Part shown: in pieces, positions 1-64,000 of the stretch
Layout of the letters: every line of letters begins with the position of its first letter
How positions within the stretch are numbered: the first letter of the stretch is position 1
NCBI RefSeq assembly: GCF_021233415.1
Contig: NZ_CP089466.1
Location: forward strand, 1,116,001 to 1,180,000
DNA from: Halobacterium litoreum
Lineage (GTDB): Archaea > Halobacteriota > Halobacteria > Halobacteriales > Halobacteriaceae
DNA length: 64,000 nucleotides
Reading direction: 5' to 3'
Made by a program: the position numbers and the translations under genes
Notes under the pieces: generated by a model
Told to the model about the DNA's origin: nothing
What the model saw: the letters and a program-made list of their open reading frames with translations, nothing else
Database searches by the model: none

Positions 1-45
1 GAGGACCTCGACTTCGAGGCGGAGTACCCGACCGGCGATGAGTAA
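1..45 (+). CDS. 3' end of an unidentified upstream gene (partial)
   Basis: The first 15 codons read in frame 1 as an acidic C-terminus (EDLDFEAEYPTGDE) followed by TAA at 43-45. The stop overlaps the ATG of the following methyltransferase gene at 38-40, so the two genes are probably translationally coupled in one transcript. Too little is left to identify the product. Confidence 0.6.
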   Translation, partial: EDLDFEAEYPTGDE

Positions 46-754
46 GCCCGCCGTCGCCGTCGTCGACGCGAAGACCTCCGGGAACGTCGGGACCATCGCG
101 CGAGCGATGAAGAACTTCGGGTTCGAGGACTTGTTGCTCGTCGACCCGCCGTACCTCGGTCGGGACTCCGAGGCCTACGGGTTCGCCGGGCACGCCCGCG
201 AGGACGTGCTCCCGAACGCCCGGGAACTCTCCTTCGACGAACTCGCCGCGGAGTTCCACACGGTGGGGTTCACCGCGGTGACGAACCAGGACGCCACGAA
301 GCACGTGCGCTTCCCGTTCCGCACGCCCGCCGAACTCTCGGAGAGCCTCGCGGACGTGGAGTCACAGACGGCGTTCGTGTTCGGCCGGGAGCGCGTCGGC
401 CTCACGAACGACGAACTCGCGCGAATCGACGAGGTGTGTGCGATTCCCGCGAGCGAGGACTACCCCGTCCTGAACCTCGGGCAGGCGGCGACCGTCGCGC
501 TGTACGAACTCCGCGACCTCGCGATGAACCGCGACCAACTCCCCGAGGTCGAACGCCACCGGGCGACCGAGGAGGAGATAGAGGCGTTCTACGAGCACGC
601 CGAGGAGTTCCTGGACGCCGTCGACTACCCCGAGGAGAAACGCGACAAGACGGTGCGGATGCTCCGCCGAATGCTCGGTCGCACCCACCCGACGGGCCGA
701 GAGATAAACACGGTCCACGGCCTGTTGCGGCGCGCCGAGAACCGGATGGAGTAG
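38..754 (+). CDS. trmJ: TrmJ-like RNA 2'-O-methyltransferase (SPOUT/SpoU superfamily)
   Basis: A 238-residue protein opening with the SpoU-type N-terminus (AVVDAKTSGNVGTIARAMKNF) in which a parent strand is followed by the conserved N-x-G-x-x-A-R helix. Residues around 113-118 (FVFGRERVGL) and 145-155 (NLGQAATVALYEL) are the knotted SAM-binding motifs of this superfamily. Members of this family transfer a methyl group from SAM to ribose 2'-OH in RNA; the archaeal TrmJ branch acts on position 32 of tRNA. The C-terminal helices are charged and resemble the TrmJ extension. The start overlaps the previous gene. The exact nucleotide target is inferred from family, not seen. Confidence 0.88.
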   Translation: MSKPAVAVVDAKTSGNVGTIARAMKNFGFEDLLLVDPPYLGRDSEAYGFAGHAREDVLPNARELSFDELAAEFHTVGFTAVTNQDATKHVRFPFRTPAELSESLADVESQTAFVFGRERVGLTNDELARIDEVCAIPASEDYPVLNLGQAATVALYELRDLAMNRDQLPEVERHRATEEEIEAFYEHAEEFLDAVDYPEEKRDKTVRMLRRMLGRTHPTGREINTVHGLLRRAENRME

Positions 755-776
755 CCGCCTACGCTACCTAAGCCAC

Positions 777-1250
777 CTATTCCTCTCGTTCTTCGGCGCT
801 ACCGGGGTTCCGGCGCGCGTACAACACGATCGGCTGCATCGTCAGTTTCGGTTCGCCGTCGGCGTTCGCCGTCGTGAGGTCGGTGCGGACGACGCCCCGG
901 TCGGGCTTGCTCTCCGAGGGCGTCTTCTCGATGACTTCGACGGTGACGGACAGCGTCTCGCCGGGGAACGTCGGGTTCGGCCACCGGAGTTCGTCGACGC
1001 CGATGGCGCCGTAACTCGCGGCGTCGGCGAAGTGGTGGTCGACCAGCAGCCGCATCGTCATCGACGCGGTGTGCCAGCCCGACGCCGCCAGCCCGCCGAG
1101 CGGCGACTGCTCGCGTGCACGCTCCGGTTCCGTGTGGAACCACTGCGGGTCGTACTGCTCGGCGAACGCCAACACCTCGTCTTCGGTCACCTCGTACGCG
1201 CCGAAGGAGAGTTTCTCGCCGACCGAGAGGTCTTCGAAGTAAACTGTCAC
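777..1250 (-). CDS. MaoC family dehydratase
   Basis: A 157-residue single hot-dog domain protein. Residues 32-42 (YDPQWFHTEPE) carry the catalytic Asp and His of the (R)-specific enoyl-CoA hydratase motif, and GLAASGWHTASM is the typical following helix. The family hydrates trans-2-enoyl-CoA or acts on related acyl-CoAs. It is convergent with the preceding methyltransferase gene and lies downstream of a Spo0M-like gene on the same strand, 25 bp away. Substrate is unknown; no beta-oxidation genes are adjacent. Confidence 0.9.
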   Translation of the reverse strand: MTVYFEDLSVGEKLSFGAYEVTEDEVLAFAEQYDPQWFHTEPERAREQSPLGGLAASGWHTASMTMRLLVDHHFADAASYGAIGVDELRWPNPTFPGETLSVTVEVIEKTPSESKPDRGVVRTDLTTANADGEPKLTMQPIVLYARRNPGSAEEREE

Positions 1251-1275
1251 GTCCGCGGGTTCGCGAGCGGCGTCG

Positions 1276-2004
1276 TTAGGTGTTGCGCTCGATGCGGGAT
1301 TCGAGGGTGTCGCGGACCGCGTCCGCGTCGGCGCTCGTGACCGAGAACCGGTCGAAGCGCTCGTCGACGTCCAGCGCCTCCTCGAAGAGGCCGCCGCGCT
1401 TGTCGACCTCCAGCAGGCAGTCCACGCCCTCGCCGGTCGGATGCGTCACGACCTCGACCTCGTCGACCTTCCCGGCGAACGGGCCGCTCCGCGGAACGAA
1501 CTCGAACTCCTGGACGAACCGCTGGCCGGAGAACAGGCGCTCGCTCTCGACGGGGTGGCCCTCCCGCACGCGGAATCCGAGGTCGTCGAACGCGTCGAGG
1601 ACGGCCTCCTCGTGGGGACCGGGCTGGACGTCGATGTAGTCGGTGTCGTCCGGGTCGAGCGCCCAGTCGATGTCGAGACCGGTCTCCACCCAGACCTGCG
1701 TGTGGCCGACGGAAACCGGCGTGTCGCGGGGAATCTCGATTTCGGTCTCGAACTCGCGTTCCTCGTCGGCGTCGATGGTAAAGGACTCCGAGAGGCGGGC
1801 CTTCGAGACGACGCCCTTGCGACTCGACTCGTCGGTCTTGTACTTCGTGCAGACGGCGAAGTAGATGCTGTCGACGTCCTGTTCGGTGTCGCCGCCCTCG
1901 ACGTGGACGGTGACGTCGACGGTGTCGCCGGCGGTGACTGTCTCGGGAACGATTGCGTCGACCGTCGCCGCGCCGATACCGACGCGGGAGAGTACGTCTT
2001 TCAT
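1276..2004 (-). CDS. Spo0M-like (sporulation-control) arrestin-fold protein
   Basis: A 242-residue protein with the N-terminal segment typical of Spo0M (LSRVGIGAATVDAIVP, then VTVHVEGGDTEQDVDSIYF), which forms a double beta-sandwich related to arrestins. Haloarchaea do not sporulate; the family name comes from Bacillus and the archaeal role is unknown. A TATA-like stretch (minus-strand AGTATTTACC, about 2036-2046) lies about 35 nt before the ATG. The next gene downstream is the MaoC protein. Confidence 0.88.
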   Translation of the reverse strand: MKDVLSRVGIGAATVDAIVPETVTAGDTVDVTVHVEGGDTEQDVDSIYFAVCTKYKTDESSRKGVVSKARLSESFTIDADEEREFETEIEIPRDTPVSVGHTQVWVETGLDIDWALDPDDTDYIDVQPGPHEEAVLDAFDDLGFRVREGHPVESERLFSGQRFVQEFEFVPRSGPFAGKVDEVEVVTHPTGEGVDCLLEVDKRGGLFEEALDVDERFDRFSVTSADADAVRDTLESRIERNT

Positions 2005-2046
2005 CGGGGACTCGGGACGGACTGCGTCGCGCTGCGGTAAATACTT

Positions 2047-2982
2047 TCAGAACGAGCGCACGGCGGCCGCGGTGTCGCTGGCGAACGCGCCGATGGCCTC
2101 GCGTTTGACGAGCGCGAACCCGACGAAGATGGCGGCGAACCCGACGACGGCGGAGGCGTCGACGACGCGTCCGAGGAGCAGCCAACTGGCGAGCGCGGCG
2201 ACGACCGGTTCGAGGTAGCCGATGAGGTTGAGTTCCGTCGCGCCGATGCGGTCGAGCAACTCGAAGTACAGCAGGAAGCCGCCACAGCCGGAGACGAGCG
2301 TGAGGTACGCGAGGCTGACGAGGGCGGTGGTCGTCCACTCGATGCCGACGAGGGACTCGCCGCGGGCGCCGGCGCCGACCCAGAGGACGAGCGAGCCGAG
2401 GAGCATCGCCCACGCTTCCATCGTCTCGATGGGGAGGTCGGTGGCGAGCGGGCGGGCGAGGACGCTCCCGAGCGCGAAACTCGCGGCGGCGAGGAAGACG
2501 AGGGCGACGCCGACGAGGCTGGTCGCGCCGCCGCCGGGCGCGGCGACGACGGCGACGCCCGCGAACCCGAACAGGAGACCGACGCCCTGCACGAGGTCGA
2601 TGGACGGCCCGGAGAGGATGCGGCTGGCGAACGCGGCGGTGAGGATGGGCGAGAGGCTGATGACGATGGCGGCGACGGAGCCCGAGACGCGGAGTTCGCC
2701 GAGGTAGAGCGCGCCGTGGTAGACGGCGATGACGAAGACGCCGGCGACGCTCGCGGCGAACCACTCCTCGCGGGTCCGGGGGCGCCAGCGGTCGGTGCTG
2801 TAGGCGGCCCACGCGAGGATGATGGCGCCCGCGACGGTGTACCGGATGGCGGCGAAGGACAGCGCGGGGACGACGTGCAGACCGATTTCGATTGCGACGA
2901 ACGAGGTGCCCCAGAACGCGGCGAGCAACAGGAACATCGCCGTGGATGGCGGGATTCCGGGAACCGAACGATGGTAACTCAT
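2047..2982 (-). CDS. DMT superfamily (EamA) transporter
   Basis: A 311-residue integral membrane protein with about ten hydrophobic segments in two repeated EamA halves; the first half starts with the family hallmark LLLAAFWGTSFVAI. The reading frame is open up to 3024, but a TATA box centred near 3008 lies 26 nt before the ATG at 2982, which makes 2982 the start of a leaderless mRNA and excludes the longer form. EamA transporters export metabolites such as amino acids or are of unknown specificity. The divergent neighbour is an AsnC-type regulator, a common genetic partner. Confidence 0.88.
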   Translation of the reverse strand: MSYHRSVPGIPPSTAMFLLLAAFWGTSFVAIEIGLHVVPALSFAAIRYTVAGAIILAWAAYSTDRWRPRTREEWFAASVAGVFVIAVYHGALYLGELRVSGSVAAIVISLSPILTAAFASRILSGPSIDLVQGVGLLFGFAGVAVVAAPGGGATSLVGVALVFLAAASFALGSVLARPLATDLPIETMEAWAMLLGSLVLWVGAGARGESLVGIEWTTTALVSLAYLTLVSGCGGFLLYFELLDRIGATELNLIGYLEPVVAALASWLLLGRVVDASAVVGFAAIFVGFALVKREAIGAFASDTAAAVRSF

Positions 2983-3003
2983 GTTCAGTTCGAGACGACG
3001 TAC

Positions 3004-3012
3004 GTATATTAG
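3004..3012 (-). promoter_or_regulatory. TATA box of the EamA transporter gene
   Basis: The minus strand reads TAATATA here, centred about 26 nt before the ATG at 2982. This is the haloarchaeal TATA position for a leaderless transcript and decides the start choice. Confidence 0.6.
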
Positions 3013-3126
3013 ACTTTTCTTCAAAGATAGTTCTGCTACTGGATTCTGGTACAGTATAACGAACTATCGCTGTGGATGCGTCTCACTCCCACAGGCTTTT
3101 GTCGGCGCTCGCCGACCCACCGAGTG

Positions 3127-3615
3127 ATGGACGAACGCGACGTGACGCTCCTGAAGGCCATCTCCGACCTCGGCACCGGGAGCCCCGAGAAACTCCACGA
3201 GGAGACCGACATCCCCGTCTCCACGATTCACTACCGACTCAACAACCTCCGGGACGCCGGCGTCGTCGAGAACGACCTCTACGACCTCGATTTGGACGAA
3301 CTCGGCCTCGGCGTCACCGTCGTCCTCGAAGTCCTCACCGACTACGAGGGCAGCTACGAGGACGTCGCCGCGAAAATCAGCGACGTGGAAGGCGTCACGC
3401 AGACGTTCTTCACGATGGGCGAGACGGACTTCATGGTCGTCGCCAGACTCCCCGACTCCGACGACGTCGAGCGACTCATCTCCGACTTCGAAGCGCTCCC
3501 CGAAGTCGACCGCACCAACTCCACGTTCGTCATCTCCCGCGAGAAAGACACCGCCCGCCCGCTCCAGAGTTACAGCCTCGACACGCTCCTCGCGGAACTC
3601 GCCGACGACGAGTAG
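3127..3615 (+). CDS. Lrp/AsnC family transcriptional regulator
   Basis: A 162-residue protein: winged helix at residues 1-50 (MDERDVTLLKAISDLG, then VSTIHYRLNNLRDAGVV as recognition helix) and a RAM/AsnC ligand domain from about 60 to 140 with the motif MGETDFMVVARLPD. The family binds DNA as multimers and senses amino acids or other small effectors. The ATG at 3127 is chosen because CTTTTG at about 3096-3101 stands 28 nt upstream, giving a leaderless mRNA; an upstream ATG at 3076 would precede the start site. Divergent from the EamA exporter, which it may regulate (inference). Confidence 0.92.
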   Translation: MDERDVTLLKAISDLGTGSPEKLHEETDIPVSTIHYRLNNLRDAGVVENDLYDLDLDELGLGVTVVLEVLTDYEGSYEDVAAKISDVEGVTQTFFTMGETDFMVVARLPDSDDVERLISDFEALPEVDRTNSTFVISREKDTARPLQSYSLDTLLAELADDE

Positions 3616-5484
3616 TCAGGCCCGGGCCTGAATCTCCTCGCGCAGCACCTCGCTCACGAGGTCGCCGTCCGCCTTCCCGCGGAGCGCGCCCATGCACTCG
3701 CCCATCAGCGCGGAGAACGCGCCCATGCCCTGCTCCTCGACCTGCTCACTGTTGCGCTCCACGACCTCCACGACGGCCTCCCTGACCTCGTCTTCGGCCG
3801 CGGAACCGAGCCCGAGGTCTTCCGCGAGGTCCGCGGGGTCGCGTTCGGGGTTCTCGGCGAGCGCCGTCAGCAGTTCCGGCACGCCCTCCTGTGCGAGGTC
3901 GCCGTCCGCGACGAGCCCGAGCACGCCCCGGAAGTGGTCGTCCGCGAGGTTCTCGACGGACACGTCGTCGCGGCGCAGTTCCGTCACCGTGGATTCGAGC
4001 GTCTGCGCGGCGAGCGTGGCGTCCACGCCCGACTCGACGCTCTCCTCGAACAGCGGCCACCGCCGCCCGAACGCCACCTGCTCGGCGAGGCCCGCGTCCA
4101 GCCCGAAGTCGGACTGGTAGCGCTCGACCTTCTCCGTGAGCAGTTCGGGCGTCTCGACCTCGCTCGCGTCGGGGTCGACCGGCGGCACGTCCGTCTCGGG
4201 GTACATCCGTGCCGCGCCTGGCAGCGGACGGAGGTACTTCGAGGTGCCGTCGTCGTTCGCGCCCCGGGTCTCCTCGGGCACGCCGTCGAGGGCGGTCTCC
4301 GCGCGCTCCGCGACGGCCTCGATGGCCGACGGCGCGGTCTCGCGGTCGTCGGCGACGATGGCGACGGCATCCTCGTCGCCCGCGCCCACTGCCTCCCGCA
4401 GCGCGTCGACCTCGCTCTCGGTGACGCCGTACGCGGGCAGTTCGTCCGTGTGGAAGATGCCGCCCGCGCCGTGGCGCTTCGCGTGGTCCGAGAACTCCGT
4501 GCCGAGGCGCCGGTCGTCCTGCAGTTCCCGCCCGACGAGACCGTCGAAGCCGTACAGCGGGACGGCGTACACCACGCCGTCGGCGTCTAATGCGCCTCGA
4601 ATGACGCCCGACTCGGTGTCCGCGAACACGTCGGTCACGTCCCGCGTCTCGCCCACGGAGGCGTCACGCTCGCCGAGTTCGTCGGCGATGTCGAGCAGTT
4701 CGACCTGCCGCCGGACCTCCCCGCGCACCAGGTCGTCGATGTCGTCGAGGCTCTGGACGCCCTTCATCTCCACGCGCGCGCCCTCGGCGATGGAGACGTT
4801 CACGTCCTGCCGGATGGTGCCGAGGCCGCGCTTGACCTTCCCGGTCGAACGCAGCAACATACCGATGCGCTCGGCGGCCTCGCGGGCCTGCTCGGGCGAC
4901 GAGATGTCCGGCTTCGTGCCGATTTCCACGAGCGGGATGCCGAGGCGGTCGAGGCTGTAGAGGACGCCCTCCTCGCGTTCTTCGACGCGCTGGGCGGACT
5001 CCTCTTCGAGCATCACGTCCTCGATGCCGACCGCGCCCTCGCTCGTCTCGATTTCGCCGTCCTGCGCGATGAGCGAGGAGCGCTGGAAGCCGGAGGTGTT
5101 CGACCCGTCGATGACGACCTTCCGCATCACGTGCGCGCGATCGACGGGGTCCATGTCCAGCAGTTGCGCGATTTCGAGGGTGGTCGCCAGCGCCTCCTCG
5201 TCGAGGCGGTGGGGCGGTTCGTCGTCCTCCTCGACGAGACACGTCGAGTCGTACGCGAGGTACTCGAACTCGCGTTCGACCTTGCTCTCCTCGAGCGCGG
5301 CCTCGTCGATTTCGCCCAGTTCGGAGCGGGTCGGGTGGAGGTACCGCGTGAACGAACGCGCGGACTCCTCGGGCTCCCGGAGTTCCGTCGGGCACGAACA
5401 GAACAGCTTCGTCGCCGTGTCCAGTTGCTGGTGAATCTCCAGCCCGGCGACGAGCCCCAGTTCGTCGTAGTCGAACTCGGTCAT
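3616..5484 (-). CDS. gatE: Glu-tRNA(Gln) amidotransferase subunit E
   Basis: A 622-residue protein of normal GatE length. The N-terminus (LVAGLEIHQQLDTATKLFC) is the GatB/GatE cradle signature, ARVEMKGVQSLDDI is the conserved core, the middle contains the GatE-specific AspRS-like insertion, and the last 150 residues form the GatB/Yqey tRNA-binding tail. With GatD (not in this window) it converts Glu-tRNA(Gln) to Gln-tRNA(Gln), the only archaeal route. A run GGTTTTTTATCG about 28 nt before the ATG is the TATA box of a leaderless transcript. It ends one base after the convergent AsnC-type gene. Confidence 0.97.
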   Translation of the reverse strand: MTEFDYDELGLVAGLEIHQQLDTATKLFCSCPTELREPEESARSFTRYLHPTRSELGEIDEAALEESKVEREFEYLAYDSTCLVEEDDEPPHRLDEEALATTLEIAQLLDMDPVDRAHVMRKVVIDGSNTSGFQRSSLIAQDGEIETSEGAVGIEDVMLEEESAQRVEEREEGVLYSLDRLGIPLVEIGTKPDISSPEQAREAAERIGMLLRSTGKVKRGLGTIRQDVNVSIAEGARVEMKGVQSLDDIDDLVRGEVRRQVELLDIADELGERDASVGETRDVTDVFADTESGVIRGALDADGVVYAVPLYGFDGLVGRELQDDRRLGTEFSDHAKRHGAGGIFHTDELPAYGVTESEVDALREAVGAGDEDAVAIVADDRETAPSAIEAVAERAETALDGVPEETRGANDDGTSKYLRPLPGAARMYPETDVPPVDPDASEVETPELLTEKVERYQSDFGLDAGLAEQVAFGRRWPLFEESVESGVDATLAAQTLESTVTELRRDDVSVENLADDHFRGVLGLVADGDLAQEGVPELLTALAENPERDPADLAEDLGLGSAAEDEVREAVVEVVERNSEQVEEQGMGAFSALMGECMGALRGKADGDLVSEVLREEIQARA

Positions 5485-5520
5485 TACCGGGACGTGGGTC
5501 GCCGAACGATAAAAAACCGT

Positions 5521-5796
5521 TCAGTCTGCGACCGCTGTCTCATCGTTCTCACCGAGAAATAGAGAGACGACAAATCTGACAGTTAGGTCCCAAACCGCAG
5601 CTACACCGAGAACAAAAATAACCACCAACGCTCCTCTTAGGCTTCTGATTTGGTTGGCTGTGATGGATGATGCAATAACTCCTGCAGAGCCTGCTATTAT
5701 AAACCGATTCGCTTGAATCAATGACTTGCCAAACTCGCGTCGATTAAACGTGGACGTGGCAATAGTCTTGAGTCGAGTTCTATTTGGGAGATTCAT
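5521..5796 (-). CDS. Small low-GC orphan membrane protein
   Basis: A 91-residue frame with a basic N-terminus (LPNRTRLKTIATSTFNRREF) and two hydrophobic stretches at about 32-48 and 55-80 (ALVVIFVLGVAAVWDLTVRF), ending in acidic residues. I do not recognise a family. The composition is clearly AT-richer than all neighbours and uses codons rare elsewhere in the window (ATA, AGA, TTA), which suggests recent acquisition. Its start overlaps the end of the upstream PH-domain gene by 17 nt. It could be a real gene or a decaying insert. Confidence 0.5.
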   Translation of the reverse strand: MNLPNRTRLKTIATSTFNRREFGKSLIQANRFIIAGSAGVIASSITANQIRSLRGALVVIFVLGVAAVWDLTVRFVVSLFLGENDETAVAD

Positions 5797-7306
5797 TTTC
5801 AGACACCCCCGACTGGCCTACGGTTTTTGAATCGCTTCCTCCAATCGCTTCGAGAACCCTTTCTTCGACGGTCGTAGCCACCTCGTCGGCGTCCGCGTCG
5901 TCGCGGTCGATGGCGGCCGCGTCGCCGCCCGCGATGGACCGCGAGCCCGCAGTGTCGAAGACCACCGTCGTCAGATTCCAGCGCTTCTGGAAGACGGTCT
6001 GCTGGCGAATCACCGTCTGGACGCGCCGGTACGGGACGACGCGGGTCTGCCGCCGCCAGAACCCCGACTGCGTGACGACGTGGTCGCCGCCGAGGTCGAG
6101 GCCGCGGTTCCGGTACGCCAGACGCGCCGCGGGCACCGCGAGCGGAATCAACAGGGCGACCGCGTACCACGGGAACGCGAGGAGGTAGCGGCTCACGAGG
6201 AAGGCGACGGCGAGCACGGCGACGCCGACGAGCGCGTACCGGCGGACGTAGCGCTTCCGGGCGCGCTCGGGCGGCCGGGACACGTCGAAGTCGTCGAAGG
6301 GCTCCAGCGACTGCGCGAGCGCGAGCACGTCCTCGCGGGGCGCGATGGGGACGGCGGCCTCCGACCCGCCCGAGGGTGAACTGCCGGGGGCGTAGCCCGC
6401 CGTCTCGACGGCGAGGGACGCGAACCCGTAGCGCCGCATCAGCACGTTCTCCTCGACGCTGACGGTCTGGAGTTTCGAGAGCGGGATGGTGCCGTCGCGG
6501 CGCTCGAACAGGCCGCGCTCGTAGCGCAGGTCGTCGCCGACGCGGCGCAGGCGGAAGCCGTAGAACTGGACGATGCGCGCGACGGCCGACACCACCCAGA
6601 TGCCGAGCGCGCCGACGGCGAGCACGGCGCCGACGACGGCAAGCCCGAACCCGGAGAGGTTCACGCGGTCCACGACGGCGGGCGCGACGAACGGCGCGAG
6701 CGCCGCGATGCCCGACAACAGCCGGGGGTCGAACGAGAGGAAGCCGTACAACACGAGGTCGCGGTCAGAGAGTTCGAACAGCGTCTCGCCGCGGCGCTCG
6801 CGCTCGGCGCGCTCCTCGGTGTCCTCGGCCGTGGCGTCCGATTCTTCGGCGTCGGTCGCTTCGTCGCGGGTCGCGCGCCGACGCTCGCGGACTTCCTCCT
6901 GGAGGCGCCCGGCCTCCTCACGGCTCACGAACCGCAGGCTCGCCTCGGTGCCGCCGCCGCCCGCCGTCTCCACATCCACCTTCGCGAGGCCGAGCAGGCG
7001 CGCGACGAACGACCGCGTCACGTCGACGTTCTGCACGCGACGCAGGGGAATCTCGCGCTCCCGTCGGGAGAACACGCCCGACGAGATGTCGAGACTGTCC
7101 TCGGTGAGTTCGTACTCGAAGCGCCGGTAGTACGCTATCTCGTAGGCGACGATGGCGGCTATCGCGAGCACCGCGAGGACGACCGCGCCGCTCGTGAGTA
7201 CGGGGTCGCCCTGCGCGAGCGCGACGCCGCCGACGAGGAACGCCCACGCCAGCCCGATTCCCCGCGAGACGGCGCGAAACGGCACCGAGAGCGGGTGGAG
7301 TTTCAT
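5780..7306 (-). CDS. YdbT-like membrane protein with three bacterial PH domains
   Basis: A 508-residue protein beginning MKLHPLSVPFRAVSRG. Pairs of hydrophobic segments each precede a bPH_2 domain: the first (about residues 60-140) has FEYELTEDSLDISSGVFSRRE and IPLRRVQNVDVTRS; the second repeats this as YERGLFERRDGTIPLSKLQT; the third as VTQSGFWRRQTRVVPYRRVQT. A charged linker around 145-190 separates the first two. The ATG overlaps the stop of the upstream partner (ATGA), so the two are coupled. This two-gene YdbS/YdbT arrangement is widespread in bacteria and haloarchaea; the function is unknown, probably at the membrane. Frames open much further upstream are not used. Confidence 0.88.
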   Translation of the reverse strand: MKLHPLSVPFRAVSRGIGLAWAFLVGGVALAQGDPVLTSGAVVLAVLAIAAIVAYEIAYYRRFEYELTEDSLDISSGVFSRREREIPLRRVQNVDVTRSFVARLLGLAKVDVETAGGGGTEASLRFVSREEAGRLQEEVRERRRATRDEATDAEESDATAEDTEERAERERRGETLFELSDRDLVLYGFLSFDPRLLSGIAALAPFVAPAVVDRVNLSGFGLAVVGAVLAVGALGIWVVSAVARIVQFYGFRLRRVGDDLRYERGLFERRDGTIPLSKLQTVSVEENVLMRRYGFASLAVETAGYAPGSSPSGGSEAAVPIAPREDVLALAQSLEPFDDFDVSRPPERARKRYVRRYALVGVAVLAVAFLVSRYLLAFPWYAVALLIPLAVPAARLAYRNRGLDLGGDHVVTQSGFWRRQTRVVPYRRVQTVIRQQTVFQKRWNLTTVVFDTAGSRSIAGGDAAAIDRDDADADEVATTVEERVLEAIGGSDSKTVGQSGVSENESPK

Positions 7307-7788
7307 ACGGCGTCCCCCGCGTCGCCCGAGTCGGGTTCGCTCTCGATGGCGAGGCGGCGGAGCGTCTCCTGCACGTCGTCGGCGCGGTCGGCGGCGAGGC
7401 CCGGAATCGACACGTCGGCGCCCCGCGACCCCGCGGTGTAGACGACGACCGAGGAGAGCCCGAGCAGGCGCTGAATCGGGCCGCGGCGCGCGTCGACGTG
7501 CTGGACGCGCACGTACGGGACGACCGTGCGCACGGTCACGAGCACGCCGCGCTCGATGTAGAGCGTGTCCTCGCGCACCTCGAAGCGCCACGCGCGATAT
7601 CGGAGGAGGGCGTGGACGCCGCCGAGGAGGGCGAGGACGGCGAACACGGTGCCGCCCGCGAGGAGCGGTGACACGTCGATTCGGTCGACGTTCGAGACGA
7701 GAAAGAAGGCGCCGAGGGCGACCACGGCGGCGAACACGAAGGCGCGCGCGAGCCACAGCACTCGCACGCGAGCGTCGAGACGTTCCAT
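7303..7788 (-). CDS. YdbS-like membrane protein with one bacterial PH domain
   Basis: A 161-residue protein with two membrane segments (about 13-32 and 43-63) followed by one bPH_2 domain with the family pattern DTLYIERGVLVTVRTVVPY and VRVQHVDARRGPIQRLLGL. It is the first gene of a coupled pair with the three-PH-domain protein (stop and start share ATGA). The two proteins very likely work in one membrane complex, inferred from coupling and the conserved pairing in other genomes. Function unknown. Confidence 0.88.
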   Translation of the reverse strand: MERLDARVRVLWLARAFVFAAVVALGAFFLVSNVDRIDVSPLLAGGTVFAVLALLGGVHALLRYRAWRFEVREDTLYIERGVLVTVRTVVPYVRVQHVDARRGPIQRLLGLSSVVVYTAGSRGADVSIPGLAADRADDVQETLRRLAIESEPDSGDAGDAV

Positions 7789-7846
7789 GGCTTCGGGTTC
7801 GACGCCGACGACAAGAAAGTACGTGGGGTTCTCCGCGACTGCGAAG

Positions 7847-9256
7847 TCAGTCGTCGCCCGAGAGGATGCCGCGGTGGGTCATCTTCTCGGGGTCGAGGGC
7901 GTCCTCGGCCTCCTCGGCGGAGAGGTAGCCCTTCTCGACGACGACTTCCTTGACCGTCTTGCCCTCCTTCAGTGCGGCCTTCGCGACCTCGCTGGCCTTG
8001 TCGTAGCCGATGGCCGGGTTGAGCGCGGTCGCGAGCGCCATCGAGCGCTCGACTTGCTCCTCGCAGTGTTCCTCGTTGGCTTCGAGTTTCGCGACGAACT
8101 TCTCGCCGAAGGTCTCGCTGGCGTTCGCGAGCATCTCGGCGGACTGGAGGAAGTTGTGCGCGAGCACCGGCTTGTAGAGGTTCAGGTCGATTTGGCCCTC
8201 CGCGGCGCCCGCGGAGACGGCGGCGTCGTTCCCGACGACCTGCTTGTGGACCTGATTGACGGCTTCGGCGACGACGGGGTTGATTTTCCCGGGCATGATG
8301 GAGGAGCCGGGCTGGTTCTCCGGCTGTTCGAGTTCGCCGAGACCGTTGCGCGGGCCGGACGCGAGCAGGCGGAGGTCGTTGGCGATCTTGTTCAGGGAGC
8401 CGGCGACCGTGCGGAGCGCGCCGTGGGCCTCCGACATGGCGTCGTGGGCGGCCTGCGCCTCGAAGTGGTCGTCGGCCTCGCGGAACTCCACGCCGGTCTC
8501 CTCGCTGATGTACTCGGCGGCCTTCTCGGGGAACTCGGGGTGGGTGTTGAGGCCGGTGCCGACGGCGGTGCCGCCGAGCGCGAGTTCCGCGAGGTGGGGC
8601 TTCGCGTTCTCGACGCGCTGGATGCCCTTCTCGACCTGCGCGCGGTAGCCGCCGAACTCCTGTCCGAGGCGGACCGGCGTCGCGTCCTGGAGGTGCGTGC
8701 GCCCGGTCTTCACCACGTCGTCGAACTCGTCGGCCTTCGCGTCGAGTTCGTCCCGGAGCGTCTCCAGCGCCGGCTCGACGTCCTTCACGACGGCTTCGAG
8801 GCTCGCGACGTGCATCGCGGTCGGAATCACGTCGTTGCTGGACTGCCCGTAGTTCACGTGGTCGTTCGGGTGAACGACGCGGTCACCGACCTCCTTCCCC
8901 ATGAGTTCGGCGGCACGGTTCGCGATGACCTCGTTGGCGTTCATGTTCGAGGACGTCCCGCTCCCCGTCTGGAACACGTCGACCGGGAACTCCTCGTCGT
9001 GTTCGCCCGCGATGACTTCGTCCGCGGCTTCCACGATGGCGTCGGCCTTCTCGTCGGCGACGAGCCCGAGGTCGCGGTTGGCCTGCGCGGCCGCCTTCTT
9101 CACGACGCCGAGCGCGCGCACGAACCGGCGCCCGAACGTGATGCCCGAAATCGGGAAGTTCTCGACGGCGCGCTGGGTCTGTGCGCCCCAGTAGGCGTCG
9201 GCCGGTACCTGCATCTCGCCGAGGCTGTCTCGCTCCGTTCGGTAGTCCTCGCTCAT
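7847..9256 (-). CDS. fumC: Class II fumarate hydratase
   Basis: A 469-residue protein of normal class II length. It shows the superfamily signature GSSIMPGKINPV (about 317-328), the TGSGTSSNMNANEV and HPNDHVNYGQSSND active-site regions, and the C-terminal KMT segment. It interconverts fumarate and malate in the TCA cycle without an iron-sulfur cluster. TAAAAG at 9282-9287 lies about 28 nt before the ATG, consistent with a leaderless mRNA. Confidence 0.97.
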   Translation of the reverse strand: MSEDYRTERDSLGEMQVPADAYWGAQTQRAVENFPISGITFGRRFVRALGVVKKAAAQANRDLGLVADEKADAIVEAADEVIAGEHDEEFPVDVFQTGSGTSSNMNANEVIANRAAELMGKEVGDRVVHPNDHVNYGQSSNDVIPTAMHVASLEAVVKDVEPALETLRDELDAKADEFDDVVKTGRTHLQDATPVRLGQEFGGYRAQVEKGIQRVENAKPHLAELALGGTAVGTGLNTHPEFPEKAAEYISEETGVEFREADDHFEAQAAHDAMSEAHGALRTVAGSLNKIANDLRLLASGPRNGLGELEQPENQPGSSIMPGKINPVVAEAVNQVHKQVVGNDAAVSAGAAEGQIDLNLYKPVLAHNFLQSAEMLANASETFGEKFVAKLEANEEHCEEQVERSMALATALNPAIGYDKASEVAKAALKEGKTVKEVVVEKGYLSAEEAEDALDPEKMTHRGILSGDD

Positions 9257-9376
9257 ACTCGAAGCGTCGGTAGGCGGTGCGTAAAAGCCATCGAAACGCG
9301 TGGCCGTCGCCGGAGCCGGGACACCACGTCAACTACTCTCAGGGGTTTACTCGGTACCGGATTAAAGAATGGACAA

Positions 9377-9418
9377 TGATTAAGTATCCCCGCGTCAACG
9401 TGCGGATGACTACCGCAC
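9377..9418 (+). promoter_or_regulatory. Promoter and operator-like inverted repeat before the sugar-type ABC operon
   Basis: ATTAAG at about 9379-9384 resembles a TATA box. An inverted repeat GTGCGG (9400-9405) / CCGCAC (9413-9418) with a 7-nt spacer covers the expected transcription start and ends two bases before the ATG at 9420. It could be a repressor site or a leader hairpin; no known regulator motif was matched. Confidence 0.4.
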
Positions 9419-9419
9419 T

Positions 9420-10706
9420 ATGTCCGACGAAGACTTCACCCGACGCACATACCTGAAAGGAGCCGGCGCGGCTGGCGCTGCATCCATCACCGGTCTCACC
9501 GGCTGTCTCGGTCTCGGTGGCGGCGGTAGCGAGCCCGTCGAACTCCTCCACGGTTGGAGCGGCGGCGACGGCAAGGCCGCAATCGAGTCCATGCACGAGG
9601 GCTTCAAAGAGGAGTACCCGGACGTCGAAACCAACCTGAAGGCCATCGGCGGCAGCGGGAACACCACCCTCAACGCCCGCATCAGCACCCGTCTCGGCAA
9701 CGACGACGCGCCGAGTTCGTGGGCCGAGTGGCCCGGCAAGAACCTCCAGCAGTTCACCAGCGAAGACCTCCTCGGCGACATCGAGGAGGACGTCTGGTCG
9801 GAGAACAACATGAAGGAGGCCTACCTCCAGGGCCCGAAGGAGGCCGCCCAGTCCGGTGGCAACTACGTCGCGGTGCCGACGAACATCCACCGCATCAACA
9901 ACCTCTTCTACAACACGTCGGTCCTCGAGTCCGCGGGCGTCGACCCCGCCAGCCTCGAGACGCCCGCCGACCTCGTCGAAGCCGCCGCGAAGGTCGAGTC
10001 CGAGACCGACGCCGTCGGCTTCGCACACGCCATGTCCAGCCCGTGGACGACGCTCCAGCTGTGGGCGTGCGTGTTCCTCGGTGAGCACGGCCGCGACGCC
10101 TACGACGCCTTCATCGCCGGCGACGGCGACAAGGCGAAGGTCGAGTCCTCGCTGGAGACCGTCGCGGAACTCTCCGAGTACTTCAACGACGACGCCAGCA
10201 CCATCGGCTTCCAGGAGGCCAACCAGTACGTCATCGACGGCGAAGCCGCGTTCTTCGACCAGGGCGACTGGGCGGCCCAGATGTACATCTCCGCGGACGG
10301 CTTCGAGTTCGAGTCCGAGTGGGGTCACGTGCCGTTCCCCGGCACCGCCGGCCACTACTCGCTCAACATGGACTCGTGGGTCTTCCCGGCCGACGGCCCG
10401 AACCCCGAAGGCACCAAGAAGTGGCTCCAGTACTGCGGCACGAAGGACGCCCAGGTCCGCTTCAACACCAACAAGGGCTCGATTCCGCCCCGCGGCGACG
10501 TCTCCACCGAGGAGTTCGGCGCGTTCCAGACGAGCCAGATCGAGGAGTTCCAGAACTCCGAATCCCAGCCGCCGTCCATCGCGCACGGCCTCGCCGTCGC
10601 GCCCGGCGTGCTCAACTCGCTGAAGGAAGCAGTCAACGGCGAATTCAGCAACCCGTCCCAGGACGCCGCCGCGCCGACCGCGCAGGCGTTCATGGACGCC
10701 TTCTAA
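9420..10706 (+). CDS. Extracellular solute-binding protein of a carbohydrate-type ABC importer
   Basis: A 428-residue exported lipoprotein: twin-arginine motif RRTYLKGAG near residue 8 and lipobox LTGC at about residue 24, then a glycine linker. The mature part is a family 1 solute-binding protein (LLHGWSGGDGKAAIESMHEG; later YSLNMDSWVFPADGPNPEGT). It captures a sugar or polyol outside the membrane and hands it to the two permeases encoded next. First gene of a four-gene operon. The substrate cannot be read from the sequence; glucose, maltose-type sugars and glycerol compounds are all possible. Confidence 0.92.
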   Translation: MSDEDFTRRTYLKGAGAAGAASITGLTGCLGLGGGGSEPVELLHGWSGGDGKAAIESMHEGFKEEYPDVETNLKAIGGSGNTTLNARISTRLGNDDAPSSWAEWPGKNLQQFTSEDLLGDIEEDVWSENNMKEAYLQGPKEAAQSGGNYVAVPTNIHRINNLFYNTSVLESAGVDPASLETPADLVEAAAKVESETDAVGFAHAMSSPWTTLQLWACVFLGEHGRDAYDAFIAGDGDKAKVESSLETVAELSEYFNDDASTIGFQEANQYVIDGEAAFFDQGDWAAQMYISADGFEFESEWGHVPFPGTAGHYSLNMDSWVFPADGPNPEGTKKWLQYCGTKDAQVRFNTNKGSIPPRGDVSTEEFGAFQTSQIEEFQNSESQPPSIAHGLAVAPGVLNSLKEAVNGEFSNPSQDAAAPTAQAFMDAF

Positions 10707-10730
10707 AGAACCGCGACCCAATCACGTTTT

Positions 10731-11729
10731 ATGCTCGAACGAATCCGGACGGCAATACGGACACGTGGGGGGACGGACGGCGATGAGCCGCCGGACGCGC
10801 GAACCGACGGCGGAACGGCCACCGCGAGCGAGGACTCCGGCCTGCTTCCAGGGTCGTTCAGTCGCGACTTCCTCGGGTCGCTCCCGTTCTGGTTCCCGCC
10901 GTTCCTCCTCATGGGCTTTTTCGTGTACGGCGCTATCGGGTGGAACTTCGCGCTGTCGCTGGTGAACGTCCAGCAGTTCAACGAACCCAACTACGGCCAA
11001 CTCGACCTCGAGCAGTACACGCGCGCGTTCAACGACCCGACGTTCGTGAACGCCGCACAGAACACGTTCGTCCTGCTCGTGGCGTTCACGCTGTGCTGTC
11101 TCGTCGTCGGCCTGCTCGTGGCCATCCTCGTCGACCGCCACATCCGCTACGAGAACACGTTCCGCACCATCTACCTGCTGCCGATGAGCCTCTCGTTCGT
11201 GGTCACGGCGCAGTTCTGGCTATGGATGTACAACGTCGACAACGGCCTCGTGAACCTCTTGACGACCACCATCGGACTCGGACGGTTCCGGTGGCTGTCG
11301 AATCCGGAACTCGCGCTCGGCGCGGTGGTGTTTGCGCTCATCTGGCAGTTCAGCGGCTACGCCATGGTCGTCTACCTCGCCGGCCTGCGCGCGATTCCCG
11401 ACGAACACTACGAGGCGGCGCGCGTCGACGGCGCGAACACGATTCGCATGTACTGGCGGGTCATCGTCCCGCAGTTGAAGGGCGCGACCATCTCGGCGAG
11501 CGTCGTTCTGATGGTGTTCGCGCTGAAGGCCTTCGACTTCCTGTACTCGCTCGCCGGCGGCTACTACCCGCCGAAGGGCACCGACATCCTCGCGACGATG
11601 ATGGTGCGCCAGGCGTTCTCCGTCGGCCAGCGCTCGTACGCCGCGGCAATCGGCATCATGTTGTTCCTACTCGCGCTCGCGGTCATCGCACCGTACCTGA
11701 CCTACCAGTACCGCCGGGGTGAACTATGA
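10731..11729 (+). CDS. Carbohydrate ABC transporter permease, MalF/UgpA type
   Basis: A 332-residue membrane protein with six membrane segments after an N-terminal soluble arm of about 45 residues. Residues about 226-245 (EHYEAARVDGANTIRMYWRV) are the EAA loop that docks onto the ATPase. It follows the binding protein by 24 bp and overlaps the second permease by 4 nt, so the permeases are probably made in equal amounts. It forms the inner-membrane pore with the next protein. Confidence 0.93.
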   Translation: MLERIRTAIRTRGGTDGDEPPDARTDGGTATASEDSGLLPGSFSRDFLGSLPFWFPPFLLMGFFVYGAIGWNFALSLVNVQQFNEPNYGQLDLEQYTRAFNDPTFVNAAQNTFVLLVAFTLCCLVVGLLVAILVDRHIRYENTFRTIYLLPMSLSFVVTAQFWLWMYNVDNGLVNLLTTTIGLGRFRWLSNPELALGAVVFALIWQFSGYAMVVYLAGLRAIPDEHYEAARVDGANTIRMYWRVIVPQLKGATISASVVLMVFALKAFDFLYSLAGGYYPPKGTDILATMMVRQAFSVGQRSYAAAIGIMLFLLALAVIAPYLTYQYRRGEL

Positions 11730-12598
11730 GCACGAGCGACCGCATCGACCTCCAGCGCGTCGGCCTGTACGGCGTGCTCGGAGCGCTCGTCGTGTTCTAC
11801 CTCGCGCCCATCGAGACGGGGCTGGTGACGTCTCTGAAGTCGAACCCGCTGGATACGGCGCCGTTCCTGCCGCCGGGACCGGGCGGGTTCACGCTCTCCG
11901 AGTGGACGGCCGCGTTCTCGGCGCTCCAGAGCGGGCTCGTGAACAGCCTGATACTCGCGATTCCGGCGACCATCCTCTCGGCGCTGCTCGGGAGCATGGC
12001 CGCCTACGGCCTGACGACGCTGAACTGGCGCGGTCAGGTCGGCGTGTTCGCGCTGTTCATCGCGGGCATCTTCATCCCGTACCAGGCCGTGCTCCTGCCG
12101 GTGTCGCGGTTCTGGGCGAAGTACGTCCCGCTCTCGGAGCTGCTCGCGCCGCTGTGGTTGCTCCCGGTTTTGGAGCCCTACCACGGCGAGTTGATAGCGC
12201 TCATCGTCACGCACGTCGCGTACGGCATCCCCATCTGTACGCTGCTGTTCCGGACGTACTACCGGGACTTCTCGACGGAGATGGTGGAGGCCGCGAAACT
12301 CGACGGCGCGACGGCGTACACGCTCTACCGGCGTGTCATCCTGCCGCTGTCGGTGCCGATGTTCGCGGTGACGCTCATCTACCAGTTCACGCAGGTCTGG
12401 AACGACCTGCTGTTCGCGCTGGTCATCATGGGGCCGGGGCAGGGCGCGCCGGTCACCGTCGGCCTGACGAACATCGGGTCGAGCATGACCAGCGTCGGGT
12501 TCGCGGTGAAGATGGCGGGCGCGTTCATCGCGGCGCTGCCGACGATGATCGTCTACGTCATCTTCGGAGAACAGTTCGCTGAAGGTGTCGCGACATGA
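11726..12598 (+). CDS. Carbohydrate ABC transporter permease, MalG/UgpE type
   Basis: A 290-residue protein with six membrane segments and the EAA loop EMVEAAKLDGATAYTLYRRV at about 189-208. The ATG overlaps the stop of the first permease (ATGA) and is preceded by GGGGTGA, a good Shine-Dalgarno sequence. It pairs with the upstream permease. Closest in layout to the UgpE/MalG family; the substrate is not defined by sequence. Confidence 0.93.
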   Translation: MSTSDRIDLQRVGLYGVLGALVVFYLAPIETGLVTSLKSNPLDTAPFLPPGPGGFTLSEWTAAFSALQSGLVNSLILAIPATILSALLGSMAAYGLTTLNWRGQVGVFALFIAGIFIPYQAVLLPVSRFWAKYVPLSELLAPLWLLPVLEPYHGELIALIVTHVAYGIPICTLLFRTYYRDFSTEMVEAAKLDGATAYTLYRRVILPLSVPMFAVTLIYQFTQVWNDLLFALVIMGPGQGAPVTVGLTNIGSSMTSVGFAVKMAGAFIAALPTMIVYVIFGEQFAEGVAT

Positions 12599-12613
12599 TA
12601 TGGAGGACAATCA

Positions 12614-13747
12614 ATGGCTGAACTCGTACTGGACGGCGTAACGAAGTACTTCGACGACGACGGCGACCGAATCGTCGCCGTCGACGACGCGAGCATCGAC
12701 ATCGCGGACGGGGAGTTCCTCGTCCTCGTCGGTCCGTCGGGCTGTGGGAAGTCCACGACTCTCCGCATGGTCGCGGGACTGGAGACGGTCAGCGAGGGCG
12801 CGCTCCGCCTCGACGACACGGTCATCAACGACCGCGCGCCCGCCGAACGGGACGTGGCGATGGTGTTCCAGTCGTACGCGCTCTACCCCCACATGACGGT
12901 GCGGGAGAACATGAGCTTCGGGCTGGAGGAGTCCACGTCGATGGGCGACGCCGAGATTCGCGAGCGCGTGGAAGACGCCGCCGCGATGATGGGCATCGAG
13001 GACTTGCTCGACCGGAAGCCCCGGGAACTCTCGGGCGGCCAGCAACAGCGCGTGGCGCTCGGGCGCGCCATCGTCCGCGACCCCGAGGTGTTCCTGATGG
13101 ACGAACCGCTGTCGAACCTCGACGCGAAACTGCGCTCGACGATGCGGACGGAACTCCAGCGCCTCCAGGAGGACCTCGGCGTCACCACCGTCTACGTCAC
13201 GCACGACCAGACGGAGGCGATGACGATGGGCGACCGCATCGCCATCCTGAACGACGGCCGCCTCCAGCAGGTCGCGACGCCGCTGGAAGCCTACCACGCG
13301 CCCGCCAACGAGTTCGTCGCGGGCTTCCTCGGGGAGCCGTCGATGAACTTCTTCGACGCGAGCGTGGAGGACGGGACGCTGGTCACCGACCAGTTCGACT
13401 TCCCGCTCTCGGCGGCGACCCTCGAGGACCTCGACGGTGCGTCGTCGGTGCGCCTCGGCGTCCGGCCGGAGGACATCGAACTCGTGGACGAGGCGACGGG
13501 CGACCACGACTACGGCGCGACCGTGGACGTGGTCGAACCGCTCGGGAACGAGAACAACGTCTACCTGACCTTCGACGGCGACGACGAGACGTTCACGGCC
13601 GTCGTGCCCGCGACGGACGCCGTCGAGGCCGGCGACCACGTGGTCGCGCGCATCCCCGAGGACGCCGTCCACATCTTCGACGTCGACTCGGGCGCGGCGC
13701 TCCACAACCGCGCGTTCGAGGCCGACGAAGAAGCGATTCCGCAGTAA
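12614..13747 (+). CDS. ABC transporter ATP-binding protein, MalK/UgpC type
   Basis: A 377-residue ATPase: Walker [10 protein letters not shown] (about 41-49), signature [14 protein letters not shown] (about 139-152), Walker B VFLMDEPLSNLD, and switch His in YVTHDQTEAM. The C-terminal 130 residues are the TOBE/OB regulatory region found in sugar importers, where inducer-exclusion contacts are made in bacteria. GGAGGACA 8 nt before the ATG is a ribosome site. Last gene of the operon; it energises the two permeases above. Confidence 0.95.
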   Translation: MAELVLDGVTKYFDDDGDRIVAVDDASIDIADGEFLVLVGPSGCGKSTTLRMVAGLETVSEGALRLDDTVINDRAPAERDVAMVFQSYALYPHMTVRENMSFGLEESTSMGDAEIRERVEDAAAMMGIEDLLDRKPRELSGGQQQRVALGRAIVRDPEVFLMDEPLSNLDAKLRSTMRTELQRLQEDLGVTTVYVTHDQTEAMTMGDRIAILNDGRLQQVATPLEAYHAPANEFVAGFLGEPSMNFFDASVEDGTLVTDQFDFPLSAATLEDLDGASSVRLGVRPEDIELVDEATGDHDYGATVDVVEPLGNENNVYLTFDGDDETFTAVVPATDAVEAGDHVVARIPEDAVHIFDVDSGAALHNRAFEADEEAIPQ

Positions 13748-13795
13748 CCCCGTCTCCCGATTCCGATTCTCGTCTCTGCGCCCTCGTCTCCAGCG

Positions 13796-14050
13796 TCAGT
13801 TCTCGTACTCGTCGTACTCCTCGGGCGTGTACGTCGACAGTTCGAGCGCGTGGATGTCCGTGGTCATCCGGCCGTCGAGCGCGTCGTACACCATCTCGTG
13901 TTGGGCGACGAGGCGTTCGCCCTCGAACGCCGGCGAGACGACGGTGGCGGCGAGGTGGTCGTCGTCGTGGTCGCCGCGCGCTCGCGTCACCGTCGCGTCG
14001 CTGTCCGGAATCGCGTCCTCGATGAGAGACTCTATCTCGGAGAGGTCCAT
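13796..14050 (-). CDS. BolA/IbaG family protein
   Basis: An 84-residue protein starting MDLSEIESLIEDAIP. The segment VVSPAFEGERLVAQHEMVYDAL matches the BolA core in which FxGxxxxxRHxxV is the usual form; here the canonical Arg-His pair is Gln-His. BolA proteins partner monothiol glutaredoxins in iron-sulfur handling. The ATG at 14050 is chosen because a TATA-like GTTTTTCG run (about 14070-14077) precedes it at 24 nt; the longer frame is not needed. Divergent from a membrane protein gene. Confidence 0.85.
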   Translation of the reverse strand: MDLSEIESLIEDAIPDSDATVTRARGDHDDDHLAATVVSPAFEGERLVAQHEMVYDALDGRMTTDIHALELSTYTPEEYDEYEN

Positions 14051-14128
14051 ACAGCCACGAGCGGCGGCGACGACGAAAAACGGCACGGTACCGACCGACT
14101 TTTTTGCGTGGGCCGAAACGGCGAGCGC

Positions 14129-15100
14129 ATGGATTGGTCTCCACTCCGCGCGCTCGTCCGACCGGAGCGAGCGTTCGACGAGGACGTCCGCGCCCGCGTC
14201 GGCCTCGCAGTCGTGCTCGCGCTCTGCGTGCTGAACGGCGTCGCGGCCACGCAGGGCGCCGGCGCGGTCGCGTCGGCCACCGACGGCACGGTCACGGTCG
14301 ACAACCCCGACAGGCCGGGCGACTGGATCTGCGACGAGGCGGCGACGGACGACTTCTACGAGAACTACCGCGAGGCCTGCGCGAACGAACCGGAGACCGT
14401 CGAGCGGTCGCTGTCGAGTTACGCGAGACCGGCGGCCGACGCGCTGGCCGGGACCGCGTTCCTCGCGCCGCTCGCGGTCTGGCTCGCGGTCAGCGGCGTA
14501 ATCGCGCTCGCGTTCGGCGGCGCGAGCGCCGACGACCCGAGCGACCGCGTCCGACTCTCGACCGTCGCGGCCGCGACCGGCGTCGGCCTCGCGCCCGCCG
14601 CCCTCCGGTACGCCGCCCGCCCGTTCTTCGTCGAGCGCTCGCTGTCGGACTACTCGCCGGCCGGCATCGAGTCGACGCGGGACGCCGCCGCCGCCGCGAT
14701 GACGCCCGAGTCGACGCTGTACGCGCTCGTCGTCGTCGCGACGCTGGCGTGGTCGGCGTACGTCTGGCGCGGGACGTGGCGCGCCGCCATCGGGACGGAG
14801 AGCCGGCGCGTCGACGCCGTCGCCGTCGGCTGTGCCGCCGTCCTCTCGCTGTCCGCGTTCTCGCCGGTGTACCTCGGTGGTGGCGCGGCCATCTACGGAA
14901 TCCTGTTTCTCCTGTTGGGCGGCCTCGGGCTGGCGTTCCCGCGCGTGCTCGAACGCATCGAACTGGCCTTCGACCTCATCGGCACGCGGGGCGGCGAGAG
15001 CGTCGAACCGAAGCCGTGGCGCGTTTACCTCGAACAGGTCGGGAGCCTGCTGTTCGTGCTGTTCGGAGCGGTCGCGGTCGGCGGCCTACTCTTTCCCTGA
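14129..15100 (+). CDS. Yip1-like multi-pass membrane protein of unknown function
   Basis: A 323-residue protein with about five to six membrane segments (near 30-50, 115-140, 155-175, 205-230, 240-275 and the C-terminal 300-323). The N-terminus DWSPLRALVRPERAF resembles the start of haloarchaeal Yip1-type proteins. Residues 50-110 form an extracytoplasmic loop with two cysteines (ICDEA, EACANE). TTTTTT at 14099-14105 is 27 nt before the ATG, supporting this start over longer forms. Function unknown. Confidence 0.75.
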   Translation: MDWSPLRALVRPERAFDEDVRARVGLAVVLALCVLNGVAATQGAGAVASATDGTVTVDNPDRPGDWICDEAATDDFYENYREACANEPETVERSLSSYARPAADALAGTAFLAPLAVWLAVSGVIALAFGGASADDPSDRVRLSTVAAATGVGLAPAALRYAARPFFVERSLSDYSPAGIESTRDAAAAAMTPESTLYALVVVATLAWSAYVWRGTWRAAIGTESRRVDAVAVGCAAVLSLSAFSPVYLGGGAAIYGILFLLLGGLGLAFPRVLERIELAFDLIGTRGGESVEPKPWRVYLEQVGSLLFVLFGAVAVGGLLFP

Positions 15101-15204
15101 ACTGCGAGCGCGATTTCGTCATTCGATTGGCGGTCCGGAACCCGACGACAGAATCGGCGAATACGGACAAAGCACTTCACTCAGCGATGTGAGGTGACGC
15201 AAAG

Positions 15205-15861
15205 ATGGCCGAGACGCACTCTCGACGGTGGCCTTCGGCGGGCGTCATCGTCGCATTGGGGTTGCTCGTCGGTGGCGTTCAGCTCTCGCACTACGCTGGC
15301 CTGACCGAATTCACCTATCACGTCGCGGCGACGACGCAGTCCGTGGCGACTGACGCCGCCCAGTCGTCGAGCGGCCAGGCGACGGTCGTCTACCAGTTCG
15401 CGGAACTGCCAGCGACCGCACAGGACGCCTTCCTGCGGGCGTCCGAATCCGCGAACAACCAGACCACGATTCGAGGGATGGCACATCAGGTGACGGAACT
15501 GGGCCACACGGGCGACACGCCAGCGCGCCCCGGTAGTGGCCTCTACTACGTCCTCTACCAGGAGCACTACTACGAATTCGTGATTCGACACCCGATGTCG
15601 TTTGGCGGGACTGGCATTCTGCTCGGATACCCGCTCGCGGCCATCGGTCTCCTCTACGGCATCTACATCAGTCTCACAGACACGCAACGTGCCCGGTCGT
15701 CTCTCGCAGTCGTGGCCGGTGTCGTCTCCTTCCTCGCGGTTTACGGCGTGACTGGCTGGTGGGGTCTCAACGACCTCCTGTCGCTCCTCCTCGTCGGTGC
15801 GCTCTGTGCGTACCTCCCGGCAATCGGAGTCTGGGTGAGCTACGAGTCGCTTCGCCCCTAA
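15205..15861 (+). CDS. Haloarchaeal membrane protein of unknown function
   Basis: A 218-residue protein: one N-terminal membrane segment (about 13-32), an extracytoplasmic domain of about 110 residues (AQSSSGQATVVYQFAELPA, TARPGSGLYYVLYQEHYYEF) and three C-terminal membrane segments. GAGGTGA lies about 10 nt before the ATG. Codon use is somewhat less GC-biased than the neighbours. I recognise similar haloarchaeal proteins only as uncharacterised families. Convergent with FEN-1. Confidence 0.7.
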   Translation: MAETHSRRWPSAGVIVALGLLVGGVQLSHYAGLTEFTYHVAATTQSVATDAAQSSSGQATVVYQFAELPATAQDAFLRASESANNQTTIRGMAHQVTELGHTGDTPARPGSGLYYVLYQEHYYEFVIRHPMSFGGTGILLGYPLAAIGLLYGIYISLTDTQRARSSLAVVAGVVSFLAVYGVTGWWGLNDLLSLLLVGALCAYLPAIGVWVSYESLRP

Positions 15862-15930
15862 CGACGCACACGTACGAAACGGGCGTCTCGACGCCGACAC
15901 CGAACAGAGAAACAGCGCTATCGACTCCCG

Positions 15931-16914
15931 CTACGTCCACTGGTCGAGGCCGGTCTGGACGACCGACTCCTCGATGCGCTCGAAGCCCCGCGCCACCTCG
16001 TCGGGGTCGACCTCCCACTCGTCGGTGACGAACTCGCGGGCTGCGTCGACATCCGGCGAGAGTTCCGTGTGAATCTCGTAGTCGTCCGTGACTTCGGGGT
16101 TCAGGAACAGTTCGCGGATGCGGTCGGCGTACTCGACGTGTTCGCCCTCGGCGTCGAGGACGCCCCAGAGATCGCCGTGTTCGTGAATCGCGGCGAGCGC
16201 CGTCTTCGGCCCGAACCCGTGGAGGCCGTCGTTGAAGTCGGTGCCACAGAGGATGCCGACGTCCACGAGTTGCTCCCACGTCAGGTCGTGTTCTTCGAGC
16301 GTGGCGTCGAAGTCCATGCACTCGGGGTCGCCCTTGCTCGTGAGTTGGCGGAGCGTCAGCGGTGACCCCAACAGGAGACAGTCGTAGTCGTCGCTCCCGG
16401 CGTAGTCCACGGCGTCGTCGACGCGCGCCATGTACGAGGCCTGGGCTTCGCCCTCGGCGGGCGCTTCGACCTGTGGCACGTCCAGCAGGTCGAACAACTC
16501 TCGTGTCGTCTCGTGGATGGTGTCCGTGAGACGCTGGGTTCGCGCGTCGAGGCGCGCGGCCTCGACGCCGTCGCCGGCTTCGCGCGCTTCTTCGAGTCGC
16601 TCCTCGTAGGCCTCGCGCTGTTCGCGGCGCTCCTCGATTTCGTCGTCTTTCAGTTCGGTGACGCCGCCGTCCCAGACGAACACGGGCGTCAGGTCGTGCT
16701 CGAAGAACTTCGGGAGGCCCTGCACGACGCCGACGAGGTTCGCGACCTCGGTGCCGTCGCTGGTCGTGTAGGTGTCGTCGCTCGTCCACTGCACCGTCGT
16801 CGTGAGGTACTTGTACAGCCAGTTGTGCGCGTCCACGGCCACGACGCTCCCCTCCAGGTCGGCGAAGGGGACGTCGTCGATGACCGCGAGTTGGCGCAGG
16901 TCCGCGTTACCCAT
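15931..16914 (-). CDS. fen: Flap endonuclease FEN-1
   Basis: A 327-residue structure-specific nuclease. N-terminal XPG region with [14 protein letters not shown], internal XPG region with [13 protein letters not shown] (metal-binding acidic residues), [18 protein letters not shown], and the helix-hairpin-helix motif [17 protein letters not shown]. The C-terminal QTGLDQWT looks like a PIP box for sliding-clamp (PCNA) binding. It removes 5' flaps in Okazaki fragment processing and repair. Length is normal for archaea. Confidence 0.96.
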
Positions 16915-16951
16915 TGCCCGTGTTTGGCGCTCCCCGTGCTTGAACCTTCAG

Positions 16952-17164
16952 TCACGCGCCGAGCGCGCTCGCGACCACGAGCAGGGAGCCGCCGACGCTG
17001 GTGGTTCCGGCGCCGAACCCCCGCCACTCGCGGCGCTCCCCGACGGCGTCGGCGTACCGCGGCGGGAGACGCGCTCGGACGAACCCCGGCGCGAGCAGCG
17101 CCGGAACGCCGATTGCGAGGTGGAGCGCGGCGAGACCGTACAGGAGGAGTGAGAGTGGGGACAT
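16952..17164 (-). CDS. Small two-helix membrane protein (tandem copy 2)
   Basis: A 70-residue protein with two hydrophobic segments (about 4-22 and 48-68) separated by a basic loop containing APGFVRARLPPRY and EWRGFGAG. It sits 7 bp downstream of a similar 72-residue gene and shares its plan: hydrophobic helix, APxxV, basic R/P stretch, WRaxG, second helix. The two probably arose by duplication. Family not recognised with certainty; small YjeT/DUF2065-like proteins have this layout. Confidence 0.6.
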   Translation of the reverse strand: MSPLSLLLYGLAALHLAIGVPALLAPGFVRARLPPRYADAVGERREWRGFGAGTTSVGGSLLVVASALGA

Positions 17165-17171
17165 GAGTGAG

Positions 17172-17390
17172 TCAGACGCCGGTAATCAACAGCAGGCCGA
17201 CGCCGGCGGCGACGAAGCCGGCGGCGCGCCACTGCTGGTCGTGACCGCCCGCGTCTGGAAACAGCCGACGGGAGGCATCTGCGACGCTGGCGGGCGCGAA
17301 CACGGCCGCCGCGCCGACCGCGACGCAAAGCGACCCGACGGCCAGCGCGACGAGTGAGACGGTGGACACGCGAGAGCGTTGGCCGGCCAC
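17172..17390 (-). CDS. Small two-helix membrane protein (tandem copy 1)
   Basis: A 72-residue protein with two hydrophobic segments (about 10-30 and 55-72) and the loop APASVADASRRLFPDAGG then QQWRAAG. It follows the acetyltransferase gene by 9 bp and precedes the related 70-residue gene by 7 bp, so the three form one operon. Function unknown; a membrane accessory role is only a guess. Confidence 0.6.
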   Translation of the reverse strand: MAGQRSRVSTVSLVALAVGSLCVAVGAAAVFAPASVADASRRLFPDAGGHDQQWRAAGFVAAGVGLLLITGV

Positions 17391-17399
17391 CGTGAAAAG

Positions 17400-17978
17400 T
17401 CATCCGTCGACTGGGGCGGGCGGCGACGTCCCGCGCTTGCGCTCTAAGAACGCCGTCTCCTCCGGCGAGAGGTCGCGAGCGCGGTAGCGGTCGAGACCGG
17501 ACTGGTAGGCAGCGTCCGGGTCGTCGTGGGGGCGTTCGAGGACGAGTTCGGCGACGCCCGTCTCCTCGCCGGTGTAGCCGAACCCGGCCTTGTGGAGCGC
17601 CTCGTACGCGAAGGGATTGTTCACGGCGATGCGGACGCGCTCGCGTCCGGCGAGCAGGTGTTCGGCAGCGAACGCACAGAGGCGCGCGCCGACGCCGTCG
17701 CCGCGCCGGTCGTCGCGGACGGTGACGTACCGGAGCCACGCCGTCGCGTCGTCCGTGCGGTCGTCGTTGAACGAGACGGCGCCGACCACGTCCGAGACCG
17801 GCGCGTCGGCCTCGCGCGCGGCGGGCGGCCAGCCGTCTCGCTTGTTCGCCGGCGCGCCCTCGTAGGCGACCGCCTTGCCGGTGTTCGACATCACGAACTT
17901 CCCGGCGTAACTGAACGCCTCCCAGTCGAGGCGGAGCGTCGGGCCGTCGCCGGGGCCGCCGAGTACCGCGTATCGCAC
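17400..17978 (-). CDS. GNAT family N-acetyltransferase
   Basis: A 192-residue protein with the acetyl-CoA binding loop DRRGDGVGARLCAFAAEHL (about 111-129) after the strand WLRYVTVRD, and the terminal motif NPFAYEALHKAGFGYTGEE. The C-terminal 45 residues (DPDAAYQSGLDRYRARDL) extend beyond the minimal fold. First gene of an operon with two small membrane proteins; divergent from a methyltransferase gene. The acceptor is unknown. Confidence 0.88.
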   Translation of the reverse strand: MRYAVLGGPGDGPTLRLDWEAFSYAGKFVMSNTGKAVAYEGAPANKRDGWPPAAREADAPVSDVVGAVSFNDDRTDDATAWLRYVTVRDDRRGDGVGARLCAFAAEHLLAGRERVRIAVNNPFAYEALHKAGFGYTGEETGVAELVLERPHDDPDAAYQSGLDRYRARDLSPEETAFLERKRGTSPPAPVDG

Positions 17979-18037
17979 GCTCCCGGCTTGGGAGAGGAAG
18001 GCAAAGAATTGCGTGGCTCCGGCGTGTCGGTCGACGC

Positions 18038-18607
18038 ATGCACGACGTCCCCTACTTCGACCGGTTCGCGCGCGTCTACGACCTCGCGATGCCGGCGGCC
18101 GACCGCGCGGACCTCGAACCGGGATTCGCGCTCGCGGACGGCGACGTCTCTCGGGTGCTTGACCTCGGCGGCGGCACCGGCCGCGTCGCCCGCGCGCTCG
18201 ACCGCGAGACGGTCGTCGCGGACGCCAGCCGCGGGATGCTCGCGGAGGCCCGCGACCACGGCCTCCCGGTCGTCCAGACGGACGTGCGGCACGTCGCCGT
18301 GCGCGACGAGAGCGTGGACGCCGTCACCATCGTCGACGCGCTCCACCACTTCCCCGCACGGGACGCGGCGCTCGCGGAGGCCGCCCGCGTCCTGCGACCG
18401 GGCGGCGTACTCGTCGTTCGAGACTTCGACCCGAGCACGCTTCGCGGTCGCCTGCTCGTCGCCGCCGAGCGCGTCGTCGGCTTCCAGTCCAGATTCGACA
18501 CCGCCGACGAACTCGGCGCGCGCATCGAGCGCGCGGGCCTCGAACCCCGAATCGTCGACACCGGATTCGCGTTCACCGTCGCGGGCGTGAAACCGGGAGA
18601 CGGATAA
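18038..18607 (+). CDS. Class I SAM-dependent methyltransferase
   Basis: A 189-residue protein with motif I RVLDLGGGTGRVARAL (about 46-61), motif II VVADASRGMLAEA, the post-motif DAVTIVDALHHFPARD and LRPGGVLVVRDFDP. The fold matches small-molecule UbiE-type methyltransferases. AAAGAAT about 31 nt before the ATG is a weak TATA box. Substrate unknown. It is followed after 23 bp by a DUF3054 gene. Confidence 0.88.
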   Translation: MHDVPYFDRFARVYDLAMPAADRADLEPGFALADGDVSRVLDLGGGTGRVARALDRETVVADASRGMLAEARDHGLPVVQTDVRHVAVRDESVDAVTIVDALHHFPARDAALAEAARVLRPGGVLVVRDFDPSTLRGRLLVAAERVVGFQSRFDTADELGARIERAGLEPRIVDTGFAFTVAGVKPGDG

Positions 18608-18630
18608 TCCCCCGCGCCGAACGCCGCGAC

Positions 18631-19032
18631 ATGGACCTCTTCGACGTGGACGGCCGGGCGGTCGTGCGCTTTCTGCCGGGCGACTTGCTCGCCGTGTTCG
18701 CGCTCGTCCTCATCGGCACCATCAACCACGGGTCGCTGACCGCGGAACGCTACGCCGGCGTCCTCATCCCGTTCCTCGTCGGTTGGCTCGTCGTCGCGCC
18801 GCTCGCGGGCGGTTACGGTCGGCGCGCGATGGAGTCGACGCGGGGCGCGCTCGTCGTCGGATTGGCGTCGTGGCTCGGCGCGGACTTCGTCGGCCAGATT
18901 CTGCGCGGCACCGAGACGTTCCCCGGGAACGCCGACCCCGTCTTCTTCCTCGTGGCGCTCGTCTTCGGCGGCATCTTCCTCGCCGTCGCGCGGTTCGGGA
19001 CGCTCGTCGTCGTGGACCTCACCGGGAACTGA
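18631..19032 (+). CDS. DUF3054 family membrane protein
   Basis: A 133-residue protein with four membrane segments. The motif VVRFLPGDLLAVFALVLIGT followed by NHGS and the WLGADFVGQ segment fit DUF3054, a family of unknown function. It follows a methyltransferase gene and its last 14 nt overlap the end of the convergent MFS gene. Confidence 0.75.
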   Translation: MDLFDVDGRAVVRFLPGDLLAVFALVLIGTINHGSLTAERYAGVLIPFLVGWLVVAPLAGGYGRRAMESTRGALVVGLASWLGADFVGQILRGTETFPGNADPVFFLVALVFGGIFLAVARFGTLVVVDLTGN

Positions 19033-20236
19033 GCCACGCCGCCGTCCCGGACGCGACGACCGCGAACCCCGCGAGCACCGCGAACAGCGTCGGCGCGTCG
19101 GCGTACTGGAGGATGCCGCCGGCGATGGCGGCGCCGAGCGCGCCGACGCCGAACACCCCCAAATACGTGTAGCCGTAGGAGAGCCCCCGGGTGCCGGCGG
19201 GCGTGTAGACGGCGACGGTCGCCTGGTAGAGGGGTTGGACGACGAACAGCGCGAACCCGAGGAGTGCGCCGACCGCGAGCAGGGGGACGAGGCCGGCGTC
19301 GGCGGCGGGGAGGAAGACGACGGCGAGCACCGCGAGCGCGCCGAACGCGGCGGCGAGCGCGCGCTCCGTCGCGAAACGGTCGGTGAGTTTCCCGCCGACG
19401 TACTGGCCGGCGACGCCGACCAACAGCAGACCCGAGTAGGCGTACCGGTAGGGCTGGAGTTCGCGCCCGCCGAACTCCACGGGCGCGAACGACGGGAACC
19501 CGGAGAGCAGGTCGGGGAGGAACGTGAGCACGCCCCGGTAGTAGAGCCCCGACAGCATCACGACGAGGAAGACGGCGGCGAACGGCCCGACGAGCAGCGT
19601 CTTCGACTCGGCGAGGAACTCCGAGACCGAGGACACGCCCACGTCGGACTTCGAGTCGCCGCCGTCGGTCTCGGTGACGGCGGCGCGCTCGTCGAAGCGC
19701 ACGCGGAGCGCGACGGCGCCCGCGACGACGGCCGGGACGGCGAGGACGGCGGTGACGGTCTGCCAGTCAGCGACGAGCAACAGCAGGGTGACGGCGAGCG
19801 GGCCGAGCGCGATGCCGACGTTCCCCGCGATGCCGTGGTAGGCGAACGCGTCGCCGCGGTCCTCGACGCCCGTGCTGATGAGCGAGAGGCCGGAGGGGTG
19901 GTAGACGCTCGCGGCGGCGCCCCAGCAGACGAGCGCGACGCCGACGACGAGCATCGACGGCGCGACGGACAACAAGAGGAAAGAACCGGCCATGCCGAAC
20001 AGGCACGCCGCGATGAGGCGGCGGGAGCCGACGCGGTCCGAGAGGATGCCTCCCGGTAGCGCGCCGAGGCCGAACAGCGCGTAGCCGGCGGCGACAACGG
20101 CGCCGACGGTGGACTGAGTCACCGGGAACTCGGCGAGCCACAGCGGGATGAGAATCGGGATGGATAGTTCGTAGGTGTGGACCATCGCGTGGGCGAGCGC
20201 GACGAGTCCGACGATGGAGCGGTCGTTCCGATTCAC
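19019..20236 (-). CDS. MFS transporter
   Basis: A 405-residue protein with about twelve membrane segments. Signature loop between helices 2 and 3: GGILSDRVGSRR; a central acidic loop (TETDGGDSKSDVG) separates the halves. The start is a GTG at 20236 (VNRNDRSIVG); a TTTAA element (about 20268-20272) lies about 35 nt upstream, so longer forms that would overlap the divergent gene are unlikely. Sugar-phosphate or drug-type transport is possible; specificity unknown. Confidence 0.85.
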   Translation of the reverse strand: MNRNDRSIVGLVALAHAMVHTYELSIPILIPLWLAEFPVTQSTVGAVVAAGYALFGLGALPGGILSDRVGSRRLIAACLFGMAGSFLLLSVAPSMLVVGVALVCWGAAASVYHPSGLSLISTGVEDRGDAFAYHGIAGNVGIALGPLAVTLLLLVADWQTVTAVLAVPAVVAGAVALRVRFDERAAVTETDGGDSKSDVGVSSVSEFLAESKTLLVGPFAAVFLVVMLSGLYYRGVLTFLPDLLSGFPSFAPVEFGGRELQPYRYAYSGLLLVGVAGQYVGGKLTDRFATERALAAAFGALAVLAVVFLPAADAGLVPLLAVGALLGFALFVVQPLYQATVAVYTPAGTRGLSYGYTYLGVFGVGALGAAIAGGILQYADAPTLFAVLAGFAVVASGTAAWLSSR

Positions 20237-20351
20237 GGCGTCTTCGTCTACACGAACCACGGCGGGCGTTAAAGGCGTGTGGAACCCCGCAGAACCGTCC
20301 TCGGACGCCGCGGCCTCAACCCTTTTCGTGCCCTCGGCCGAACGTCCGGAC

Positions 20352-21350
20352 ATGGTCGAGACGCTGTTCCTCGCTGACGACGACGTCGCCGGACTCGCCG
20401 AGCCAGCCGACTACGTGGACGCCGTGCGGGAGGGGTACCGACAGCGCGGCGAGGGCGCACCGGCAAAACCGCGCACGAAACTCCTGAACGAGGAGCCACC
20501 GGGGATGTTCACAGCGTACGCCGCCGTCCTCCCGGAGACGGGCGCGATGGGCGGCTACATGTACAGCGCGGGGTTCGGCGAGCGCGACGCGTGGTTCGTC
20601 ACGCCGCTGTTCGACGCCGAGTCGGGCGAACCGCTCGCGATTCTGGACGGCGCGCGCATGAACCCCTTCAAGACCGGCGCGGCGGGCGCCGTCGGCGTGG
20701 ACGCGCTCGCCCGCGAGGACGCGTCGACGATGGCGGTCATCGGGAGCGGCGCGCAGGCACGCGGCCAACTCCGCGCGACGGCGACGGTGCGGGACGTCGA
20801 TTCGGTGTTCGTCTACTCGCCGACGAAAGAACACCGCGAGGAGTTCGCGGCGGAGATGAACGAACGCCTCGACGCGTCGGTCGCGGCGGTGGCGTCGAGC
20901 GCCGCGGCCGTGGAGGGCGCGGACATCGTGGTGACCGCGACGAAGGCCGACGAACCCGTCTTCGACGGCGACGACCTCGCGGACGGCGCGCACGTCACGG
21001 CGATGGGTCAGTACGACCCGGAGAAGCGCGAACTCGACGCGAGGACCATCGAGCGCGCCGTCTACGTGCCGGACCTCCGCGAGCGCGTCGCGCAGGACGC
21101 CGGGTCGTTCCTCCACGCCGTCGAGGCGGGCGTCGTGGACGAGGACCACGTCCACGCCGAACTCGGCGAGGTCGTCGCGGGGAACGCGCCGGGCCGCGAA
21201 TCGCCCGACGACGTGACGGTGTTCGACAGCGGCGGCACGGGCATCGAGACGGCGGCGGCCGCCCACATGCTCTACGAGCGCGCCGTCGACGAGGGACTCG
21301 GCACGGAACTGACGTTCGCGGCGGCGAGCGACGCGCTCACCGGGGAGTGA
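20352..21350 (+). CDS. Ornithine cyclodeaminase / mu-crystallin family protein
   Basis: A 332-residue protein. N-terminal substrate region with LDGARMNPFKTGAAGAVGVD, Rossmann motif MAVIGSGAQARGQLRA (about 130-145) and the C-terminal motif DSGGTGIETAAAAHMLYE. The family includes ornithine cyclodeaminase and archaeal NAD-dependent alanine dehydrogenase; sequence alone does not separate these. TTTT at about 20321-20324 stands 28 nt before the ATG, so the mRNA is leaderless and the ATG at 20352 is the start. Confidence 0.92.
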   Translation: MVETLFLADDDVAGLAEPADYVDAVREGYRQRGEGAPAKPRTKLLNEEPPGMFTAYAAVLPETGAMGGYMYSAGFGERDAWFVTPLFDAESGEPLAILDGARMNPFKTGAAGAVGVDALAREDASTMAVIGSGAQARGQLRATATVRDVDSVFVYSPTKEHREEFAAEMNERLDASVAAVASSAAAVEGADIVVTATKADEPVFDGDDLADGAHVTAMGQYDPEKRELDARTIERAVYVPDLRERVAQDAGSFLHAVEAGVVDEDHVHAELGEVVAGNAPGRESPDDVTVFDSGGTGIETAAAAHMLYERAVDEGLGTELTFAAASDALTGE

Positions 21351-21464
21351 CGCGAACGTTCAAGTGAGAGAACGGAACCACCGAGCGACGTGTTCTGACC
21401 AGTCGCCCGGAGCGGTTCGCGGGAGCGCGGCAGTCGCTTCGGGGCGGGACGCCGCCTGTTCGCC

Positions 21465-22421
21465 CTACACGTACGGCGCGAGGCCGAGCGCGTCGACCAC
21501 GGGGATGCCGGCGGCGACGGCGCCGACGAGGTAGCCGAGGATGGCGCCGCCGTTCAACAGCGGGAGACCGGCGTGCGCGCGGCCCTTGAACACCATCCGC
21601 ATCAACACGAGCAGGCCGACGAGCGTGCCGACCATCGCGGTGACCGTGGGGAGTTTCGCGCCGAGCACCGTCACGTCGGTTTCGAGGAAGAACTCCGAAC
21701 TCGCCACGAGAATCGACGGCATCACGGCGTCGCCGAGGCCGATGAAGTACGCCGGTCGGTCGGCCGCGGCGTCGCCCTCGCGTTCGCCGTCGGCCGCCAC
21801 TTCGGCGGTCTCCTCGCCCTCCTCGCGGAACGAGTAGTCGAGCGTCGTCGGCACCACGAGGACGATGGGGAGTCGTAACTCCATCACGCCGGACGCGAGC
21901 GTCAGCATGTGCTCGGTGCCGTAGACGCTGATGGCGTCGTAGACGGCGAGCGCCGTCAACAGGACGAGCGCCGGGAGGATGCCGAAACTGATGCCGAACA
22001 GCGCCGCGGCGCCCATCCCCATCACGGCGCCCGCGCTGTCGATGACCCACCACTCGGGGTACGCGTACAGCGCCAACACGAGCACCGCGGCGGGCGCGTA
22101 CGCCGCGAGGTTCACGCCGCCAACGACGTACGCGGGGAGCACCGCGCCGAACACGTAGGAGGCGATGACGCCGCTCGTCAGCAGGATGAACGCGCGGAGA
22201 ATCCACTGCACGTCGTACTTGATGACGAGCAGGATGCCCGCCGTCGCGACCAGCAGGAACGCGACGTAGAGCACGCTGTTGACGGGGTTCTGTGGGTTCT
22301 CGGTGGACTGGAGGCCGGCGTCCTTGAACGGCTCGACGAGCGCGAGCGAGCCGACCTGGACGACGAGAAAGAGCGCGACGACGACGCCGAGCACGCCGGC
22401 GACGCGGGTCGAATCCTTCAT
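21465..22421 (-). CDS. Presenilin-type intramembrane aspartyl protease (PSH family)
   Basis: A 318-residue protein with nine hydrophobic segments. The two catalytic Asp motifs are present: ALAVYDAISVY (about residues 158-168) and YFIGLGDAVMPSIL, and the third element GLPLLNGGAILGY stands in place of PAL. A hydrophilic loop of about 35 residues between the catalytic helices carries acidic repeats. Such proteases cut membrane-spanning substrates. It is the last of three same-strand genes with srp19 and gar1 upstream, which may be chance. Confidence 0.92.
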   Translation of the reverse strand: MKDSTRVAGVLGVVVALFLVVQVGSLALVEPFKDAGLQSTENPQNPVNSVLYVAFLLVATAGILLVIKYDVQWILRAFILLTSGVIASYVFGAVLPAYVVGGVNLAAYAPAAVLVLALYAYPEWWVIDSAGAVMGMGAAALFGISFGILPALVLLTALAVYDAISVYGTEHMLTLASGVMELRLPIVLVVPTTLDYSFREEGEETAEVAADGEREGDAAADRPAYFIGLGDAVMPSILVASSEFFLETDVTVLGAKLPTVTAMVGTLVGLLVLMRMVFKGRAHAGLPLLNGGAILGYLVGAVAAGIPVVDALGLAPYV

Positions 22422-22467
22422 GCTCGGGGACGTTGGCCGCCCGCGGCTTTGGTGTTCCGACTCGCCG

Positions 22468-22695
22468 CTAGCGGACGTACAGCGTCTGCCCGACGAGTAG
22501 CGGGAGGTGAACGTCGTCGTCGGGCGTGACCGCGAGGTAGGGGCGCGCGACCGGCCCGAACACGTCGACGACGCGCCCGACGCCGTCGAGGTTCTCGTCG
22601 ACGACGGCCGCGCCGATGTCGGGGTGGGCTTCGCCGTCGCAGCGCACGACCGCGACGTTCCCCTGCGTGCGCACCACGTCGCCGGCTCGCTCCAT
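22468..22695 (-). CDS. gar1: H/ACA RNP protein Gar1
   Basis: A 75-residue protein with the Gar1 beta-barrel plan: VRTQGNVAVVRCD, then AAVVDENLDGVGRVVDVFGP and PYLAVTP. Gar1 joins Cbf5, Nop10 and L7Ae to guide pseudouridylation. Its ATG shares the final A of the srp19 stop (TGATG), indicating coupling with srp19, an arrangement known in many archaea. Confidence 0.9.
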   Translation of the reverse strand: MERAGDVVRTQGNVAVVRCDGEAHPDIGAAVVDENLDGVGRVVDVFGPVARPYLAVTPDDDVHLPLLVGQTLYVR

Positions 22696-22976
22696 CAGTC
22701 TCGGAGCGCCGTCACGTAGGCGGCGACGGCCTGCAGGAGGTCGGACTTCCCGGCGTCGTCGGCGTCTTTGACGAGGACGCGCCCGGAGTCTTCCCAGTGC
22801 TGTCGGGGGTAGGCGACGTCGCGTTCGACGACGGAGTCGTAGCCGACCTGCTGGACGGCGGTCGCTATCTCGTCGACGGTGGGGCGCTCGACGGCGAGGT
22901 CTTCGGCGACCCGGCGGCCTTCGCGGCGGGAGAGCGTCGCGTCGAAGTACGCGGGCCAGAGGACGTTTTCGACCAT
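22695..22976 (-). CDS. srp19: Signal recognition particle 19 kDa protein
   Basis: A 93-residue protein: [18 protein letters not shown] is the conserved SRP19 N-terminus and [20 protein letters not shown] the C-terminal region. It binds 7S RNA helices 6 and 8 and promotes SRP54 assembly. GTAAAC about 27 nt upstream of the ATG is a TATA-like element. Followed by overlapping gar1. Confidence 0.95.
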
Positions 22977-23051
22977 GCGCGGGTCTATCGGTTCGAGCGG
23001 GTAAACGGTATCGGACGCGAAAAGAGAGTGCGAACGGTCGGTTCGAGGGCG

Positions 23052-24179
23052 TTACCGGCGCGCGATGAGCGCGGCGGCGAGGACGGCGACGAGCGCGACG
23101 GGCGCGCCGAAGCCGGGCGTGTCACCGTTGCTCGTCGTGGTGTCGGCGGTCGTCGCTTCGCTGGTCTGGTCGCTGGTCGTCGCGGTCGGTTCGCTCGTGG
23201 TCTGGGTGGTCGTCGTGGTGTTCGCGTCCGCGTAGGCTTCGGGGTGGAACGCCTGCGCGAACGTCGTCATCGGCGTGACGACGCGGGGCGCGGGCTGGCT
23301 GAGGTTGTTGGTGTTGACGACGACGATGTTCCCCTCCTCGTAGGCGGTGGTGTTCCGAATCACCGAGCCCTTCGGAATGTAGGACTTGGACTCGTTGCCC
23401 ATCCGCTCGGGGGAGACGCTGACGACGACGAAGTCGGGGTCTTGGGCGGCGATGAACTCCGCGGTGAGTTGCGGGTAGGGGGCGCTGGCGTCGGCGTCGG
23501 CGGCGATGTTGTGGCCGCCGGCCTTCGCGATTGCCTTCCCGATGAACGTGTTCGGCCCGGCGGTGTAGCCGGCTTCGGTGCCCCAGTAGACGGTCGGTTT
23601 CTCCTCGCCCTCGACGGCGGTTTCGATGGTGTTCACGCGCTCTTCCATGCCGGAGACCACCTGTTCGGCGCCGCTGCACTCGCCGGTGAGTTCGCCGACG
23701 AGTTCGGTCTTCTCCGTCACGGAGTCGACGGAGTCCGCGAGTTCGAAGCGGTAGACGGTGATGCCGGCGCCGCGAATCTTCTGGACGGATTCGTTGTCGA
23801 TGGTGTTCGGCGCGAGCACGAGGTCGGGCTGGAGTTCGATGACTTTCTCGGTGTTGACGGTGGCGGGGTAGCCCGAGAGCGCGACCGGGAGGTCGCCGGC
23901 GCCGTCGAGGTAGCCGGCGAACTGGGAGACGCCGACGACCTTCTCGCTGCCGCCGACTTCCCACATGGTTTGGGCGGCGCTCGGGCTGAGCGTGACGACG
24001 CGTTCGGGTTCCTCGCTGACGGTGACGTCCGTGCCGGTGGCGTCGGTGCCCGTGTACGGGAACTCGCAGTCGAGGGCGTCCGCGGTCTGGGCGCTCGCGG
24101 CGCCGACGGCGGCGCTCGCCGGCGCGATCGCACTCAGAACTAGTAGCACTACACCAAGTATAGTTGCACTTCTGCGCAT
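23052..24179 (-). CDS. btuF: Cobalamin-type ABC transporter substrate-binding protein, PGF-CTERM anchored
   Basis: A 375-residue protein with a Sec signal peptide (residues 1-30), a class III periplasmic-binding domain (RVVTLSPSAAQTMWEVG through ITAEFIAAQDPDFVVV), a Thr/Ser-rich linker of about 35 residues, and a C-terminal GFGAPVALVAVLAAALIARR segment. The linker plus PGF and membrane helix is the PGF-CTERM sorting signal cleaved by archaeosortase A and replaced by lipid. BtuF function is inferred from the family and from the divergent permease and ATPase genes; siderophore binding is the alternative. Confidence 0.9.
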   Translation of the reverse strand: MRRSATILGVVLLVLSAIAPASAAVGAASAQTADALDCEFPYTGTDATGTDVTVSEEPERVVTLSPSAAQTMWEVGGSEKVVGVSQFAGYLDGAGDLPVALSGYPATVNTEKVIELQPDLVLAPNTIDNESVQKIRGAGITVYRFELADSVDSVTEKTELVGELTGECSGAEQVVSGMEERVNTIETAVEGEEKPTVYWGTEAGYTAGPNTFIGKAIAKAGGHNIAADADASAPYPQLTAEFIAAQDPDFVVVSVSPERMGNESKSYIPKGSVIRNTTAYEEGNIVVVNTNNLSQPAPRVVTPMTTFAQAFHPEAYADANTTTTTQTTSEPTATTSDQTSEATTADTTTSNGDTPGFGAPVALVAVLAAALIARR

Positions 24180-24203
24180 ACGACATCGAGGCCACTAACG
24201 CAA

Positions 24204-24213
24204 TAAATATTTA
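24204..24213. promoter_or_regulatory. Perfectly palindromic shared TATA box between btuF and btuC
   Basis: TAAATATTTA reads the same on both strands. Its centre (between 24208 and 24209) is 29.5 nt from the first base of the btuF ATG (24179) and 29.5 nt from the first base of the btuC ATG (24238). One TATA element may therefore serve both directions, and a factor bound there would control both transcripts together. Confidence 0.65.
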
Positions 24214-24237
24214 CCTAAAGCAAATACGGTTGTGGTG

Positions 24238-25341
24238 ATGCGAGCGCACACGAAGGCGGGCGCGTGGAGCGCGGGGACGTTCGCGCTCCTCGTCGCCGTC
24301 ATGCTCGCCAGCGCCACTATCGGGCCGGTGTCCATCTCCTACCCGCGGGTGGCGCTCGCCGCCCTCGAAGCGCTCGCCGTCCCGACCTCCGTCGTGCCGT
24401 TCCTCGGCACGCTCACGCTCCCCGTCGTCGGCACGCTCCCGTGGCCCGCGCTCGCAATCGACTACGCCTCCCCCCTCCAGTTCGCGGTGCCCGGAACCCA
24501 GCAGTACATCGTCGGCCAGCTCCGGATGCCCCGAATCGTCCTCGGCGCCACCGTCGGCGCGGCGCTCGCCGTCTCCGGCGCCGTCATGCAGGGGTTCTTC
24601 CGGAATCCGATGGCCGACCCCTCCATCATCGGCGTCTCCTCGGGCGCCGCCGTCGGCGCCGTCACCGCCATCGCGTTCCCCGCGCTCTTGCCGTTCGGCG
24701 TCCAGACCGCGGCGTTCGGCGGCGCACTCGTGTCCGCATTCGCGGTCTACCTGCTCGCGACGCAGAACGGCCGCACGCCCGTCGCCACGCTGCTGCTCGC
24801 GGGCGTCGCCGTCCAGACGTTCCTCGGCGCCGTCACCTCCTTCGTCGTCGTGAAGTCCGGAAAGAGCATCCGCGAAGCGATGTACTGGCTGATGGGCACC
24901 CTCAACGGGAGCGGCTGGGGCGACGTGGAAGTCGCGCTCCCCGCCGTCGTGCTCGGCAGCGTCGTCCTGCTCGCGTACGCTCGGGACATGAACGTCCTGC
25001 TCGCCGGCGAGGAGGACGCCCACGCGCTCGGCGTCGAAGTCGAACGCACCAAACGCGTGCTGCTCGCCGTCTCCAGCGTCGTCACCGCCGCGGCCGTCTC
25101 CGTCGCCGGCGTCATCGGCTTCGTCGGCCTCGTCGTCCCGCACGCGATGCGCCTCGTCGTCGGCCCCGACCACCGCGTCCTCCTGCCGACGTCCGCGTTC
25201 GCTGGCGGCGCGTTCCTCGTCGTCGCGGACACCATCGCGCGCTCGAACGCCGAGGGCCTCCCCGTCGGCATCGTCACCGCGTTCGTCGGCGCGCCGTTCT
25301 TCCTCTACCTGCTCCGCGACCGGGAGGTGCGTGCGCTGTGA
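24238..25341 (+). CDS. btuC: Cobalamin-type ABC transporter permease
   Basis: A 367-residue FecCD/BtuC permease with nine to ten membrane segments. Typical motifs: [52 protein letters not shown], and [19 protein letters not shown] near the end. ATG 24238 is preferred over two in-frame GTG codons at 24232 and 24235 because it fits the shared TATA box spacing. An unusual extracytoplasmic insertion of about 45 residues follows the first helix. It overlaps btuD by 4 nt. Confidence 0.93.
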
Positions 25342-26534
25342 CCCTCGACGTGCGCGACGTGGACGTGAAACTGGGCGGCGAACAGATTCTCGACGCCGTC
25401 AGCGCGAACGTCGAGGACGGCCGCCTCGTCGGGGTCGTCGGACCGAACGGCGCCGGGAAGTCGACGCTCCTGCGCGCGATGAACGGCGTCATCGACCCCG
25501 AGGCCGGCACCGTCCTCGTGGACGGCGACGCGGTCGACGACCTCCCGTCGAAAGCCACCAGCCGCCGCGTCGCCACCGTCCCGCAGGACACCCACGTCTC
25601 CTTCGAGTTCACCGTCCGGGAGACCGTCGAGATGGGCCGGCATCCCCACGTCCCGCGGTTCGGGAGCGACGACGACCCCGAGGCCGTCGACCGCGCGATG
25701 GAGCGCGCGGAGGTCGCGCGGTTCGCCGACCGCGACGTGACCTCGCTGTCCGGCGGGGAGACCCAGCGCGTGCTGCTCGCTCGCGCGCTCGCACAGGACG
25801 CCCCCGTCCTCCTGCTCGACGAACCGACCGCGAGCCTCGACGTGAACCACCAGATTCGCACGCTCGAACTCGTCCGCGACCTCGCCGCGGACGCCGACCG
25901 CGCCGTCGTCGCCGCAATCCACGACCTCGATTTGGCGGCGCGCTACTGCGACGAACTCGTGTTGGTCGCCGAGGGCCGCGTCCTCGACTCCGGGCCGCCC
26001 GAGTCAGTCCTGTCTCCGGAAGCCGTCCGCGAGGCGTTCGACGCCCGCGTCGCCGTCGGCACCGACCCCGCGACCGGTCGACCGACGGTCACGCCGCTCC
26101 CGGACGCCAACGCGGCCCTCGACGGGCGCGTCCACGTACTCGGCGGCGGCGACGCCGCGACGCCGATTCTGCGCCGTCTCGCCGACGCGGGCGCCGACCT
26201 CTCCGTCGGCCCGGTCGTCGACGGCGACACCGACCACGAGACCGCCCGGCGGTTCGGCGCGGACTGCGTGACGGTGCCGCCGTTCGAGTCGCCGGACGCC
26301 GAAGCGGTCGCTCGCGCCCGTACGCTCGTGGCCGACGCGGACGCCGTCGTCGTCGCGAGCGAGGCCGCCGACCGCGGCGCGAACCCCGAACTCCGGGACG
26401 CCGCCGACGCGACGCTCGTGGTCGGCGACGACCCCGTCGCTACCCGCGTCGCCGCCGAGGACGTGGCCGCCGCGGTCGCCGCCGTCGAAGACGACGACAC
26501 GCGCATCGCGGTCGCCGACGGCGGCGGCGAGTGA
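25338..26534 (+). CDS. btuD: Cobalamin-type ABC ATP-binding protein with a C-terminal extra domain
   Basis: A 398-residue protein starting at GTG 25338, overlapping the btuC stop (GTGA). Residues 1-255 are the ATPase: Walker [10 protein letters not shown], signature [15 protein letters not shown], Walker [13 protein letters not shown], switch His in [13 protein letters not shown]. Residues about 260-398 form a second Rossmann-like domain ([43 protein letters not shown]) absent from bacterial BtuD. Similar tails occur in haloarchaeal BtuD; their job is unknown, perhaps sensing a nucleotide or ligand. Confidence 0.93.
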
Positions 26535-26577
26535 CCCGGCCACGGCGGTTATGTAGGTCGCGGCCTCAGTCCGTGGT

Positions 26578-28554
26578 ATGTATCGCGTCGCGGCAGTCGT
26601 GACGTTACTCGTCGCCTCGCTCGTCGCCGGCCCGGTCGTCGCCGGGGCGTCGAACGCCGGACCACCGGCCGACGCTCGAATTGCCGCGTCCGACGTCGCC
26701 AGCCAGCAGTCCGCGACCATCCAGAAGTCGATCCATCTCTCGCTGACGCCCGGGGAACCGGGCGAAATCGGCGTCGCCGTGACGTACTCGATTCCCGACC
26801 CCGTCACGTCGTTGTCGGTGAACCTCCCCGACGACGCGCGAACCGTCCAGAGCGACGACTTCCAGTCCGGTGACGGCGCGTGGTCGTGGGACGGCGACGG
26901 CGACTCGGCGACGCTCAGGCTGTCGCTCCCCGCGAACAAGACGACGACCGGCTCACGGAGCCACGCCGGCGTCGCCCAGGAGGGCGACTACTCGTTCGTC
27001 GACGCCGGGTCGTGGGCGCTCGTCACCGTGCCGACGCTCCGCACCGAGTGGGGGTGGCGCGGCGACGACGTTGACGTCGACATCGCCGAGGACGTGTCCG
27101 TCGACGGCGAAGGGTCGACCGGCGGCGAAATCGCGTACCTCGGGCCGGTCGAGACGCACACCCGGACCGCGAACGGGCAGACGTTCACGCTCGCCGTGCC
27201 GGAACGCGCGGAGATGGCGGAATCTCCGGCGCGCGTCCTCGACGCGCTGTCGGCCGCCTCGGAGCGCCTCCGAGTCGGGTCCCGCGACTCAGAAGTCTGG
27301 TTCGGCGTCGCGCCGACCGACGTGTCGTGGGGGATTCGCGGCGTCGAGTACGGCGGCACGGACTCGTGGGTGGTCGCCGACGCGCGCCTCGACGACCCCG
27401 GCAACGTCTGGTTCCACGAGTACGTCCACACGCGACAGGACTACACGCCCACCTCGTCGGGCCGGTGGACGGTAGAGGCGTCAGCCGAGTACTACGCCGC
27501 GTATATGTCTCTCCGCGAGGGGTACGTCGAGTTCGACGCGTTCCAGCGGTACCTCTCCTACGGCGAACGCGAGCCCTGGAACGACGCCGTGCTCGCCGAC
27601 CCCGGCTCGTGGCCGGTCGGCGCGAACTACATCAAGGGGAGTCTCGTCTGGGGGTCGATAGACCGCCGGCTCCGCCTCGCGACTGACAGCAGTTTCACGA
27701 TGAACGACGTGTTCTACCAACTGAACCGCCAGCAGGGCCGCGTGTCGAACGACGACCTGCTGCGGGCGGTGGCGAGCGCGTCCTCGACGTCGGTCGGTCA
27801 GTACGCCCAGCGGTACACCGCGACGAGCGACACCCCCGACATGTGGTCGCGGTTCGAACACGCCGACGCGTTCGACACGCGCCCGCCCCGAATGGACTAC
27901 GATGTCGCCGGCTACGAGGTCACGGGCCCGTTCCGGGACGCGACCTTCGAGGAGCCGCCGACGCTGTACGTCGGCGAGACGCTGACCGTCGGCGCCACCG
28001 TCACGAACGACGGCGGCACGACCGGCGAGTACGTCGCCACGCTCTCGCTCGCCGGCGACACGATGACGGAGTCGACGGCGGAACTCGTGCCCGGAGAGAC
28101 GGACGCGATAACGCTCCAACACCAGTTCACCGACCCCGGCACGTACAACGTCACGGTCGGCCGGAACCAGGTTCCGGTGGTCGTACGCGAGCCCGCGACG
28201 CCGACCGTCGAGTCGCTGTCCGCCTCCCCCGACCCGGTGGAGGGAGGTGAGACGGTGACTGTCACCGCGACGCTGTCGAACCCGACCGACGGCCCGGCGA
28301 CCGGCCCGGTCGCGCTCACGCTCGACGGCCGGCAGGTCGCCACGTTCGAGGCGACACTCGACCCCGGCGAGTCCGTCACGCGAACCGTCACGCTGACCGC
28401 GCCCGATACGGGCGTCCTCGACCTCGCTGCGGGCGACCAGTCGGCGCGCGTGAGCGTCGCCGGGTCCGGCGGTAGCGTGCCCGGATTCGGCGTCGCGCCC
28501 GCCGTCGCCGGCGTCGCGCTGGCGGTCGCACTCGCCGCACTCCGGAGGCGGTGA
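26578..28554 (+). CDS. Cell-surface HExxH protein with PGF-CTERM anchor (putative metalloprotease)
   Basis: A 658-residue protein: signal peptide (1-24), an N-terminal beta-rich region, then HEYVH at residues 280-284 with candidate third ligands E300 or E304 in EASAEYYAAY, the pattern of gluzincin zinc peptidases. Residues about 450-560 hold a CARDB-like beta sandwich (GETLTVGATVTNDGGTTGEY) and a second similar domain follows (GGETVTVTATLSNPTDGPAT). It ends GSVPGFGVAPAVAGVAL plus RRR, a PGF-CTERM lipid-anchoring signal. A TATA-like TTATG is 28 nt before the ATG. Substrate unknown. Confidence 0.85.
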   Translation: MYRVAAVVTLLVASLVAGPVVAGASNAGPPADARIAASDVASQQSATIQKSIHLSLTPGEPGEIGVAVTYSIPDPVTSLSVNLPDDARTVQSDDFQSGDGAWSWDGDGDSATLRLSLPANKTTTGSRSHAGVAQEGDYSFVDAGSWALVTVPTLRTEWGWRGDDVDVDIAEDVSVDGEGSTGGEIAYLGPVETHTRTANGQTFTLAVPERAEMAESPARVLDALSAASERLRVGSRDSEVWFGVAPTDVSWGIRGVEYGGTDSWVVADARLDDPGNVWFHEYVHTRQDYTPTSSGRWTVEASAEYYAAYMSLREGYVEFDAFQRYLSYGEREPWNDAVLADPGSWPVGANYIKGSLVWGSIDRRLRLATDSSFTMNDVFYQLNRQQGRVSNDDLLRAVASASSTSVGQYAQRYTATSDTPDMWSRFEHADAFDTRPPRMDYDVAGYEVTGPFRDATFEEPPTLYVGETLTVGATVTNDGGTTGEYVATLSLAGDTMTESTAELVPGETDAITLQHQFTDPGTYNVTVGRNQVPVVVREPATPTVESLSASPDPVEGGETVTVTATLSNPTDGPATGPVALTLDGRQVATFEATLDPGESVTRTVTLTAPDTGVLDLAAGDQSARVSVAGSGGSVPGFGVAPAVAGVALAVALAALRRR

Positions 28555-28558
28555 CGCG

Positions 28559-29110
28559 ATGGGAGGCCCGTCCCCGCCCCGGCTGCAACTGCTCGCCGTC
28601 GCCGTCCTCGTCGCCACCGCCGGCTGTTCGATGCCGATGCTCGACGGGTCTGCGAGCGAGGAGCGAACCGCCACCGTCGTCTCGGTCGTCGACGGCGACA
28701 CGGTCGACGTGCGGTTCGCGGACGGCACCGAAGAGCGCGTGCGCCTGCTCGGCGTCGACACGCCGGAAGTCCACGCCGACGTGAGCCCCGGCGAGTTCGA
28801 GGGCGTCCCCGACACCGAGGCGGGCCGCGCCTGCCTCCGCGACTGGGGCGAGCGCGCCAGCGAGTTCGCCACGGAACGCCTCGCCGGCGCCGAAGTCACG
28901 GTCGCCACCGACCCCGAAGCCGACAGACGCGGCGGCTACGGCCGCCTGCTCGCGTACGTCACCGTCGACGGCGAGTCGTTCAACCGCGCGCTCTTGGACC
29001 GCGGCTACGCGCGCCTCTACGACTCCGAGTTCTCGCGACTCGACGGGTTCACCGCCGAAGAACGCGACGCCCGCGAGAACGACACCGGCCTCTGGGCCTG
29101 CGCGGCCTAA
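28559..29110 (+). CDS. Thermonuclease-family (SNase-like) lipoprotein
   Basis: A 183-residue protein with a hydrophobic signal and lipobox ATAGC (Cys about 22), followed by a staphylococcal nuclease fold: VVSVVDGDTVDVRFADG, RVRLLGVDTPEVH (catalytic Arg and Asp), then YGRLLAYVTVDGESFNRALL. The family cleaves DNA and RNA with calcium; here the enzyme would sit outside the membrane. It starts 4 bp after the surface HExxH gene, so the two are likely co-transcribed. Confidence 0.9.
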   Translation: MGGPSPPRLQLLAVAVLVATAGCSMPMLDGSASEERTATVVSVVDGDTVDVRFADGTEERVRLLGVDTPEVHADVSPGEFEGVPDTEAGRACLRDWGERASEFATERLAGAEVTVATDPEADRRGGYGRLLAYVTVDGESFNRALLDRGYARLYDSEFSRLDGFTAEERDARENDTGLWACAA

Positions 29111-29811
29111 CTCCCCATCTCGGCGGGGTTCGACATCCCCTCCTTCACACCGACCGCGATGAGACCAGCGTTCACGGGATACGCCGCCACGAACCCGACT
29201 GACAGCGAGAACGCGAGCGCGCCCCAGAACAGCGGGTCGCCGATGGTCGCGGACCCCGCAATCAGGAGGTCGGTGCCGATGGCGGTCACCTCCATCACCG
29301 TGATGGAGGGCGTCTCGCTGTAGAGCGCGTCCATCACGGCGGTGCCGAAGGACTCGCCCTCCTGCATCAGCGGTCCGACAGTCAGCGCGTACCCGAAGGT
29401 GTACGCGAACGCGAACGTCCCGAGTGTCGTCACCACGGTGTCACCGATGGCGAGCACGCCCACCAGCAGGACGACGCCGGTCACTTCGCCCGCGCCACAC
29501 CCGGAGTAGCAGTGCGCGGTCGACCGCACGCCCCGCCGCCACAGCGAATCCGACGGTATCTGCGTGCGGCCCGCGTACCAGTACAGCGCCAACCCCATCG
29601 GCCCCGAGTACAACACGACGAGCGCCCACACGCCCTTCATCAGCGACGGAATCGCCTGATTCCGCTTCCGCAAGTCCCACGCGAGCACCCCCAGCGAGAC
29701 GGCGACCAGCGCTGCCCACGCCGCGAGCACCTGTGGGTCCGACACCACCGGCCGCACCACGTCGCGGGCCGGTGCGAGCGCCTCCTCTATCGAGTGCAGG
29801 AAACTCGCCAT
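29107..29811 (-). CDS. DUF4396 family membrane protein
   Basis: A 234-residue protein with about six membrane segments. TAHCYSGCGAGEVTG (about 111-125) is the conserved DUF4396 core with His and two Cys that could bind a metal. EGMSNPAEMG at the end is also typical. The start ATG at 29811 follows family length; the reading frame stays open to 29928. Its end overlaps the convergent nuclease gene by 4 nt. Function unknown. Confidence 0.82.
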   Translation of the reverse strand: MASFLHSIEEALAPARDVVRPVVSDPQVLAAWAALVAVSLGVLAWDLRKRNQAIPSLMKGVWALVVLYSGPMGLALYWYAGRTQIPSDSLWRRGVRSTAHCYSGCGAGEVTGVVLLVGVLAIGDTVVTTLGTFAFAYTFGYALTVGPLMQEGESFGTAVMDALYSETPSITVMEVTAIGTDLLIAGSATIGDPLFWGALAFSLSVGFVAAYPVNAGLIAVGVKEGMSNPAEMGS

Positions 29812-29901
29812 ACCGCCGTTCGGGGCTTCGAGACTGATGGAAGTGACGGCCGAAACAGTACCGCGAACGCTGTCGAGACTGCGGAACGTCGAGAACGAAA
29901 G

Positions 29902-29919
29902 AGAGCCGGTAAAGGGATT
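29902..29919 (-). repeat. Partial copy of the tRNA-Thr 3' end (direct repeat, attachment-site-like)
   Basis: Eighteen bases here are identical to 30013-30030, which contain the end of the acceptor stem and part of the T arm of the tRNA-Thr gene. The copies lie 111 bp apart in the same orientation, as left by integration into, and later loss from, a tRNA 3' end. Confidence 0.6.
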
Positions 29920-29966
29920 GGGAACCACGCCGAGACGTGCTCGCTGCGCTGCGCGCGACTCGTCTC

Positions 29967-29985
29967 GTTCAAATCCCTCTATCGG
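29967..29985 (+). repeat. Inverted fragment resembling tRNA T arm and acceptor
   Basis: GTTCAAATCCCT (29967-29978) is a perfect inverted copy of 30024-30035 in the tRNA-Thr gene; the next bases CTATCGG keep most of the acceptor sequence. It points opposite to the intact tRNA. Confidence 0.5.
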
Positions 29986-30014
29986 ATTTCAGTCTCACTC
30001 CGTTCGACAGAAAG

Positions 30015-30088
30015 AGCCGGTAAAGGGATTTGAACCCTTGGCCTATTCCTTACGAAGGAATCGCTCTACCAGTCTGAGCTATACCGGC
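30015..30088 (-). tRNA. tRNA-Thr (anticodon CGT)
   Basis: On the minus strand the acceptor GCCGGTA pairs with TACCGGC, with T as discriminator base (the usual one for threonine in halophiles). D arm TAGCTCAGACTGGTAGAGC, anticodon stem ATTCC/GGAAT with loop TTCGTAA (anticodon CGT), T arm GGGTTCAAATCCC. CCA is not encoded and no intron is seen. Confidence 0.95.
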
Positions 30089-30149
30089 ACGCGCTGTCTC
30101 ACTCGAACGCATCCTACCGTAGCCGCATACGAGAAATAAGCCTTGCGAA

Positions 30150-31133
30150 TCACCGGCGGGTGAGGCGGGCGTCGACGACGACGTTGAGTTCGTGGGGCGC
30201 GTACGACCGTACCTCCCGTCGCGTCTCGATTGTCACGTCGTACTCGGGTTCGGCGGCGTCCCGAATCGCGCGCTCGGCGGGGCCGAACGGGTCGTCCTCG
30301 TGTTGGATGTCGTAGAGGTGGAGGACGCAGTCGTCGCCCGCCAGTTCGACGGCGGTGTCGAGGAAGTCGCTGGCGGTGTGCGGGAGGTTCATCACGACGC
30401 GGTCGGCCCAGCCCTCGTAGTCCTCGGCGACTTCCCGTACGTCCCCCGCGACGGCGGTGATTCGGTCGGCGACGCCGTTCCGCGCGGCGTTCTCGCGGAG
30501 GTACTCGATTGCCGTCTCGTTGATGTCGGTGGCGACCACCTCGGCGCCCGCCGACGCCATCGGGACGGCATAAGGGCCGACGCCCGCGAACATGTCGAAG
30601 GCGCGTTCCCCCTCACTCACTTGCTCGACGACGCGGTGGCGTTCGGTCGCGAGGCGCGGCGAGAAGTACACTTCGGCGATGTCGACGGCGAACTCGTGGC
30701 CGTACTCGCGGTGGACGGCCTCGGTGCTGTCGCCGACGAGCACGTCCCAGTCGCGGACGCGCGTCTCGCCTTTGATTTTCGACGCGCGGTCGACCACCGT
30801 CTCCGCCCGCACGTCCGACTCGACGAGCGCGTCGGCGATGTCGCGGGCGCGCTCGGGGTCGTCCTCGTCCACGATGACCACGTCGCCGAGGCGCTCGTAG
30901 GTCGGTTCGTAGCCGAGCAGGTCGGCTGGGTTGGTCTGGGTGCGCCGCTCGGGCGCGTCGAAGTCGACGACCGAGAGGTCGTCGGGGACGGCGTCGGCGT
31001 CGGTGACGGGAATGTAGAGGTCGCCCGCCTCGCCGGTAATCTCGTGTGCGTCGTCCACGAGGTCGTCGTCGGCGAGCCGCCGCCGGGTGGCTTCGCCGTC
31101 CTCGACGGACACGCGAACGCACGGTACTGCCAT
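30150..31133 (-). CDS. trm5: tRNA (guanine(37)-N1)-methyltransferase Trm5
   Basis: A 327-residue protein. The N-terminal domain contains DALVESDVRAETVVDRASKI; the catalytic part has the Trm5 motif SPRLATERHRVVEQV, SAM motif FDMFAGVGPYAVPMASAGA, then ATDINETAIEYLRENA and MNLPHTASDFLD (the NPP-like motif is NLP here as in the family). It makes m1G37, preventing frameshifting. ATG 31133 is chosen because a TAAG element lies about 30 nt upstream and longer frames run into the divergent dph5. Confidence 0.94.
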   Translation of the reverse strand: MAVPCVRVSVEDGEATRRRLADDDLVDDAHEITGEAGDLYIPVTDADAVPDDLSVVDFDAPERRTQTNPADLLGYEPTYERLGDVVIVDEDDPERARDIADALVESDVRAETVVDRASKIKGETRVRDWDVLVGDSTEAVHREYGHEFAVDIAEVYFSPRLATERHRVVEQVSEGERAFDMFAGVGPYAVPMASAGAEVVATDINETAIEYLRENAARNGVADRITAVAGDVREVAEDYEGWADRVVMNLPHTASDFLDTAVELAGDDCVLHLYDIQHEDDPFGPAERAIRDAAEPEYDVTIETRREVRSYAPHELNVVVDARLTRR

Positions 31134-31223
31134 TGGCGATACTCGGCGAGCGCCGCCCTTACGGGTGTCGCTTCCCCGTCCCCGTCTCGAAACCCATAGG
31201 GTCGCTCGCGCGCAATCCACGGT

Positions 31224-32009
31224 ATGCTCACGTTCGTCGGCCTCGGCCTCTACGACGAGCGCTCGGTCACGGTGGCGGGGCGGGACGCCATCCGAGACGC
31301 CGACCGCGCGTTCGCGGAGTTCTACACCAGCAGACTCGTCGGCGCGGACGTAACCGACCTCGAAGCCCACCACGACACCGCAATCGAAGTTCGGGACCGC
31401 GCGGGCGTCGAACAGGACCCCGAGCCGATTCTCGCGGCCGCCGAGGACGGCGACGCCGTCTTCCTCACCGCCGGCGACACGATGATTTCGACGACGCACG
31501 TCGACCTGCGCCTGCGCGCCGAGGAGCGCGGTGTCGACACGCGCGTGATTCACGCGCCGACCGCCGAGTCCGCCGCGTCCAGCCTCACGGGCCTCCAGAA
31601 CTACCGGTTCGGAAAAGCGACGACACTCCCCTTCGAGTGGGCCCACGGCGCCGACGGCGTCCCGAGTTCCGTAACCGAGACCATCGAGTCGAACCGCGAG
31701 CGCGGCCTCCACACGCTCTGCTATCTCGACATCAAGGTCGACCACCCGCGAATCGACGGCGACGAGTACATGACCGCGAGCCACGCCGCCGGCCTGCTCG
31801 CGGAACACTGGGACCCGGACGCGCTCGGCGTCGTCGTCGCGCGCGCCGGCGCCCCAGATGCCACCGTGCGCGCCGACACGCTCGCCGCGCTCGCCGACGA
31901 GGACTTCGGCGACCCCCTGCACTTGCTCGTGATTCCGGGCGACCTCCACCACGTCGAAGCCGACGCGCTCGCGGGACTCGCGGGCGCGCCCGACGACCTG
32001 CTGGAGTAG
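31224..32009 (+). CDS. dphB: Diphthine synthase
   Basis: A 261-residue tetrapyrrole-methylase-fold enzyme: MLTFVGLGLYDERSVTVAG at the start, GDTMISTTHVDLRLRAEERG in the middle, NYRFGKATTLPFEW and VVVARAGAPDATVRADTL later. It trimethylates the modified His of elongation factor aEF-2 in diphthamide synthesis. CCCATAGGG about 28 nt before the ATG fits a leaderless promoter. Convergent with trmO. Confidence 0.96.
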   Translation: MLTFVGLGLYDERSVTVAGRDAIRDADRAFAEFYTSRLVGADVTDLEAHHDTAIEVRDRAGVEQDPEPILAAAEDGDAVFLTAGDTMISTTHVDLRLRAEERGVDTRVIHAPTAESAASSLTGLQNYRFGKATTLPFEWAHGADGVPSSVTETIESNRERGLHTLCYLDIKVDHPRIDGDEYMTASHAAGLLAEHWDPDALGVVVARAGAPDATVRADTLAALADEDFGDPLHLLVIPGDLHHVEADALAGLAGAPDDLLE

Positions 32010-32037
32010 GCCGGCGGTACCGGAGTAGGATGGAGGG

Positions 32038-32412
32038 TCAGTCGAGTGCGCGCTTCAAATCGAGGACGGGACTGCCGTCGGCCATGTCCACGCCCTTCAC
32101 GGCGACGGTGCCGTCTTCCTCGTCGACGGCGAGCACCTCGCATTCGGTGATGCAAATCGGATTCGGGCGTGCCGGCGACCGCGTGTCGAAGACGCCGCGC
32201 TCGCCGTCCCGGACGCGGAGCACCGACCGGTCGGCGCGGTCGGCGACCCAGACGACGACCACGCGGTCGCCGTGCGCGAGGCCGCGAAGGGCGTCTCGGA
32301 ACCGCTCGTCGATGCGGACGTTGCCGGCGTGCGGGTCCTCGCAGCCCTGCCGGGGCGCCTCGTCGGGCGTCTCGAACGGCGTCTCGACGCGCCCTATCTG
32401 GACGAACTCCAT
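32038..32412 (-). CDS. trmO: TsaA/TrmO family tRNA methyltransferase
   Basis: A 124-residue single-domain protein with VQIGRVETPFETPDEAP at the start and the signature FDTRSPARPNPICITECEVL, ending MADGSPVLDLK. TrmO methylates N6 of threonylcarbamoyl-adenosine 37 in tRNA for Thr. It lies near the tRNA-Thr gene and trm5, both concerned with the same anticodon loop, which may be coincidence. A small membrane protein gene ends 2 bp upstream. Confidence 0.9.
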   Translation of the reverse strand: MEFVQIGRVETPFETPDEAPRQGCEDPHAGNVRIDERFRDALRGLAHGDRVVVVWVADRADRSVLRVRDGERGVFDTRSPARPNPICITECEVLAVDEEDGTVAVKGVDMADGSPVLDLKRALD

Positions 32413-32414
32413 CG

Positions 32415-32636
32415 TCACGCCTCGTCCCGGGACCAGAGCATCGCGAGCACGCACACGCACCCGGTGAACAACGGGAGCGCCCACAGTTGCTCGGTCACTG
32501 CCTCGCCCGCGAGCACGCTCCCCACGGCGTACCCGCCCGTGAGGAAGGCGAGTGCGAGCGCCGAGACGAACACGCCCCACTCGCCGTCGTCGCGCATCGC
32601 TTCGAACCGGTCTCGGAGCGTCGACACTGCGTGCAT
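32415..32636 (-). CDS. Small membrane protein of unknown function
   Basis: A 73-residue protein: basic/acidic N-terminal helix (STLRDRFEAMRDDGEWG), then two membrane segments (about 22-42 and 49-67). It precedes trmO with a 2-bp gap and is likely in the same mRNA. An AT-rich stretch (GATAAAAATTC, 32660-32670) about 28 nt before the ATG acts as TATA box. No family recognised beyond similar haloarchaeal proteins. Confidence 0.65.
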   Translation of the reverse strand: MHAVSTLRDRFEAMRDDGEWGVFVSALALAFLTGGYAVGSVLAGEAVTEQLWALPLFTGCVCVLAMLWSRDEA

Positions 32637-32685
32637 ACTCGCGAGTGCACGACGGGTGACGATAAAAATTCGCGGCGGGCCTCGA

Positions 32686-33471
32686 CTACTGCGACCGGTC
32701 CATCGGCGAGTCGTCGGGATTCAGAACTTCGATTTCGTGGCCGTCCGGCGTCTTCGTGAACGCGTAGTTGAAGTCACAGGACTCGGGGTCGCGGTAGTCC
32801 TCGGCTTCCCGGACGAGCAGGTCCTCCCAGTCGCCGACGAGGTCGTCCGTGCGCACCGCGAGGTGGCCCCAGCCGTCCTCGAAGTCGTACGTTCGACCGT
32901 CGTAGTTGTACGTGAGTTCGACCGCCATCGCCTCGTCGGCGGCGTCCTCCGGCTTCATGAAGTAGTTCGCGAACGTGTCGGACTCCCAGCGGCCCGTGTG
33001 TTCGTACTCGAACTTCCGCGTCCAGAAGCCGAGATGCTGGTCGGCGTCCTCGACGCGCACCATCGTGTGGTCGAGACTCCACTGCTGGCCGTGGTCTCGC
33101 TCCACGAGTTCGACTTCGTGGCCGTCGGGGTCCTTCACGAAGGCGTAGGAGCCGCCACACGAGTCGGGGTCGCGGTAGTCCTCGACGCCCTCGTCCATCA
33201 ACTGCTCGTAGGCGTCGTACACGTCGTCGGTGCGCACCGCGATGTGACCGAACGCGTCGCCCATGTCGTACTCTGAGGTGTCGTGGTTGTACGTGAGTTC
33301 GAGGAGCGCGCCCTCCTCGTGGACGTCCTCGGGGCCGACGTAGACGTTCGTGAACGTGTCGGCCTCCCAGCGCGCGTGCTCGACGTAGTCGAGGTGCTCG
33401 CCGTACCAGTCCAGCGCGGCGTCGAGGTCGCCGACGCGCATCATCACGTGGTCGAGTGCGTAGTCCGTCAT
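32686..33471 (-). CDS. Double-domain VOC (glyoxalase/dioxygenase fold) protein
   Basis: A 261-residue protein made of two homologous VOC domains (residues about 4-127 and 133-253). Each starts LDHVMMRV or LDHTMVRV and contains ELTYNHDTSEY or ELTYNYDGRTY, then FGHIAVRTDD or WGHLAVRTDD and FVKDPDGHEVELVE or FTKTPDGHEIEVLN. Each domain keeps the His and Glu typical of glyoxalase I metal sites. Lactoylglutathione-lyase-like annotation is common, but haloarchaea lack glutathione, so the substrate is open. TTAA 27 nt upstream of the ATG supports the start. Confidence 0.9.
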   Translation of the reverse strand: MTDYALDHVMMRVGDLDAALDWYGEHLDYVEHARWEADTFTNVYVGPEDVHEEGALLELTYNHDTSEYDMGDAFGHIAVRTDDVYDAYEQLMDEGVEDYRDPDSCGGSYAFVKDPDGHEVELVERDHGQQWSLDHTMVRVEDADQHLGFWTRKFEYEHTGRWESDTFANYFMKPEDAADEAMAVELTYNYDGRTYDFEDGWGHLAVRTDDLVGDWEDLLVREAEDYRDPESCDFNYAFTKTPDGHEIEVLNPDDSPMDRSQ

Positions 33472-33527
33472 GGGCGAGGAGTGGGCTGGCGTCTCGTTAA
33501 GCGTACCGGACGCGGAACTGCCGGCCG

Positions 33528-33935
33528 TCAGTCGGACCGGAAGAGGGCGGCGTACTCGACGCCCGCCGCGGCCCACAGCCACAGCGCCCCGAGCGGAATC
33601 GCGGTGATGCCGCGCTGACCGGAGAGTTCGAGGGACAACGACAGCACGCTCGCGCCCGCGAGCGCGAGCAACCCCACGGTGACTGTGCCGTCCACGCGCT
33701 CAAACGGCGCCGACGCCAGGGCAGCGGCCCACAGGAGGGTCGCTATCGGCCACGCCGAGAGGTGTTCGGGGACGGTGCCGACGCGCTCGACGTACGCCGG
33801 GAGCGACGTGAACGTCAGGGGGTCGAACTGGAGGAAGCCGACCGAGAACAGGGGGTACCAGCCGCCGGGCCACGTGACGGCGACCCACGGCAGGAGGCCC
33901 GCGAGGAAAACGACCGCAGTGCGGCGACGACGCAT
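33528..33935 (-). CDS. TIGR04206-like haloarchaeal membrane protein
   Basis: A 135-residue protein with four membrane segments; after a basic start (MRRRRTAVVFLAGLLPWVAV) comes PGGWYPLFSVGF, and a C-terminal LGALWLWAAAGVEYAALFR. It resembles the uncharacterised halobacterial family TIGR04206. It begins immediately after the stop of the DRG GTPase gene (adjacent bases), so both are probably on one mRNA. Role unknown. Confidence 0.65.
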   Translation of the reverse strand: MRRRRTAVVFLAGLLPWVAVTWPGGWYPLFSVGFLQFDPLTFTSLPAYVERVGTVPEHLSAWPIATLLWAAALASAPFERVDGTVTVGLLALAGASVLSLSLELSGQRGITAIPLGALWLWAAAGVEYAALFRSD

Positions 33936-35048
33936 CTACCGTCTCGCGACGACGCGCAGGATGTCCTCGTCTTTCAGTTCGTGGTCGCGGCCGACCTGCT
34001 GTTCGTCGTGTTTCGCGGACGGGCCGGTGACGCGCGCGAACCGGAAGCGCTCGTCGAGTGTCCCGCCGAGTTTGCGGAGCGCGTCGTCGACGGTCTCGCC
34101 CTCGCGGATGATGAGCGGTTCCTCGTAGTCGACGCCCCGACCCGGCTTGTCCATGTAGATGCGGATGAGGCCGAGTTCCTCCCACATCTGCTCTTTCAGG
34201 GACTCCAGTCCCTTCTCCTTCTCCGCCGAGAGGAAGATGGTCTCCTCGGGGTCGACGCCGTGCTCGCGGAGGTTCTCCTTCATCGTCTCGGCGTACGACG
34301 GGTCGATGAGGTCGACCTTGTTCACCGCGACGAGCGACGGCATGTAGACGCGGTTGTCCATGATGCCGTCGATGAGTTTGTCCACCGAGGGGTTCCCGCG
34401 GATGGTGACGTTCGCGTTGATGAACCCGCGCTCGCGGAGAATCTCCTTGACGGTGTCGTGGTCGAGTTCGAGGTCGCCCGACGTATTCACGTCGATGCCG
34501 TCCTTGCCTTTCCGGCGAACCGTCACCGACGGCGGCTCCTCGTCGACGCGGATGTTGACGCCGTAGAGTTCCTCGGAGAGCCGGTCGTACTGCTCTATTT
34601 CGAACGGCGACAGCACGATGATGACGAGGTCCGCGCCGCGAATCACCGACAGAATCTCCTTCCCGCCGCCGCGCCCGCCGGCCGCGCCCTCGATGAGACC
34701 GGGCACGTCCAGCAGTTGGATGTTCGCACCCCGATACTCCAGCATGCCGGGGTTCACGTCGAGGGTCGTGAACTCGTAGGCGCCGACCTCGCTGTCCGCG
34801 TTCGTCATCGCGTTGATGAGCGAGGATTTCCCGACGGAGGGGAAGCCGACGAGCGCCACCGTCGCGTCGCCGTGCTGTTCGACGGCGTAACCGCCACCGC
34901 CACTGCCCCCGGACTGTTGTTTTTCGAGTTGCTCTTTTTTGTCCGCGAGCTTCGCCTTCAGACGGCCGATGTGGGCCTCCGTCGACTTGTTGTACGGCGT
35001 GTTCGCGATTTCTTCTTCGAGCGATTCGATGTCCTCCTCGAGACCCAT
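33936..35048 (-). CDS. drg: DRG-family GTP-binding protein
   Basis: A 370-residue Obg/DRG GTPase: N-terminal coiled region (GLEEDIESLEEEIANTPYNK), G1 VGFPSVGKSSLINAMTNA, G3 LLDVPGLIEGAAGGRGGGKE, a helix-turn S5D2L-like insertion, G4 VNKVDLID, and a C-terminal TGS domain (RIYMDKPGRGVDYEEPLII). DRG proteins associate with ribosomes. CCTTTTCG 28 nt before the ATG is the TATA element. Normal length. Confidence 0.95.
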   Translation of the reverse strand: MGLEEDIESLEEEIANTPYNKSTEAHIGRLKAKLADKKEQLEKQQSGGSGGGGYAVEQHGDATVALVGFPSVGKSSLINAMTNADSEVGAYEFTTLDVNPGMLEYRGANIQLLDVPGLIEGAAGGRGGGKEILSVIRGADLVIIVLSPFEIEQYDRLSEELYGVNIRVDEEPPSVTVRRKGKDGIDVNTSGDLELDHDTVKEILRERGFINANVTIRGNPSVDKLIDGIMDNRVYMPSLVAVNKVDLIDPSYAETMKENLREHGVDPEETIFLSAEKEKGLESLKEQMWEELGLIRIYMDKPGRGVDYEEPLIIREGETVDDALRKLGGTLDERFRFARVTGPSAKHDEQQVGRDHELKDEDILRVVARR

Positions 35049-35204
35049 TGGCCGGTGCTACGCCGTACCCGCCGAAAAGGGCTTTCCTCCGTGCCGGCGC
35101 CTGTCGACGGCGCGACAACTGTGCTAACGAACCACACGAATGCGCCCGGGTGTCTGCAGTTACTTTCGACACGTTAATGGCCCGTGTCAAGTGACAGATT
35201 CACG

Positions 35205-35411
35205 ATGGCAGACCCCTCCACGTTCCGCGACAGCACGCAAATCGTGCTCCCCGCGTCCGCCCTGGAGGGGATTCGAGAGGACGTCGAGGCCGAGTTCGTC
35301 GTCACCATCTTCGAACCGGAGGACTCCGAGGTCGTCCGCATCATCGGCAGCCCCGTCGTCATCAAGGAGGTCAGCGAGTTCCTGACGCGTCACGGCATCA
35401 GTCTCCCGTAA
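35205..35411 (+). CDS. VNG_1110C-family small protein upstream of rpl11
   Basis: A 68-residue acidic protein: PSTFRDSTQIVLPASALEGI, then FVVTIFEPEDSEVVRIIGSP and a final FLTRHGISLP. I recognise the family found in the same place before rpl11 in other haloarchaea (VNG_1110C family); its role is unknown. TTAAT at 35174-35178 is 29 nt before the ATG (leaderless), supporting 35205 over an upstream ATG at 35184. The conserved linkage hints at a translation-related function (inference). Confidence 0.8.
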   Translation: MADPSTFRDSTQIVLPASALEGIREDVEAEFVVTIFEPEDSEVVRIIGSPVVIKEVSEFLTRHGISLP

Positions 35412-35419
35412 AAGACAAG

Positions 35420-35430
35420 GGTTAAAACCG
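35420..35430 (+). promoter_or_regulatory. TATA box of rpl11
   Basis: GGTTAAAACC contains TTAAAA about 25 nt before the rpl11 ATG, giving an almost leaderless L11 mRNA separate from the rpl1 operon. Confidence 0.6.
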
Positions 35431-35450
35431 CGGCGACGGTTCTTCTGGGT

Positions 35451-35942
35451 ATGGCTGAGACGATCGAAGTACTCGTACCCGGTGGTCAAGCAGACCCCGG
35501 TCCGCCGCTGGGCCCGGAACTCGGCCCGACCCCCGTGGACGTGCAGGCAGTCGTACAGGAAATCAACGACCAGACCGCCGCGTTCGACGGTACCGAGGTT
35601 CCGGTCACCGTCGAGTACGAGGAGGACGGCTCCTTCACCATCGAAGTCGGTGTCCCGCCGACGGCGGCGCTCGTCAAGGACGAGGCCGGCTTCGAGACCG
35701 GTTCCGGCGAACCCCAGGAGAACTTCGTCGCGGACCTCTCCATCGAGCAGCTGAAGACCATCGCGGAGCAGAAGAAGCCCGACCTGCTGGCCTACGACAC
35801 GCGGAACGCCGCGAAGGAGGTCGCCGGCACGTGTGCCTCCCTCGGCGTCACCATCGAAGGCGAGGACGCGCGCACCTTCAAGCAGCGCGTCGACGACGGC
35901 GACTACGACGACGTCCTCGGTGCCGAAGAAGCGGCAGCCTGA
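35451..35942 (+). CDS. rpl11: 50S ribosomal protein L11
   Basis: A 163-residue L11: VLVPGGQADPGPPLGPELGP at the N-terminus (binds the GTPase-associated centre of 23S rRNA through the C-terminal domain), VGVPPTAALVKDEAG in the middle, and VAGTCASLGVTIEG near the end, with a haloarchaeal acidic tail DVLGAEEAAA. In halobacteria L11 is known to be transcribed on its own, apart from L1-L10-L12; the promoter here agrees. The tail is repeated just downstream (see separate entry). Confidence 0.97.
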   Translation: MAETIEVLVPGGQADPGPPLGPELGPTPVDVQAVVQEINDQTAAFDGTEVPVTVEYEEDGSFTIEVGVPPTAALVKDEAGFETGSGEPQENFVADLSIEQLKTIAEQKKPDLLAYDTRNAAKEVAGTCASLGVTIEGEDARTFKQRVDDGDYDDVLGAEEAAA

Positions 35943-35955
35943 GGCACCGAGGGGT

Positions 35956-35974
35956 CGAGTCGCTTCGCGACTCG
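35956..35974. repeat. Perfect hairpin between rpl11 and its ghost tail
   Basis: CGAGTCGC (35956-35963) and GCGACTCG (35967-35974) pair perfectly around a TTC loop. There is no T-run behind it, so it is not an obvious terminator. Confidence 0.6.
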
Positions 35975-36006
35975 GTGTGCTCGGCGCTGAAGAAGCAGCG
36001 GCGTAA
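35974..36006 (+). pseudogene. Remnant of a second rpl11 3' end
   Basis: Reads GVLGAEEAAA then TAA, nearly the same as the true L11 end DVLGAEEAAA then TGA at 35910-35942. Apart from the first residue, the nucleotide differences fall at codon third positions and in the stop codon, so this is a diverged coding tail and not a fresh tandem copy. The sequence before it is a hairpin and does not look like L11. Best explanation: an incoming rpl11 allele replaced the resident gene but left its last codons behind. Confidence 0.6.
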
Positions 36007-36080
36007 GCGCGACGCACAGAACACCGCGTTTCTCCTGCTTTCTCGCCGGCCAGCCTCGCGGCCGTCTCGCCGCCCAGCGG

Positions 36081-36103
36081 CCCCGTGGACGGCTCCCACG
36101 GGG
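36081..36103. repeat. Hairpin upstream of the rpl1 promoter
   Basis: CCCCGTGG (36081-36088) pairs with CCACGGGG (36096-36103) around a 7-nt loop. It lies about 15 nt before the rpl1 TATA box; it could end rpl11 transcription, preceded by T-rich tracts at 36028-36043, or be without function. Confidence 0.4.
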
Positions 36104-36118
36104 AATCGGCTTCGACGG

Positions 36119-36225
36119 TTTTAAGGCTGGCATCCACTTCTGTCGAAGCGAGACAGGCGTAGCCTGTTTCACTGACCCGTAGGAGATCTGGCCTTCACAG
36201 GGTCGACGCACTACGGAGGTGAAAG
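36119..36225 (+). promoter_or_regulatory. rpl1-rpl10-rpl12 promoter and leader with possible L1-binding structure
   Basis: TTTTAA at 36119-36124 is the TATA box, putting the start near 36148 and giving a leader of roughly 75 nt. In halobacteria the leader of this operon is known to be about that long and to mimic the L1 site on 23S rRNA for autoregulation. Here GACCC (36174-36178) pairs with GGGTC (36200-36204) around an internal loop with GTAGGAGATCTGG, the candidate L1 site. GGAGGTGA (36215-36222) is the Shine-Dalgarno sequence of rpl1. Confidence 0.6.
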
Positions 36226-36864
36226 ATGGCAGACAACGATATTGAAGAGGCCGTACGTCGCGCGCTCGACGAGGCTCCACAGCGGAATTTCCGCGAAACC
36301 GTGGACCTCGCCGTGAACCTGCGTGACCTCGACCTCAACGACCCGTCGAATCGAGTCGACGAGGGCGTCGTGCTGCCGTCGGGCACCGGTCAGGAGACGA
36401 AAATCGTGGTCTTCGCAGACGGCGAGACCGCGGTTCGAGCCGAAGAAGTCGCCGACGAGGTTCTTGACGGGGACGACCTCGCAGACCTCGGCGACGACAC
36501 CGACGCCGCGAAGGATCTCGCAGACGAGACGGACTTCTTCGTGGCGGAAGCATCCATGATGCAAGACATCGCGGGTGCGCTCGGTCAAGTACTCGGCCCG
36601 CGCGGCAAGATGCCGACGCCGCTCCAGCCCGACGACGACGTCGTCGAGACTATCAACCGAATGAAAAACACCGTGCAGCTTCGCAGCCGCGACCGACGCA
36701 CGTTCCACACGCGCGTCGGCGCGGAGGACATGTCCGCCGAGGACATCGCCGACAACGTCGACGTCATCCTGCGTCGCCTGCACGCGGACCTCGAGAAGGG
36801 CCCGCTCAACATCGACTCCGTCTTCGTGAAGACGACGATGGGGCCCGCCGTGGAGGTGGCCTGA
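36226..36864 (+). CDS. rpl1: 50S ribosomal protein L1
   Basis: A 212-residue L1: [20 protein letters not shown] at the start, the lysine/arginine-rich [17 protein letters not shown] and the C-terminal [11 protein letters not shown]. It binds the L1 stalk of 23S rRNA and, in archaea, its own mRNA leader. A strong GGAGGTGAAAG ribosome site precedes the ATG, and the stop is 1 nt before the rpl10 ATG. Confidence 0.97.
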
Positions 36865-36865
36865 G

Positions 36866-37912
36866 ATGTCCGCCGAAGAACGCACGACCGACCACGTTCC
36901 GGAGTGGAAGCAGGCGGAAGTCGACGAGCTCGTCGAACTCCTGCAGCGCTACGACAGCGTGGGCGTCGTGAACGTCACGGGCATCCCGAGCAAGCAGCTC
37001 CAGGACATGCGCCGCGGCCTGCACGGGCAGGCGGTGCTCCGCATGAGCCGGAACACGCTGCTCGTGCGCGCCCTCGAGCAGGTCGACGACGGCCTCGAAG
37101 AGCTCACCCAGTACGTCTCGGGTGAGGTCGGCCTCGTCGCCACGAACGACAACCCCTTCGGGCTGTTCAAGCAGCTCGAAGCGTCGAAGACCCCCGCGCC
37201 CATCAGCGCCGGCGAGGTCGCCCCGAACGACATCGTCATCCCCGAGGGTGACACCGGCATCGACCCCGGTCCGTTCGTCGGCGAACTCCAGCAGATCGGC
37301 GCGAACGCGCGCATCCAGGAAGGTTCCATCCAGGTCCTCGAGGACTCCGTCGTCGTCGAGGAGGGTGGCACCGTCTCCGACGACGTGTCCAACGTCCTCT
37401 CGGAACTCGGCATCGAGCCGAAGGAGGTCGGTCTCGACCTGCGCGGCGTCTACTCCGAGGGCGTCCTGTTCACGCCCGACGAACTGGAGATCGACGTGGA
37501 GGAGTACCGCGCGGACATCGAGTCCGCGGTCGCCTCCGCCCGGAACCTCTCGATCAACGCCGGCTACCCGACGGCTCAGACCGTCTCGACGATGCTCGCG
37601 AAGGGCAGCGGCGAGGCCAAGAGCCTCGGTCTGCAGGCCAGCATCGAGAGCCCGGACCTCGCAGACGACCTCGTGAGCAAGGCGGACGCGCAGGTTCGCG
37701 CGCTCGCCGCGCAGATCGACGACGAGGAGGCGCTCCCGGAGGAACTCCGGGACGTCGAAGCCCCCGCCGCGTCCGCTGAGGACGACGGCGAGGACGACGA
37801 AGATGCACAGGACGACGAAGCAACTGATTCCGAGGCAGACGCCGACGACTCCGACGACGGAGACGACGACGGGGACGACGGCGCCGAAGGCCTCGGGGAG
37901 ATGTTCGGATAA
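36866..37912 (+). CDS. rplP0: 50S ribosomal protein L10 (P0, stalk base)
   Basis: A 348-residue archaeal L10/P0: N-terminal rRNA-binding domain ([35 protein letters not shown]), the archaeal insertion, L12-binding helices from about 240, then a very acidic repeat region ([20 protein letters not shown]) ending EGLGEMFG. This final octapeptide is nearly the same as the end of L12 and recruits translation factors. It overlaps the rpl1 unit closely and is followed after 2 nt by rpl12. Confidence 0.97.
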
Positions 37913-37914
37913 CA

Positions 37915-38256
37915 ATGGAGTACGTTTACGCAGCCCTCATCCTGAACGAGTCTGGCGAAGAGATCAACGAAGACAACATCACCGGCGTCCTCGAGGCCGC
38001 CGGCGTCGACGTCGAGGAGTCCCGCGTCAAGGCGCTCGTCGCCGCGCTGGAGGACGTCGACATCGAAGAGGCCGTCGAGCAGGCGGCCGCCGCGCCCGCC
38101 GCGGGCGCCGCCGCGTCCGGCGGTTCCTCGGAGTCCGAGGAGTCCGCCGACGAGGGCGACGACGAGGAGGAAGCCGCCGAGGAAGCGGCCGAGGACGAAG
38201 GCGACGACGAGGACGAGGAGGCCAGCGGCGAAGGTCTCGGCGACCTCTTCGGCTAA
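37915..38256 (+). CDS. rpl12: 50S ribosomal protein L12 (P1, stalk)
   Basis: A 113-residue protein: [20 protein letters not shown] starts the dimerisation domain, an alanine-rich hinge ([15 protein letters not shown]) follows, then an acidic stretch and the factor-binding end EGLGDLFG shared with P0. It forms the multi-dimer stalk with P0. Last gene of the operon, followed by a hairpin and T-run terminator. Confidence 0.97.
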
Positions 38257-38259
38257 TTC

Positions 38260-38287
38260 GGTTCCGCGAACCCACGAATTTTCTTTC
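38260..38287 (+). terminator. Terminator after rpl12
   Basis: GGTTC (38260-38264) pairs with GAACC (38268-38272) around CGC, followed by a T-rich tract (TTTTCTTT). This marks the probable end of the rpl1-rpl10-rpl12 mRNA. Confidence 0.5.
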
Positions 38288-38361
38288 GCGCGCTGCGCCG
38301 ACCAGCGACGCGTCCGCGCCGCGCGTAACTTGAAGTAGGGGAGCGCGGCCAACTCGCGGCG

Positions 38362-39594
38362 ATGGAGGCGCTGGGCGTGCGCGTGTTCGTCGGCCCTGCG
38401 GCGACAGCCGCGGCACTCGCCGCGATTTCATCCGGCGTGCTGCTCGGCGCGTGCTCGGGGTTGGTGCCGGGACTGCACGTGAACACGCTCGCGCTCCTGC
38501 TGGCGGCGGGTGCGCCACTCGTACCGGGGCCGCCACATCTCGTCGGGGCGGCGTTGCTGGCGGCGGGCGTCACGCATTCGTTTCTGGACGTGGTGCCGAC
38601 GCTCGCGCTCGGGGTGCCGGACCCGGCGATGGCGGTGAGTGCGCTCCCCGGCCACCGCCTCGTGATGGGCGGTCGGGGTCGGGAGGCGCTGCGGGTGTCG
38701 GCGCTCGGGAGCGGCGTCGCCGTCGCGGTGGCGTTCGCCGCCGGCGCGCCCGTGACGTGGCTGGCGAAGCGGGCCGCGCCCGTGGTGTACGCGCACCTCT
38801 CGGTCGCGATTGCGCTCCTGTTGGGATTCTTGGTCGCTCGGGAGTCGTCGTGGCGGGCGCGACTCGGCGGCGCGCTCTCGGTCGCCGCCAGCGGCCTGCT
38901 CGGCGTCGTCGCGCTCCCGTTGGACCCGTCGGGTGTCGTTCCGACGGGTGACGTGCTCGCGCCCCTGTTCGCGGGCCTGTTCGGTGCACCCGTCCTGCTC
39001 GCGGCGTACCGCGGCTCTGGCGTCCCCGAGCAACACGACCCCGCGATTGCTGGTCGTCCACTGGACGTCGTCAGGCCGGGCGTCGCCGGCAGTCTCGCGG
39101 GGGCGGCGGTCGCGTACGTCCCCGGCATGTCGGGCGCCATCGCGGCCGTCGCGGCGCTCGACGTCACGAGCGCGGACGGCGACCGTGCGTTCATCGCGGC
39201 GCTCTCCGGCGTCAACACCGCCAACACCGTCTTCGCGCTGTACGCGCTGTTCGCGCTCGGCGAACCCCGAACCGGCGTGCTGGTGGCCTTCGAGCGCGCG
39301 AGTCTGCCGCGGACGCTCCCGCTGTTGCTCGCGAGCGTCGCGCTCGCGTCGTGTGTCGCGGCCGTGCTCGTGCCGGTGCTCGGCGACCGGTACTTCCGGC
39401 TGATTCGCGCCGTCGACCACGAGCGCCTCACGCTCGCGGTGTGTGGCCTCCTCGCAGTCCTCTCGTGGCTGTTCGCGGGCGTCCTCGGCGTCGGTTTGCT
39501 GGTGGTCGCGACGCTCGTGGGGCTGATTCCGCCGCGCTTCGGCGCGCGTCGCGTCCACCTGATGGGAGTGTTGCTCGTTCCCATCGCCACGTGA
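38362..39594 (+). CDS. TctA-like (DUF112) integral membrane protein
   Basis: A 410-residue protein with about eleven membrane segments. GACSGLVPGLHVNTLALL near residue 30 and AYVPGMSGAIAAVAAL near residue 250 are the two repeated Pro-Gly hairpins of the tripartite tricarboxylate transporter large subunit TctA, in a diverged archaeal form. No TctB or TctC gene is near, so a stand-alone carrier is likely. AACTTGAAG about 30 nt before the ATG is a weak TATA element. Substrate unknown. Confidence 0.8.
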   Translation: MEALGVRVFVGPAATAAALAAISSGVLLGACSGLVPGLHVNTLALLLAAGAPLVPGPPHLVGAALLAAGVTHSFLDVVPTLALGVPDPAMAVSALPGHRLVMGGRGREALRVSALGSGVAVAVAFAAGAPVTWLAKRAAPVVYAHLSVAIALLLGFLVARESSWRARLGGALSVAASGLLGVVALPLDPSGVVPTGDVLAPLFAGLFGAPVLLAAYRGSGVPEQHDPAIAGRPLDVVRPGVAGSLAGAAVAYVPGMSGAIAAVAALDVTSADGDRAFIAALSGVNTANTVFALYALFALGEPRTGVLVAFERASLPRTLPLLLASVALASCVAAVLVPVLGDRYFRLIRAVDHERLTLAVCGLLAVLSWLFAGVLGVGLLVVATLVGLIPPRFGARRVHLMGVLLVPIAT

Positions 39595-39674
39595 CTACTG
39601 TGGCATACGTACGCACACCGACGGAAATGACGTCGACGTATTCGTCAGTTCCGGACGTTAGGCCGCCGTACCCC

Positions 39675-39683
39675 TATTATAAA
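39675..39683 (+). promoter_or_regulatory. TATA box of the pst operon
   Basis: TATTATAAA lies 38 nt (centre) before the pstS ATG, giving a leader of about 10 nt. GTTAGGCCGCCGTACC just upstream (39658-39673) is in the place where phosphate-responsive boxes are found in halobacteria, but the motif was not verified. Confidence 0.55.
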
Positions 39684-39716
39684 CGGGTTTAGTATCGACC
39701 GCGCTCTACGTAGGTG

Positions 39717-40886
39717 ATGCCGCAGGACAAAGGGCGGTTCTCCGAGTTCGCATCGCGTCGCAAGTTCCTCGCTGCCACCGGTGCCGCGGGCACGGCGATG
39801 GTCGCCGGCTGTCAGGGGGGCGGTAACGACGACGACAGCGACGACCCAGCGACTGAGGAGGAGCAGGACACCACGGAACCGGAGGAGACCGAACAGGAGA
39901 CGACCGAGGACGAACAGGACACCAGTCTGGCCACGGACACCCTCGTCGGCGACGGTTCCTCGACGGTGTTCCCCATCGCGAACACGGGCGCGTCGTTCTG
40001 GAACTCCAACCCGGAGCCGGGCGACGGCGACTACTTCCCGCAGGAGTGGGCCGACCGCATCGGCACCGACGAGCGACTCGCCGACCACTTCGCCAGCCGC
40101 TACGGCTGGGAGCCGACCGGCAAGCGCTCGGTGCCGCCGTTCCGCGTGAGCATCGCGCTCTCGCACTCCGGCACTGGCATCGAGGGCGTCATGGAGGGCC
40201 GCATCGACATCGGTGACGCGAGCTCCACGGCGGAAGCCGAACTCGCCGGTAGCGACGTCTCCGAGGAGGAACTGGACAAGTTCGTCGACCACGTCGTCGG
40301 CGTCGACGGCCAGCCAATCGTCGTCTCGAAGGAGATCAAGGACGCGGGCGTCACGGACATCACCATCGAGGAACTGCGCCAAATCTACAAGCAGGAGATT
40401 ACGAACTGGAGCGAACTCGGCGGCCCGGACAAGGAGATTCTCGCGCTCGGTCGCGCCCCCGGCTCGGGAACGAACACGGCGTTCCTCGTGAACGTGATGG
40501 GCGACGCCGAGGCGTCCATCTCGCCGGACCAGCGCTACGGGAAAAACCAGCAGCTCCAGCAGGCCGTCGCGACCGCCGACAACGCCATCGCGTACATCGC
40601 GCTCGCGTTCGTCCAGCCCGAGGGGCAGGTCCCGCCCATCGGCCTCGAAATCGACGGCACGCTCTACGAGTACGGGAAGAACCTCGGCTCCAAGGAGTAT
40701 CCGCTGGCCCGCGACCTCCACTGTTACACGTGGGAGGACACGAGCCGGCAGGAGGCCGCGTTCGTCAACTTCCTGCTCTCGGACTTCGGGCAGGAGTACT
40801 TCGTGAAGTCGAACAACTACTTCGCGCTGCCGCCGGAGCGCCGCGAGGCCCAACGCGAGAAGGTCGCCGCGAGCAACTACGAGTAA
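39717..40886 (+). CDS. pstS: Phosphate ABC transporter substrate-binding protein
   Basis: A 389-residue lipoprotein: Tat motif RRKFLAATG, lipobox VAGC (about residue 33), an acidic Asp/Glu/Thr linker of about 50 residues, then the phosphate-binding domain with DGSSTVFPI, SIALSHSGTGIEG, and APGSGTNTAFL (phosphate loop). The ATG 39717 is preferred to a GTG one codon earlier. First gene of pstS-C-A-B-phoU; phosphate starvation control is expected from the family. Confidence 0.94.
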   Translation: MPQDKGRFSEFASRRKFLAATGAAGTAMVAGCQGGGNDDDSDDPATEEEQDTTEPEETEQETTEDEQDTSLATDTLVGDGSSTVFPIANTGASFWNSNPEPGDGDYFPQEWADRIGTDERLADHFASRYGWEPTGKRSVPPFRVSIALSHSGTGIEGVMEGRIDIGDASSTAEAELAGSDVSEEELDKFVDHVVGVDGQPIVVSKEIKDAGVTDITIEELRQIYKQEITNWSELGGPDKEILALGRAPGSGTNTAFLVNVMGDAEASISPDQRYGKNQQLQQAVATADNAIAYIALAFVQPEGQVPPIGLEIDGTLYEYGKNLGSKEYPLARDLHCYTWEDTSRQEAAFVNFLLSDFGQEYFVKSNNYFALPPERREAQREKVAASNYE

Positions 40887-40970
40887 CGCCGTCGCCGCCG
40901 GTCGTCAGCCGCTGTCATCCACTGCCGTCCGCTTTCGAAGACACCGAAATCGCACACAGTTATCGCATAC

Positions 40971-42041
40971 ATGGTATCCAGAATCGTCGAGAGTCTCCGA
41001 AACTATCGGTCCCGGAACGAGGACACAGCGCTCGTCTTACTGGCGGTGACCGCGCTGTCGCTGGTGGCGGCCTTCGCGTTGTTCTACCAGCAGTCCCGGT
41101 GGACCGTCGTCCCGGTGGCGTTGTTCTTCCTGTTGACGGTGGTCGGCTGGGTCAAATATCAGGCGACCATCGCGCGCGGGCTGACGTTCGTCATGACCGT
41201 CGCGACGGTCTCCGTCCTCGGTCTCATCGTCGCGTTCCTGTTCGTTCGCGCGTGGCCGGCGTTCGACCAGATGGGACTGGAGGCGCTGTACCGGAGCAAC
41301 GAACCGCTGTGGAAGCCCGCGAAGGACACGCCGTGGTCGCTCGCGCCGATGATTCTCGGCACGATGATAACCACGGTCATCGCGACGGCGGTGGCCGCGC
41401 CGCTGGGCATCGCGGGCGCGCTCTACATCAGCGAAATCGCCTCGGACACCACCCGCGAAGTCGTGAAGCCGGGCATCGAGTTGATGGCTGGGATTCCCTC
41501 CATCACGTACGGGTTCATCGGCTTCACCATCGTGAACCGCTTTTTCTACGAGAAGTTCCAGACCTCCACGATTGGGAACTACTTCACCGTCGGCGTGATG
41601 ATCGGCATCATGGCGCTGCCGACCATCGTGTCGGTCGCCGAGGACGCGCTGTCGACAGTGCCCGAGGCGATGAAGAGCGGGGCGCTGGCGGTGGGGACGA
41701 CGAACTGGCAGACGATGAAGAGCGTCACCCTGCCGTCGGCGTTCTCGGGCGTGTCCGCCGCCGTCCTGCTCGGCGTCGGGCGCGCGATGGGGGAGACGAT
41801 GGCGGCGACCGTGATGATTCCCCACACGGTCGGATTTCCGGACCCGGTCTACGACGTGTTCGGCGGCGTCGGTAAGACGCTGACCACCGTCATCGCCTTC
41901 GAGGGCGGGAACGCGACGGGCCGCCACCTCGAGGGGCTGTTCGCGGCGGGCGTCGTGTTGTTCGCGATGGTGCTCGTGTTGAGCGTCACTTCGCAGGTGA
42001 TTCAGGCGCGCATGCGGCGCAAGTACGGTGGTGACCGATGA
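40971..42041 (+). CDS. pstC: Phosphate ABC transporter permease PstC
   Basis: A 356-residue protein. After two N-terminal membrane helices come the transporter helices with GIAGALYISEIASDTTREVV, GIPSITYGFIGFTIVN, the EAA-like loop PEAMKSGALAVGTTNWQTMK and GVGRAMGETMAATVMIP. It pairs with PstA; its stop overlaps the pstA ATG by 4 nt. Confidence 0.94.
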   Translation: MVSRIVESLRNYRSRNEDTALVLLAVTALSLVAAFALFYQQSRWTVVPVALFFLLTVVGWVKYQATIARGLTFVMTVATVSVLGLIVAFLFVRAWPAFDQMGLEALYRSNEPLWKPAKDTPWSLAPMILGTMITTVIATAVAAPLGIAGALYISEIASDTTREVVKPGIELMAGIPSITYGFIGFTIVNRFFYEKFQTSTIGNYFTVGVMIGIMALPTIVSVAEDALSTVPEAMKSGALAVGTTNWQTMKSVTLPSAFSGVSAAVLLGVGRAMGETMAATVMIPHTVGFPDPVYDVFGGVGKTLTTVIAFEGGNATGRHLEGLFAAGVVLFAMVLVLSVTSQVIQARMRRKYGGDR

Positions 42042-43681
42042 GCACGTTCGAACAGAACGCGCTGGTCTCCACCGAGACGACGCTCCGCGAGTACGTGTCG
42101 ACGGGCGTGATGGCGCTCGGCGCGGTGTTGTTCCTCGCCAGTTGGGTCGTGTTGTTCCAGTGGGTCGGCGAGTCGACGCCCGTGCTCGGCGTCGACCTGT
42201 TCGCGCTGTTCGGCGTCCTCCTGCTCGCGATGGCCGTCGGCATCGCGGGCGTCGGCGTCGCGTCGCGCGTCGGGTACGTCTCCGCGTCGCCGTCCCGGAG
42301 CGCCGGCCTCGTCGTCGGCGTGCTGTTCGGTGGCATCGGGTTCGCTGTCGGCGGACTGGCGGCCTCCCAGACGTTCGGCCTCGGCACCGTCGGCTGGGTC
42401 GCCGCCGCGCTGGCGTTCGGTGGCGCGACGACCGCACTCGCCGTCGGCCCCCGCGAGGACGTGGGGTCGACGTTCCCGCCGGCGCTGTTCCTCGCGTTCC
42501 TCGGCGCGCTGTTCGTCACCGGCACCGTCGACCTCGGGTGGTCGTGGTCGCCGACCGACATCTCGGCGACGTTCGTCGGGTCCGTGATGGTTCCCGTGTT
42601 GACCGTCGTCGGGTCGCTGGTCGGGTCGTGGAGCGCCGCGAAGGCCCGAGCCGGCTTCGGGACGCAGGGCCGCGAGAGCGGCGCGTTCTACTTGATTCGG
42701 TTGAGCGTGTTCGGGATGCTCGGCGTCCTCGCGTTGCTCGTCGGCTTCATCGTGAAGAACGGCTCGGAGACGGCGCTCACGAACTCGCACTTCGGGTTCG
42801 ATGGGCACATCGACCTGCCCGGGAGGCTGTTCGGCGTGAGTCTGCCGGACTGGACGATTCCGTTCTTCGACGTGCAGGTCCCGTTCGTGACGAACGTCTC
42901 CCAGAGCCTCTTCATCGACGTGCCGGGGCTGGCGCCCGCCATCCTCGGGACGCTGTGGCTGGTGCTCGGCGCGATGCTGTTCGCGGTGCCTCTCGGGCTG
43001 GCGGCCGCCATCTTCCTCGCGGAGTACACGGAGAGCCGGCTGTTCCGCCAGGTCGTGGAAATCGCGACGAACGGCCTCTGGAGCACCCCGAGCATCGTCT
43101 TCGGTCTGTTCGGGCTGGCGTTCCTCGTGCCGCGGTTCGGCGGCGGGAAGTCCCTGATTTCGGGCCAGCTCGTCCTCGGGTTCATGCTCCTGCCGCTCGT
43201 CGTCATCACGAGTTACGAGTCCATCAAGGCGGTTCCCGACGAGTACCGGGACGCGAGCGCCGCGCTCGGCGTGACCCAGTGGCAGACAATCAAGAGCGCC
43301 GTGCTCCCGGCGGCGATGCCGGGCGTCATCACGGGCGTCATTCTCGGCGTCGGCCGCATCGCGGGCGAGACGGCGCCGCTCCTGTTGGTGTACGGCGGCC
43401 CGCCGTTCTCCAGCCAGCAGCCGAACGTGCTGTCGAAGTTCCAGTTCACGAGTTCGCCGCCGTTCGTCTCCAACACCGCGCTGATGGACGCCGGGAGCGC
43501 GCTCCCGTACCAACTCTACACGTCGATTACGAGCGGGCGACTGCCCGGACAGGGCGCGCCGTTCACCGTGCAGGAGTTCGGCTGGGGGACCGCGCTCGTC
43601 CTGCTCGTCGTCGTCCTCGGACTGTACGCAATCGGCATCGCGAGTCGCATCTACTTCCGGAGGAAACTGTACAATGAGTAA
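42038..43681 (+). CDS. pstA: Phosphate ABC transporter permease PstA with long N-terminal membrane extension
   Basis: A 547-residue protein, almost double the bacterial PstA. Residues 1-260 carry about eight extra membrane segments with no clear relative; the C-terminal 290 residues are PstA proper: [58 protein letters not shown] (EAA loop) and [17 protein letters not shown]. The extension seems common in haloarchaea and may act in regulation or stability. Overlaps pstB by 8 nt. Confidence 0.92.
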
Positions 43682-44579
43682 CGCCGACACCACGACCCAA
43701 GACCAGCACGCACAGGCCGCGCAGACGACCACGGGCGAGACCGTCGAGGAGGTCCGCGACGAGTGGGCCGACTACGACTTTGGCGGCGAGCCGATGGTAT
43801 CCGTCGAGGGCTTGAACGTCCACTACGGCTCGGACCACGCGCTGAAAGGCGTCGCGATGGACATCCCCGACGAGAGCGTCACCGCGCTCATCGGCCCGTC
43901 GGGCTGCGGGAAGTCCACCTACCTCCGATGTCTGAACCGGATGAACGACCGCATCAAGGCCGCGAGCGTCGACGGCTCCGTGGAGGTCGGCGGCGAGGAG
44001 ATTTACCAGGACGGCACGAATCTGGTGGAACTTCGCAAGCGCGTCGGGATGGTGTTCCAGGCGCCAAATCCGTTCCCGAAGTCGATTCGGGACAACATCG
44101 CGTACGGTCCGCGGAAGCACGGCGACATCGACACCGGGCTCGTGAGCCGCCTGTTCGGCCGCGACGACCGCGAGCGGGAGGACGAACTCGTGGAGCAGTG
44201 TCTACGTGACGCTGCGCTCTGGGACGAGGTGGCCGACCGCCTAGACGACAACGCGCTCGGCCTCTCCGGCGGCCAACAGCAGCGTCTCTGCATCGCGCGA
44301 GCGCTCGCCGTCGACCCCGACGTGCTGTTGATGGACGAACCGGCGAGCGCGCTCGACCCCATCGCCACCGCGAAAATCGAGGACCTCATCGAGGAACTCG
44401 CGGAGGAGTACACGGTGGTCGTCGTCACGCACAACATGCAGCAGGCCGCCCGCATCAGCGACCAGACCGCCGTCTTCCTCACCGGCGGCGAACTCGTGGA
44501 GTACGGCGACACCGACCAGATATTCGAGAACCCCGAGAGCCAGCGCGTCGAGGACTACATCACGGGGAAGTTCGGCTAA
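43674..44579 (+). CDS. pstB: Phosphate ABC transporter ATP-binding protein
   Basis: A 301-residue ATPase: an N-terminal Gln/Thr-rich tail of about 35 residues, Walker [20 protein letters not shown] (PstB hallmark), [16 protein letters not shown], signature [17 protein letters not shown] and Walker [24 protein letters not shown] precedes the start. Its TAA shares the A of the next ATG (TAATG). Confidence 0.96.
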
Positions 44580-44932
44580 TGCCCAGAGAGGAGTACCAGG
44601 CCGAACTCGACGACCTGCGTGCGAGCGTCGTCGAGATGGGCGACCTCGTCTGCGACCGACTGGACGACGCGCTCGCGGCCTACGAGGCGAACGACGAAGC
44701 GGTGGCCCGAGGTGTCGTGGACGGCGACGACGCGGTGAACGACCGCTACCTCGAACTGGAGGGCGACTGCGTCGACCTGCTCGCGCTCCAGCAGCCGGTC
44801 GCGAGCGACCTCCGGTTCGTCGCCGCGTCGTTCAAAATCAGCACCGACCTCGAACGCGTCGGCGACCACGCCGTGAACGTCGCGGCGCGCACGCTGTACG
44901 CAGTCGAGAGCGACCCCGAACTCGTCTACTGA
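44579..44932 (+). CDS. phoU: Half-length PhoU-like phosphate regulator
   Basis: A 117-residue protein equal to one three-helix bundle of PhoU, whereas the usual protein has two (about 220 residues). It holds the metal-binding type motif FKISTDLERVGDHAVNVAART and the paired helix EMGDLVCDRLDDALAAYE. The stop is followed directly by a new promoter-gene unit and no second half is found in other frames. Either a true single-bundle PhoU that works as a dimer or a truncation. It is coupled to pstB and should tune uptake or signalling. Confidence 0.85.
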   Translation: MPREEYQAELDDLRASVVEMGDLVCDRLDDALAAYEANDEAVARGVVDGDDAVNDRYLELEGDCVDLLALQQPVASDLRFVAASFKISTDLERVGDHAVNVAARTLYAVESDPELVY

Positions 44933-44997
44933 CCGCCGAACTTCTACAAGCCCCCGCGTCGTGTTGGTCGTATGACCACCGAACGCGGGGCGTCTCC

Positions 44998-45621
44998 GTG
45001 AGCGCGCGCCGCCACTACCCCGTCTCGAAGCCGGCGGCGTACGCCTACGACGCGGCCTACCACGGCGTGCCGAACTGGGACATTGGGCGCCCGCAGCGCG
45101 CGTTCGTCGCGGCGGAGGAGGCCGGCCTGCTCGGCCCGCGGGTTCTCGATGTGGGCTGTGGCACCGGCGAACTGTCGCTGTTCCTCGCGCGCCGCGAACA
45201 CGACGTCCTCGGCGTCGACCTGTCGCCGCTCGCCATTCGGCAGGCCCGCGAGAAGGCGCGCTGGCGGCGCATTCGGGCGTCGTTCGTGGTGTGGGACGCG
45301 CTCGACCTGCCGAGGTTGGCCGCCCGCGGGTTCGCGTTCGACTCGGTCGTCGACTGCGCGATGTTCCACGTGCTCGGGGCCGCCGAGCGCGACCGGTTCG
45401 TCGCGGGCCTCGGGAGCGTCCTCGAACCGGGCGGTACGTACTGCGTGCTCGGCGACGCGCGCTCGGACCCGCGTTCGCTGTACGGCGTCTCGCCCGCCGA
45501 GATTAGGGAGCGGTTCCGCGAACGGGACGGCTGGCGGGTGGCGTTCGTGCGCGAGACCACCTTCGAGCGACGGCACAGCCACAATCCGGCGTACTTCGCG
45601 TGCGTCGTCCGCACCGAGTAA
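44998..45621 (+). CDS. Class I SAM-dependent methyltransferase
   Basis: A 207-residue protein from GTG 44998. YDAAYHGVPNWDIGRPQRAF is followed by motif I RVLDVGCGTGELSLFLARR, then VDLSPLAIRQAREKA, FVVWDALDLP and LEPGGTYCVLGDARSD. The WDIGRPQ segment is typical of thiopurine/arsenite-type small methyltransferases. Substrate unknown. Start is uncertain by a few codons. Confidence 0.87.
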   Translation: MSARRHYPVSKPAAYAYDAAYHGVPNWDIGRPQRAFVAAEEAGLLGPRVLDVGCGTGELSLFLARREHDVLGVDLSPLAIRQAREKARWRRIRASFVVWDALDLPRLAARGFAFDSVVDCAMFHVLGAAERDRFVAGLGSVLEPGGTYCVLGDARSDPRSLYGVSPAEIRERFRERDGWRVAFVRETTFERRHSHNPAYFACVVRTE

Positions 45622-45704
45622 GCCGGTCGTACCGACCGAAGCGTGGGGTTTCGAGGGCGTACGCGCTCCATACTAATGCGCGGCCCGCGCGTCGTTACGA
45701 CGGC

Positions 45705-45923
45705 ATGACCGCAGTCAAAATCATCAAAGTGCTCGGCACGTCCGAGGAGTCCTGGGAGGACGCGGCGCAGGCCGCCGTCGAGGAGGCGAGTCAGACGGTC
45801 GACGACATCCACGGCGTCGAGGTAGAGGACTGGACGGCGAACGTCGAGGGCGGCGCCATCACGTCGTACAAGGCGACCGTCGAAATCGCGTTCCCGGTCC
45901 ACGAGTCCTCGGGTGATGCCTGA
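45705..45923 (+). CDS. Dodecin
   Basis: A 72-residue protein with the dodecin plan: VKIIKVLGTSEESWEDAAQA strand-helix, VDDIHGVEVEDWTANVEGG with Trp43 in the flavin-stacking position, and YKATVEIAFPVH. Twelve subunits form a hollow sphere storing riboflavin or lumichrome in halobacteria. TACTAATG about 31 nt before the ATG is the TATA element. Its end overlaps the start of a halocyanin gene. Confidence 0.94.
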   Translation: MTAVKIIKVLGTSEESWEDAAQAAVEEASQTVDDIHGVEVEDWTANVEGGAITSYKATVEIAFPVHESSGDA

Positions 45924-46467
45924 CTCGCGGTCGGGGCCGCGCGCCGCCTCGGGTCGCGGCGTCGCCCGACGGCGCGTCCTCCGCGGGACGGCAGTCGGCG
46001 CCGTCGTCGCGCTCGCGGGCTGTGCGGGCGGCGGTGGCGGCGGCGACACGCTCCCCGGCAGTGACTATCCGGCGGTCGACGAGTGGCTGACCGAAACGGC
46101 GGTCGGCGACAGCGACGACACGTACGGCGGACGCGTCGTCGACAGCCGCGGCCAGGACGCGATAGACGTGGACGTCGGTAGCGAGGGGAACGGCGGCTTC
46201 TACGCGTTCGGGCCGTCGGCCGTCGCCGTGTCGCCCGGCACGACGGTGACGTGGCGGTGGACCGGGGAAGGCGGCGCGCACAACGTCGAAGCCGAGGCCG
46301 ACGAGCAGATCGGCGAGTCGGACTTCGAGTTCAGTTCCGGCGAGGCGGTGGACTCCGACGAGGAGACGTTCGAACAGACACTCGACCGCGCGGGCGTCGC
46401 GCTCTACCACTGCGAGCCCCATCTGTCGGTCGGGATGAAGGGCGCGGTCGTCGTCGCCGAAGAGTGA
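45916..46467 (+). CDS. Halocyanin-type blue copper lipoprotein
   Basis: A 183-residue protein: Arg-rich Tat-like start (VARRRVLRG), lipobox LAGC (Cys36), Gly linker, then a plastocyanin-like domain with copper ligands H122 (GGAHNVE), C166, H169 and M174 (YHCEPHLSVGMKG). It shuttles electrons on the outer face of the membrane. The ATG overlaps the dodecin stop (ATGCCTGA), so flavin storage and copper protein are co-translated; a GTG one codon earlier is possible. Confidence 0.93.
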   Translation: MPDSRSGPRAASGRGVARRRVLRGTAVGAVVALAGCAGGGGGGDTLPGSDYPAVDEWLTETAVGDSDDTYGGRVVDSRGQDAIDVDVGSEGNGGFYAFGPSAVAVSPGTTVTWRWTGEGGAHNVEAEADEQIGESDFEFSSGEAVDSDEETFEQTLDRAGVALYHCEPHLSVGMKGAVVVAEE

Positions 46468-46542
46468 GACGGGCCGGTAGCACAGCCGAGGAGCCGAGTA
46501 AGCCGGCCATTACAATGCGTAGACTCCGCGTACCGACCGGAG

Positions 46543-47280
46543 ATGGCACTGGGACGGAACGCAAAACGCGAGCAAACCGAGAACGTCGCGGGCTACGACT
46601 CGACCGACGCCGTGGCGGCGTACGCCGAGTGGGCCGCGGAAGACGGCCTCCACGAGAGCGAGGAGCGCGTCCTCGCCCGCTACTTCCGCCCGAGCGCAGG
46701 GCGCGTTCTCGACGTCGGGTGTGGCGCGGGCAGGACGACTGCGGTCCTCGACCGCCGCGGGTTCGACGTGACGGGGGTGGACGTGAGCGCCGCGATGGTC
46801 CGCGAGGCGAGACGCCAGTTCCCCGGCATCGGCGTCCAGCGCGGCGACGCGACGGACCTCGCGTTCCGGGACGAGTCCTTCCAGTACGTCCTGTTCTCGT
46901 ACTGCGGACTGGACCTCGTCTACCCGGAGGCGGCGCGCCGCGAAGCCCTCCGCGAAATCCGGCGCGTGCTCGCTCCCGGCGGCGTGTTCGCGTTCAGCAC
47001 CCACAACAGTTGGTACAACGCCGTCGCCGCCGTCGACGACTGGAGTCACGTGCGCAAGTTCTACCTGTCGAACGGGAACCACCGGCGGCTCGGCGAGCGG
47101 TACAAGGTCGACGACACCGAGTGGGACATGAAGGTGTACGTCACGAACCCGGTTCGACAGCGCCGACAACTCCGAAGAATGGGGTTCGAACCGGTGGCGT
47201 ACGTGGGGAAGCGGCCGTCGCCGCTGAACTACCTCGAACGCCGACCGTACTACGTCGCGCGGAAGCCCGACCGCGGTTAG
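46543..47280 (+). CDS. Class I SAM-dependent methyltransferase
   Basis: A 245-residue protein with motif I RVLDVGCGAGRTTAVLDRRG (about 55-74), VDVSAAMVREARRQFP, FQYVLFSYCGLDLVYPE and LAPGGVFAFSTHNSWYNA, then a C-terminal half resembling polysaccharide-cluster methyltransferases. ATTACAATG about 30 nt before the ATG is a TATA-like element of the recurrent kind noted in findings. Its end overlaps the convergent small gene by 4 nt. Target unknown. Confidence 0.87.
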   Translation: MALGRNAKREQTENVAGYDSTDAVAAYAEWAAEDGLHESEERVLARYFRPSAGRVLDVGCGAGRTTAVLDRRGFDVTGVDVSAAMVREARRQFPGIGVQRGDATDLAFRDESFQYVLFSYCGLDLVYPEAARREALREIRRVLAPGGVFAFSTHNSWYNAVAAVDDWSHVRKFYLSNGNHRRLGERYKVDDTEWDMKVYVTNPVRQRRQLRRMGFEPVAYVGKRPSPLNYLERRPYYVARKPDRG

Positions 47281-47492
47281 ACCATCTTTTCGAGGTCGCG
47301 CACCGCCGACTCCTCGGCGACCATGAACGCGTCCTCGCGGAGCAGGTCCTCGTCGGTCGGGAGGACGAGCACTTGGTCGCGGCCGTTCGTCGTCGTCTGG
47401 ATGACGTCGAGGTCGATGAGCGCGTAGTCGAGGTCGCGCTCCGGGTCCGGGTCGTCGGCGACGTCCCACCAATCGCTTGCCGGCGTCGACAT
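47277..47492 (-). CDS. Small acidic haloarchaeal protein of unknown function
   Basis: A 71-residue protein, strongly acidic (WWDVADDPDPERDLDYALID) with a central IQTTTNGRDQVLVLPTDEDL. No membrane segment or motif of known function. It starts 2 nt after the stop of the large beta-helix gene, hence likely the same mRNA. Similar short proteins occur in other haloarchaea; I cannot name a function. Confidence 0.65.
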   Translation of the reverse strand: MSTPASDWWDVADDPDPERDLDYALIDLDVIQTTTNGRDQVLVLPTDEDLLREDAFMVAEESAVRDLEKMV

Positions 47493-47494
47493 CG

Positions 47495-49732
47495 TCACGC
47501 GTTCCGTTCGATGGAGACGGCGGCGTCGCCGTCCACGGTGATTTCGGTGACGGCGCCGCCGAAGCGGTAGGCGTCCGCGCCGCTCCCGACGAGGCCGATG
47601 ACCTTGCCGTCCTTCGCGATGTCCTCGATGGCGTCCCACGACGTGCCGTCGCCCGTCGAGACGCTCTCGTCGGGGTCGCGCGCGACGTCGCCGGAGACGG
47701 TGAACGTGTACGTCGTCACGTCGCTCTCGCCGTCCACGGTGAGCAGATGGGGGAGCGAATCGCTCTCGGAGTCGCCCGAGGAGTCGCTACCGGACGAGTC
47801 GTCGCCCGAGGAGCCGTCCTGGCTGCCGCCCGAGGAACCGTCCTGTCCGTCGTCGGAGGAGCCACCGTCAGCGGAGCCGTCGTCGCCCGTGCTGTCGTCC
47901 GAACCGTCGCCCGAGGAACCGTCCTGCTGGTCGTCGGCGCCGCCGCTCGCGGAGCCGTCGAACGCCGAGGGGTCGACGCTCTCCCCGTTCAGGACCACGT
48001 CGAAGTCGTAGTCCGCGGGGTCGGCGCTGAACGACGTAATCGTCCCGTCGACGAGGTAGGCGTCGCCGAATCCGGTGTTGCCGGTGAAGCCGGTGACGGT
48101 GACCGTCCCGTCGCCGTTCTCGGTGATGCTGTCGCCGTGGCCCGCGACCACGTCACTGGAGACGCGGTGGAGTTCGACGCTGCCGTCGACGACGAACTCG
48201 TAGTTCAGGTCGCCGGACTGCTGGGCGATGACTTCGAGCACGTCGGCGTCCCCGGCGTCCGAACTGTCGTCGGAGCCGTCGGAACCGTCCGAGCCGTCGG
48301 CACCGTCGTCGGCGCTCGACTCGCCGGTGAGTTCGGCGAACGTGGTCGTCGTGCCGTTCACGGAGACGTCGACGGTGGTGCCGTCGGGCACGCTGTAGTC
48401 GACGACGCCGCCGGAGAACCGGTAGGAGTCGAGTTCGTCCGGCGCGAGGCCGACGCTCGTCGCGGTCGTCGTGCCGTCGTCGTTCTCGACGATGGTGTCC
48501 GTGTCGGGTTCGGCCTCGGCGGCGAATTCGACTGTCCCGTCGACGGTGAACGACACGTCGGCGGCGCCGTCGTTGTCCGGCGTCGCGTGCAGGACGAGCG
48601 TGTTGTCCGGTTCGCTGGGTTCGGACGGCGCGCTCGCGGAGCCGTCCCACGGCGAGACGCTCAGATCGAGGCCCTCGATGTCGTCGGCGGCCGCGTAGCC
48701 CGTAATCTGGGAGGGCACGGGGACGCTGACCTCGTCGGCCTCGCTGATGCCGGAGCCGCTGAAGTCGGGTTCGACGGTGCGGCTGCCGGACCCGGCGACG
48801 GTGCAGTTCTCGATGGTCACGTCCATCTCGCCGCCGGACTTGTCGCGCACGAGGTCGCCGTCGGAGTCGTTGTAGAACGTGCAGTTCCGGATGGTGACGG
48901 TGGAGCCGGCGGCCTCGTCGTGGAGTTCCACGAGGTCGGCGTTGCCGTCCACGTCGAAGTAGACGAACCAGCAGTTCTCGACGACGAGATTCGCCGGACT
49001 GCGGAGGCGAAGGCCGCGCGCGTTCGGCGAGTTCGTGTCGTCGCTCGGGATGGAGTCGGTGACCGCGATGAGCGTGTTCCGGACGTACGTCGTCTCGCTC
49101 GTGTCCGTGCCGTCACGGTGGCCGACGCGGACGCCGGCGATGTTGTTGTTGACGGAGACGCAGTTCTCCATCGTCACCGGCGGCTTGTCGACGTACGCGC
49201 CGTTGTTCGCCATCCGCGCCCACGCCGAGTTCCGAATCGTCAGGCGGTCGTTGCCGCCGTCGGGGGTGTAGAGCGCGCGGTCCTCGCTCTGCCGGCCGCC
49301 CTCCGGCCACACGAAGCCGTCGAGTGTCGCGCCGGGGGAGAGGTCGATGCCGGCCTTCGGCTCGGGGTTCGCGCCGCGAACCACGACGTTCTCCAGTCGC
49401 CCCTCGACGCTCCCGGACATCGTGCCGGATTCGAGGTTGAGGACGGTGTCGCCCTTCGACCCGCCGCCGATGCACGCGTTCCCGGCGCCGATGTCCATGC
49501 CGCCGCCCCACGAGTACTCGCCGGCGTCGAGCGTGACCTCGCCGCTCGGGTTCAGCGCGGCGTCGAGGTCGCTGACCGCAGAGGCGCGCCCGATGAGGGA
49601 CGCGGACCCGCCGAGCGCGACCGCCGCGCCGACCGTCTTCATGAACGTCCGGCGGTTAGTCCGTCCCTTCCCGCTCGTCGATTCAGTAGCCCGTTCCTTC
49701 TCCGCTTCGTCGTCGTTGTGGCCCTTCGCCAT
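47495..49732 (-). CDS. Exported right-handed beta-helix protein with three C-terminal modules
   Basis: A 745-residue protein. Tat signal NRRTFMKTVGAAVALGG (about 27-43) without lipobox. Residues about 60-330 are parallel beta-helix repeats (MENCVSVNNNIAGVRVGHRD; ARGLRLRSPANLVVENC). Then three copies of a roughly 90-residue beta module, each starting LHATPDNDGAADVSFTVDG, LEVIAQQSGDLNYEFVVDG or LLTVDGESDVTTYTFTVSG and ending with Y-x-F-G/SG-x-V and a short V-x-x-N/D-G strand, joined by Ser/Gly/Asp linkers. Beta helices of this kind act on or bind polysaccharides. Homologous to the lipoprotein at 58517. Confidence 0.85.
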   Translation of the reverse strand: MAKGHNDDEAEKERATESTSGKGRTNRRTFMKTVGAAVALGGSASLIGRASAVSDLDAALNPSGEVTLDAGEYSWGGGMDIGAGNACIGGGSKGDTVLNLESGTMSGSVEGRLENVVVRGANPEPKAGIDLSPGATLDGFVWPEGGRQSEDRALYTPDGGNDRLTIRNSAWARMANNGAYVDKPPVTMENCVSVNNNIAGVRVGHRDGTDTSETTYVRNTLIAVTDSIPSDDTNSPNARGLRLRSPANLVVENCWFVYFDVDGNADLVELHDEAAGSTVTIRNCTFYNDSDGDLVRDKSGGEMDVTIENCTVAGSGSRTVEPDFSGSGISEADEVSVPVPSQITGYAAADDIEGLDLSVSPWDGSASAPSEPSEPDNTLVLHATPDNDGAADVSFTVDGTVEFAAEAEPDTDTIVENDDGTTTATSVGLAPDELDSYRFSGGVVDYSVPDGTTVDVSVNGTTTTFAELTGESSADDGADGSDGSDGSDDSSDAGDADVLEVIAQQSGDLNYEFVVDGSVELHRVSSDVVAGHGDSITENGDGTVTVTGFTGNTGFGDAYLVDGTITSFSADPADYDFDVVLNGESVDPSAFDGSASGGADDQQDGSSGDGSDDSTGDDGSADGGSSDDGQDGSSGGSQDGSSGDDSSGSDSSGDSESDSLPHLLTVDGESDVTTYTFTVSGDVARDPDESVSTGDGTSWDAIEDIAKDGKVIGLVGSGADAYRFGGAVTEITVDGDAAVSIERNA
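47757..47960 (-). repeat. Ser/Gly/Asp linker coding repeat
   Basis: About 65 codons encode DGSSGDGSDD-type residues between modules 2 and 3 of the beta-helix protein; a shorter version (GADGSDGSDGSDDSSDAGD) lies at 48255-48315. Low-complexity, flexible, solvent-exposed linkers; such repeats may vary in length between strains. Confidence 0.7.
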
Positions 49733-50064
49733 GGACGGGTAGTAAGAGGTTACTCAAAAAGGAATTCTGACGAGTTGCGGGCCGTACACCGGTAATATGG
49801 GGCTACTTGAAGACGTATGCGTACCGCGTATCAGCCAGTTAGCAGCCGCGTGGCGACACGGATGGTAAGTGAATCCTACCGGGAGCGCCGGGCCCGCGCT
49901 CACCGAGACAAACCCGAGCCTACCGAGTAGGACGCGCGTATCGGTCGAGTAGGAGGCTGTTACCCCGAGACGGGGCGTTCTGTGCGCTCGCCGCCGGGGG
50001 AACCGTCTCCATAACAATGTCCGCGAGTGCGGACACACGACTCGTGACACGAGCATCGACCGGG
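49733..50064. other. Divergent intergenic region with hairpins
   Basis: No convincing gene. It holds three perfect hairpins: GAGCGC/GCGCTC (49883-49901), CCTAC/GTAGG (49919-49931) and CCCCG/CGGGG (49963-49975), then CCATAACAATG (50008-50018). A 23-codon frame starts at ATG 49799 but has no recognisable product. The region should carry both divergent promoters. Confidence 0.5.
50008..50018 (+). promoter_or_regulatory. TATA-like CCATAACAATG element of the AlkP-superfamily gene
   Basis: Members of the recurrent C[CT]ATWACAATG motif stand about 30 nt before the start of several genes. Here it puts transcription near 50038, so the in-frame ATG at 50017 cannot be the start and ATG 50065 or GTG 50044 is used. 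Confidence 0.5.
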
Positions 50065-51666
50065 ATGGGAACCCTCCTCCTCGGCCTCGACGGCGTCTGC
50101 CGCCCGGTTCTCGACCCGCTGTTCGACGACGGCGCGCTCCCGGCGCTCGCCGACCTGTTCGGGGAGGCGACCGTCTCCGGGTTGGAGTCCCAGATTCCGC
50201 CGTGGACGCCGAGCGCGTGGCCGTCGCTGTTCACGGGCGTGAACCCCGGCAAACACGGCGTCTTCGACTTCCTCTCCTTCGAGGGGTACGACTGGGAGTT
50301 GGTGAACCGGCGGCACGTCCGCGAGCACGCGCTCTGGGAGCTGCTGGACGAGCACGGCCTGTCGAGTGTCGTCGTGAACGTCCCCGTGACCGGGCCGCCG
50401 GTGGCGTTCGACGGCGCGCTGATTCCGGGGTACGTCGCGCCGAACGAGCCGACCTGCCACCCCGAGGGACTCCTCGACGACGTGCAGGACGAAGTCGGCG
50501 ACTACCGCGTGTACGAGCCCGAGGACGTGGACGGCGGCGACGAGCAAGTCGAGTGGTACGAGCGCCTCGTGGCGATGCGCGGCGAGGCGTTTCGCTACCT
50601 CGTCGACCGCTTCGACCCCGACTTCGGGTTCCTGCAGTTCCAGCAGACCGACACCGTGTTCCACGAGCGCCCGACGGACCGGGACGCCGTGCGCGCCGTC
50701 TTCGAGGCGGTCGACGAGCAGGTCGCGGCGGTCCTGGACGCCTGTGACCCGGACACCGTGGTGGTGGCGAGCGACCACGGTATCGGGCCGTACACGGGCT
50801 GTGAGTTCCGCGCGAACGAGTACCTCCGCGACCGCGGGCTCGTGGCGACGACGCGCGGCGAGGGCGGGATGCCGTCGTGGACGTCGCTCGCTCGCGACCG
50901 GGCGGACGACGGCGGTCGTCGGTCGCTCGCCGAAGCGGCGGTGTCGCTGGCGGCGTCCGTCGGCGTGACGAGCCAGCGCATCGCGACGGCGCTCGAGCGC
51001 CTCGGTCTGAAGGAGTTCGTCCTCGACCACGTGTCGACGGACACCGTGCGGGCGGGCACCGAGCGCGTCGACTTCGCCGAGTCGACGGCGTACATGCGGT
51101 CGCGGACGGAACTCGGCGTGCGCATCAACAAGGCGGGCCGCGAGCCCGACGGGTCGGTGTCGCCGGCGGAGTACCCGTCCGTGCGCTCGGACGTGGTGAG
51201 CGACCTGCTGGCGGCGCGCGCCCCGGACGGCACGCGCGTCTTCGAGGCGGTCGGTCCCGCCGAGGACTACTTCCACGGCCCGTACGTCGACGACGCGCCG
51301 GACGTGGTGACGGTGCCGGCGGCGTTCGACAACTACCTGTCGGCCTCCCTCCGGGGGGACGTGTACGCCGAGCCGTCGGAGGCGTGGAACCACAAGCGCA
51401 CGGGCATCGTCGCGCTGTCGGGGGACGGCGTGGACGAGTCCGCCGACCTCGGCGACCCGCATCTCTTCGACGTGGCGCCGACCGTGCTGGCGACGCTCGG
51501 CGTGCGACCGAGCGACCGCATGGACGGGCGCGCGCTCCCCGCCGTCGACTCGCTCGCGCCGACGACGTACCCCGAGTTCGACGCCGACCCGGCGTCCTCG
51601 ACGGAAAGCGACCGCGTGAAACGCCAACTATCGAACCTCGGCTACCTCGACGACGATGAGTATTGA
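50065..51666 (+). CDS. Alkaline phosphatase superfamily protein (type I phosphodiesterase-like)
   Basis: A 533-residue protein starting MGTLLLGLDGVCRPVL (metal-binding Asp in LLGLDG). TPSAWPSLFTG carries the likely Thr/Ser nucleophile region, FQQTDTVFHERP a further metal site and VVASDHGIGPYTG the Asp-His pair. The fold cleaves or transfers phosphate or sulfate esters; haloarchaeal relatives sit in surface glycan clusters. ATG 50065 is chosen for spacing to the CCATAACAATG element; GTG 50044 is possible. The end overlaps the FemAB-like gene by 11 nt. Confidence 0.85.
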   Translation: MGTLLLGLDGVCRPVLDPLFDDGALPALADLFGEATVSGLESQIPPWTPSAWPSLFTGVNPGKHGVFDFLSFEGYDWELVNRRHVREHALWELLDEHGLSSVVVNVPVTGPPVAFDGALIPGYVAPNEPTCHPEGLLDDVQDEVGDYRVYEPEDVDGGDEQVEWYERLVAMRGEAFRYLVDRFDPDFGFLQFQQTDTVFHERPTDRDAVRAVFEAVDEQVAAVLDACDPDTVVVASDHGIGPYTGCEFRANEYLRDRGLVATTRGEGGMPSWTSLARDRADDGGRRSLAEAAVSLAASVGVTSQRIATALERLGLKEFVLDHVSTDTVRAGTERVDFAESTAYMRSRTELGVRINKAGREPDGSVSPAEYPSVRSDVVSDLLAARAPDGTRVFEAVGPAEDYFHGPYVDDAPDVVTVPAAFDNYLSASLRGDVYAEPSEAWNHKRTGIVALSGDGVDESADLGDPHLFDVAPTVLATLGVRPSDRMDGRALPAVDSLAPTTYPEFDADPASSTESDRVKRQLSNLGYLDDDEY

Positions 51667-52654
51667 GGTGCGGACCGTCGACGACGCGGACCGCTGGAAC
51701 GAACTGGTGGCCGATGCGGCCAACCCGACGGCGTTTCATCTCGCCGAGGGCCTCGACGTCCTCGCCGAGTACGCGGACGCGGACTGTCATCACCTCGTCG
51801 GGTTCAAGGGGAAGGAGCCGGTCGGCGTGTTCCCCGTGTTCACGATGTCGAAGGGGCCGGTGACGGCGGCGTTCTCGCCGCCGCCGGACCTGAAGGTCCA
51901 CTACCTCGGGCCGTCGCTGCTCGACCGTCAGGAGATGAAACGCCGGCGGCGGGACAAGCGCAACCGCCGGTTCGTGGACGCCTGCCTCGACTGGCTGAAC
52001 GAGGAACACGACCCGAAGTTCACGACGCTGTTGACGCCGCCGGGGTACGACGACGTCAGGCCGTTCGTCTGGCAGGAGTTCGACGCGAAGCCGCGGTACA
52101 CGTACCTCGTGGACCTGACGCGGGACCGCGAGGAGTTACTGTCGGCGTTCAGCAGCGACGCGCGCCGGAACGTCTCGAACAACTACGACGTGGCGTACAC
52201 GCTCGAGGAGGGCACCGTCGAGGACGCGGCGCGCGTCGTCGAGCAGGTGCGGGCGCGCCACGAGGAGCAGGGCGAACCGTTCCCGCTCTCCACCGAGTTC
52301 GTCACCGACCTCTACGAGCGCCTCCCCGACGGCGTCGTGCGACCGTACGTCTGCCGCATCGACGGCGAGTTCGCCGGCGGCAGCGTGGTCCTGGAGTACG
52401 GCGACACGTCGGTGTGCTGGCTGGGCGGCGCGAAGACGGACTCGGAGATTCCCGTCAACGACCTCGTCGACTGGCACTGCTGTGTCGAGGCGATGGACCG
52501 CGGGCAGTCGGCCTACGACCTCGCGGGCGCGAACAACGCGCGCATCGCGGGCTACAAGGCGAAGTTCGCGCCGGACCTGGTGTCGTACTACCGCCTCCAG
52601 AACGCGTCGCGGACGATGAGCGCGCTGTCGAAACTGTACAGTCGGCTGAAATAG
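51656..52654 (+). CDS. FemAB/GNAT-like peptidyl- or acyltransferase
   Basis: A 332-residue protein with two GNAT folds: the first has WNELVADAANPTAFHLAEGL and LVGFKGKEPVGVFPVF; the second LLSAFSSDARRNVSNNYDVA and GEFAGGSVVLEYGDTSVCWL, then DLVDWHCCVEAMDRGQSAYD and DLAGANNARIAGYKAKFAPD (FemX-type end). Bacterial relatives add amino acids to cell-wall peptides; archaea lack peptidoglycan, so this one probably decorates a surface glycan or protein (inference). Translationally coupled to the AlkP-superfamily gene. Confidence 0.82.
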   Translation: MSIEVRTVDDADRWNELVADAANPTAFHLAEGLDVLAEYADADCHHLVGFKGKEPVGVFPVFTMSKGPVTAAFSPPPDLKVHYLGPSLLDRQEMKRRRRDKRNRRFVDACLDWLNEEHDPKFTTLLTPPGYDDVRPFVWQEFDAKPRYTYLVDLTRDREELLSAFSSDARRNVSNNYDVAYTLEEGTVEDAARVVEQVRARHEEQGEPFPLSTEFVTDLYERLPDGVVRPYVCRIDGEFAGGSVVLEYGDTSVCWLGGAKTDSEIPVNDLVDWHCCVEAMDRGQSAYDLAGANNARIAGYKAKFAPDLVSYYRLQNASRTMSALSKLYSRLK

Positions 52655-52658
52655 TCGG

Positions 52659-52946
52659 CTACGCCCAGACTTCGAGGACGCCGCCGCTGGTCACGCGGAC
52701 TTCGAGGTCCTCGTACGCGAACGTCACTTCGACGTCGCTGCCGCCGTCGAGCAGCGCGTCGAGCGCGTCGGCGTCGATGGTGTACTGGAGCGGTTCGAGG
52801 TCGGTCTGTCGCTGCTCCGTCGTCGCTGCGATGGCTTCCGCGATTGCGGTGCTCGCTTGGTCGTGGTCGGACCAGTCCGTTCGTCGGATTTCCGGAACTG
52901 CGTCGACGCCGCGTCGGTCCGGCGACGAATTCCTGTCAGACTCCAT
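52659..52946 (-). CDS. Stand-alone HalOD1 output domain protein
   Basis: A 95-residue protein: an unstructured acidic start, then the HalOD1 domain (LEPLQYTIDADALDALLDGG; VEVTFAYEDLEVRVTSGGVL). HalOD1 is a presumed signal-output domain found mostly in haloarchaea, often fused to sensor or receiver modules; here it stands alone. ATG 52946 gives the domain normal length; a GTAATT element lies about 25 nt upstream. Convergent with the FemAB-like gene. Confidence 0.87.
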   Translation of the reverse strand: MESDRNSSPDRRGVDAVPEIRRTDWSDHDQASTAIAEAIAATTEQRQTDLEPLQYTIDADALDALLDGGSDVEVTFAYEDLEVRVTSGGVLEVWA

Positions 52947-53147
52947 ATATAGGGTCGTCTCGTGCAGAATTACGGACAGCCGGGTAAATATCCAGCGGAA
53001 CGGGGTCTGACTTCCGGTTGTGTGACGGCTGCCCGCTGAATCAGGCGTCGGTCGTCGTTCACCACGTCCTAACAATACATCCGCACGCCCTTCCCCCGAG
53101 TAACGCATGCTTTCCAGTCGACCCGCAGCGACGCGAGGTGGCGACGC

Positions 53148-53630
53148 GTGACCGACCCGGACGACTTCCGGCGCGTCATGGGGCAGTTCGCCACGGGCGT
53201 CACCGTCGTCACCTTCCCGCCCGCCGACGACCCCCACGGCATCACGGTGAACGCGTTCGCGAGCGCGTCTCTCGACCCGCCACTCGTGCTCGTCTGCCTC
53301 GACCACGACACCCGCAGCCACGAACTGCTCGCGTCCGGCGACGCCGACGCGTTCTGCGTGAACGTCCTCGCCGCCGACCAGCAGCCGGTCGGCGAACACT
53401 TCGCCGGCATGACCGACCTCGACGAACCGTTCGCGGGCACGCACGCCGCGTCCACCGGCGCGCCGGTCTTCGAGAGCGCGCTCGCGTACGTCGACTGCAC
53501 GGTCCACTCGTCGCTCGCCGTCGGCGACCACACCGTCTACGTCGGCGAAGCCGCCGACGCCGACGTCCTCGACGACACCGCCGACCCCCTCACGTTCTTC
53601 CGCGGCGAGTGGGGCGGCCGACCCCGGTAG
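53148..53630 (+). CDS. Flavin reductase-like FMN-binding split-barrel protein
   Basis: A 160-residue protein from GTG 53148: FRRVMGQFATGVTVVTFPPA, GITVNAFASASLDPPLVLVC, FCVNVLAADQQPVGEHFAG are the flavin reductase family motifs. Members supply reduced flavin to monooxygenases or act as NAD(P)H:flavin reductases. No monooxygenase gene is adjacent. It is convergent with and adjacent to a Mrr-like gene. Confidence 0.92.
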   Translation: MTDPDDFRRVMGQFATGVTVVTFPPADDPHGITVNAFASASLDPPLVLVCLDHDTRSHELLASGDADAFCVNVLAADQQPVGEHFAGMTDLDEPFAGTHAASTGAPVFESALAYVDCTVHSSLAVGDHTVYVGEAADADVLDDTADPLTFFRGEWGGRPR

Positions 53631-54020
53631 TCACGCCGGGTCGGCGAGCAAGTGGTCGGCGTCCAGCGCGTCGACGAGGCGGAGCAGCGAGTCCGGCCCG
53701 ACCGCGTCCACGCCGTGCGCGTCCGCGACGTCCAGCGCCTCGACGGAGAAACCGACCGGCGAAACGGCCGTGAGGTCGCTCGCGTCCCCCTCGCGCTCCG
53801 CGACGACGTCTCGCATCCGTGCCGCCGACACCTCCCCCGCCGACGGCGCCATCGGCACCAGCACCGTCGCTCGCCGCCCCTCGGAGCGCGCCGCGTCGAA
53901 GGGCGGACCGTCCGCCGATGCGACGCGCCAGCCCGCGCGGCGCCACAGCGCCGCGACGAACTCCTCGAACGCCTCGTCGCCGAACGCCCCGAGGCGCGCT
54001 CGCTCGTCGGCGTCGCTCAT
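53631..54020 (-). CDS. Mrr/restriction-endonuclease-like small protein
   Basis: A 129-residue protein: GDEAFEEFVAALWRRAGWRV is a typical opening of Mrr-like nuclease folds, and LTAVSPVGFSVEALDVADAH followed by DAVGPDSLLRLVDALD matches the end of that fold. The central strand lacks an evident D-QxK catalytic motif, so it may be inactive. The frame begins 47 nt after the small zinc-finger gene stop upstream. No methyltransferase partner is near, so this is not a complete restriction system. Confidence 0.55.
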   Translation of the reverse strand: MSDADERARLGAFGDEAFEEFVAALWRRAGWRVASADGPPFDAARSEGRRATVLVPMAPSAGEVSAARMRDVVAEREGDASDLTAVSPVGFSVEALDVADAHGVDAVGPDSLLRLVDALDADHLLADPA

Positions 54021-54066
54021 CGCTGTCGCCCCGCTGGCGGCCGCGACGCGACCGTCGACTCCGGCG

Positions 54067-54246
54067 TCACTGTCCCCAGTTCGCGGCGCCGGCCTCTGGC
54101 GGTTCGTCCGACACCGACGCGGCGCCGTCGTCCAGTTCGGCGTTCGGCACGCAGTCGATACAGCTGTGAACGCGGTCCTCGTTGTCGCCGAACACGCGAG
54201 CGAACTGGAGTGTCACGTGACTGTCGCAGTTTCTGCAACGTGGCAT
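54067..54246 (-). CDS. DUF7563-like small zinc-ribbon protein
   Basis: A 59-residue protein with CRNCDSHVTLQFARVFGDNE and HSCIDCVP, two CxxC pairs 28 residues apart that can bind one zinc. The sequence matches a short haloarchaeal family (DUF7563). The ATG at 54246 removes a poorly conserved extension. A TATA-like GAATAAC (minus strand, about 54278-54285) stands about 35 nt upstream. Function unknown, perhaps nucleic-acid or protein binding. Confidence 0.78.
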   Translation of the reverse strand: MPRCRNCDSHVTLQFARVFGDNEDRVHSCIDCVPNAELDDGAASVSDEPPEAGAANWGQ

Positions 54247-54594
54247 CGTGAGAGTGTACGCACAGGCCACGAGTTTGGTTATTCACCCCATTATTCGCCC
54301 ACGAGGCGGCTTACGCGCCGTAATCGCCGCCTGTCCGTCGGGCGTCGGTCGGAACCCGGACACTACCCCTCGGGCGCGCGCTTAGCGCCCGCATAACCAA
54401 GCCCGCGGTTACGGTAGTGAAACACGCCCCTACCCGACACGAACGACGCGGGCCGCCACAGGCGCCTGTTCGCTCCGCCGACGGCGGTCGGCGTAGCCCC
54501 CGCTGACGCGCTCGTAGCGCCCCTATTACAATGCGGTTCAGCGGCGTTCGTACTGTCGGTGACCGCCGGACGGCAGCGCGGTCGCCGATTCACA
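54247..54594. other. Divergent intergenic region with a run of hairpins (possible structured RNA)
   Basis: No gene seen in 348 bp. Four inverted repeats follow one another: GGCGGC-TTACG / CGTAA-GCCGCC (54305-54331, with a 2-nt bulge), GGGCGC/GCGCCC (54372-54390), TAACC/GGTTA (54394-54411) and the palindrome ACAGGCGCCTGT (54458-54469). CTATTACAATG at 54523-54533 is the likely promoter element for the downstream gene. Confidence 0.45.
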
Positions 54595-54831
54595 ATGGTA
54601 CGAGCATTCCGCAACAACGACAAGGGGAAACGCGTCGTCACCGCCGACGGCGACACCGTCGGGAAAATCGACAGCATCGACGGCGAGATGGCCCACGTGA
54701 AACCGGACCGCGGGCTGGCCGACAGCATCCGACAGCGACTCGGGTGGACCGACGAGAGCGAGGAGATGTACACGCTCGACCACTCGCGCGTGAAGTCCTT
54801 CTCCAGCGACGAGGTCCACCTGAAGGACTGA
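54595..54831 (+). CDS. PRC-barrel-like small protein
   Basis: A 78-residue protein: GKRVVTADGDTVGKIDSIDG, MAHVKPDRGLADSIRQRLGW and MYTLDHSRVKSFSSDEVHLK. This is the PRC-barrel plan seen in short haloarchaeal proteins. An 11-nt TATA-like element (CTATTACAATG) is about 65 nt upstream, giving a leader of about 40 nt. Role unknown; PRC barrels bind RNA or metabolic partners. Confidence 0.75.
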   Translation: MVRAFRNNDKGKRVVTADGDTVGKIDSIDGEMAHVKPDRGLADSIRQRLGWTDESEEMYTLDHSRVKSFSSDEVHLKD

Positions 54832-54866
54832 CCCCGCCCCGCGAATCGACCGAACCGAGCGGGTGA

Positions 54867-55646
54867 CTACGCGTCGCCCGCGAGCCCTGCTTCTACGCCG
54901 TCGAGGTGACTGAACCCGACCACCGCCACGACCAGCGAATCCGCGCGCAGGTCGGCGAGCCGGCCCGCCATGTAGCGCTCGCGGGCGGCGTCCAGCAGCC
55001 GCGTCGCCGCCGGCGGTTCGAACGCCCGCAGCAGCGTCGTGGACCGCCGGACGTGCCCGGACTCGTGGCTGGCCTGTTCGGTCGGCGTCGCGTCGCTCGG
55101 GCAGTCGTACTCCTGTGTGTGTTCGACGGCGCCGACCCAGTCCGCGGGCACGCCGGCCGCCTGCAGGCGACCGCGGGCCGTGTGGACGGCGAGGCGACCG
55201 AACCCGTGGAGCGTGCGCGCAACCGTCCGCAGCGACGCGTCCGCGTCCCGGAGCGTCGACGCCAGCGTCCCGAGCGCGCGACGGCCCGGCACGTCCACGC
55301 CGACGACGCTGGCGTCGGTCTCGGCGGCTCGCACCGCCGCCGACAGTTCGCCGCCCGCGTCCTCGCCGTCGTCGGCGGCGTACTGCTCGAACAGCGACAC
55401 GAGCGCGTCCGGCGTCTCCAGAGCGACGACGTCCGGCGCGAGCGCGTCAACGACGGCCTCGGCTCGGTGGACGCTCGCGGGGTGGTCGTGGACGACGCCG
55501 ACGAGTACGACGGGTTCGCCGTCGCCGGCCTCGACCACGCGCACGTACTCCCCGGAGACCCGCGGGTCGTCGTGTCGTGTCACCGCCGCGGTCCGCTCGA
55601 CCGCCCCCGATTCGGTCTCGTCGCCGTCTGCTTCCCTGTCTGCCAC
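54867..55646 (-). CDS. TraB/GumN-like protein
   Basis: A 259-residue protein: PVVLVGVVHDHPASVHRAEA and PDVVALETPD form the first TraB motif, where the common form is GTAHVSxxS; the end has RERYMAGRLADLRADSLVVA followed by VVGFSHLDGVEAGL. No C-terminal membrane helices are present, unlike full archaeal TraB proteins, so this is a short form. Possible peptidase-like EreA/TraB fold; the function is unknown. Confidence 0.65.
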   Translation of the reverse strand: MADREADGDETESGAVERTAAVTRHDDPRVSGEYVRVVEAGDGEPVVLVGVVHDHPASVHRAEAVVDALAPDVVALETPDALVSLFEQYAADDGEDAGGELSAAVRAAETDASVVGVDVPGRRALGTLASTLRDADASLRTVARTLHGFGRLAVHTARGRLQAAGVPADWVGAVEHTQEYDCPSDATPTEQASHESGHVRRSTTLLRAFEPPAATRLLDAARERYMAGRLADLRADSLVVAVVGFSHLDGVEAGLAGDA

Positions 55647-55740
55647 GCTGATAGGCGGAGTATGGGCCGAGACTACTTACGTTCCGCGCCGGGCACAGCC
55701 GGTTCCTAACTAAAGCCCGTCCGCGCGTGACTGTACGGCG

Positions 55741-56181
55741 ATGGCACGATACAGTCCGTTCGAGGAGTTGGAGCGAATCGTCGACGAGATGCAGACCGTC
55801 TTCGAGGAGGGAACGCGACGCACGGGCGCCGGACTCGCCGGAATTCGGGAGGCCGAGTCGACGCTCGACCTCGTGGAGTACGACGACGAGTACGTCGTCA
55901 CCGTCGACCTGCCGGGGTACGACAAGGCCGACGTGGACGTGCGCCTCGACGACCGGCGGCTCGTCGTGGACGCCGAGCACGCCGAGCGCGAGGAGACCGA
56001 GGACGAGGAGGGCCGCTACATCCGCCGGGAGCGCCGCGAGAGCGCGTCGATGCAGACGGTGACGTTCCCGCAGGACGTGCGCGCCGAGAACGTCTCTGCG
56101 AGGATGCAAAACGGCGTGCTGACGGTCACCGTGCCGAAGGCCGAGGCCGCGACCGAGGGCCGGCACGTCGACATCGAGTAG
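55741..56181 (+). CDS. hsp20: Hsp20/alpha-crystallin small heat-shock protein
   Basis: A 146-residue protein. After an N-terminal arm, the alpha-crystallin domain runs from about 42 to 138: LDLVEYDDEYVVTVDLPGYD, ADVDVRLDDRRLVVDAEHAE, and the conserved MQNGVLTVTVPKAEA. It holds unfolding proteins until Hsp70 or the thermosome can refold them. TAACTAAAG about 30 nt before the ATG is the TATA element. Confidence 0.95.
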   Translation: MARYSPFEELERIVDEMQTVFEEGTRRTGAGLAGIREAESTLDLVEYDDEYVVTVDLPGYDKADVDVRLDDRRLVVDAEHAEREETEDEEGRYIRRERRESASMQTVTFPQDVRAENVSARMQNGVLTVTVPKAEAATEGRHVDIE

Positions 56182-56243
56182 CGCCGTCCCGCGGTAAGCG
56201 GGGCAAAACAAAGGCGCTCACTTCCGGTTTTTCGTGCAGTCGC

Positions 56244-57080
56244 ATGAGTTACGAGGACTACCTGGACGACCGGAACGTCATTCTCACAGTCGCCCCGACT
56301 GGCGGCGTCCACGGCAAGGACGCGAACCCGAACCTCCCCGAGCAGCCCGAGGAGATCGCCGAACAGGTGGCGGCCTGCGAGGACCTCGGCGCCGCCATCG
56401 TCCACCTCCACGCGCGGGACGAACACGGGGAGAACGACGCGGCCCGCCTGCAGGAAGTCAACGAGGCGGTACGCGAGCGCTGTGACGACATCATCATCCA
56501 GAACACCACAGGGGGACAGAGCACGTACGACGCCCGCGTGCAGGGGATTCGCACCGACCCGCACCCGGAGATGGCGAGCCTGGACATGGGGCCGTTCAAC
56601 CGCGGCCAGCACATCATCACCGAGCACAACCGCCACAACATCGACCGCCTCGCGGCCGAGATGCGCGAGAAGGGCATCAAGCCCGAACTGGAGTGTTTCA
56701 ACAACGGCCACCTGAACGAGGCCCACCGGCTCGTCGAGCGCGACGCCATCGAGGAGCCCTACTACATCAACCTCATCTTCGGGCACGGGACGTTCACGCC
56801 GCCGACGCCGGAGAACGTCCTGAACATGGTGTCGAACCTCCCGGAGAACAGCGAGTTCAATCTGCTCGCGGTCGGCGAACACCAGCTCCCGCTGACGACG
56901 CTGTCGGTCATCCTCGGCGGCCACGTCCGGGTCGGCATGGAGGACAACCTCTACCTGCGACGAGGCCGGCAGGTCGAGGAGAACGCCCAGTTAGTCGACC
57001 GGACGGCGCGAATCGTGGACTTACTCGGCTGCGATTTGGCGACGCCGGCGGAGGCCAGAGACCGCCTGGGGATGACCTAA
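56244..57080 (+). CDS. BKACE family (3-keto-5-aminohexanoate cleavage-like) enzyme
   Basis: A 278-residue protein: VILTVAPTGGVHGKDANPNL at the start, AAIVHLHARDEHGEND (zinc-binding His pair), IQNTTGGQSTYDAR, PELECFNNGHLNEAHRLVE, LLAVGEHQLPLTTLSVILGG and GGHVRVGMEDNLYLRRG. BKACE enzymes split a beta-keto acid with acetyl-CoA using zinc. The class seen in lysine fermentation is one of many substrates; the true substrate here is unknown and no pathway neighbours are seen. Followed by a small Cys protein gene. Confidence 0.93.
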   Translation: MSYEDYLDDRNVILTVAPTGGVHGKDANPNLPEQPEEIAEQVAACEDLGAAIVHLHARDEHGENDAARLQEVNEAVRERCDDIIIQNTTGGQSTYDARVQGIRTDPHPEMASLDMGPFNRGQHIITEHNRHNIDRLAAEMREKGIKPELECFNNGHLNEAHRLVERDAIEEPYYINLIFGHGTFTPPTPENVLNMVSNLPENSEFNLLAVGEHQLPLTTLSVILGGHVRVGMEDNLYLRRGRQVEENAQLVDRTARIVDLLGCDLATPAEARDRLGMT

Positions 57081-57121
57081 TCTGCGGGTAACATAGTGTG
57101 CTCCCGTGGTCGGAGTGACCG

Positions 57122-57328
57122 ATGACCTGTCCGTACCTCGAGTACCGGTCGAGCGACGACGACCACGAGTTCGACCACGACCGCCCGTACTGCGCGGCGC
57201 TGGAGGAGTTCGTGTCCCCGATGAAGGCCGACGTCTGTAACGACCGCCACGACTTCGACCACGCCGAGGACTGCGACGTGTTCCGGCGGGCCGCCGAGCA
57301 GACCGCGACGCCGGAGCCGACGGACTGA
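57122..57328 (+). CDS. Small four-cysteine protein
   Basis: A 68-residue, Asp/His-rich protein with cysteines at 3, 24, 39 and 51 (CPYLEYR, YCAALEEF, ADVCNDRHDF, AEDCDVFRR). The spacing suits a metal or cluster site; similar CPYLEYR-type short proteins occur widely in haloarchaea, function unknown. The next gene begins 3 nt after its stop, so they are co-transcribed. Confidence 0.7.
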   Translation: MTCPYLEYRSSDDDHEFDHDRPYCAALEEFVSPMKADVCNDRHDFDHAEDCDVFRRAAEQTATPEPTD

Positions 57329-57331
57329 CCG

Positions 57332-58444
57332 ATGGCCGACGACGAGTACGCCCTCCGGTGGTTCGAGCCGGGCGACCGCGAGGCGTTCGTCTCGCTGTAC
57401 GACGACGCGTTCGGCGGCGGGAGCGACGAGTGGTTCGACTGGAAGTACGTCCAGAACCCCCGCGTCTCCCACGTCCCGATTCTCGTCGCCGAGCGCGTCT
57501 CCGACGGCGCGTTCGCCGGCGCCCGCCCGCAGGTCCCGTTCCTGTTCCGCGTCGGCGGCGAGGACGTGCTCGGACTGCGCTTCGGGGACACGATGGTCCA
57601 TCCGGACCACCGGCGCCGGGGCGTGTTCACGCGCCTCGCGGAGCGCGCGCTCGACCACTACGCGTCGATGCCAACGCGGTTCTGCTTCAACTGCCCGAAC
57701 GACAAGTCCCGGCCCGGATTCCTGAAGGCGGGCGGCGAGGTGATAGCCCACCTGCCGTCGTTCTACCGCGTGCAGAACCCGGCGCGCGTCGCCGGCGCGA
57801 CGCGGGACGGCGTCACCGGCGCCGTGCTCGGTCGGCTCGCCGCGCCCGCCGCCGACGGCTACCTCGGCGCGCGCGACCGCCTCGCCGGCCGACAGGCCGA
57901 CGTCGCCGTCACCAGACACCACGAGGTGCCCGTTGGCGCCCTCGCCGACGCCTACGAGCGCGGCGCGCCCGACGGCGTCCACGCGGTCCGGGACGAGGCG
58001 TTCCTCGACTGGCGGTACGACAACCCGAACTGGACCTACGAGGCGTACACGGCGTCCGCGGGCGGCGACCGAATCGCCGCGGTCGTCACCGGCCGGCAGA
58101 CCGACGCGGACGGCGTGACGACGACGAACGTCGTCGACGCCCTCCCGCTCACCGGAGACGACCGTCGGGCCGCGGGCCTCGAAGCGCTCCTCGGTGCGGT
58201 CACCGACGACCACGCGGACGCCGACCTGCTCGGGTACTGCGGGACGGCGATTCCGCGCCGCGTCCTCCGCGCGCACGGCTTCCACTTCGACGGCGTCCCG
58301 CCGCTGTCGTGGGTGACGTCCCCGACGAAACTGGTCGCGTACGACCTCGCGGGCGACGGCGACACCGCGTGGCAGGCCACCGGCCTCGACCTGCGCGACG
58401 GCCGGAACTGGGCGCTGTCGTACGCTGAACTCGACGCGCGCTGA
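57332..58444 (+). CDS. GNAT family acyltransferase, surface-glycan-cluster type
   Basis: A 370-residue protein with two GNAT-like halves: WFEPGDREAFVSLYDDAFGG at the start, then LRFGDTMVHPDHRRRGVFTR (acetyl-CoA loop R-R-R-G-V) and ERALDHYASMPTRFCFNCPN; the second half includes VRDEAFLDWRYDNPNW (conserved in this group) and IAAVVTGRQTDADGVTTTNV. Such proteins are common in haloarchaeal polysaccharide clusters. It would act on an amino-sugar or peptide; target unknown. Confidence 0.8.
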   Translation: MADDEYALRWFEPGDREAFVSLYDDAFGGGSDEWFDWKYVQNPRVSHVPILVAERVSDGAFAGARPQVPFLFRVGGEDVLGLRFGDTMVHPDHRRRGVFTRLAERALDHYASMPTRFCFNCPNDKSRPGFLKAGGEVIAHLPSFYRVQNPARVAGATRDGVTGAVLGRLAAPAADGYLGARDRLAGRQADVAVTRHHEVPVGALADAYERGAPDGVHAVRDEAFLDWRYDNPNWTYEAYTASAGGDRIAAVVTGRQTDADGVTTTNVVDALPLTGDDRRAAGLEALLGAVTDDHADADLLGYCGTAIPRRVLRAHGFHFDGVPPLSWVTSPTKLVAYDLAGDGDTAWQATGLDLRDGRNWALSYAELDAR

Positions 58445-58516
58445 CGCCGGCACAGGCACTCCTTACTCGCGTTCGCTCCCCATAACAAACCGCTCGGGCG
58501 GCGTGAACTCCGACAG

Positions 58517-59938
58517 ATGCACCGCCGGACGTTCCTCCGAAAGGCGTCGTCAGCGACTGCCGTCGGGTGGGCGGGGGCCGCGTCGACGGTCGGACTGGCC
58601 GGCTGTAGCGGGCGCGAACCGCCGTCGATAGCGACCGACGACATCCCGACGCCGCCCGCCGACCGCCGCCCGCCAGCGACGCCCGTCGGCGGCAACGCCA
58701 CCGAACAGTCGGTCGAGAGCGTCGCGCAGTCGTGGGGGTTCGACGACGTCGTGGACCTCGACGAGGCGGGCGCGGACACCGGCGGCGTGCGTCCCGTGGA
58801 CGACGTGCTCGCCGACCACGCGACCGACGACACGCTCGTCTACCTGCCGCCGGGCCGGTACCGGCTCACCGAGAGCTTCGCGCTCGCCGACAGCCGCCTC
58901 GGCATCGTCGGCCACGACGCGACGATAGTGCCCGCAGAGGGGTTCTCGGACACGCTGTTCGGGCTCGGGTGGCCGGAGCCGATGAGCGACGTGTTCGTCT
59001 CCGGGGTGGCCTTCGACTTCACCGCGCCGGACACCGGCGGTCGCCCCATCTACGCGGCGGCCGACGACCGGGTCGTCCTCCGGGACGTGGTGGTCCGCGG
59101 CGAGGTGGACGTGCGCCAGGACTTACTCCGAATCGACGTGACCAGCGAGACGGGCACCGGACTCGTGGAGCGGCTGGCGCTCCCGGACGGCGCGCTCCCC
59201 GGCACCGGCGTCACCGGCTGCGAGGTCGGCGACGGCAACCGCGGAGACGTGTCGTTCGTGAACTGCCACGTCGAGGGATTCCCGGACAACGGCCTGTACG
59301 CCGACCCGCCCGCCGGCTCAGTCGAGGTCCACGGCGGCTACTTCCGCAACAACGGCGTCGCGGGCGTCCGCATCGAGACCAACGAGGACAGCGTCGTCCG
59401 GGGCGCGTACGTGCTCTGTGACGAGGCCGAGGGGAGCGGCGAGAACATGCGCGGCATCCGTCTGCGCGCGGGCAACTCCCTGCTCGTCGAGGACTGCGTC
59501 GTGGAACTGCTCGAAGTCACGGAGAGCGACGGCGCGGTGACGTTCGCCTCGGAACTGGAGTCCGCGACGGTGCGGAACTGCCGGCTGCGCGTGGACGCCG
59601 ACGGCGTGAACGCGATTCGCGTGAAGAGCCCGAACCGGAGCGCGCCCGGAGACACCCAGCGCGGCCCGTTCCGCTGCGAGCAGGTCGCCGTCACCGGGTC
59701 CGCGTCCGGCGGCGCCGCCATCCAGGCCGCGAACCGGCAGGGGTGTGAGTTCCACCACGTCTGTGTCACGCAGGACGGCGACGACCGGGACGGCGTGCGC
59801 GCCGACAACGTCGACGGCGAACTCGTGAACGCGCGCATCGCCGTGACCGGCGACCCGCTGTCGTTCCGAAACTCCACCATTCGCCGCCGGAACGTCAGCG
59901 TGAGTAGGCGACCGAACGCCCGCGGGGCGTGTCGCTGA
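58517..59938 (+). CDS. Tat-exported beta-helix lipoprotein
   Basis: A 473-residue protein: twin-arginine motif RRTFLRKASSATAVG, lipobox LAGC (about residue 32), then parallel beta-helix repeats (VSGVAFDFTAPDTGGRPIYA; DNGLYADPPAGSVEVHGG; NNGVAGVRIETNEDSVVRGA; MRGIRLRAGNSLLVEDC; ESATVRNCRLRVDADGVNAI). It shares the same segments with the exported protein at 47495 and lacks its C-terminal modules. CCATAACAA 33 nt upstream is a TATA-like element. It may bind or cleave a surface polysaccharide. Its last 44 nt overlap the convergent deacetylase gene. Confidence 0.85.
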   Translation: MHRRTFLRKASSATAVGWAGAASTVGLAGCSGREPPSIATDDIPTPPADRRPPATPVGGNATEQSVESVAQSWGFDDVVDLDEAGADTGGVRPVDDVLADHATDDTLVYLPPGRYRLTESFALADSRLGIVGHDATIVPAEGFSDTLFGLGWPEPMSDVFVSGVAFDFTAPDTGGRPIYAAADDRVVLRDVVVRGEVDVRQDLLRIDVTSETGTGLVERLALPDGALPGTGVTGCEVGDGNRGDVSFVNCHVEGFPDNGLYADPPAGSVEVHGGYFRNNGVAGVRIETNEDSVVRGAYVLCDEAEGSGENMRGIRLRAGNSLLVEDCVVELLEVTESDGAVTFASELESATVRNCRLRVDADGVNAIRVKSPNRSAPGDTQRGPFRCEQVAVTGSASGGAAIQAANRQGCEFHHVCVTQDGDDRDGVRADNVDGELVNARIAVTGDPLSFRNSTIRRRNVSVSRRPNARGACR

Positions 59939-60878
59939 CCCCTGTGCGCTCGCCGCGCACGCGCTCGGCCACCTCGCCCATCGTCTCGACGCGAACCGCG
60001 CCGTCGTTCCGGCGCTCGGCGACGTACTCGAACACTCGCCGAATTCGGCGCGCGTGGCGGTCGCTCCTGACGTTGTTCGGGTGGAGCCACAGGTGGACCG
60101 TCCGGCCGGTGTTCGCCGCGGCGTCGACGCCCCGCCGCGCCGCCCGCACCACGGGGTCGTCGGCCACCGCCTCGACGGCGGCGCGCGCGACGCCCTCGAA
60201 GTCGAAGAGGTACAGCGACGCCGGCACGTTCACGAGCCCGTGCTCGTCGAACGCGGGGTCGACGAGCGGCGCGCCCGCGTACCCCGCGCTCCGTGCGACT
60301 TTCCGGACCAGGGACGCGACGCCGCCGACCTGCGCCCCCGGTCCGCTCCCCCGGTAGCACGTGTAGCCGGCGTCCGCGAGCGCGTCCCGGTGGCCGACGT
60401 AGTTCCGCGGGAAGACGAACGAGTCGAACCCGCGGCCGGCGGCGCGCTCGCTCGCCGCGAGTTCGGCGCGCGCGACCTCGCTCGTCGTCTCCGCGACGCC
60501 GAACGGGACGTGAGAGAACGTGTGCGAGCCGAGTTCGTGGTCGGCGCTCGCGTCCTCGATTCGGTCCACGAGGCCGCGGCCGAAGCGAAGTTCGGGGCGG
60601 TCGGCCCACTCGCCCGACTCTCTCGCGAACCACCCCTCGGGCGTCGGGTGGTCGGCGTGGCGGCCGTCGCAGTCGTCGAGGAACAGGTGGCCGACCACCG
60701 CCCACGTCGCGGGCAGGTCGTACTCGTCGAGCGCGTCGAGCAGGCGAACCCAGCCGGTTCGGGCGTACTCCACGCGCTCGACCGGCGGGTCCGCGAGGTC
60801 GTGGTGCCCCCAGCCGAGTTCGGCGTCCACCGACACCACGACGGTTCCGGGTCTGTCGCTTCGCGGCGTCTCGGTCAT
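59895..60878 (-). CDS. Polysaccharide deacetylase family protein
   Basis: A 327-residue protein with the NodB fold: VVVSVDAELGWGHHDLADPP contains the metal-binding Asp region, LPATWAVVGHLFLDD the second motif, and DHELGSHTFSHVPFGVAE the metal-binding His motif HTFSH. HLWLHPNNVRSDRHARR is the C-terminal motif. It removes acetyl groups from a sugar polymer or sugar-lipid. No signal peptide is seen, so it probably acts inside the cell. TTAAAA (60905-60910) 28 nt before the ATG gives a leaderless mRNA. Confidence 0.9.
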   Translation of the reverse strand: MTETPRSDRPGTVVVSVDAELGWGHHDLADPPVERVEYARTGWVRLLDALDEYDLPATWAVVGHLFLDDCDGRHADHPTPEGWFARESGEWADRPELRFGRGLVDRIEDASADHELGSHTFSHVPFGVAETTSEVARAELAASERAAGRGFDSFVFPRNYVGHRDALADAGYTCYRGSGPGAQVGGVASLVRKVARSAGYAGAPLVDPAFDEHGLVNVPASLYLFDFEGVARAAVEAVADDPVVRAARRGVDAAANTGRTVHLWLHPNNVRSDRHARRIRRVFEYVAERRNDGAVRVETMGEVAERVRGERTGVSDTPRGRSVAYSR

Positions 60879-61236
60879 CTACTGGACGGTCGGCGGCGAC
60901 CGCGTTAAAACCGCGAGACCGTTCACTCGGCGCGGCGCCGCGTAGCCCTCGTGTAACGCGGTTCTCCGGCCGTCGAGCGGACGCAGGCCGCGGCCACCAG
61001 TCGGTCTCGCGTCCTCGCGTGCCGAACCGCCGTCGCGGAGAATCGTACGCAGGAGGTGTCTAACCCCCGAAAATTCGCCTATAACAATGGGTCGGTCGCC
61101 GGATAAGCCGACAACCGCCACCAGCGGTGTCGACAATGTCTCACGCCACTCAACGACACGACGCCTCCGAGCGTACCACGCCGGCCGCCGTCGGGCGCGC
61201 CGGACGCAACCGCGGCTCTCCGGGGGGACCGACGCG
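60879..61236. other. Divergent intergenic region before the sugar-nucleotide operon
   Basis: 358 bp without a convincing gene. It contains the deacetylase TATA box (60905-60910), the perfect palindrome CGCGGCGCCGCG (60931-60942) and CTATAACAATG at 61078-61088, which should start the operon mRNA near 61110. A 34-codon frame (61136-61240) ends by sharing ATGA with the next gene; it may be a leader peptide but has no family. Confidence 0.45.
61078..61088 (+). promoter_or_regulatory. TATA-like CTATAACAATG element of the sugar-nucleotide operon
   Basis: Best match of the recurrent C[CT]ATWACAATG motif, with a true TATA core. It predicts transcription from about 61110 and a leader of about 130 nt before the acetyltransferase ATG at 61237. 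Confidence 0.5.
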
Positions 61237-61809
61237 ATGACGGACGCCGCGCTCGGTCCGGACGCCGACGTCCACGCCGACGCCGTCCTCGGCGAGGGCG
61301 ACGGCGAACGCCCGCGAATCGGCGCCGACGCGACGATTCGCCGCGACACCATCGTCTACGCCGACGTGGACATCGGCGACGGCTTCGTCACCGGTCACGG
61401 CGCGCTCGTCCGCGAGGACACCACCATCGGCGACGACGCGCTCGTCGGCACGCACGCCGTCGTCGACGGCGCGTGTACGCTCGGGGACGACGTCAGCCTC
61501 CAGACCGGCGTCTACCTCCCCCGGAACACGACGGTGGGCGACCGCGTGTTCTTCGGGCCCCACGCCGTCCTGACGAACGACCCGTACCCCCTCCGGGCGG
61601 ACGCCGACCTCGAGGGACCGACAATCGAGGACGACGTGTCCGTCGGCGCGAACGCCACGATTCTGCCGGGCGTCACCGTCGGCGAGGGCGCGTTCGTCGC
61701 GGCGAACGCCGTCGTCACCGAGGACGTGCCCCCGGAGACGCTCGCGGTTGGCGCGCCGGCCGTCCACGAACCGCTCCCCGAGGCGCTCGCCGGAGGGAAC
61801 GGCCCGTGA
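61237..61809 (+). CDS. Hexapeptide-repeat N-acetyltransferase, WbpD/WlbB-like
   Basis: A 190-residue left-handed beta-helix enzyme with tandem hexapeptides (IGADATIRRDTIVYADVDIG; VTGHGALVREDTTIGDDALV; GPTIEDDVSVGANATILPGV; VGEGAFVAANAVVTEDVPPE) and the loop FGPHAVLTNDPYP. WbpD-type enzymes acetylate the 3-amino group of a UDP-2-acetamido-3-amino-uronic acid. It is the first of four overlapping genes whose order fits that pathway; the assignment rests on context. A longer frame upstream to 61087 is not supported by hexapeptide sequence. Confidence 0.85.
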   Translation: MTDAALGPDADVHADAVLGEGDGERPRIGADATIRRDTIVYADVDIGDGFVTGHGALVREDTTIGDDALVGTHAVVDGACTLGDDVSLQTGVYLPRNTTVGDRVFFGPHAVLTNDPYPLRADADLEGPTIEDDVSVGANATILPGVTVGEGAFVAANAVVTEDVPPETLAVGAPAVHEPLPEALAGGNGP

Positions 61810-62924
61810 TTCCCATCGCCGCCCCCGAGGTCGGGGACGCCGAACGCGAGGGCGTCCGCGAGGTGCTGGACTCCGGCCAACTCGCGGACGGCCCGGTCGT
61901 CCGCGAGTTCGAGGACGAGTTCGCGGACTTCTGTGGCACCGACCACGCCGTCGCCACGACGAACGGGACGACCGCGCTCCACGCCGCCTTCGAGGCGCTC
62001 GGCGTCGGGCCGGGAGACACGGTGGTGACGACGCCGTTCTCGTTCGTCGCGAGCGCGAACGCGATTCGGCACGCGGGCGCCGAACCCGTCTTCGCCGACG
62101 TCGACCCGGACACGCTCACGCTCGACCCCGACGCCGTCGCCGACGTGGCGGCGCGCCGCGACGACGTGGTCGCCGTCCTCGCCGTCCACCTCTACGGCGC
62201 GCCCGCCGCGATGCGCGACCTGCGGGACGTCGCCGACGACCACGGCCTCGCGCTCGTGGAGGACGCCGCGCAGGCCCACGGCGCGGAGTACCGCGGCGAC
62301 CGCGTCGGCTCGCTCGGCGACGTCGCCTGCTTCTCGTTTTACCCGACGAAGAACATGACGTCGGGCGAGGGCGGGATGGTCACCACCGACCACGACGCGC
62401 TCGCCCAGCGCGTCCGGCGCTTCTGCGACCACGGCCGCACGCAGGGGTACGCCCACGTCCAACTCGGCCACAACTTCCGGATGACGAGTCTCTGTGCCGC
62501 CATCGGACGGGCGCAACTGGAGAAACTCCCCGCGTACAACGACGCGCGCCGCGAGCACGCCGCCGCCCTCGACGCCGGCCTCGCCGGGACGAGCGTCGAG
62601 ACGCCGTCGGTCCCCGCCGACGCCCGCTCGGTCTTCCACCAGTACACCGTCCGGAGCGACCACCGGGACGCGCTCGCCGACCACCTCGCGGAGCGCGGCG
62701 TGGACACGGGCGTCTACTACCCGACGCCGATTCACCGCCAGCCGGCGTACGCCGACGTGCACGCCGAACTCCCGGTCGCCGAGCGCGCCGCCGACCGCGT
62801 GCTCTCGCTCCCGGTCCACCCCGACCTCTCGGCCCGCGACCTCGACCGCGTCGTCGCCGCCGTCGAGTCCTTCGACGCCGCGCGAGACACCGCGACCGCC
62901 CGCCGGGGCGTGATGGACTCGTGA
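61806..62924 (+). CDS. DegT/DnrJ/EryC1/StrS sugar aminotransferase, WbpE-like
   Basis: A 372-residue PLP enzyme from GTG 61806 (overlaps the previous stop, GTGA): IPIAAPEVGDAEREGVREVL, TTNGTTALHAAFEALGVGPG, LALVEDAAQAHGAEYRG with the PLP-ring Asp, and catalytic Lys182 in SFYPTKNMTSGEGG. It would transfer an amino group from glutamate to the 3-keto sugar nucleotide made by the adjacent oxidoreductase. Confidence 0.93.
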   Translation: MIPIAAPEVGDAEREGVREVLDSGQLADGPVVREFEDEFADFCGTDHAVATTNGTTALHAAFEALGVGPGDTVVTTPFSFVASANAIRHAGAEPVFADVDPDTLTLDPDAVADVAARRDDVVAVLAVHLYGAPAAMRDLRDVADDHGLALVEDAAQAHGAEYRGDRVGSLGDVACFSFYPTKNMTSGEGGMVTTDHDALAQRVRRFCDHGRTQGYAHVQLGHNFRMTSLCAAIGRAQLEKLPAYNDARREHAAALDAGLAGTSVETPSVPADARSVFHQYTVRSDHRDALADHLAERGVDTGVYYPTPIHRQPAYADVHAELPVAERAADRVLSLPVHPDLSARDLDRVVAAVESFDAARDTATARRGVMDS

Positions 62925-63895
62925 CCGACGCTCCGCTCAGCGTGGGCGTAATCGGCGTCGGGAGCATGGGCCGGAACCACGTCCGCGTCTACCGCGAACT
63001 CGCGGAGACCGACCTCGTCGGCGTCGCGGACGCCGACCGCGAGGCGGCCGAACGCGTGGCCGGCGAGTACGGCACCGAGGCGTTCGCCACCGGCGACCTG
63101 CTCTCGCGGGTCGACGCCGTCTCCGTCGCCGTGCCCACGTCTGCCCACGCGCCGCTGGTCGCGGACGCCATCGACGCGGGCGTCCACGTCCTCGTCGAGA
63201 AGCCGTTCGTCGCGGACCCCGAGGAGGGCAGGGCGCTCGCCGACGCCGCGCGCGACGCCGGCGTCACACTCCAGGTCGGGCACGTCGAGCGATTCAATCC
63301 GGCAGTCCGGACGCTCGCGTCCATCCTGCCGGGCCTCGACGTCATCGCCGTGACTGCCGAGCGCCTCGGGCCGCCCGTGGACCGCGACCTCGACGCGAGC
63401 GTCGTCTCCGATTTGATGATTCACGACATCGACGTGGCGTGCGCGATGCTCGACGCCGACCCGATTTCGGTCTCGGCCTCCGGCACCGCGGACGGCGAGT
63501 ACGCGACCGCGCACTGCTCGTTCGAGGGCGGCGTCGTCGCCTCACTCACCGCGAGCAGGGTCACCCAACAGAAGGTCCGGCGCTTCGCCGTGACCGCCCG
63601 CGAGTGCCGCGTCACGGTGGACTACCTCGACCAGTCCGTCGAGATTCACCGGAGTTCGACGCCCGAGTACGTCGCCACGAACGGCGACCTCAGGCACCGC
63701 ACCGAGAGCGTCGTGGAGCGCCCGCTCGTGGAGAACGGCGAACCCCTGAAACACGAACTCGCGTCGTTCGCGGACGCCGCGCGGAACGGCACCGACCCCG
63801 TCGTCACCGCCGAGGACGGCGTGCGCGCGGTCGAACTCGCGTCCTGCATCGAGGGACTGGTCGCCACCCGCGACACCGCGGAGGTGTGGACGTGA
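62921..63895 (+). CDS. Gfo/Idh/MocA family sugar-nucleotide oxidoreductase, WbpB-like
   Basis: A 324-residue protein from GTG 62921 (overlaps the previous stop). N-terminal Rossmann motif VGVIGVGSMGRNHVRVYREL, active-site EKPF segment (VHVLVEKPFVADPEEG), QVGHVERFNPAVRTL and DLMIHDIDVACAMLDADP with the catalytic Asp/His pair. It would oxidise C3 of a UDP-acetamido-uronic acid, preparing it for amination. Overlaps the next dehydrogenase gene by 4 nt. Confidence 0.9.
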   Translation: MTDAPLSVGVIGVGSMGRNHVRVYRELAETDLVGVADADREAAERVAGEYGTEAFATGDLLSRVDAVSVAVPTSAHAPLVADAIDAGVHVLVEKPFVADPEEGRALADAARDAGVTLQVGHVERFNPAVRTLASILPGLDVIAVTAERLGPPVDRDLDASVVSDLMIHDIDVACAMLDADPISVSASGTADGEYATAHCSFEGGVVASLTASRVTQQKVRRFAVTARECRVTVDYLDQSVEIHRSSTPEYVATNGDLRHRTESVVERPLVENGEPLKHELASFADAARNGTDPVVTAEDGVRAVELASCIEGLVATRDTAEVWT

Positions 63896-64000
63896 CCCGG
63901 CGCCTCTACGGGTCGACGGCCGCGACGGACACCCAACGCGAGTGGTTCCGCACCGGCGACGTGCCGGTCGCGGTGTACGGTCTCGGGAAGATGGGGCTGC
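63892..64000 (+). CDS. Nucleotide-sugar dehydrogenase (partial, cut by window end)
   Basis: Thirty-six codons from GTG 63892 read RRLYGSTAATDTQREWFRTG then VPVAVYGLGKMGL, where GLGKMG is the NAD-binding loop of UDP-glucose/UDP-ManNAc/UDP-GlcNAc dehydrogenases. By position this would be the WbpA-like step that makes the uronic acid used by the three preceding enzymes. The rest of the gene lies beyond the window. Confidence 0.82.
   Translation, partial: MTRRLYGSTAATDTQREWFRTGDVPVAVYGLGKMGL

Follow-up and report, generated by a model that had tools for sequence, protein, structure and literature searches.

A predicted bidirectional TATA promoter with a built-in cobalamin operator at the btu locus of Halobacterium litoreum and other haloarchaea

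The short spacer between the divergent btuF and btuC genes of Halobacterium litoreum contains a 32-bp double dyad. Judged from its sequence and distribution, the best explanation of this element is a class-wide haloarchaeal operator of the cbi/cob, cobalt transport, B12-independent nrdAB and btuFCD genes, which at btu overlaps a shared TATA box. The complete model, comprising a compact bidirectional promoter with a built-in cobalamin operator, a DUF7839 protein as its binder and corrinoid-dependent repression, is considered reasonably likely. The window analyzed here is the whole 64,000-nt stretch (contig NZ_CP089466.1, positions 1,116,001 to 1,180,000), and coordinates without a prefix are counted from its first letter. 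The relevant features are as follows.

23052-24179, minus strand: btuF, an ORF encoding a PGF-CTERM-anchored substrate-binding protein (TIGR04281 above cut-off, and PF01497, Peripla_BP_2).
24135-24166, plus strand: probable second operator in the 5' coding region of btuF, scoring 17.5 bits against a background that starts at 9.4.
24201-24232, plus strand: 32-bp operator CAATAAATATTTACCTAAAGCAAATACGGTTG, with sharp-edged conservation in 90 loci and a dyad axis at 24216.5.
24204-24213, no strand assigned: central TATA box TAAATATTTA, lying within the operator's left half and predicted to serve both directions through TBP.
24221-24232, plus strand: right half-dyad CAAATACGGTTG, the non-TATA part of the operator, which fits the half-site CAANYNNRNTTG derived from non-btu sites.
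24238-25341, plus strand: btuC, an ORF with an ATG start encoding the cobalamin permease (NF007081, BtuC, above cut-off, and PF01032).
25338-26534, plus strand: btuD-like ABC ATPase gene within the ORF 24264-26534, with ABC ATPase motifs read directly.
C1:1829304-1830071, outside the window: DUF7839 gene of the same genome (PF25211 and MarR_2/HTH_24 above cut-off).

A 58-nt spacer with one A/T-rich block separates the btuF ATG (24179, minus strand) from the btuC ATG (24238), and the btuD-like gene, with a putative GTG start, overlaps the btuC stop codon. The original prediction placed the box TAAATATTTA exactly in mid-spacer, and this was confirmed: its centre at 24208.5 is 29.5 nt from either start codon. 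The exact symmetry depends on the btuC ATG, because in-frame GTG codons at 24232 and 24235 are also possible starts. On either strand, direct reading puts the centre of the decamer's TATTTA 27.5 nt from the start codon of that strand. CGAAA has been proposed as the haloarchaeal BRE, and by eye only a CGCAA on the btuC side of the box comes near it. The decamer occurs once in the window versus 0 expected in shuffles, and at two places in the 2.7-Mb genome; the second place (L004) has another sequence context in which the CAA/TTG dyad is absent. The own-genome baselines come from about 0.48 Mb of sampled sequence, in which the gene starts of divergent pairs were called mechanically. Only 3 of the 96 divergent pairs called in this sample have spacers shorter than 60 nt, and a 10-bp A/T palindrome was found in no other divergent spacer of the sample save one of 1.4 kb. 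Elsewhere in the same genome, a 55-nt divergent spacer (L236:5927-5981) carries a TATA-like ATTTATA exactly at its centre, and may be another bidirectional TATA box shared by two genes.

The locus was then viewed across btuC loci gathered from 59 related genomes and a named genome collection, with start codons read from ORFs and alignments. The divergent btuF/btuC order is seen in nearly all haloarchaeal loci where btuF is readable. A distance of 22-28 nt between start codon and box applies to btuF in 89 of 90 distinct loci and to btuC in 83, and in-frame starts are far fewer in the neighboring 7-nt windows. Both start codons are 23-27 nt from the box edges in 83 of the 90 btuF/btuC loci, a count whose statistical weight is overstated since the species are related and the loci not independent. 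The box centre is at most 1.5 nt off the spacer centre in all 83 two-sided loci and exactly central in 29 of them; exact centring is ordinary for the btu locus. The proposal of a symmetric box acting as a coupled bidirectional, leaderless promoter stands in one respect and falls in another. The symmetry of spacing is kept in other haloarchaeal btu loci at the frequency given above, but the box is an exact palindrome in only 26 of the 90, TAAGTATTTA being as frequent as TAAATATTTA, and the palindromic TATA box was ruled out as a conserved feature. Leaderless transcripts make up 72% of the protein-coding ones in Haloferax volcanii, and the btu geometry is therefore that expected of one TATA box serving two leaderless genes. 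As in archaeal bidirectional TATA promoters, one TATA box lies at promoter distance from both genes. The conserved two-sided spacing supports the prediction of one common bidirectional, leaderless promoter; conservation establishes its geometry, and bidirectional leaderless transcription is what this geometry suggests.

Gap-free alignment of the btu loci delimits a 32-bp element with sharp edges, corresponding to 24201-24232. Its positions 1-13 contain the TATA box, and the remaining 19, on the btuC side, end in CTA-N3-MAA-N-Y-N4-TTK. The element follows the pattern CAA-N6-TTK-N3-TA-N3-MAA-N6-TTK, two 12-bp half-dyads 20 bp apart, and 24201-24232 fits this pattern exactly. The suggestion that the two genes are balanced without a dedicated regulator is contradicted by these observations, as conservation runs asymmetrically about 20 bp past the box and the 32-bp operator is common to a set of B12 genes. 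A putative second operator (24135-24166) lies 66 bp from the first within the signal-peptide coding region of btuF. The same 66-bp offset recurs in 9 distinct Halobacterium loci, and the site may serve as an auxiliary operator or owe its sequence in part to coding constraint. In Salinibaculum (upstream region L049:3001-3142), the btu spacer is 142 nt long and contains several CAA-N6-TTK units in 20-bp phase, at offsets of +40, +60 and +80 from the main site, which look as if the binder forms a longer array.

The dyad is not confined to btu. With its central TA, it was found at 131 sites in 49 of 59 haloarchaeal genomes, versus 1 site for the reversed control pattern. In the H. litoreum genome a simplified pattern matched at two further places, with 0 control matches. 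The sites L118:7187-7218 and L118:11234-11265 of this genome flank nrdAB, one preceding nrdA, the gene for a class I ribonucleotide reductase, and the other preceding a 4HBT thioesterase gene that adjoins nrdB; a thioesterase-linked site is also seen in another genome (G054, L171). In relatives, CAA-N6-TTG-N8-CAA-N6-TTG adjoins cbiT, cbiX, cobT, chelatase and nrdA genes. The 146 distinct sites examined comprise 82 of the btu type, many of which entered via btuC itself, and 64 others. Within about 330 nt of 56 of these 64 are cobalamin, cobalt-transport, ribonucleotide-reductase-linked or DUF7839 genes: cbiT, cobN/chelatase, cbiX-type, cobT, cbiM, cbtA, cbiF/cbiH-type, nrdA, the nrdB-linked thioesterase and DUF7839. 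The other 8 matches were not placed at B12 genes; two of them (L126, L190) are immediate neighbors of a cbiH-type gene, and chance may account for some of the others. Most target starts have an operator centre about 20-50 nt upstream; at nrdA the operator precedes a TATA-like sequence instead of covering it.

At cobN/chelatase, 12 divergent pairs have the operator in their common spacer, with starts about 26 and about 52 nt from the operator centre. The cobN sites, such as L182:1547-1578 and L168:13283-13314, often face a divergent cobaltochelatase-type gene and share the divergent design of btu. In one lineage (G036, L119:1501-1532) the operator adjoins a hemC-like gene, which suggests that early tetrapyrrole genes may have joined the operator set there.

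A matrix trained on the non-btu sites alone yields the half-site CAANYNNRNTTG. Over 483,318 positions of the H. litoreum genome, a sample that deliberately included the nrd region so that the rank of btu is not a blind draw, this matrix placed the two nrd-region sites 1st and 2nd and the btu element 3rd (28.2 bits). The 4th match, inside btuF, is the second site described above. A sequence profile of the btu element finds only the btu site in this genome because the other sites lack the TATA part, and the dyad pattern is needed to detect them. A 45-residue cobN query, run on this genome without a positive control, gave no match, a result that does not show loss of the cbi genes. An earlier description of the 32-bp operator was not found in the open-licence papers searched.

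Gene neighborhood points to a candidate binder. In Halobacterium, the operator upstream of cbiT lies between cbiT and a divergent gene whose product, a DUF7839 protein of some 270 residues, has a winged HTH at the N terminus and the DUF7839 domain at the C terminus. All 59 of the 59 relatives encode the protein, usually in a single clear copy, and the family is widespread in the phylum, methanogens included. In G029 and most genomes of Halobacterium the gene faces cbiT; it adjoins cbiT in G030, directly follows nrdB in G038, adjoins the ABC ATPase gene (btuD) beside btuC in G037, and is 1-2.5 kb from btuC in G034 and G051. In many genomes, that of H. litoreum included, it is unlinked to B12 genes. 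One genome (G052) has two DUF7839 genes, one beside cbi genes and one elsewhere (L207, L169). The predicted model of the protein (pLDDT 82) gave convincing fold matches in the HTH part; in the same search, the C-terminal domain matched no solved ligand-binding fold. From this linkage, the universal winged-HTH/DUF7839 protein is most likely the protein that binds the operator, and it is probably a B12-dependent repressor, the ligand and the sign of control being conjectured together with the protein.

In the proposed mechanism, one central TATA box, read either way by TBP/TFB, would start leaderless btuF and btuCD transcripts. The box would at the same time form the left half of a 32-bp dyad of the general form CAANYNNRNTTG-N3-TA-N3-CAANYNNRNTTG, to which the DUF7839 protein would bind. 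When corrinoid is plentiful the regulator would occupy the operator and exclude TBP, so that both genes are switched off at once; under B12 shortage it would leave the operator, and the shared TATA box would serve both sides. Corrinoid as the signal, and repression by covering the TATA box, are presumed here. Repression is preferred because the operator centres are located on the core promoter, at the distance from most target starts given above, and because a set that combines B12 uptake and synthesis with a B12-independent ribonucleotide reductase fits switch-on at low B12.

The sign of control could nevertheless be the opposite, with the regulator activating most of its targets, btu among them. 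In favor of this, the second cob/cbi regulator in the model of Todor et al. (PMC3794607) is an activator, and the nrdA site is upstream of a TATA-like sequence; against it, the btu element contains the TATA box itself and the operator centres are close to most starts, so activation is judged unlikely. The identity of the binder is somewhat more exposed to doubt. A different regulator might bind a real operator, the DUF7839 neighborhood being coincidental or reflecting another role, as the gene is unlinked in many genomes and a universal protein discriminates little by its presence alone. The repeated linkage to cbiT, nrdB and btuD in different lineages, with the operator between the DUF7839 gene and cbiT, argues against a different binder, which is regarded as possible but doubtful.

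Two other readings fare worse. A symmetric core promoter in which the symmetry of TBP balances both genes with no regulator has in its favor that the shared TATA geometry is real and that bidirectional TATA use is known in archaea. However, the conserved stretch continues about 20 bp beyond the TATA box in one direction only, the palindrome is not itself conserved, and other B12 genes have the 32-bp dyad but not its TATA part. This recurrence rules out core-promoter conservation alone as the source of the element, and a regulator-free promoter is very improbable. It is more improbable still, to the point of being nearly dismissed, that the two genes each have their own TATA element within or close to the spacer: the spacer has a single A/T-rich block, and both starts are at a fixed distance from it in 83 of 90 loci.

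Bidirectional archaeal promoters with one shared TATA box were reportedly also described by Warman et al. in 2021. In Pyrococcus furiosus, one TATA box was demonstrated to drive both directions (Grunberger et al. 2019, PMC6640164), and these promoters, like btu, have one near-symmetric box. The Pyrococcus start sites are about 50 bp apart, compared with about 59 nt between the two start codons at btu. The Pyrococcus pairs are mostly sense/antisense by-products, whereas at btu both flanking genes encode parts of a single transporter and the box belongs to an operator. The binding site of TrmB is unlike the CAA-N6-TTG double dyad. In Halobacterium salinarum, control of cob/cbi is TrmB-linked, and a second, unidentified activating regulator was inferred from expression dynamics (Todor et al. 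2013, PMC3794607). The TrmB-linked control concerns the same cob/cbi genes; the btu-type operator is a CAA-N6-TTG double dyad and also covers btu and nrdAB.

A cobalamin riboswitch was rejected for the btu locus, as no Rfam cobalamin family was among the matches up to E=1 in 22500-27000. Bacterial cobalamin riboswitches control btu, cbi and nrdAB, and so follow the same logic, one gene set uniting uptake and synthesis of B12 with a ribonucleotide reductase that does without it; the haloarchaeal element, in contrast, is a DNA dyad before apparently leaderless genes. NrdR acts through paired palindromic NrdR boxes at ribonucleotide reductase promoters. The present operator is also paired and palindromic at such genes, but box sequence and spacing differ, and its gene set, unlike that of NrdR, is centred on cobalamin genes. 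RbkR, named in PMC8305020 as an archaeal riboflavin regulator with an N-terminal HTH, resembles the DUF7839 candidate as an archaeal HTH protein for a vitamin gene set; RbkR is also an enzyme, while DUF7839 has no known activity.

A broader and distinctly tentative proposal is that the DUF7839/winged-HTH protein might be a direct corrinoid sensor in haloarchaea and methanogens, controlling the complete archaeal B12 economy, from uptake, synthesis and cobalt import to the change-over to a B12-independent ribonucleotide reductase. In haloarchaea it would act via a 20-bp-phased double dyad, which at btu would also provide the TATA box for a promoter working in both directions. TATA boxes that serve both directions are already known from archaea. 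The question of a second cob/cbi regulator, raised for H. salinarum in 2013, is narrowed to a specific operator and a candidate protein and is now testable, and the btu locus suggests how one TATA box could serve two genes, regulated as a unit, by building the box into the operator.
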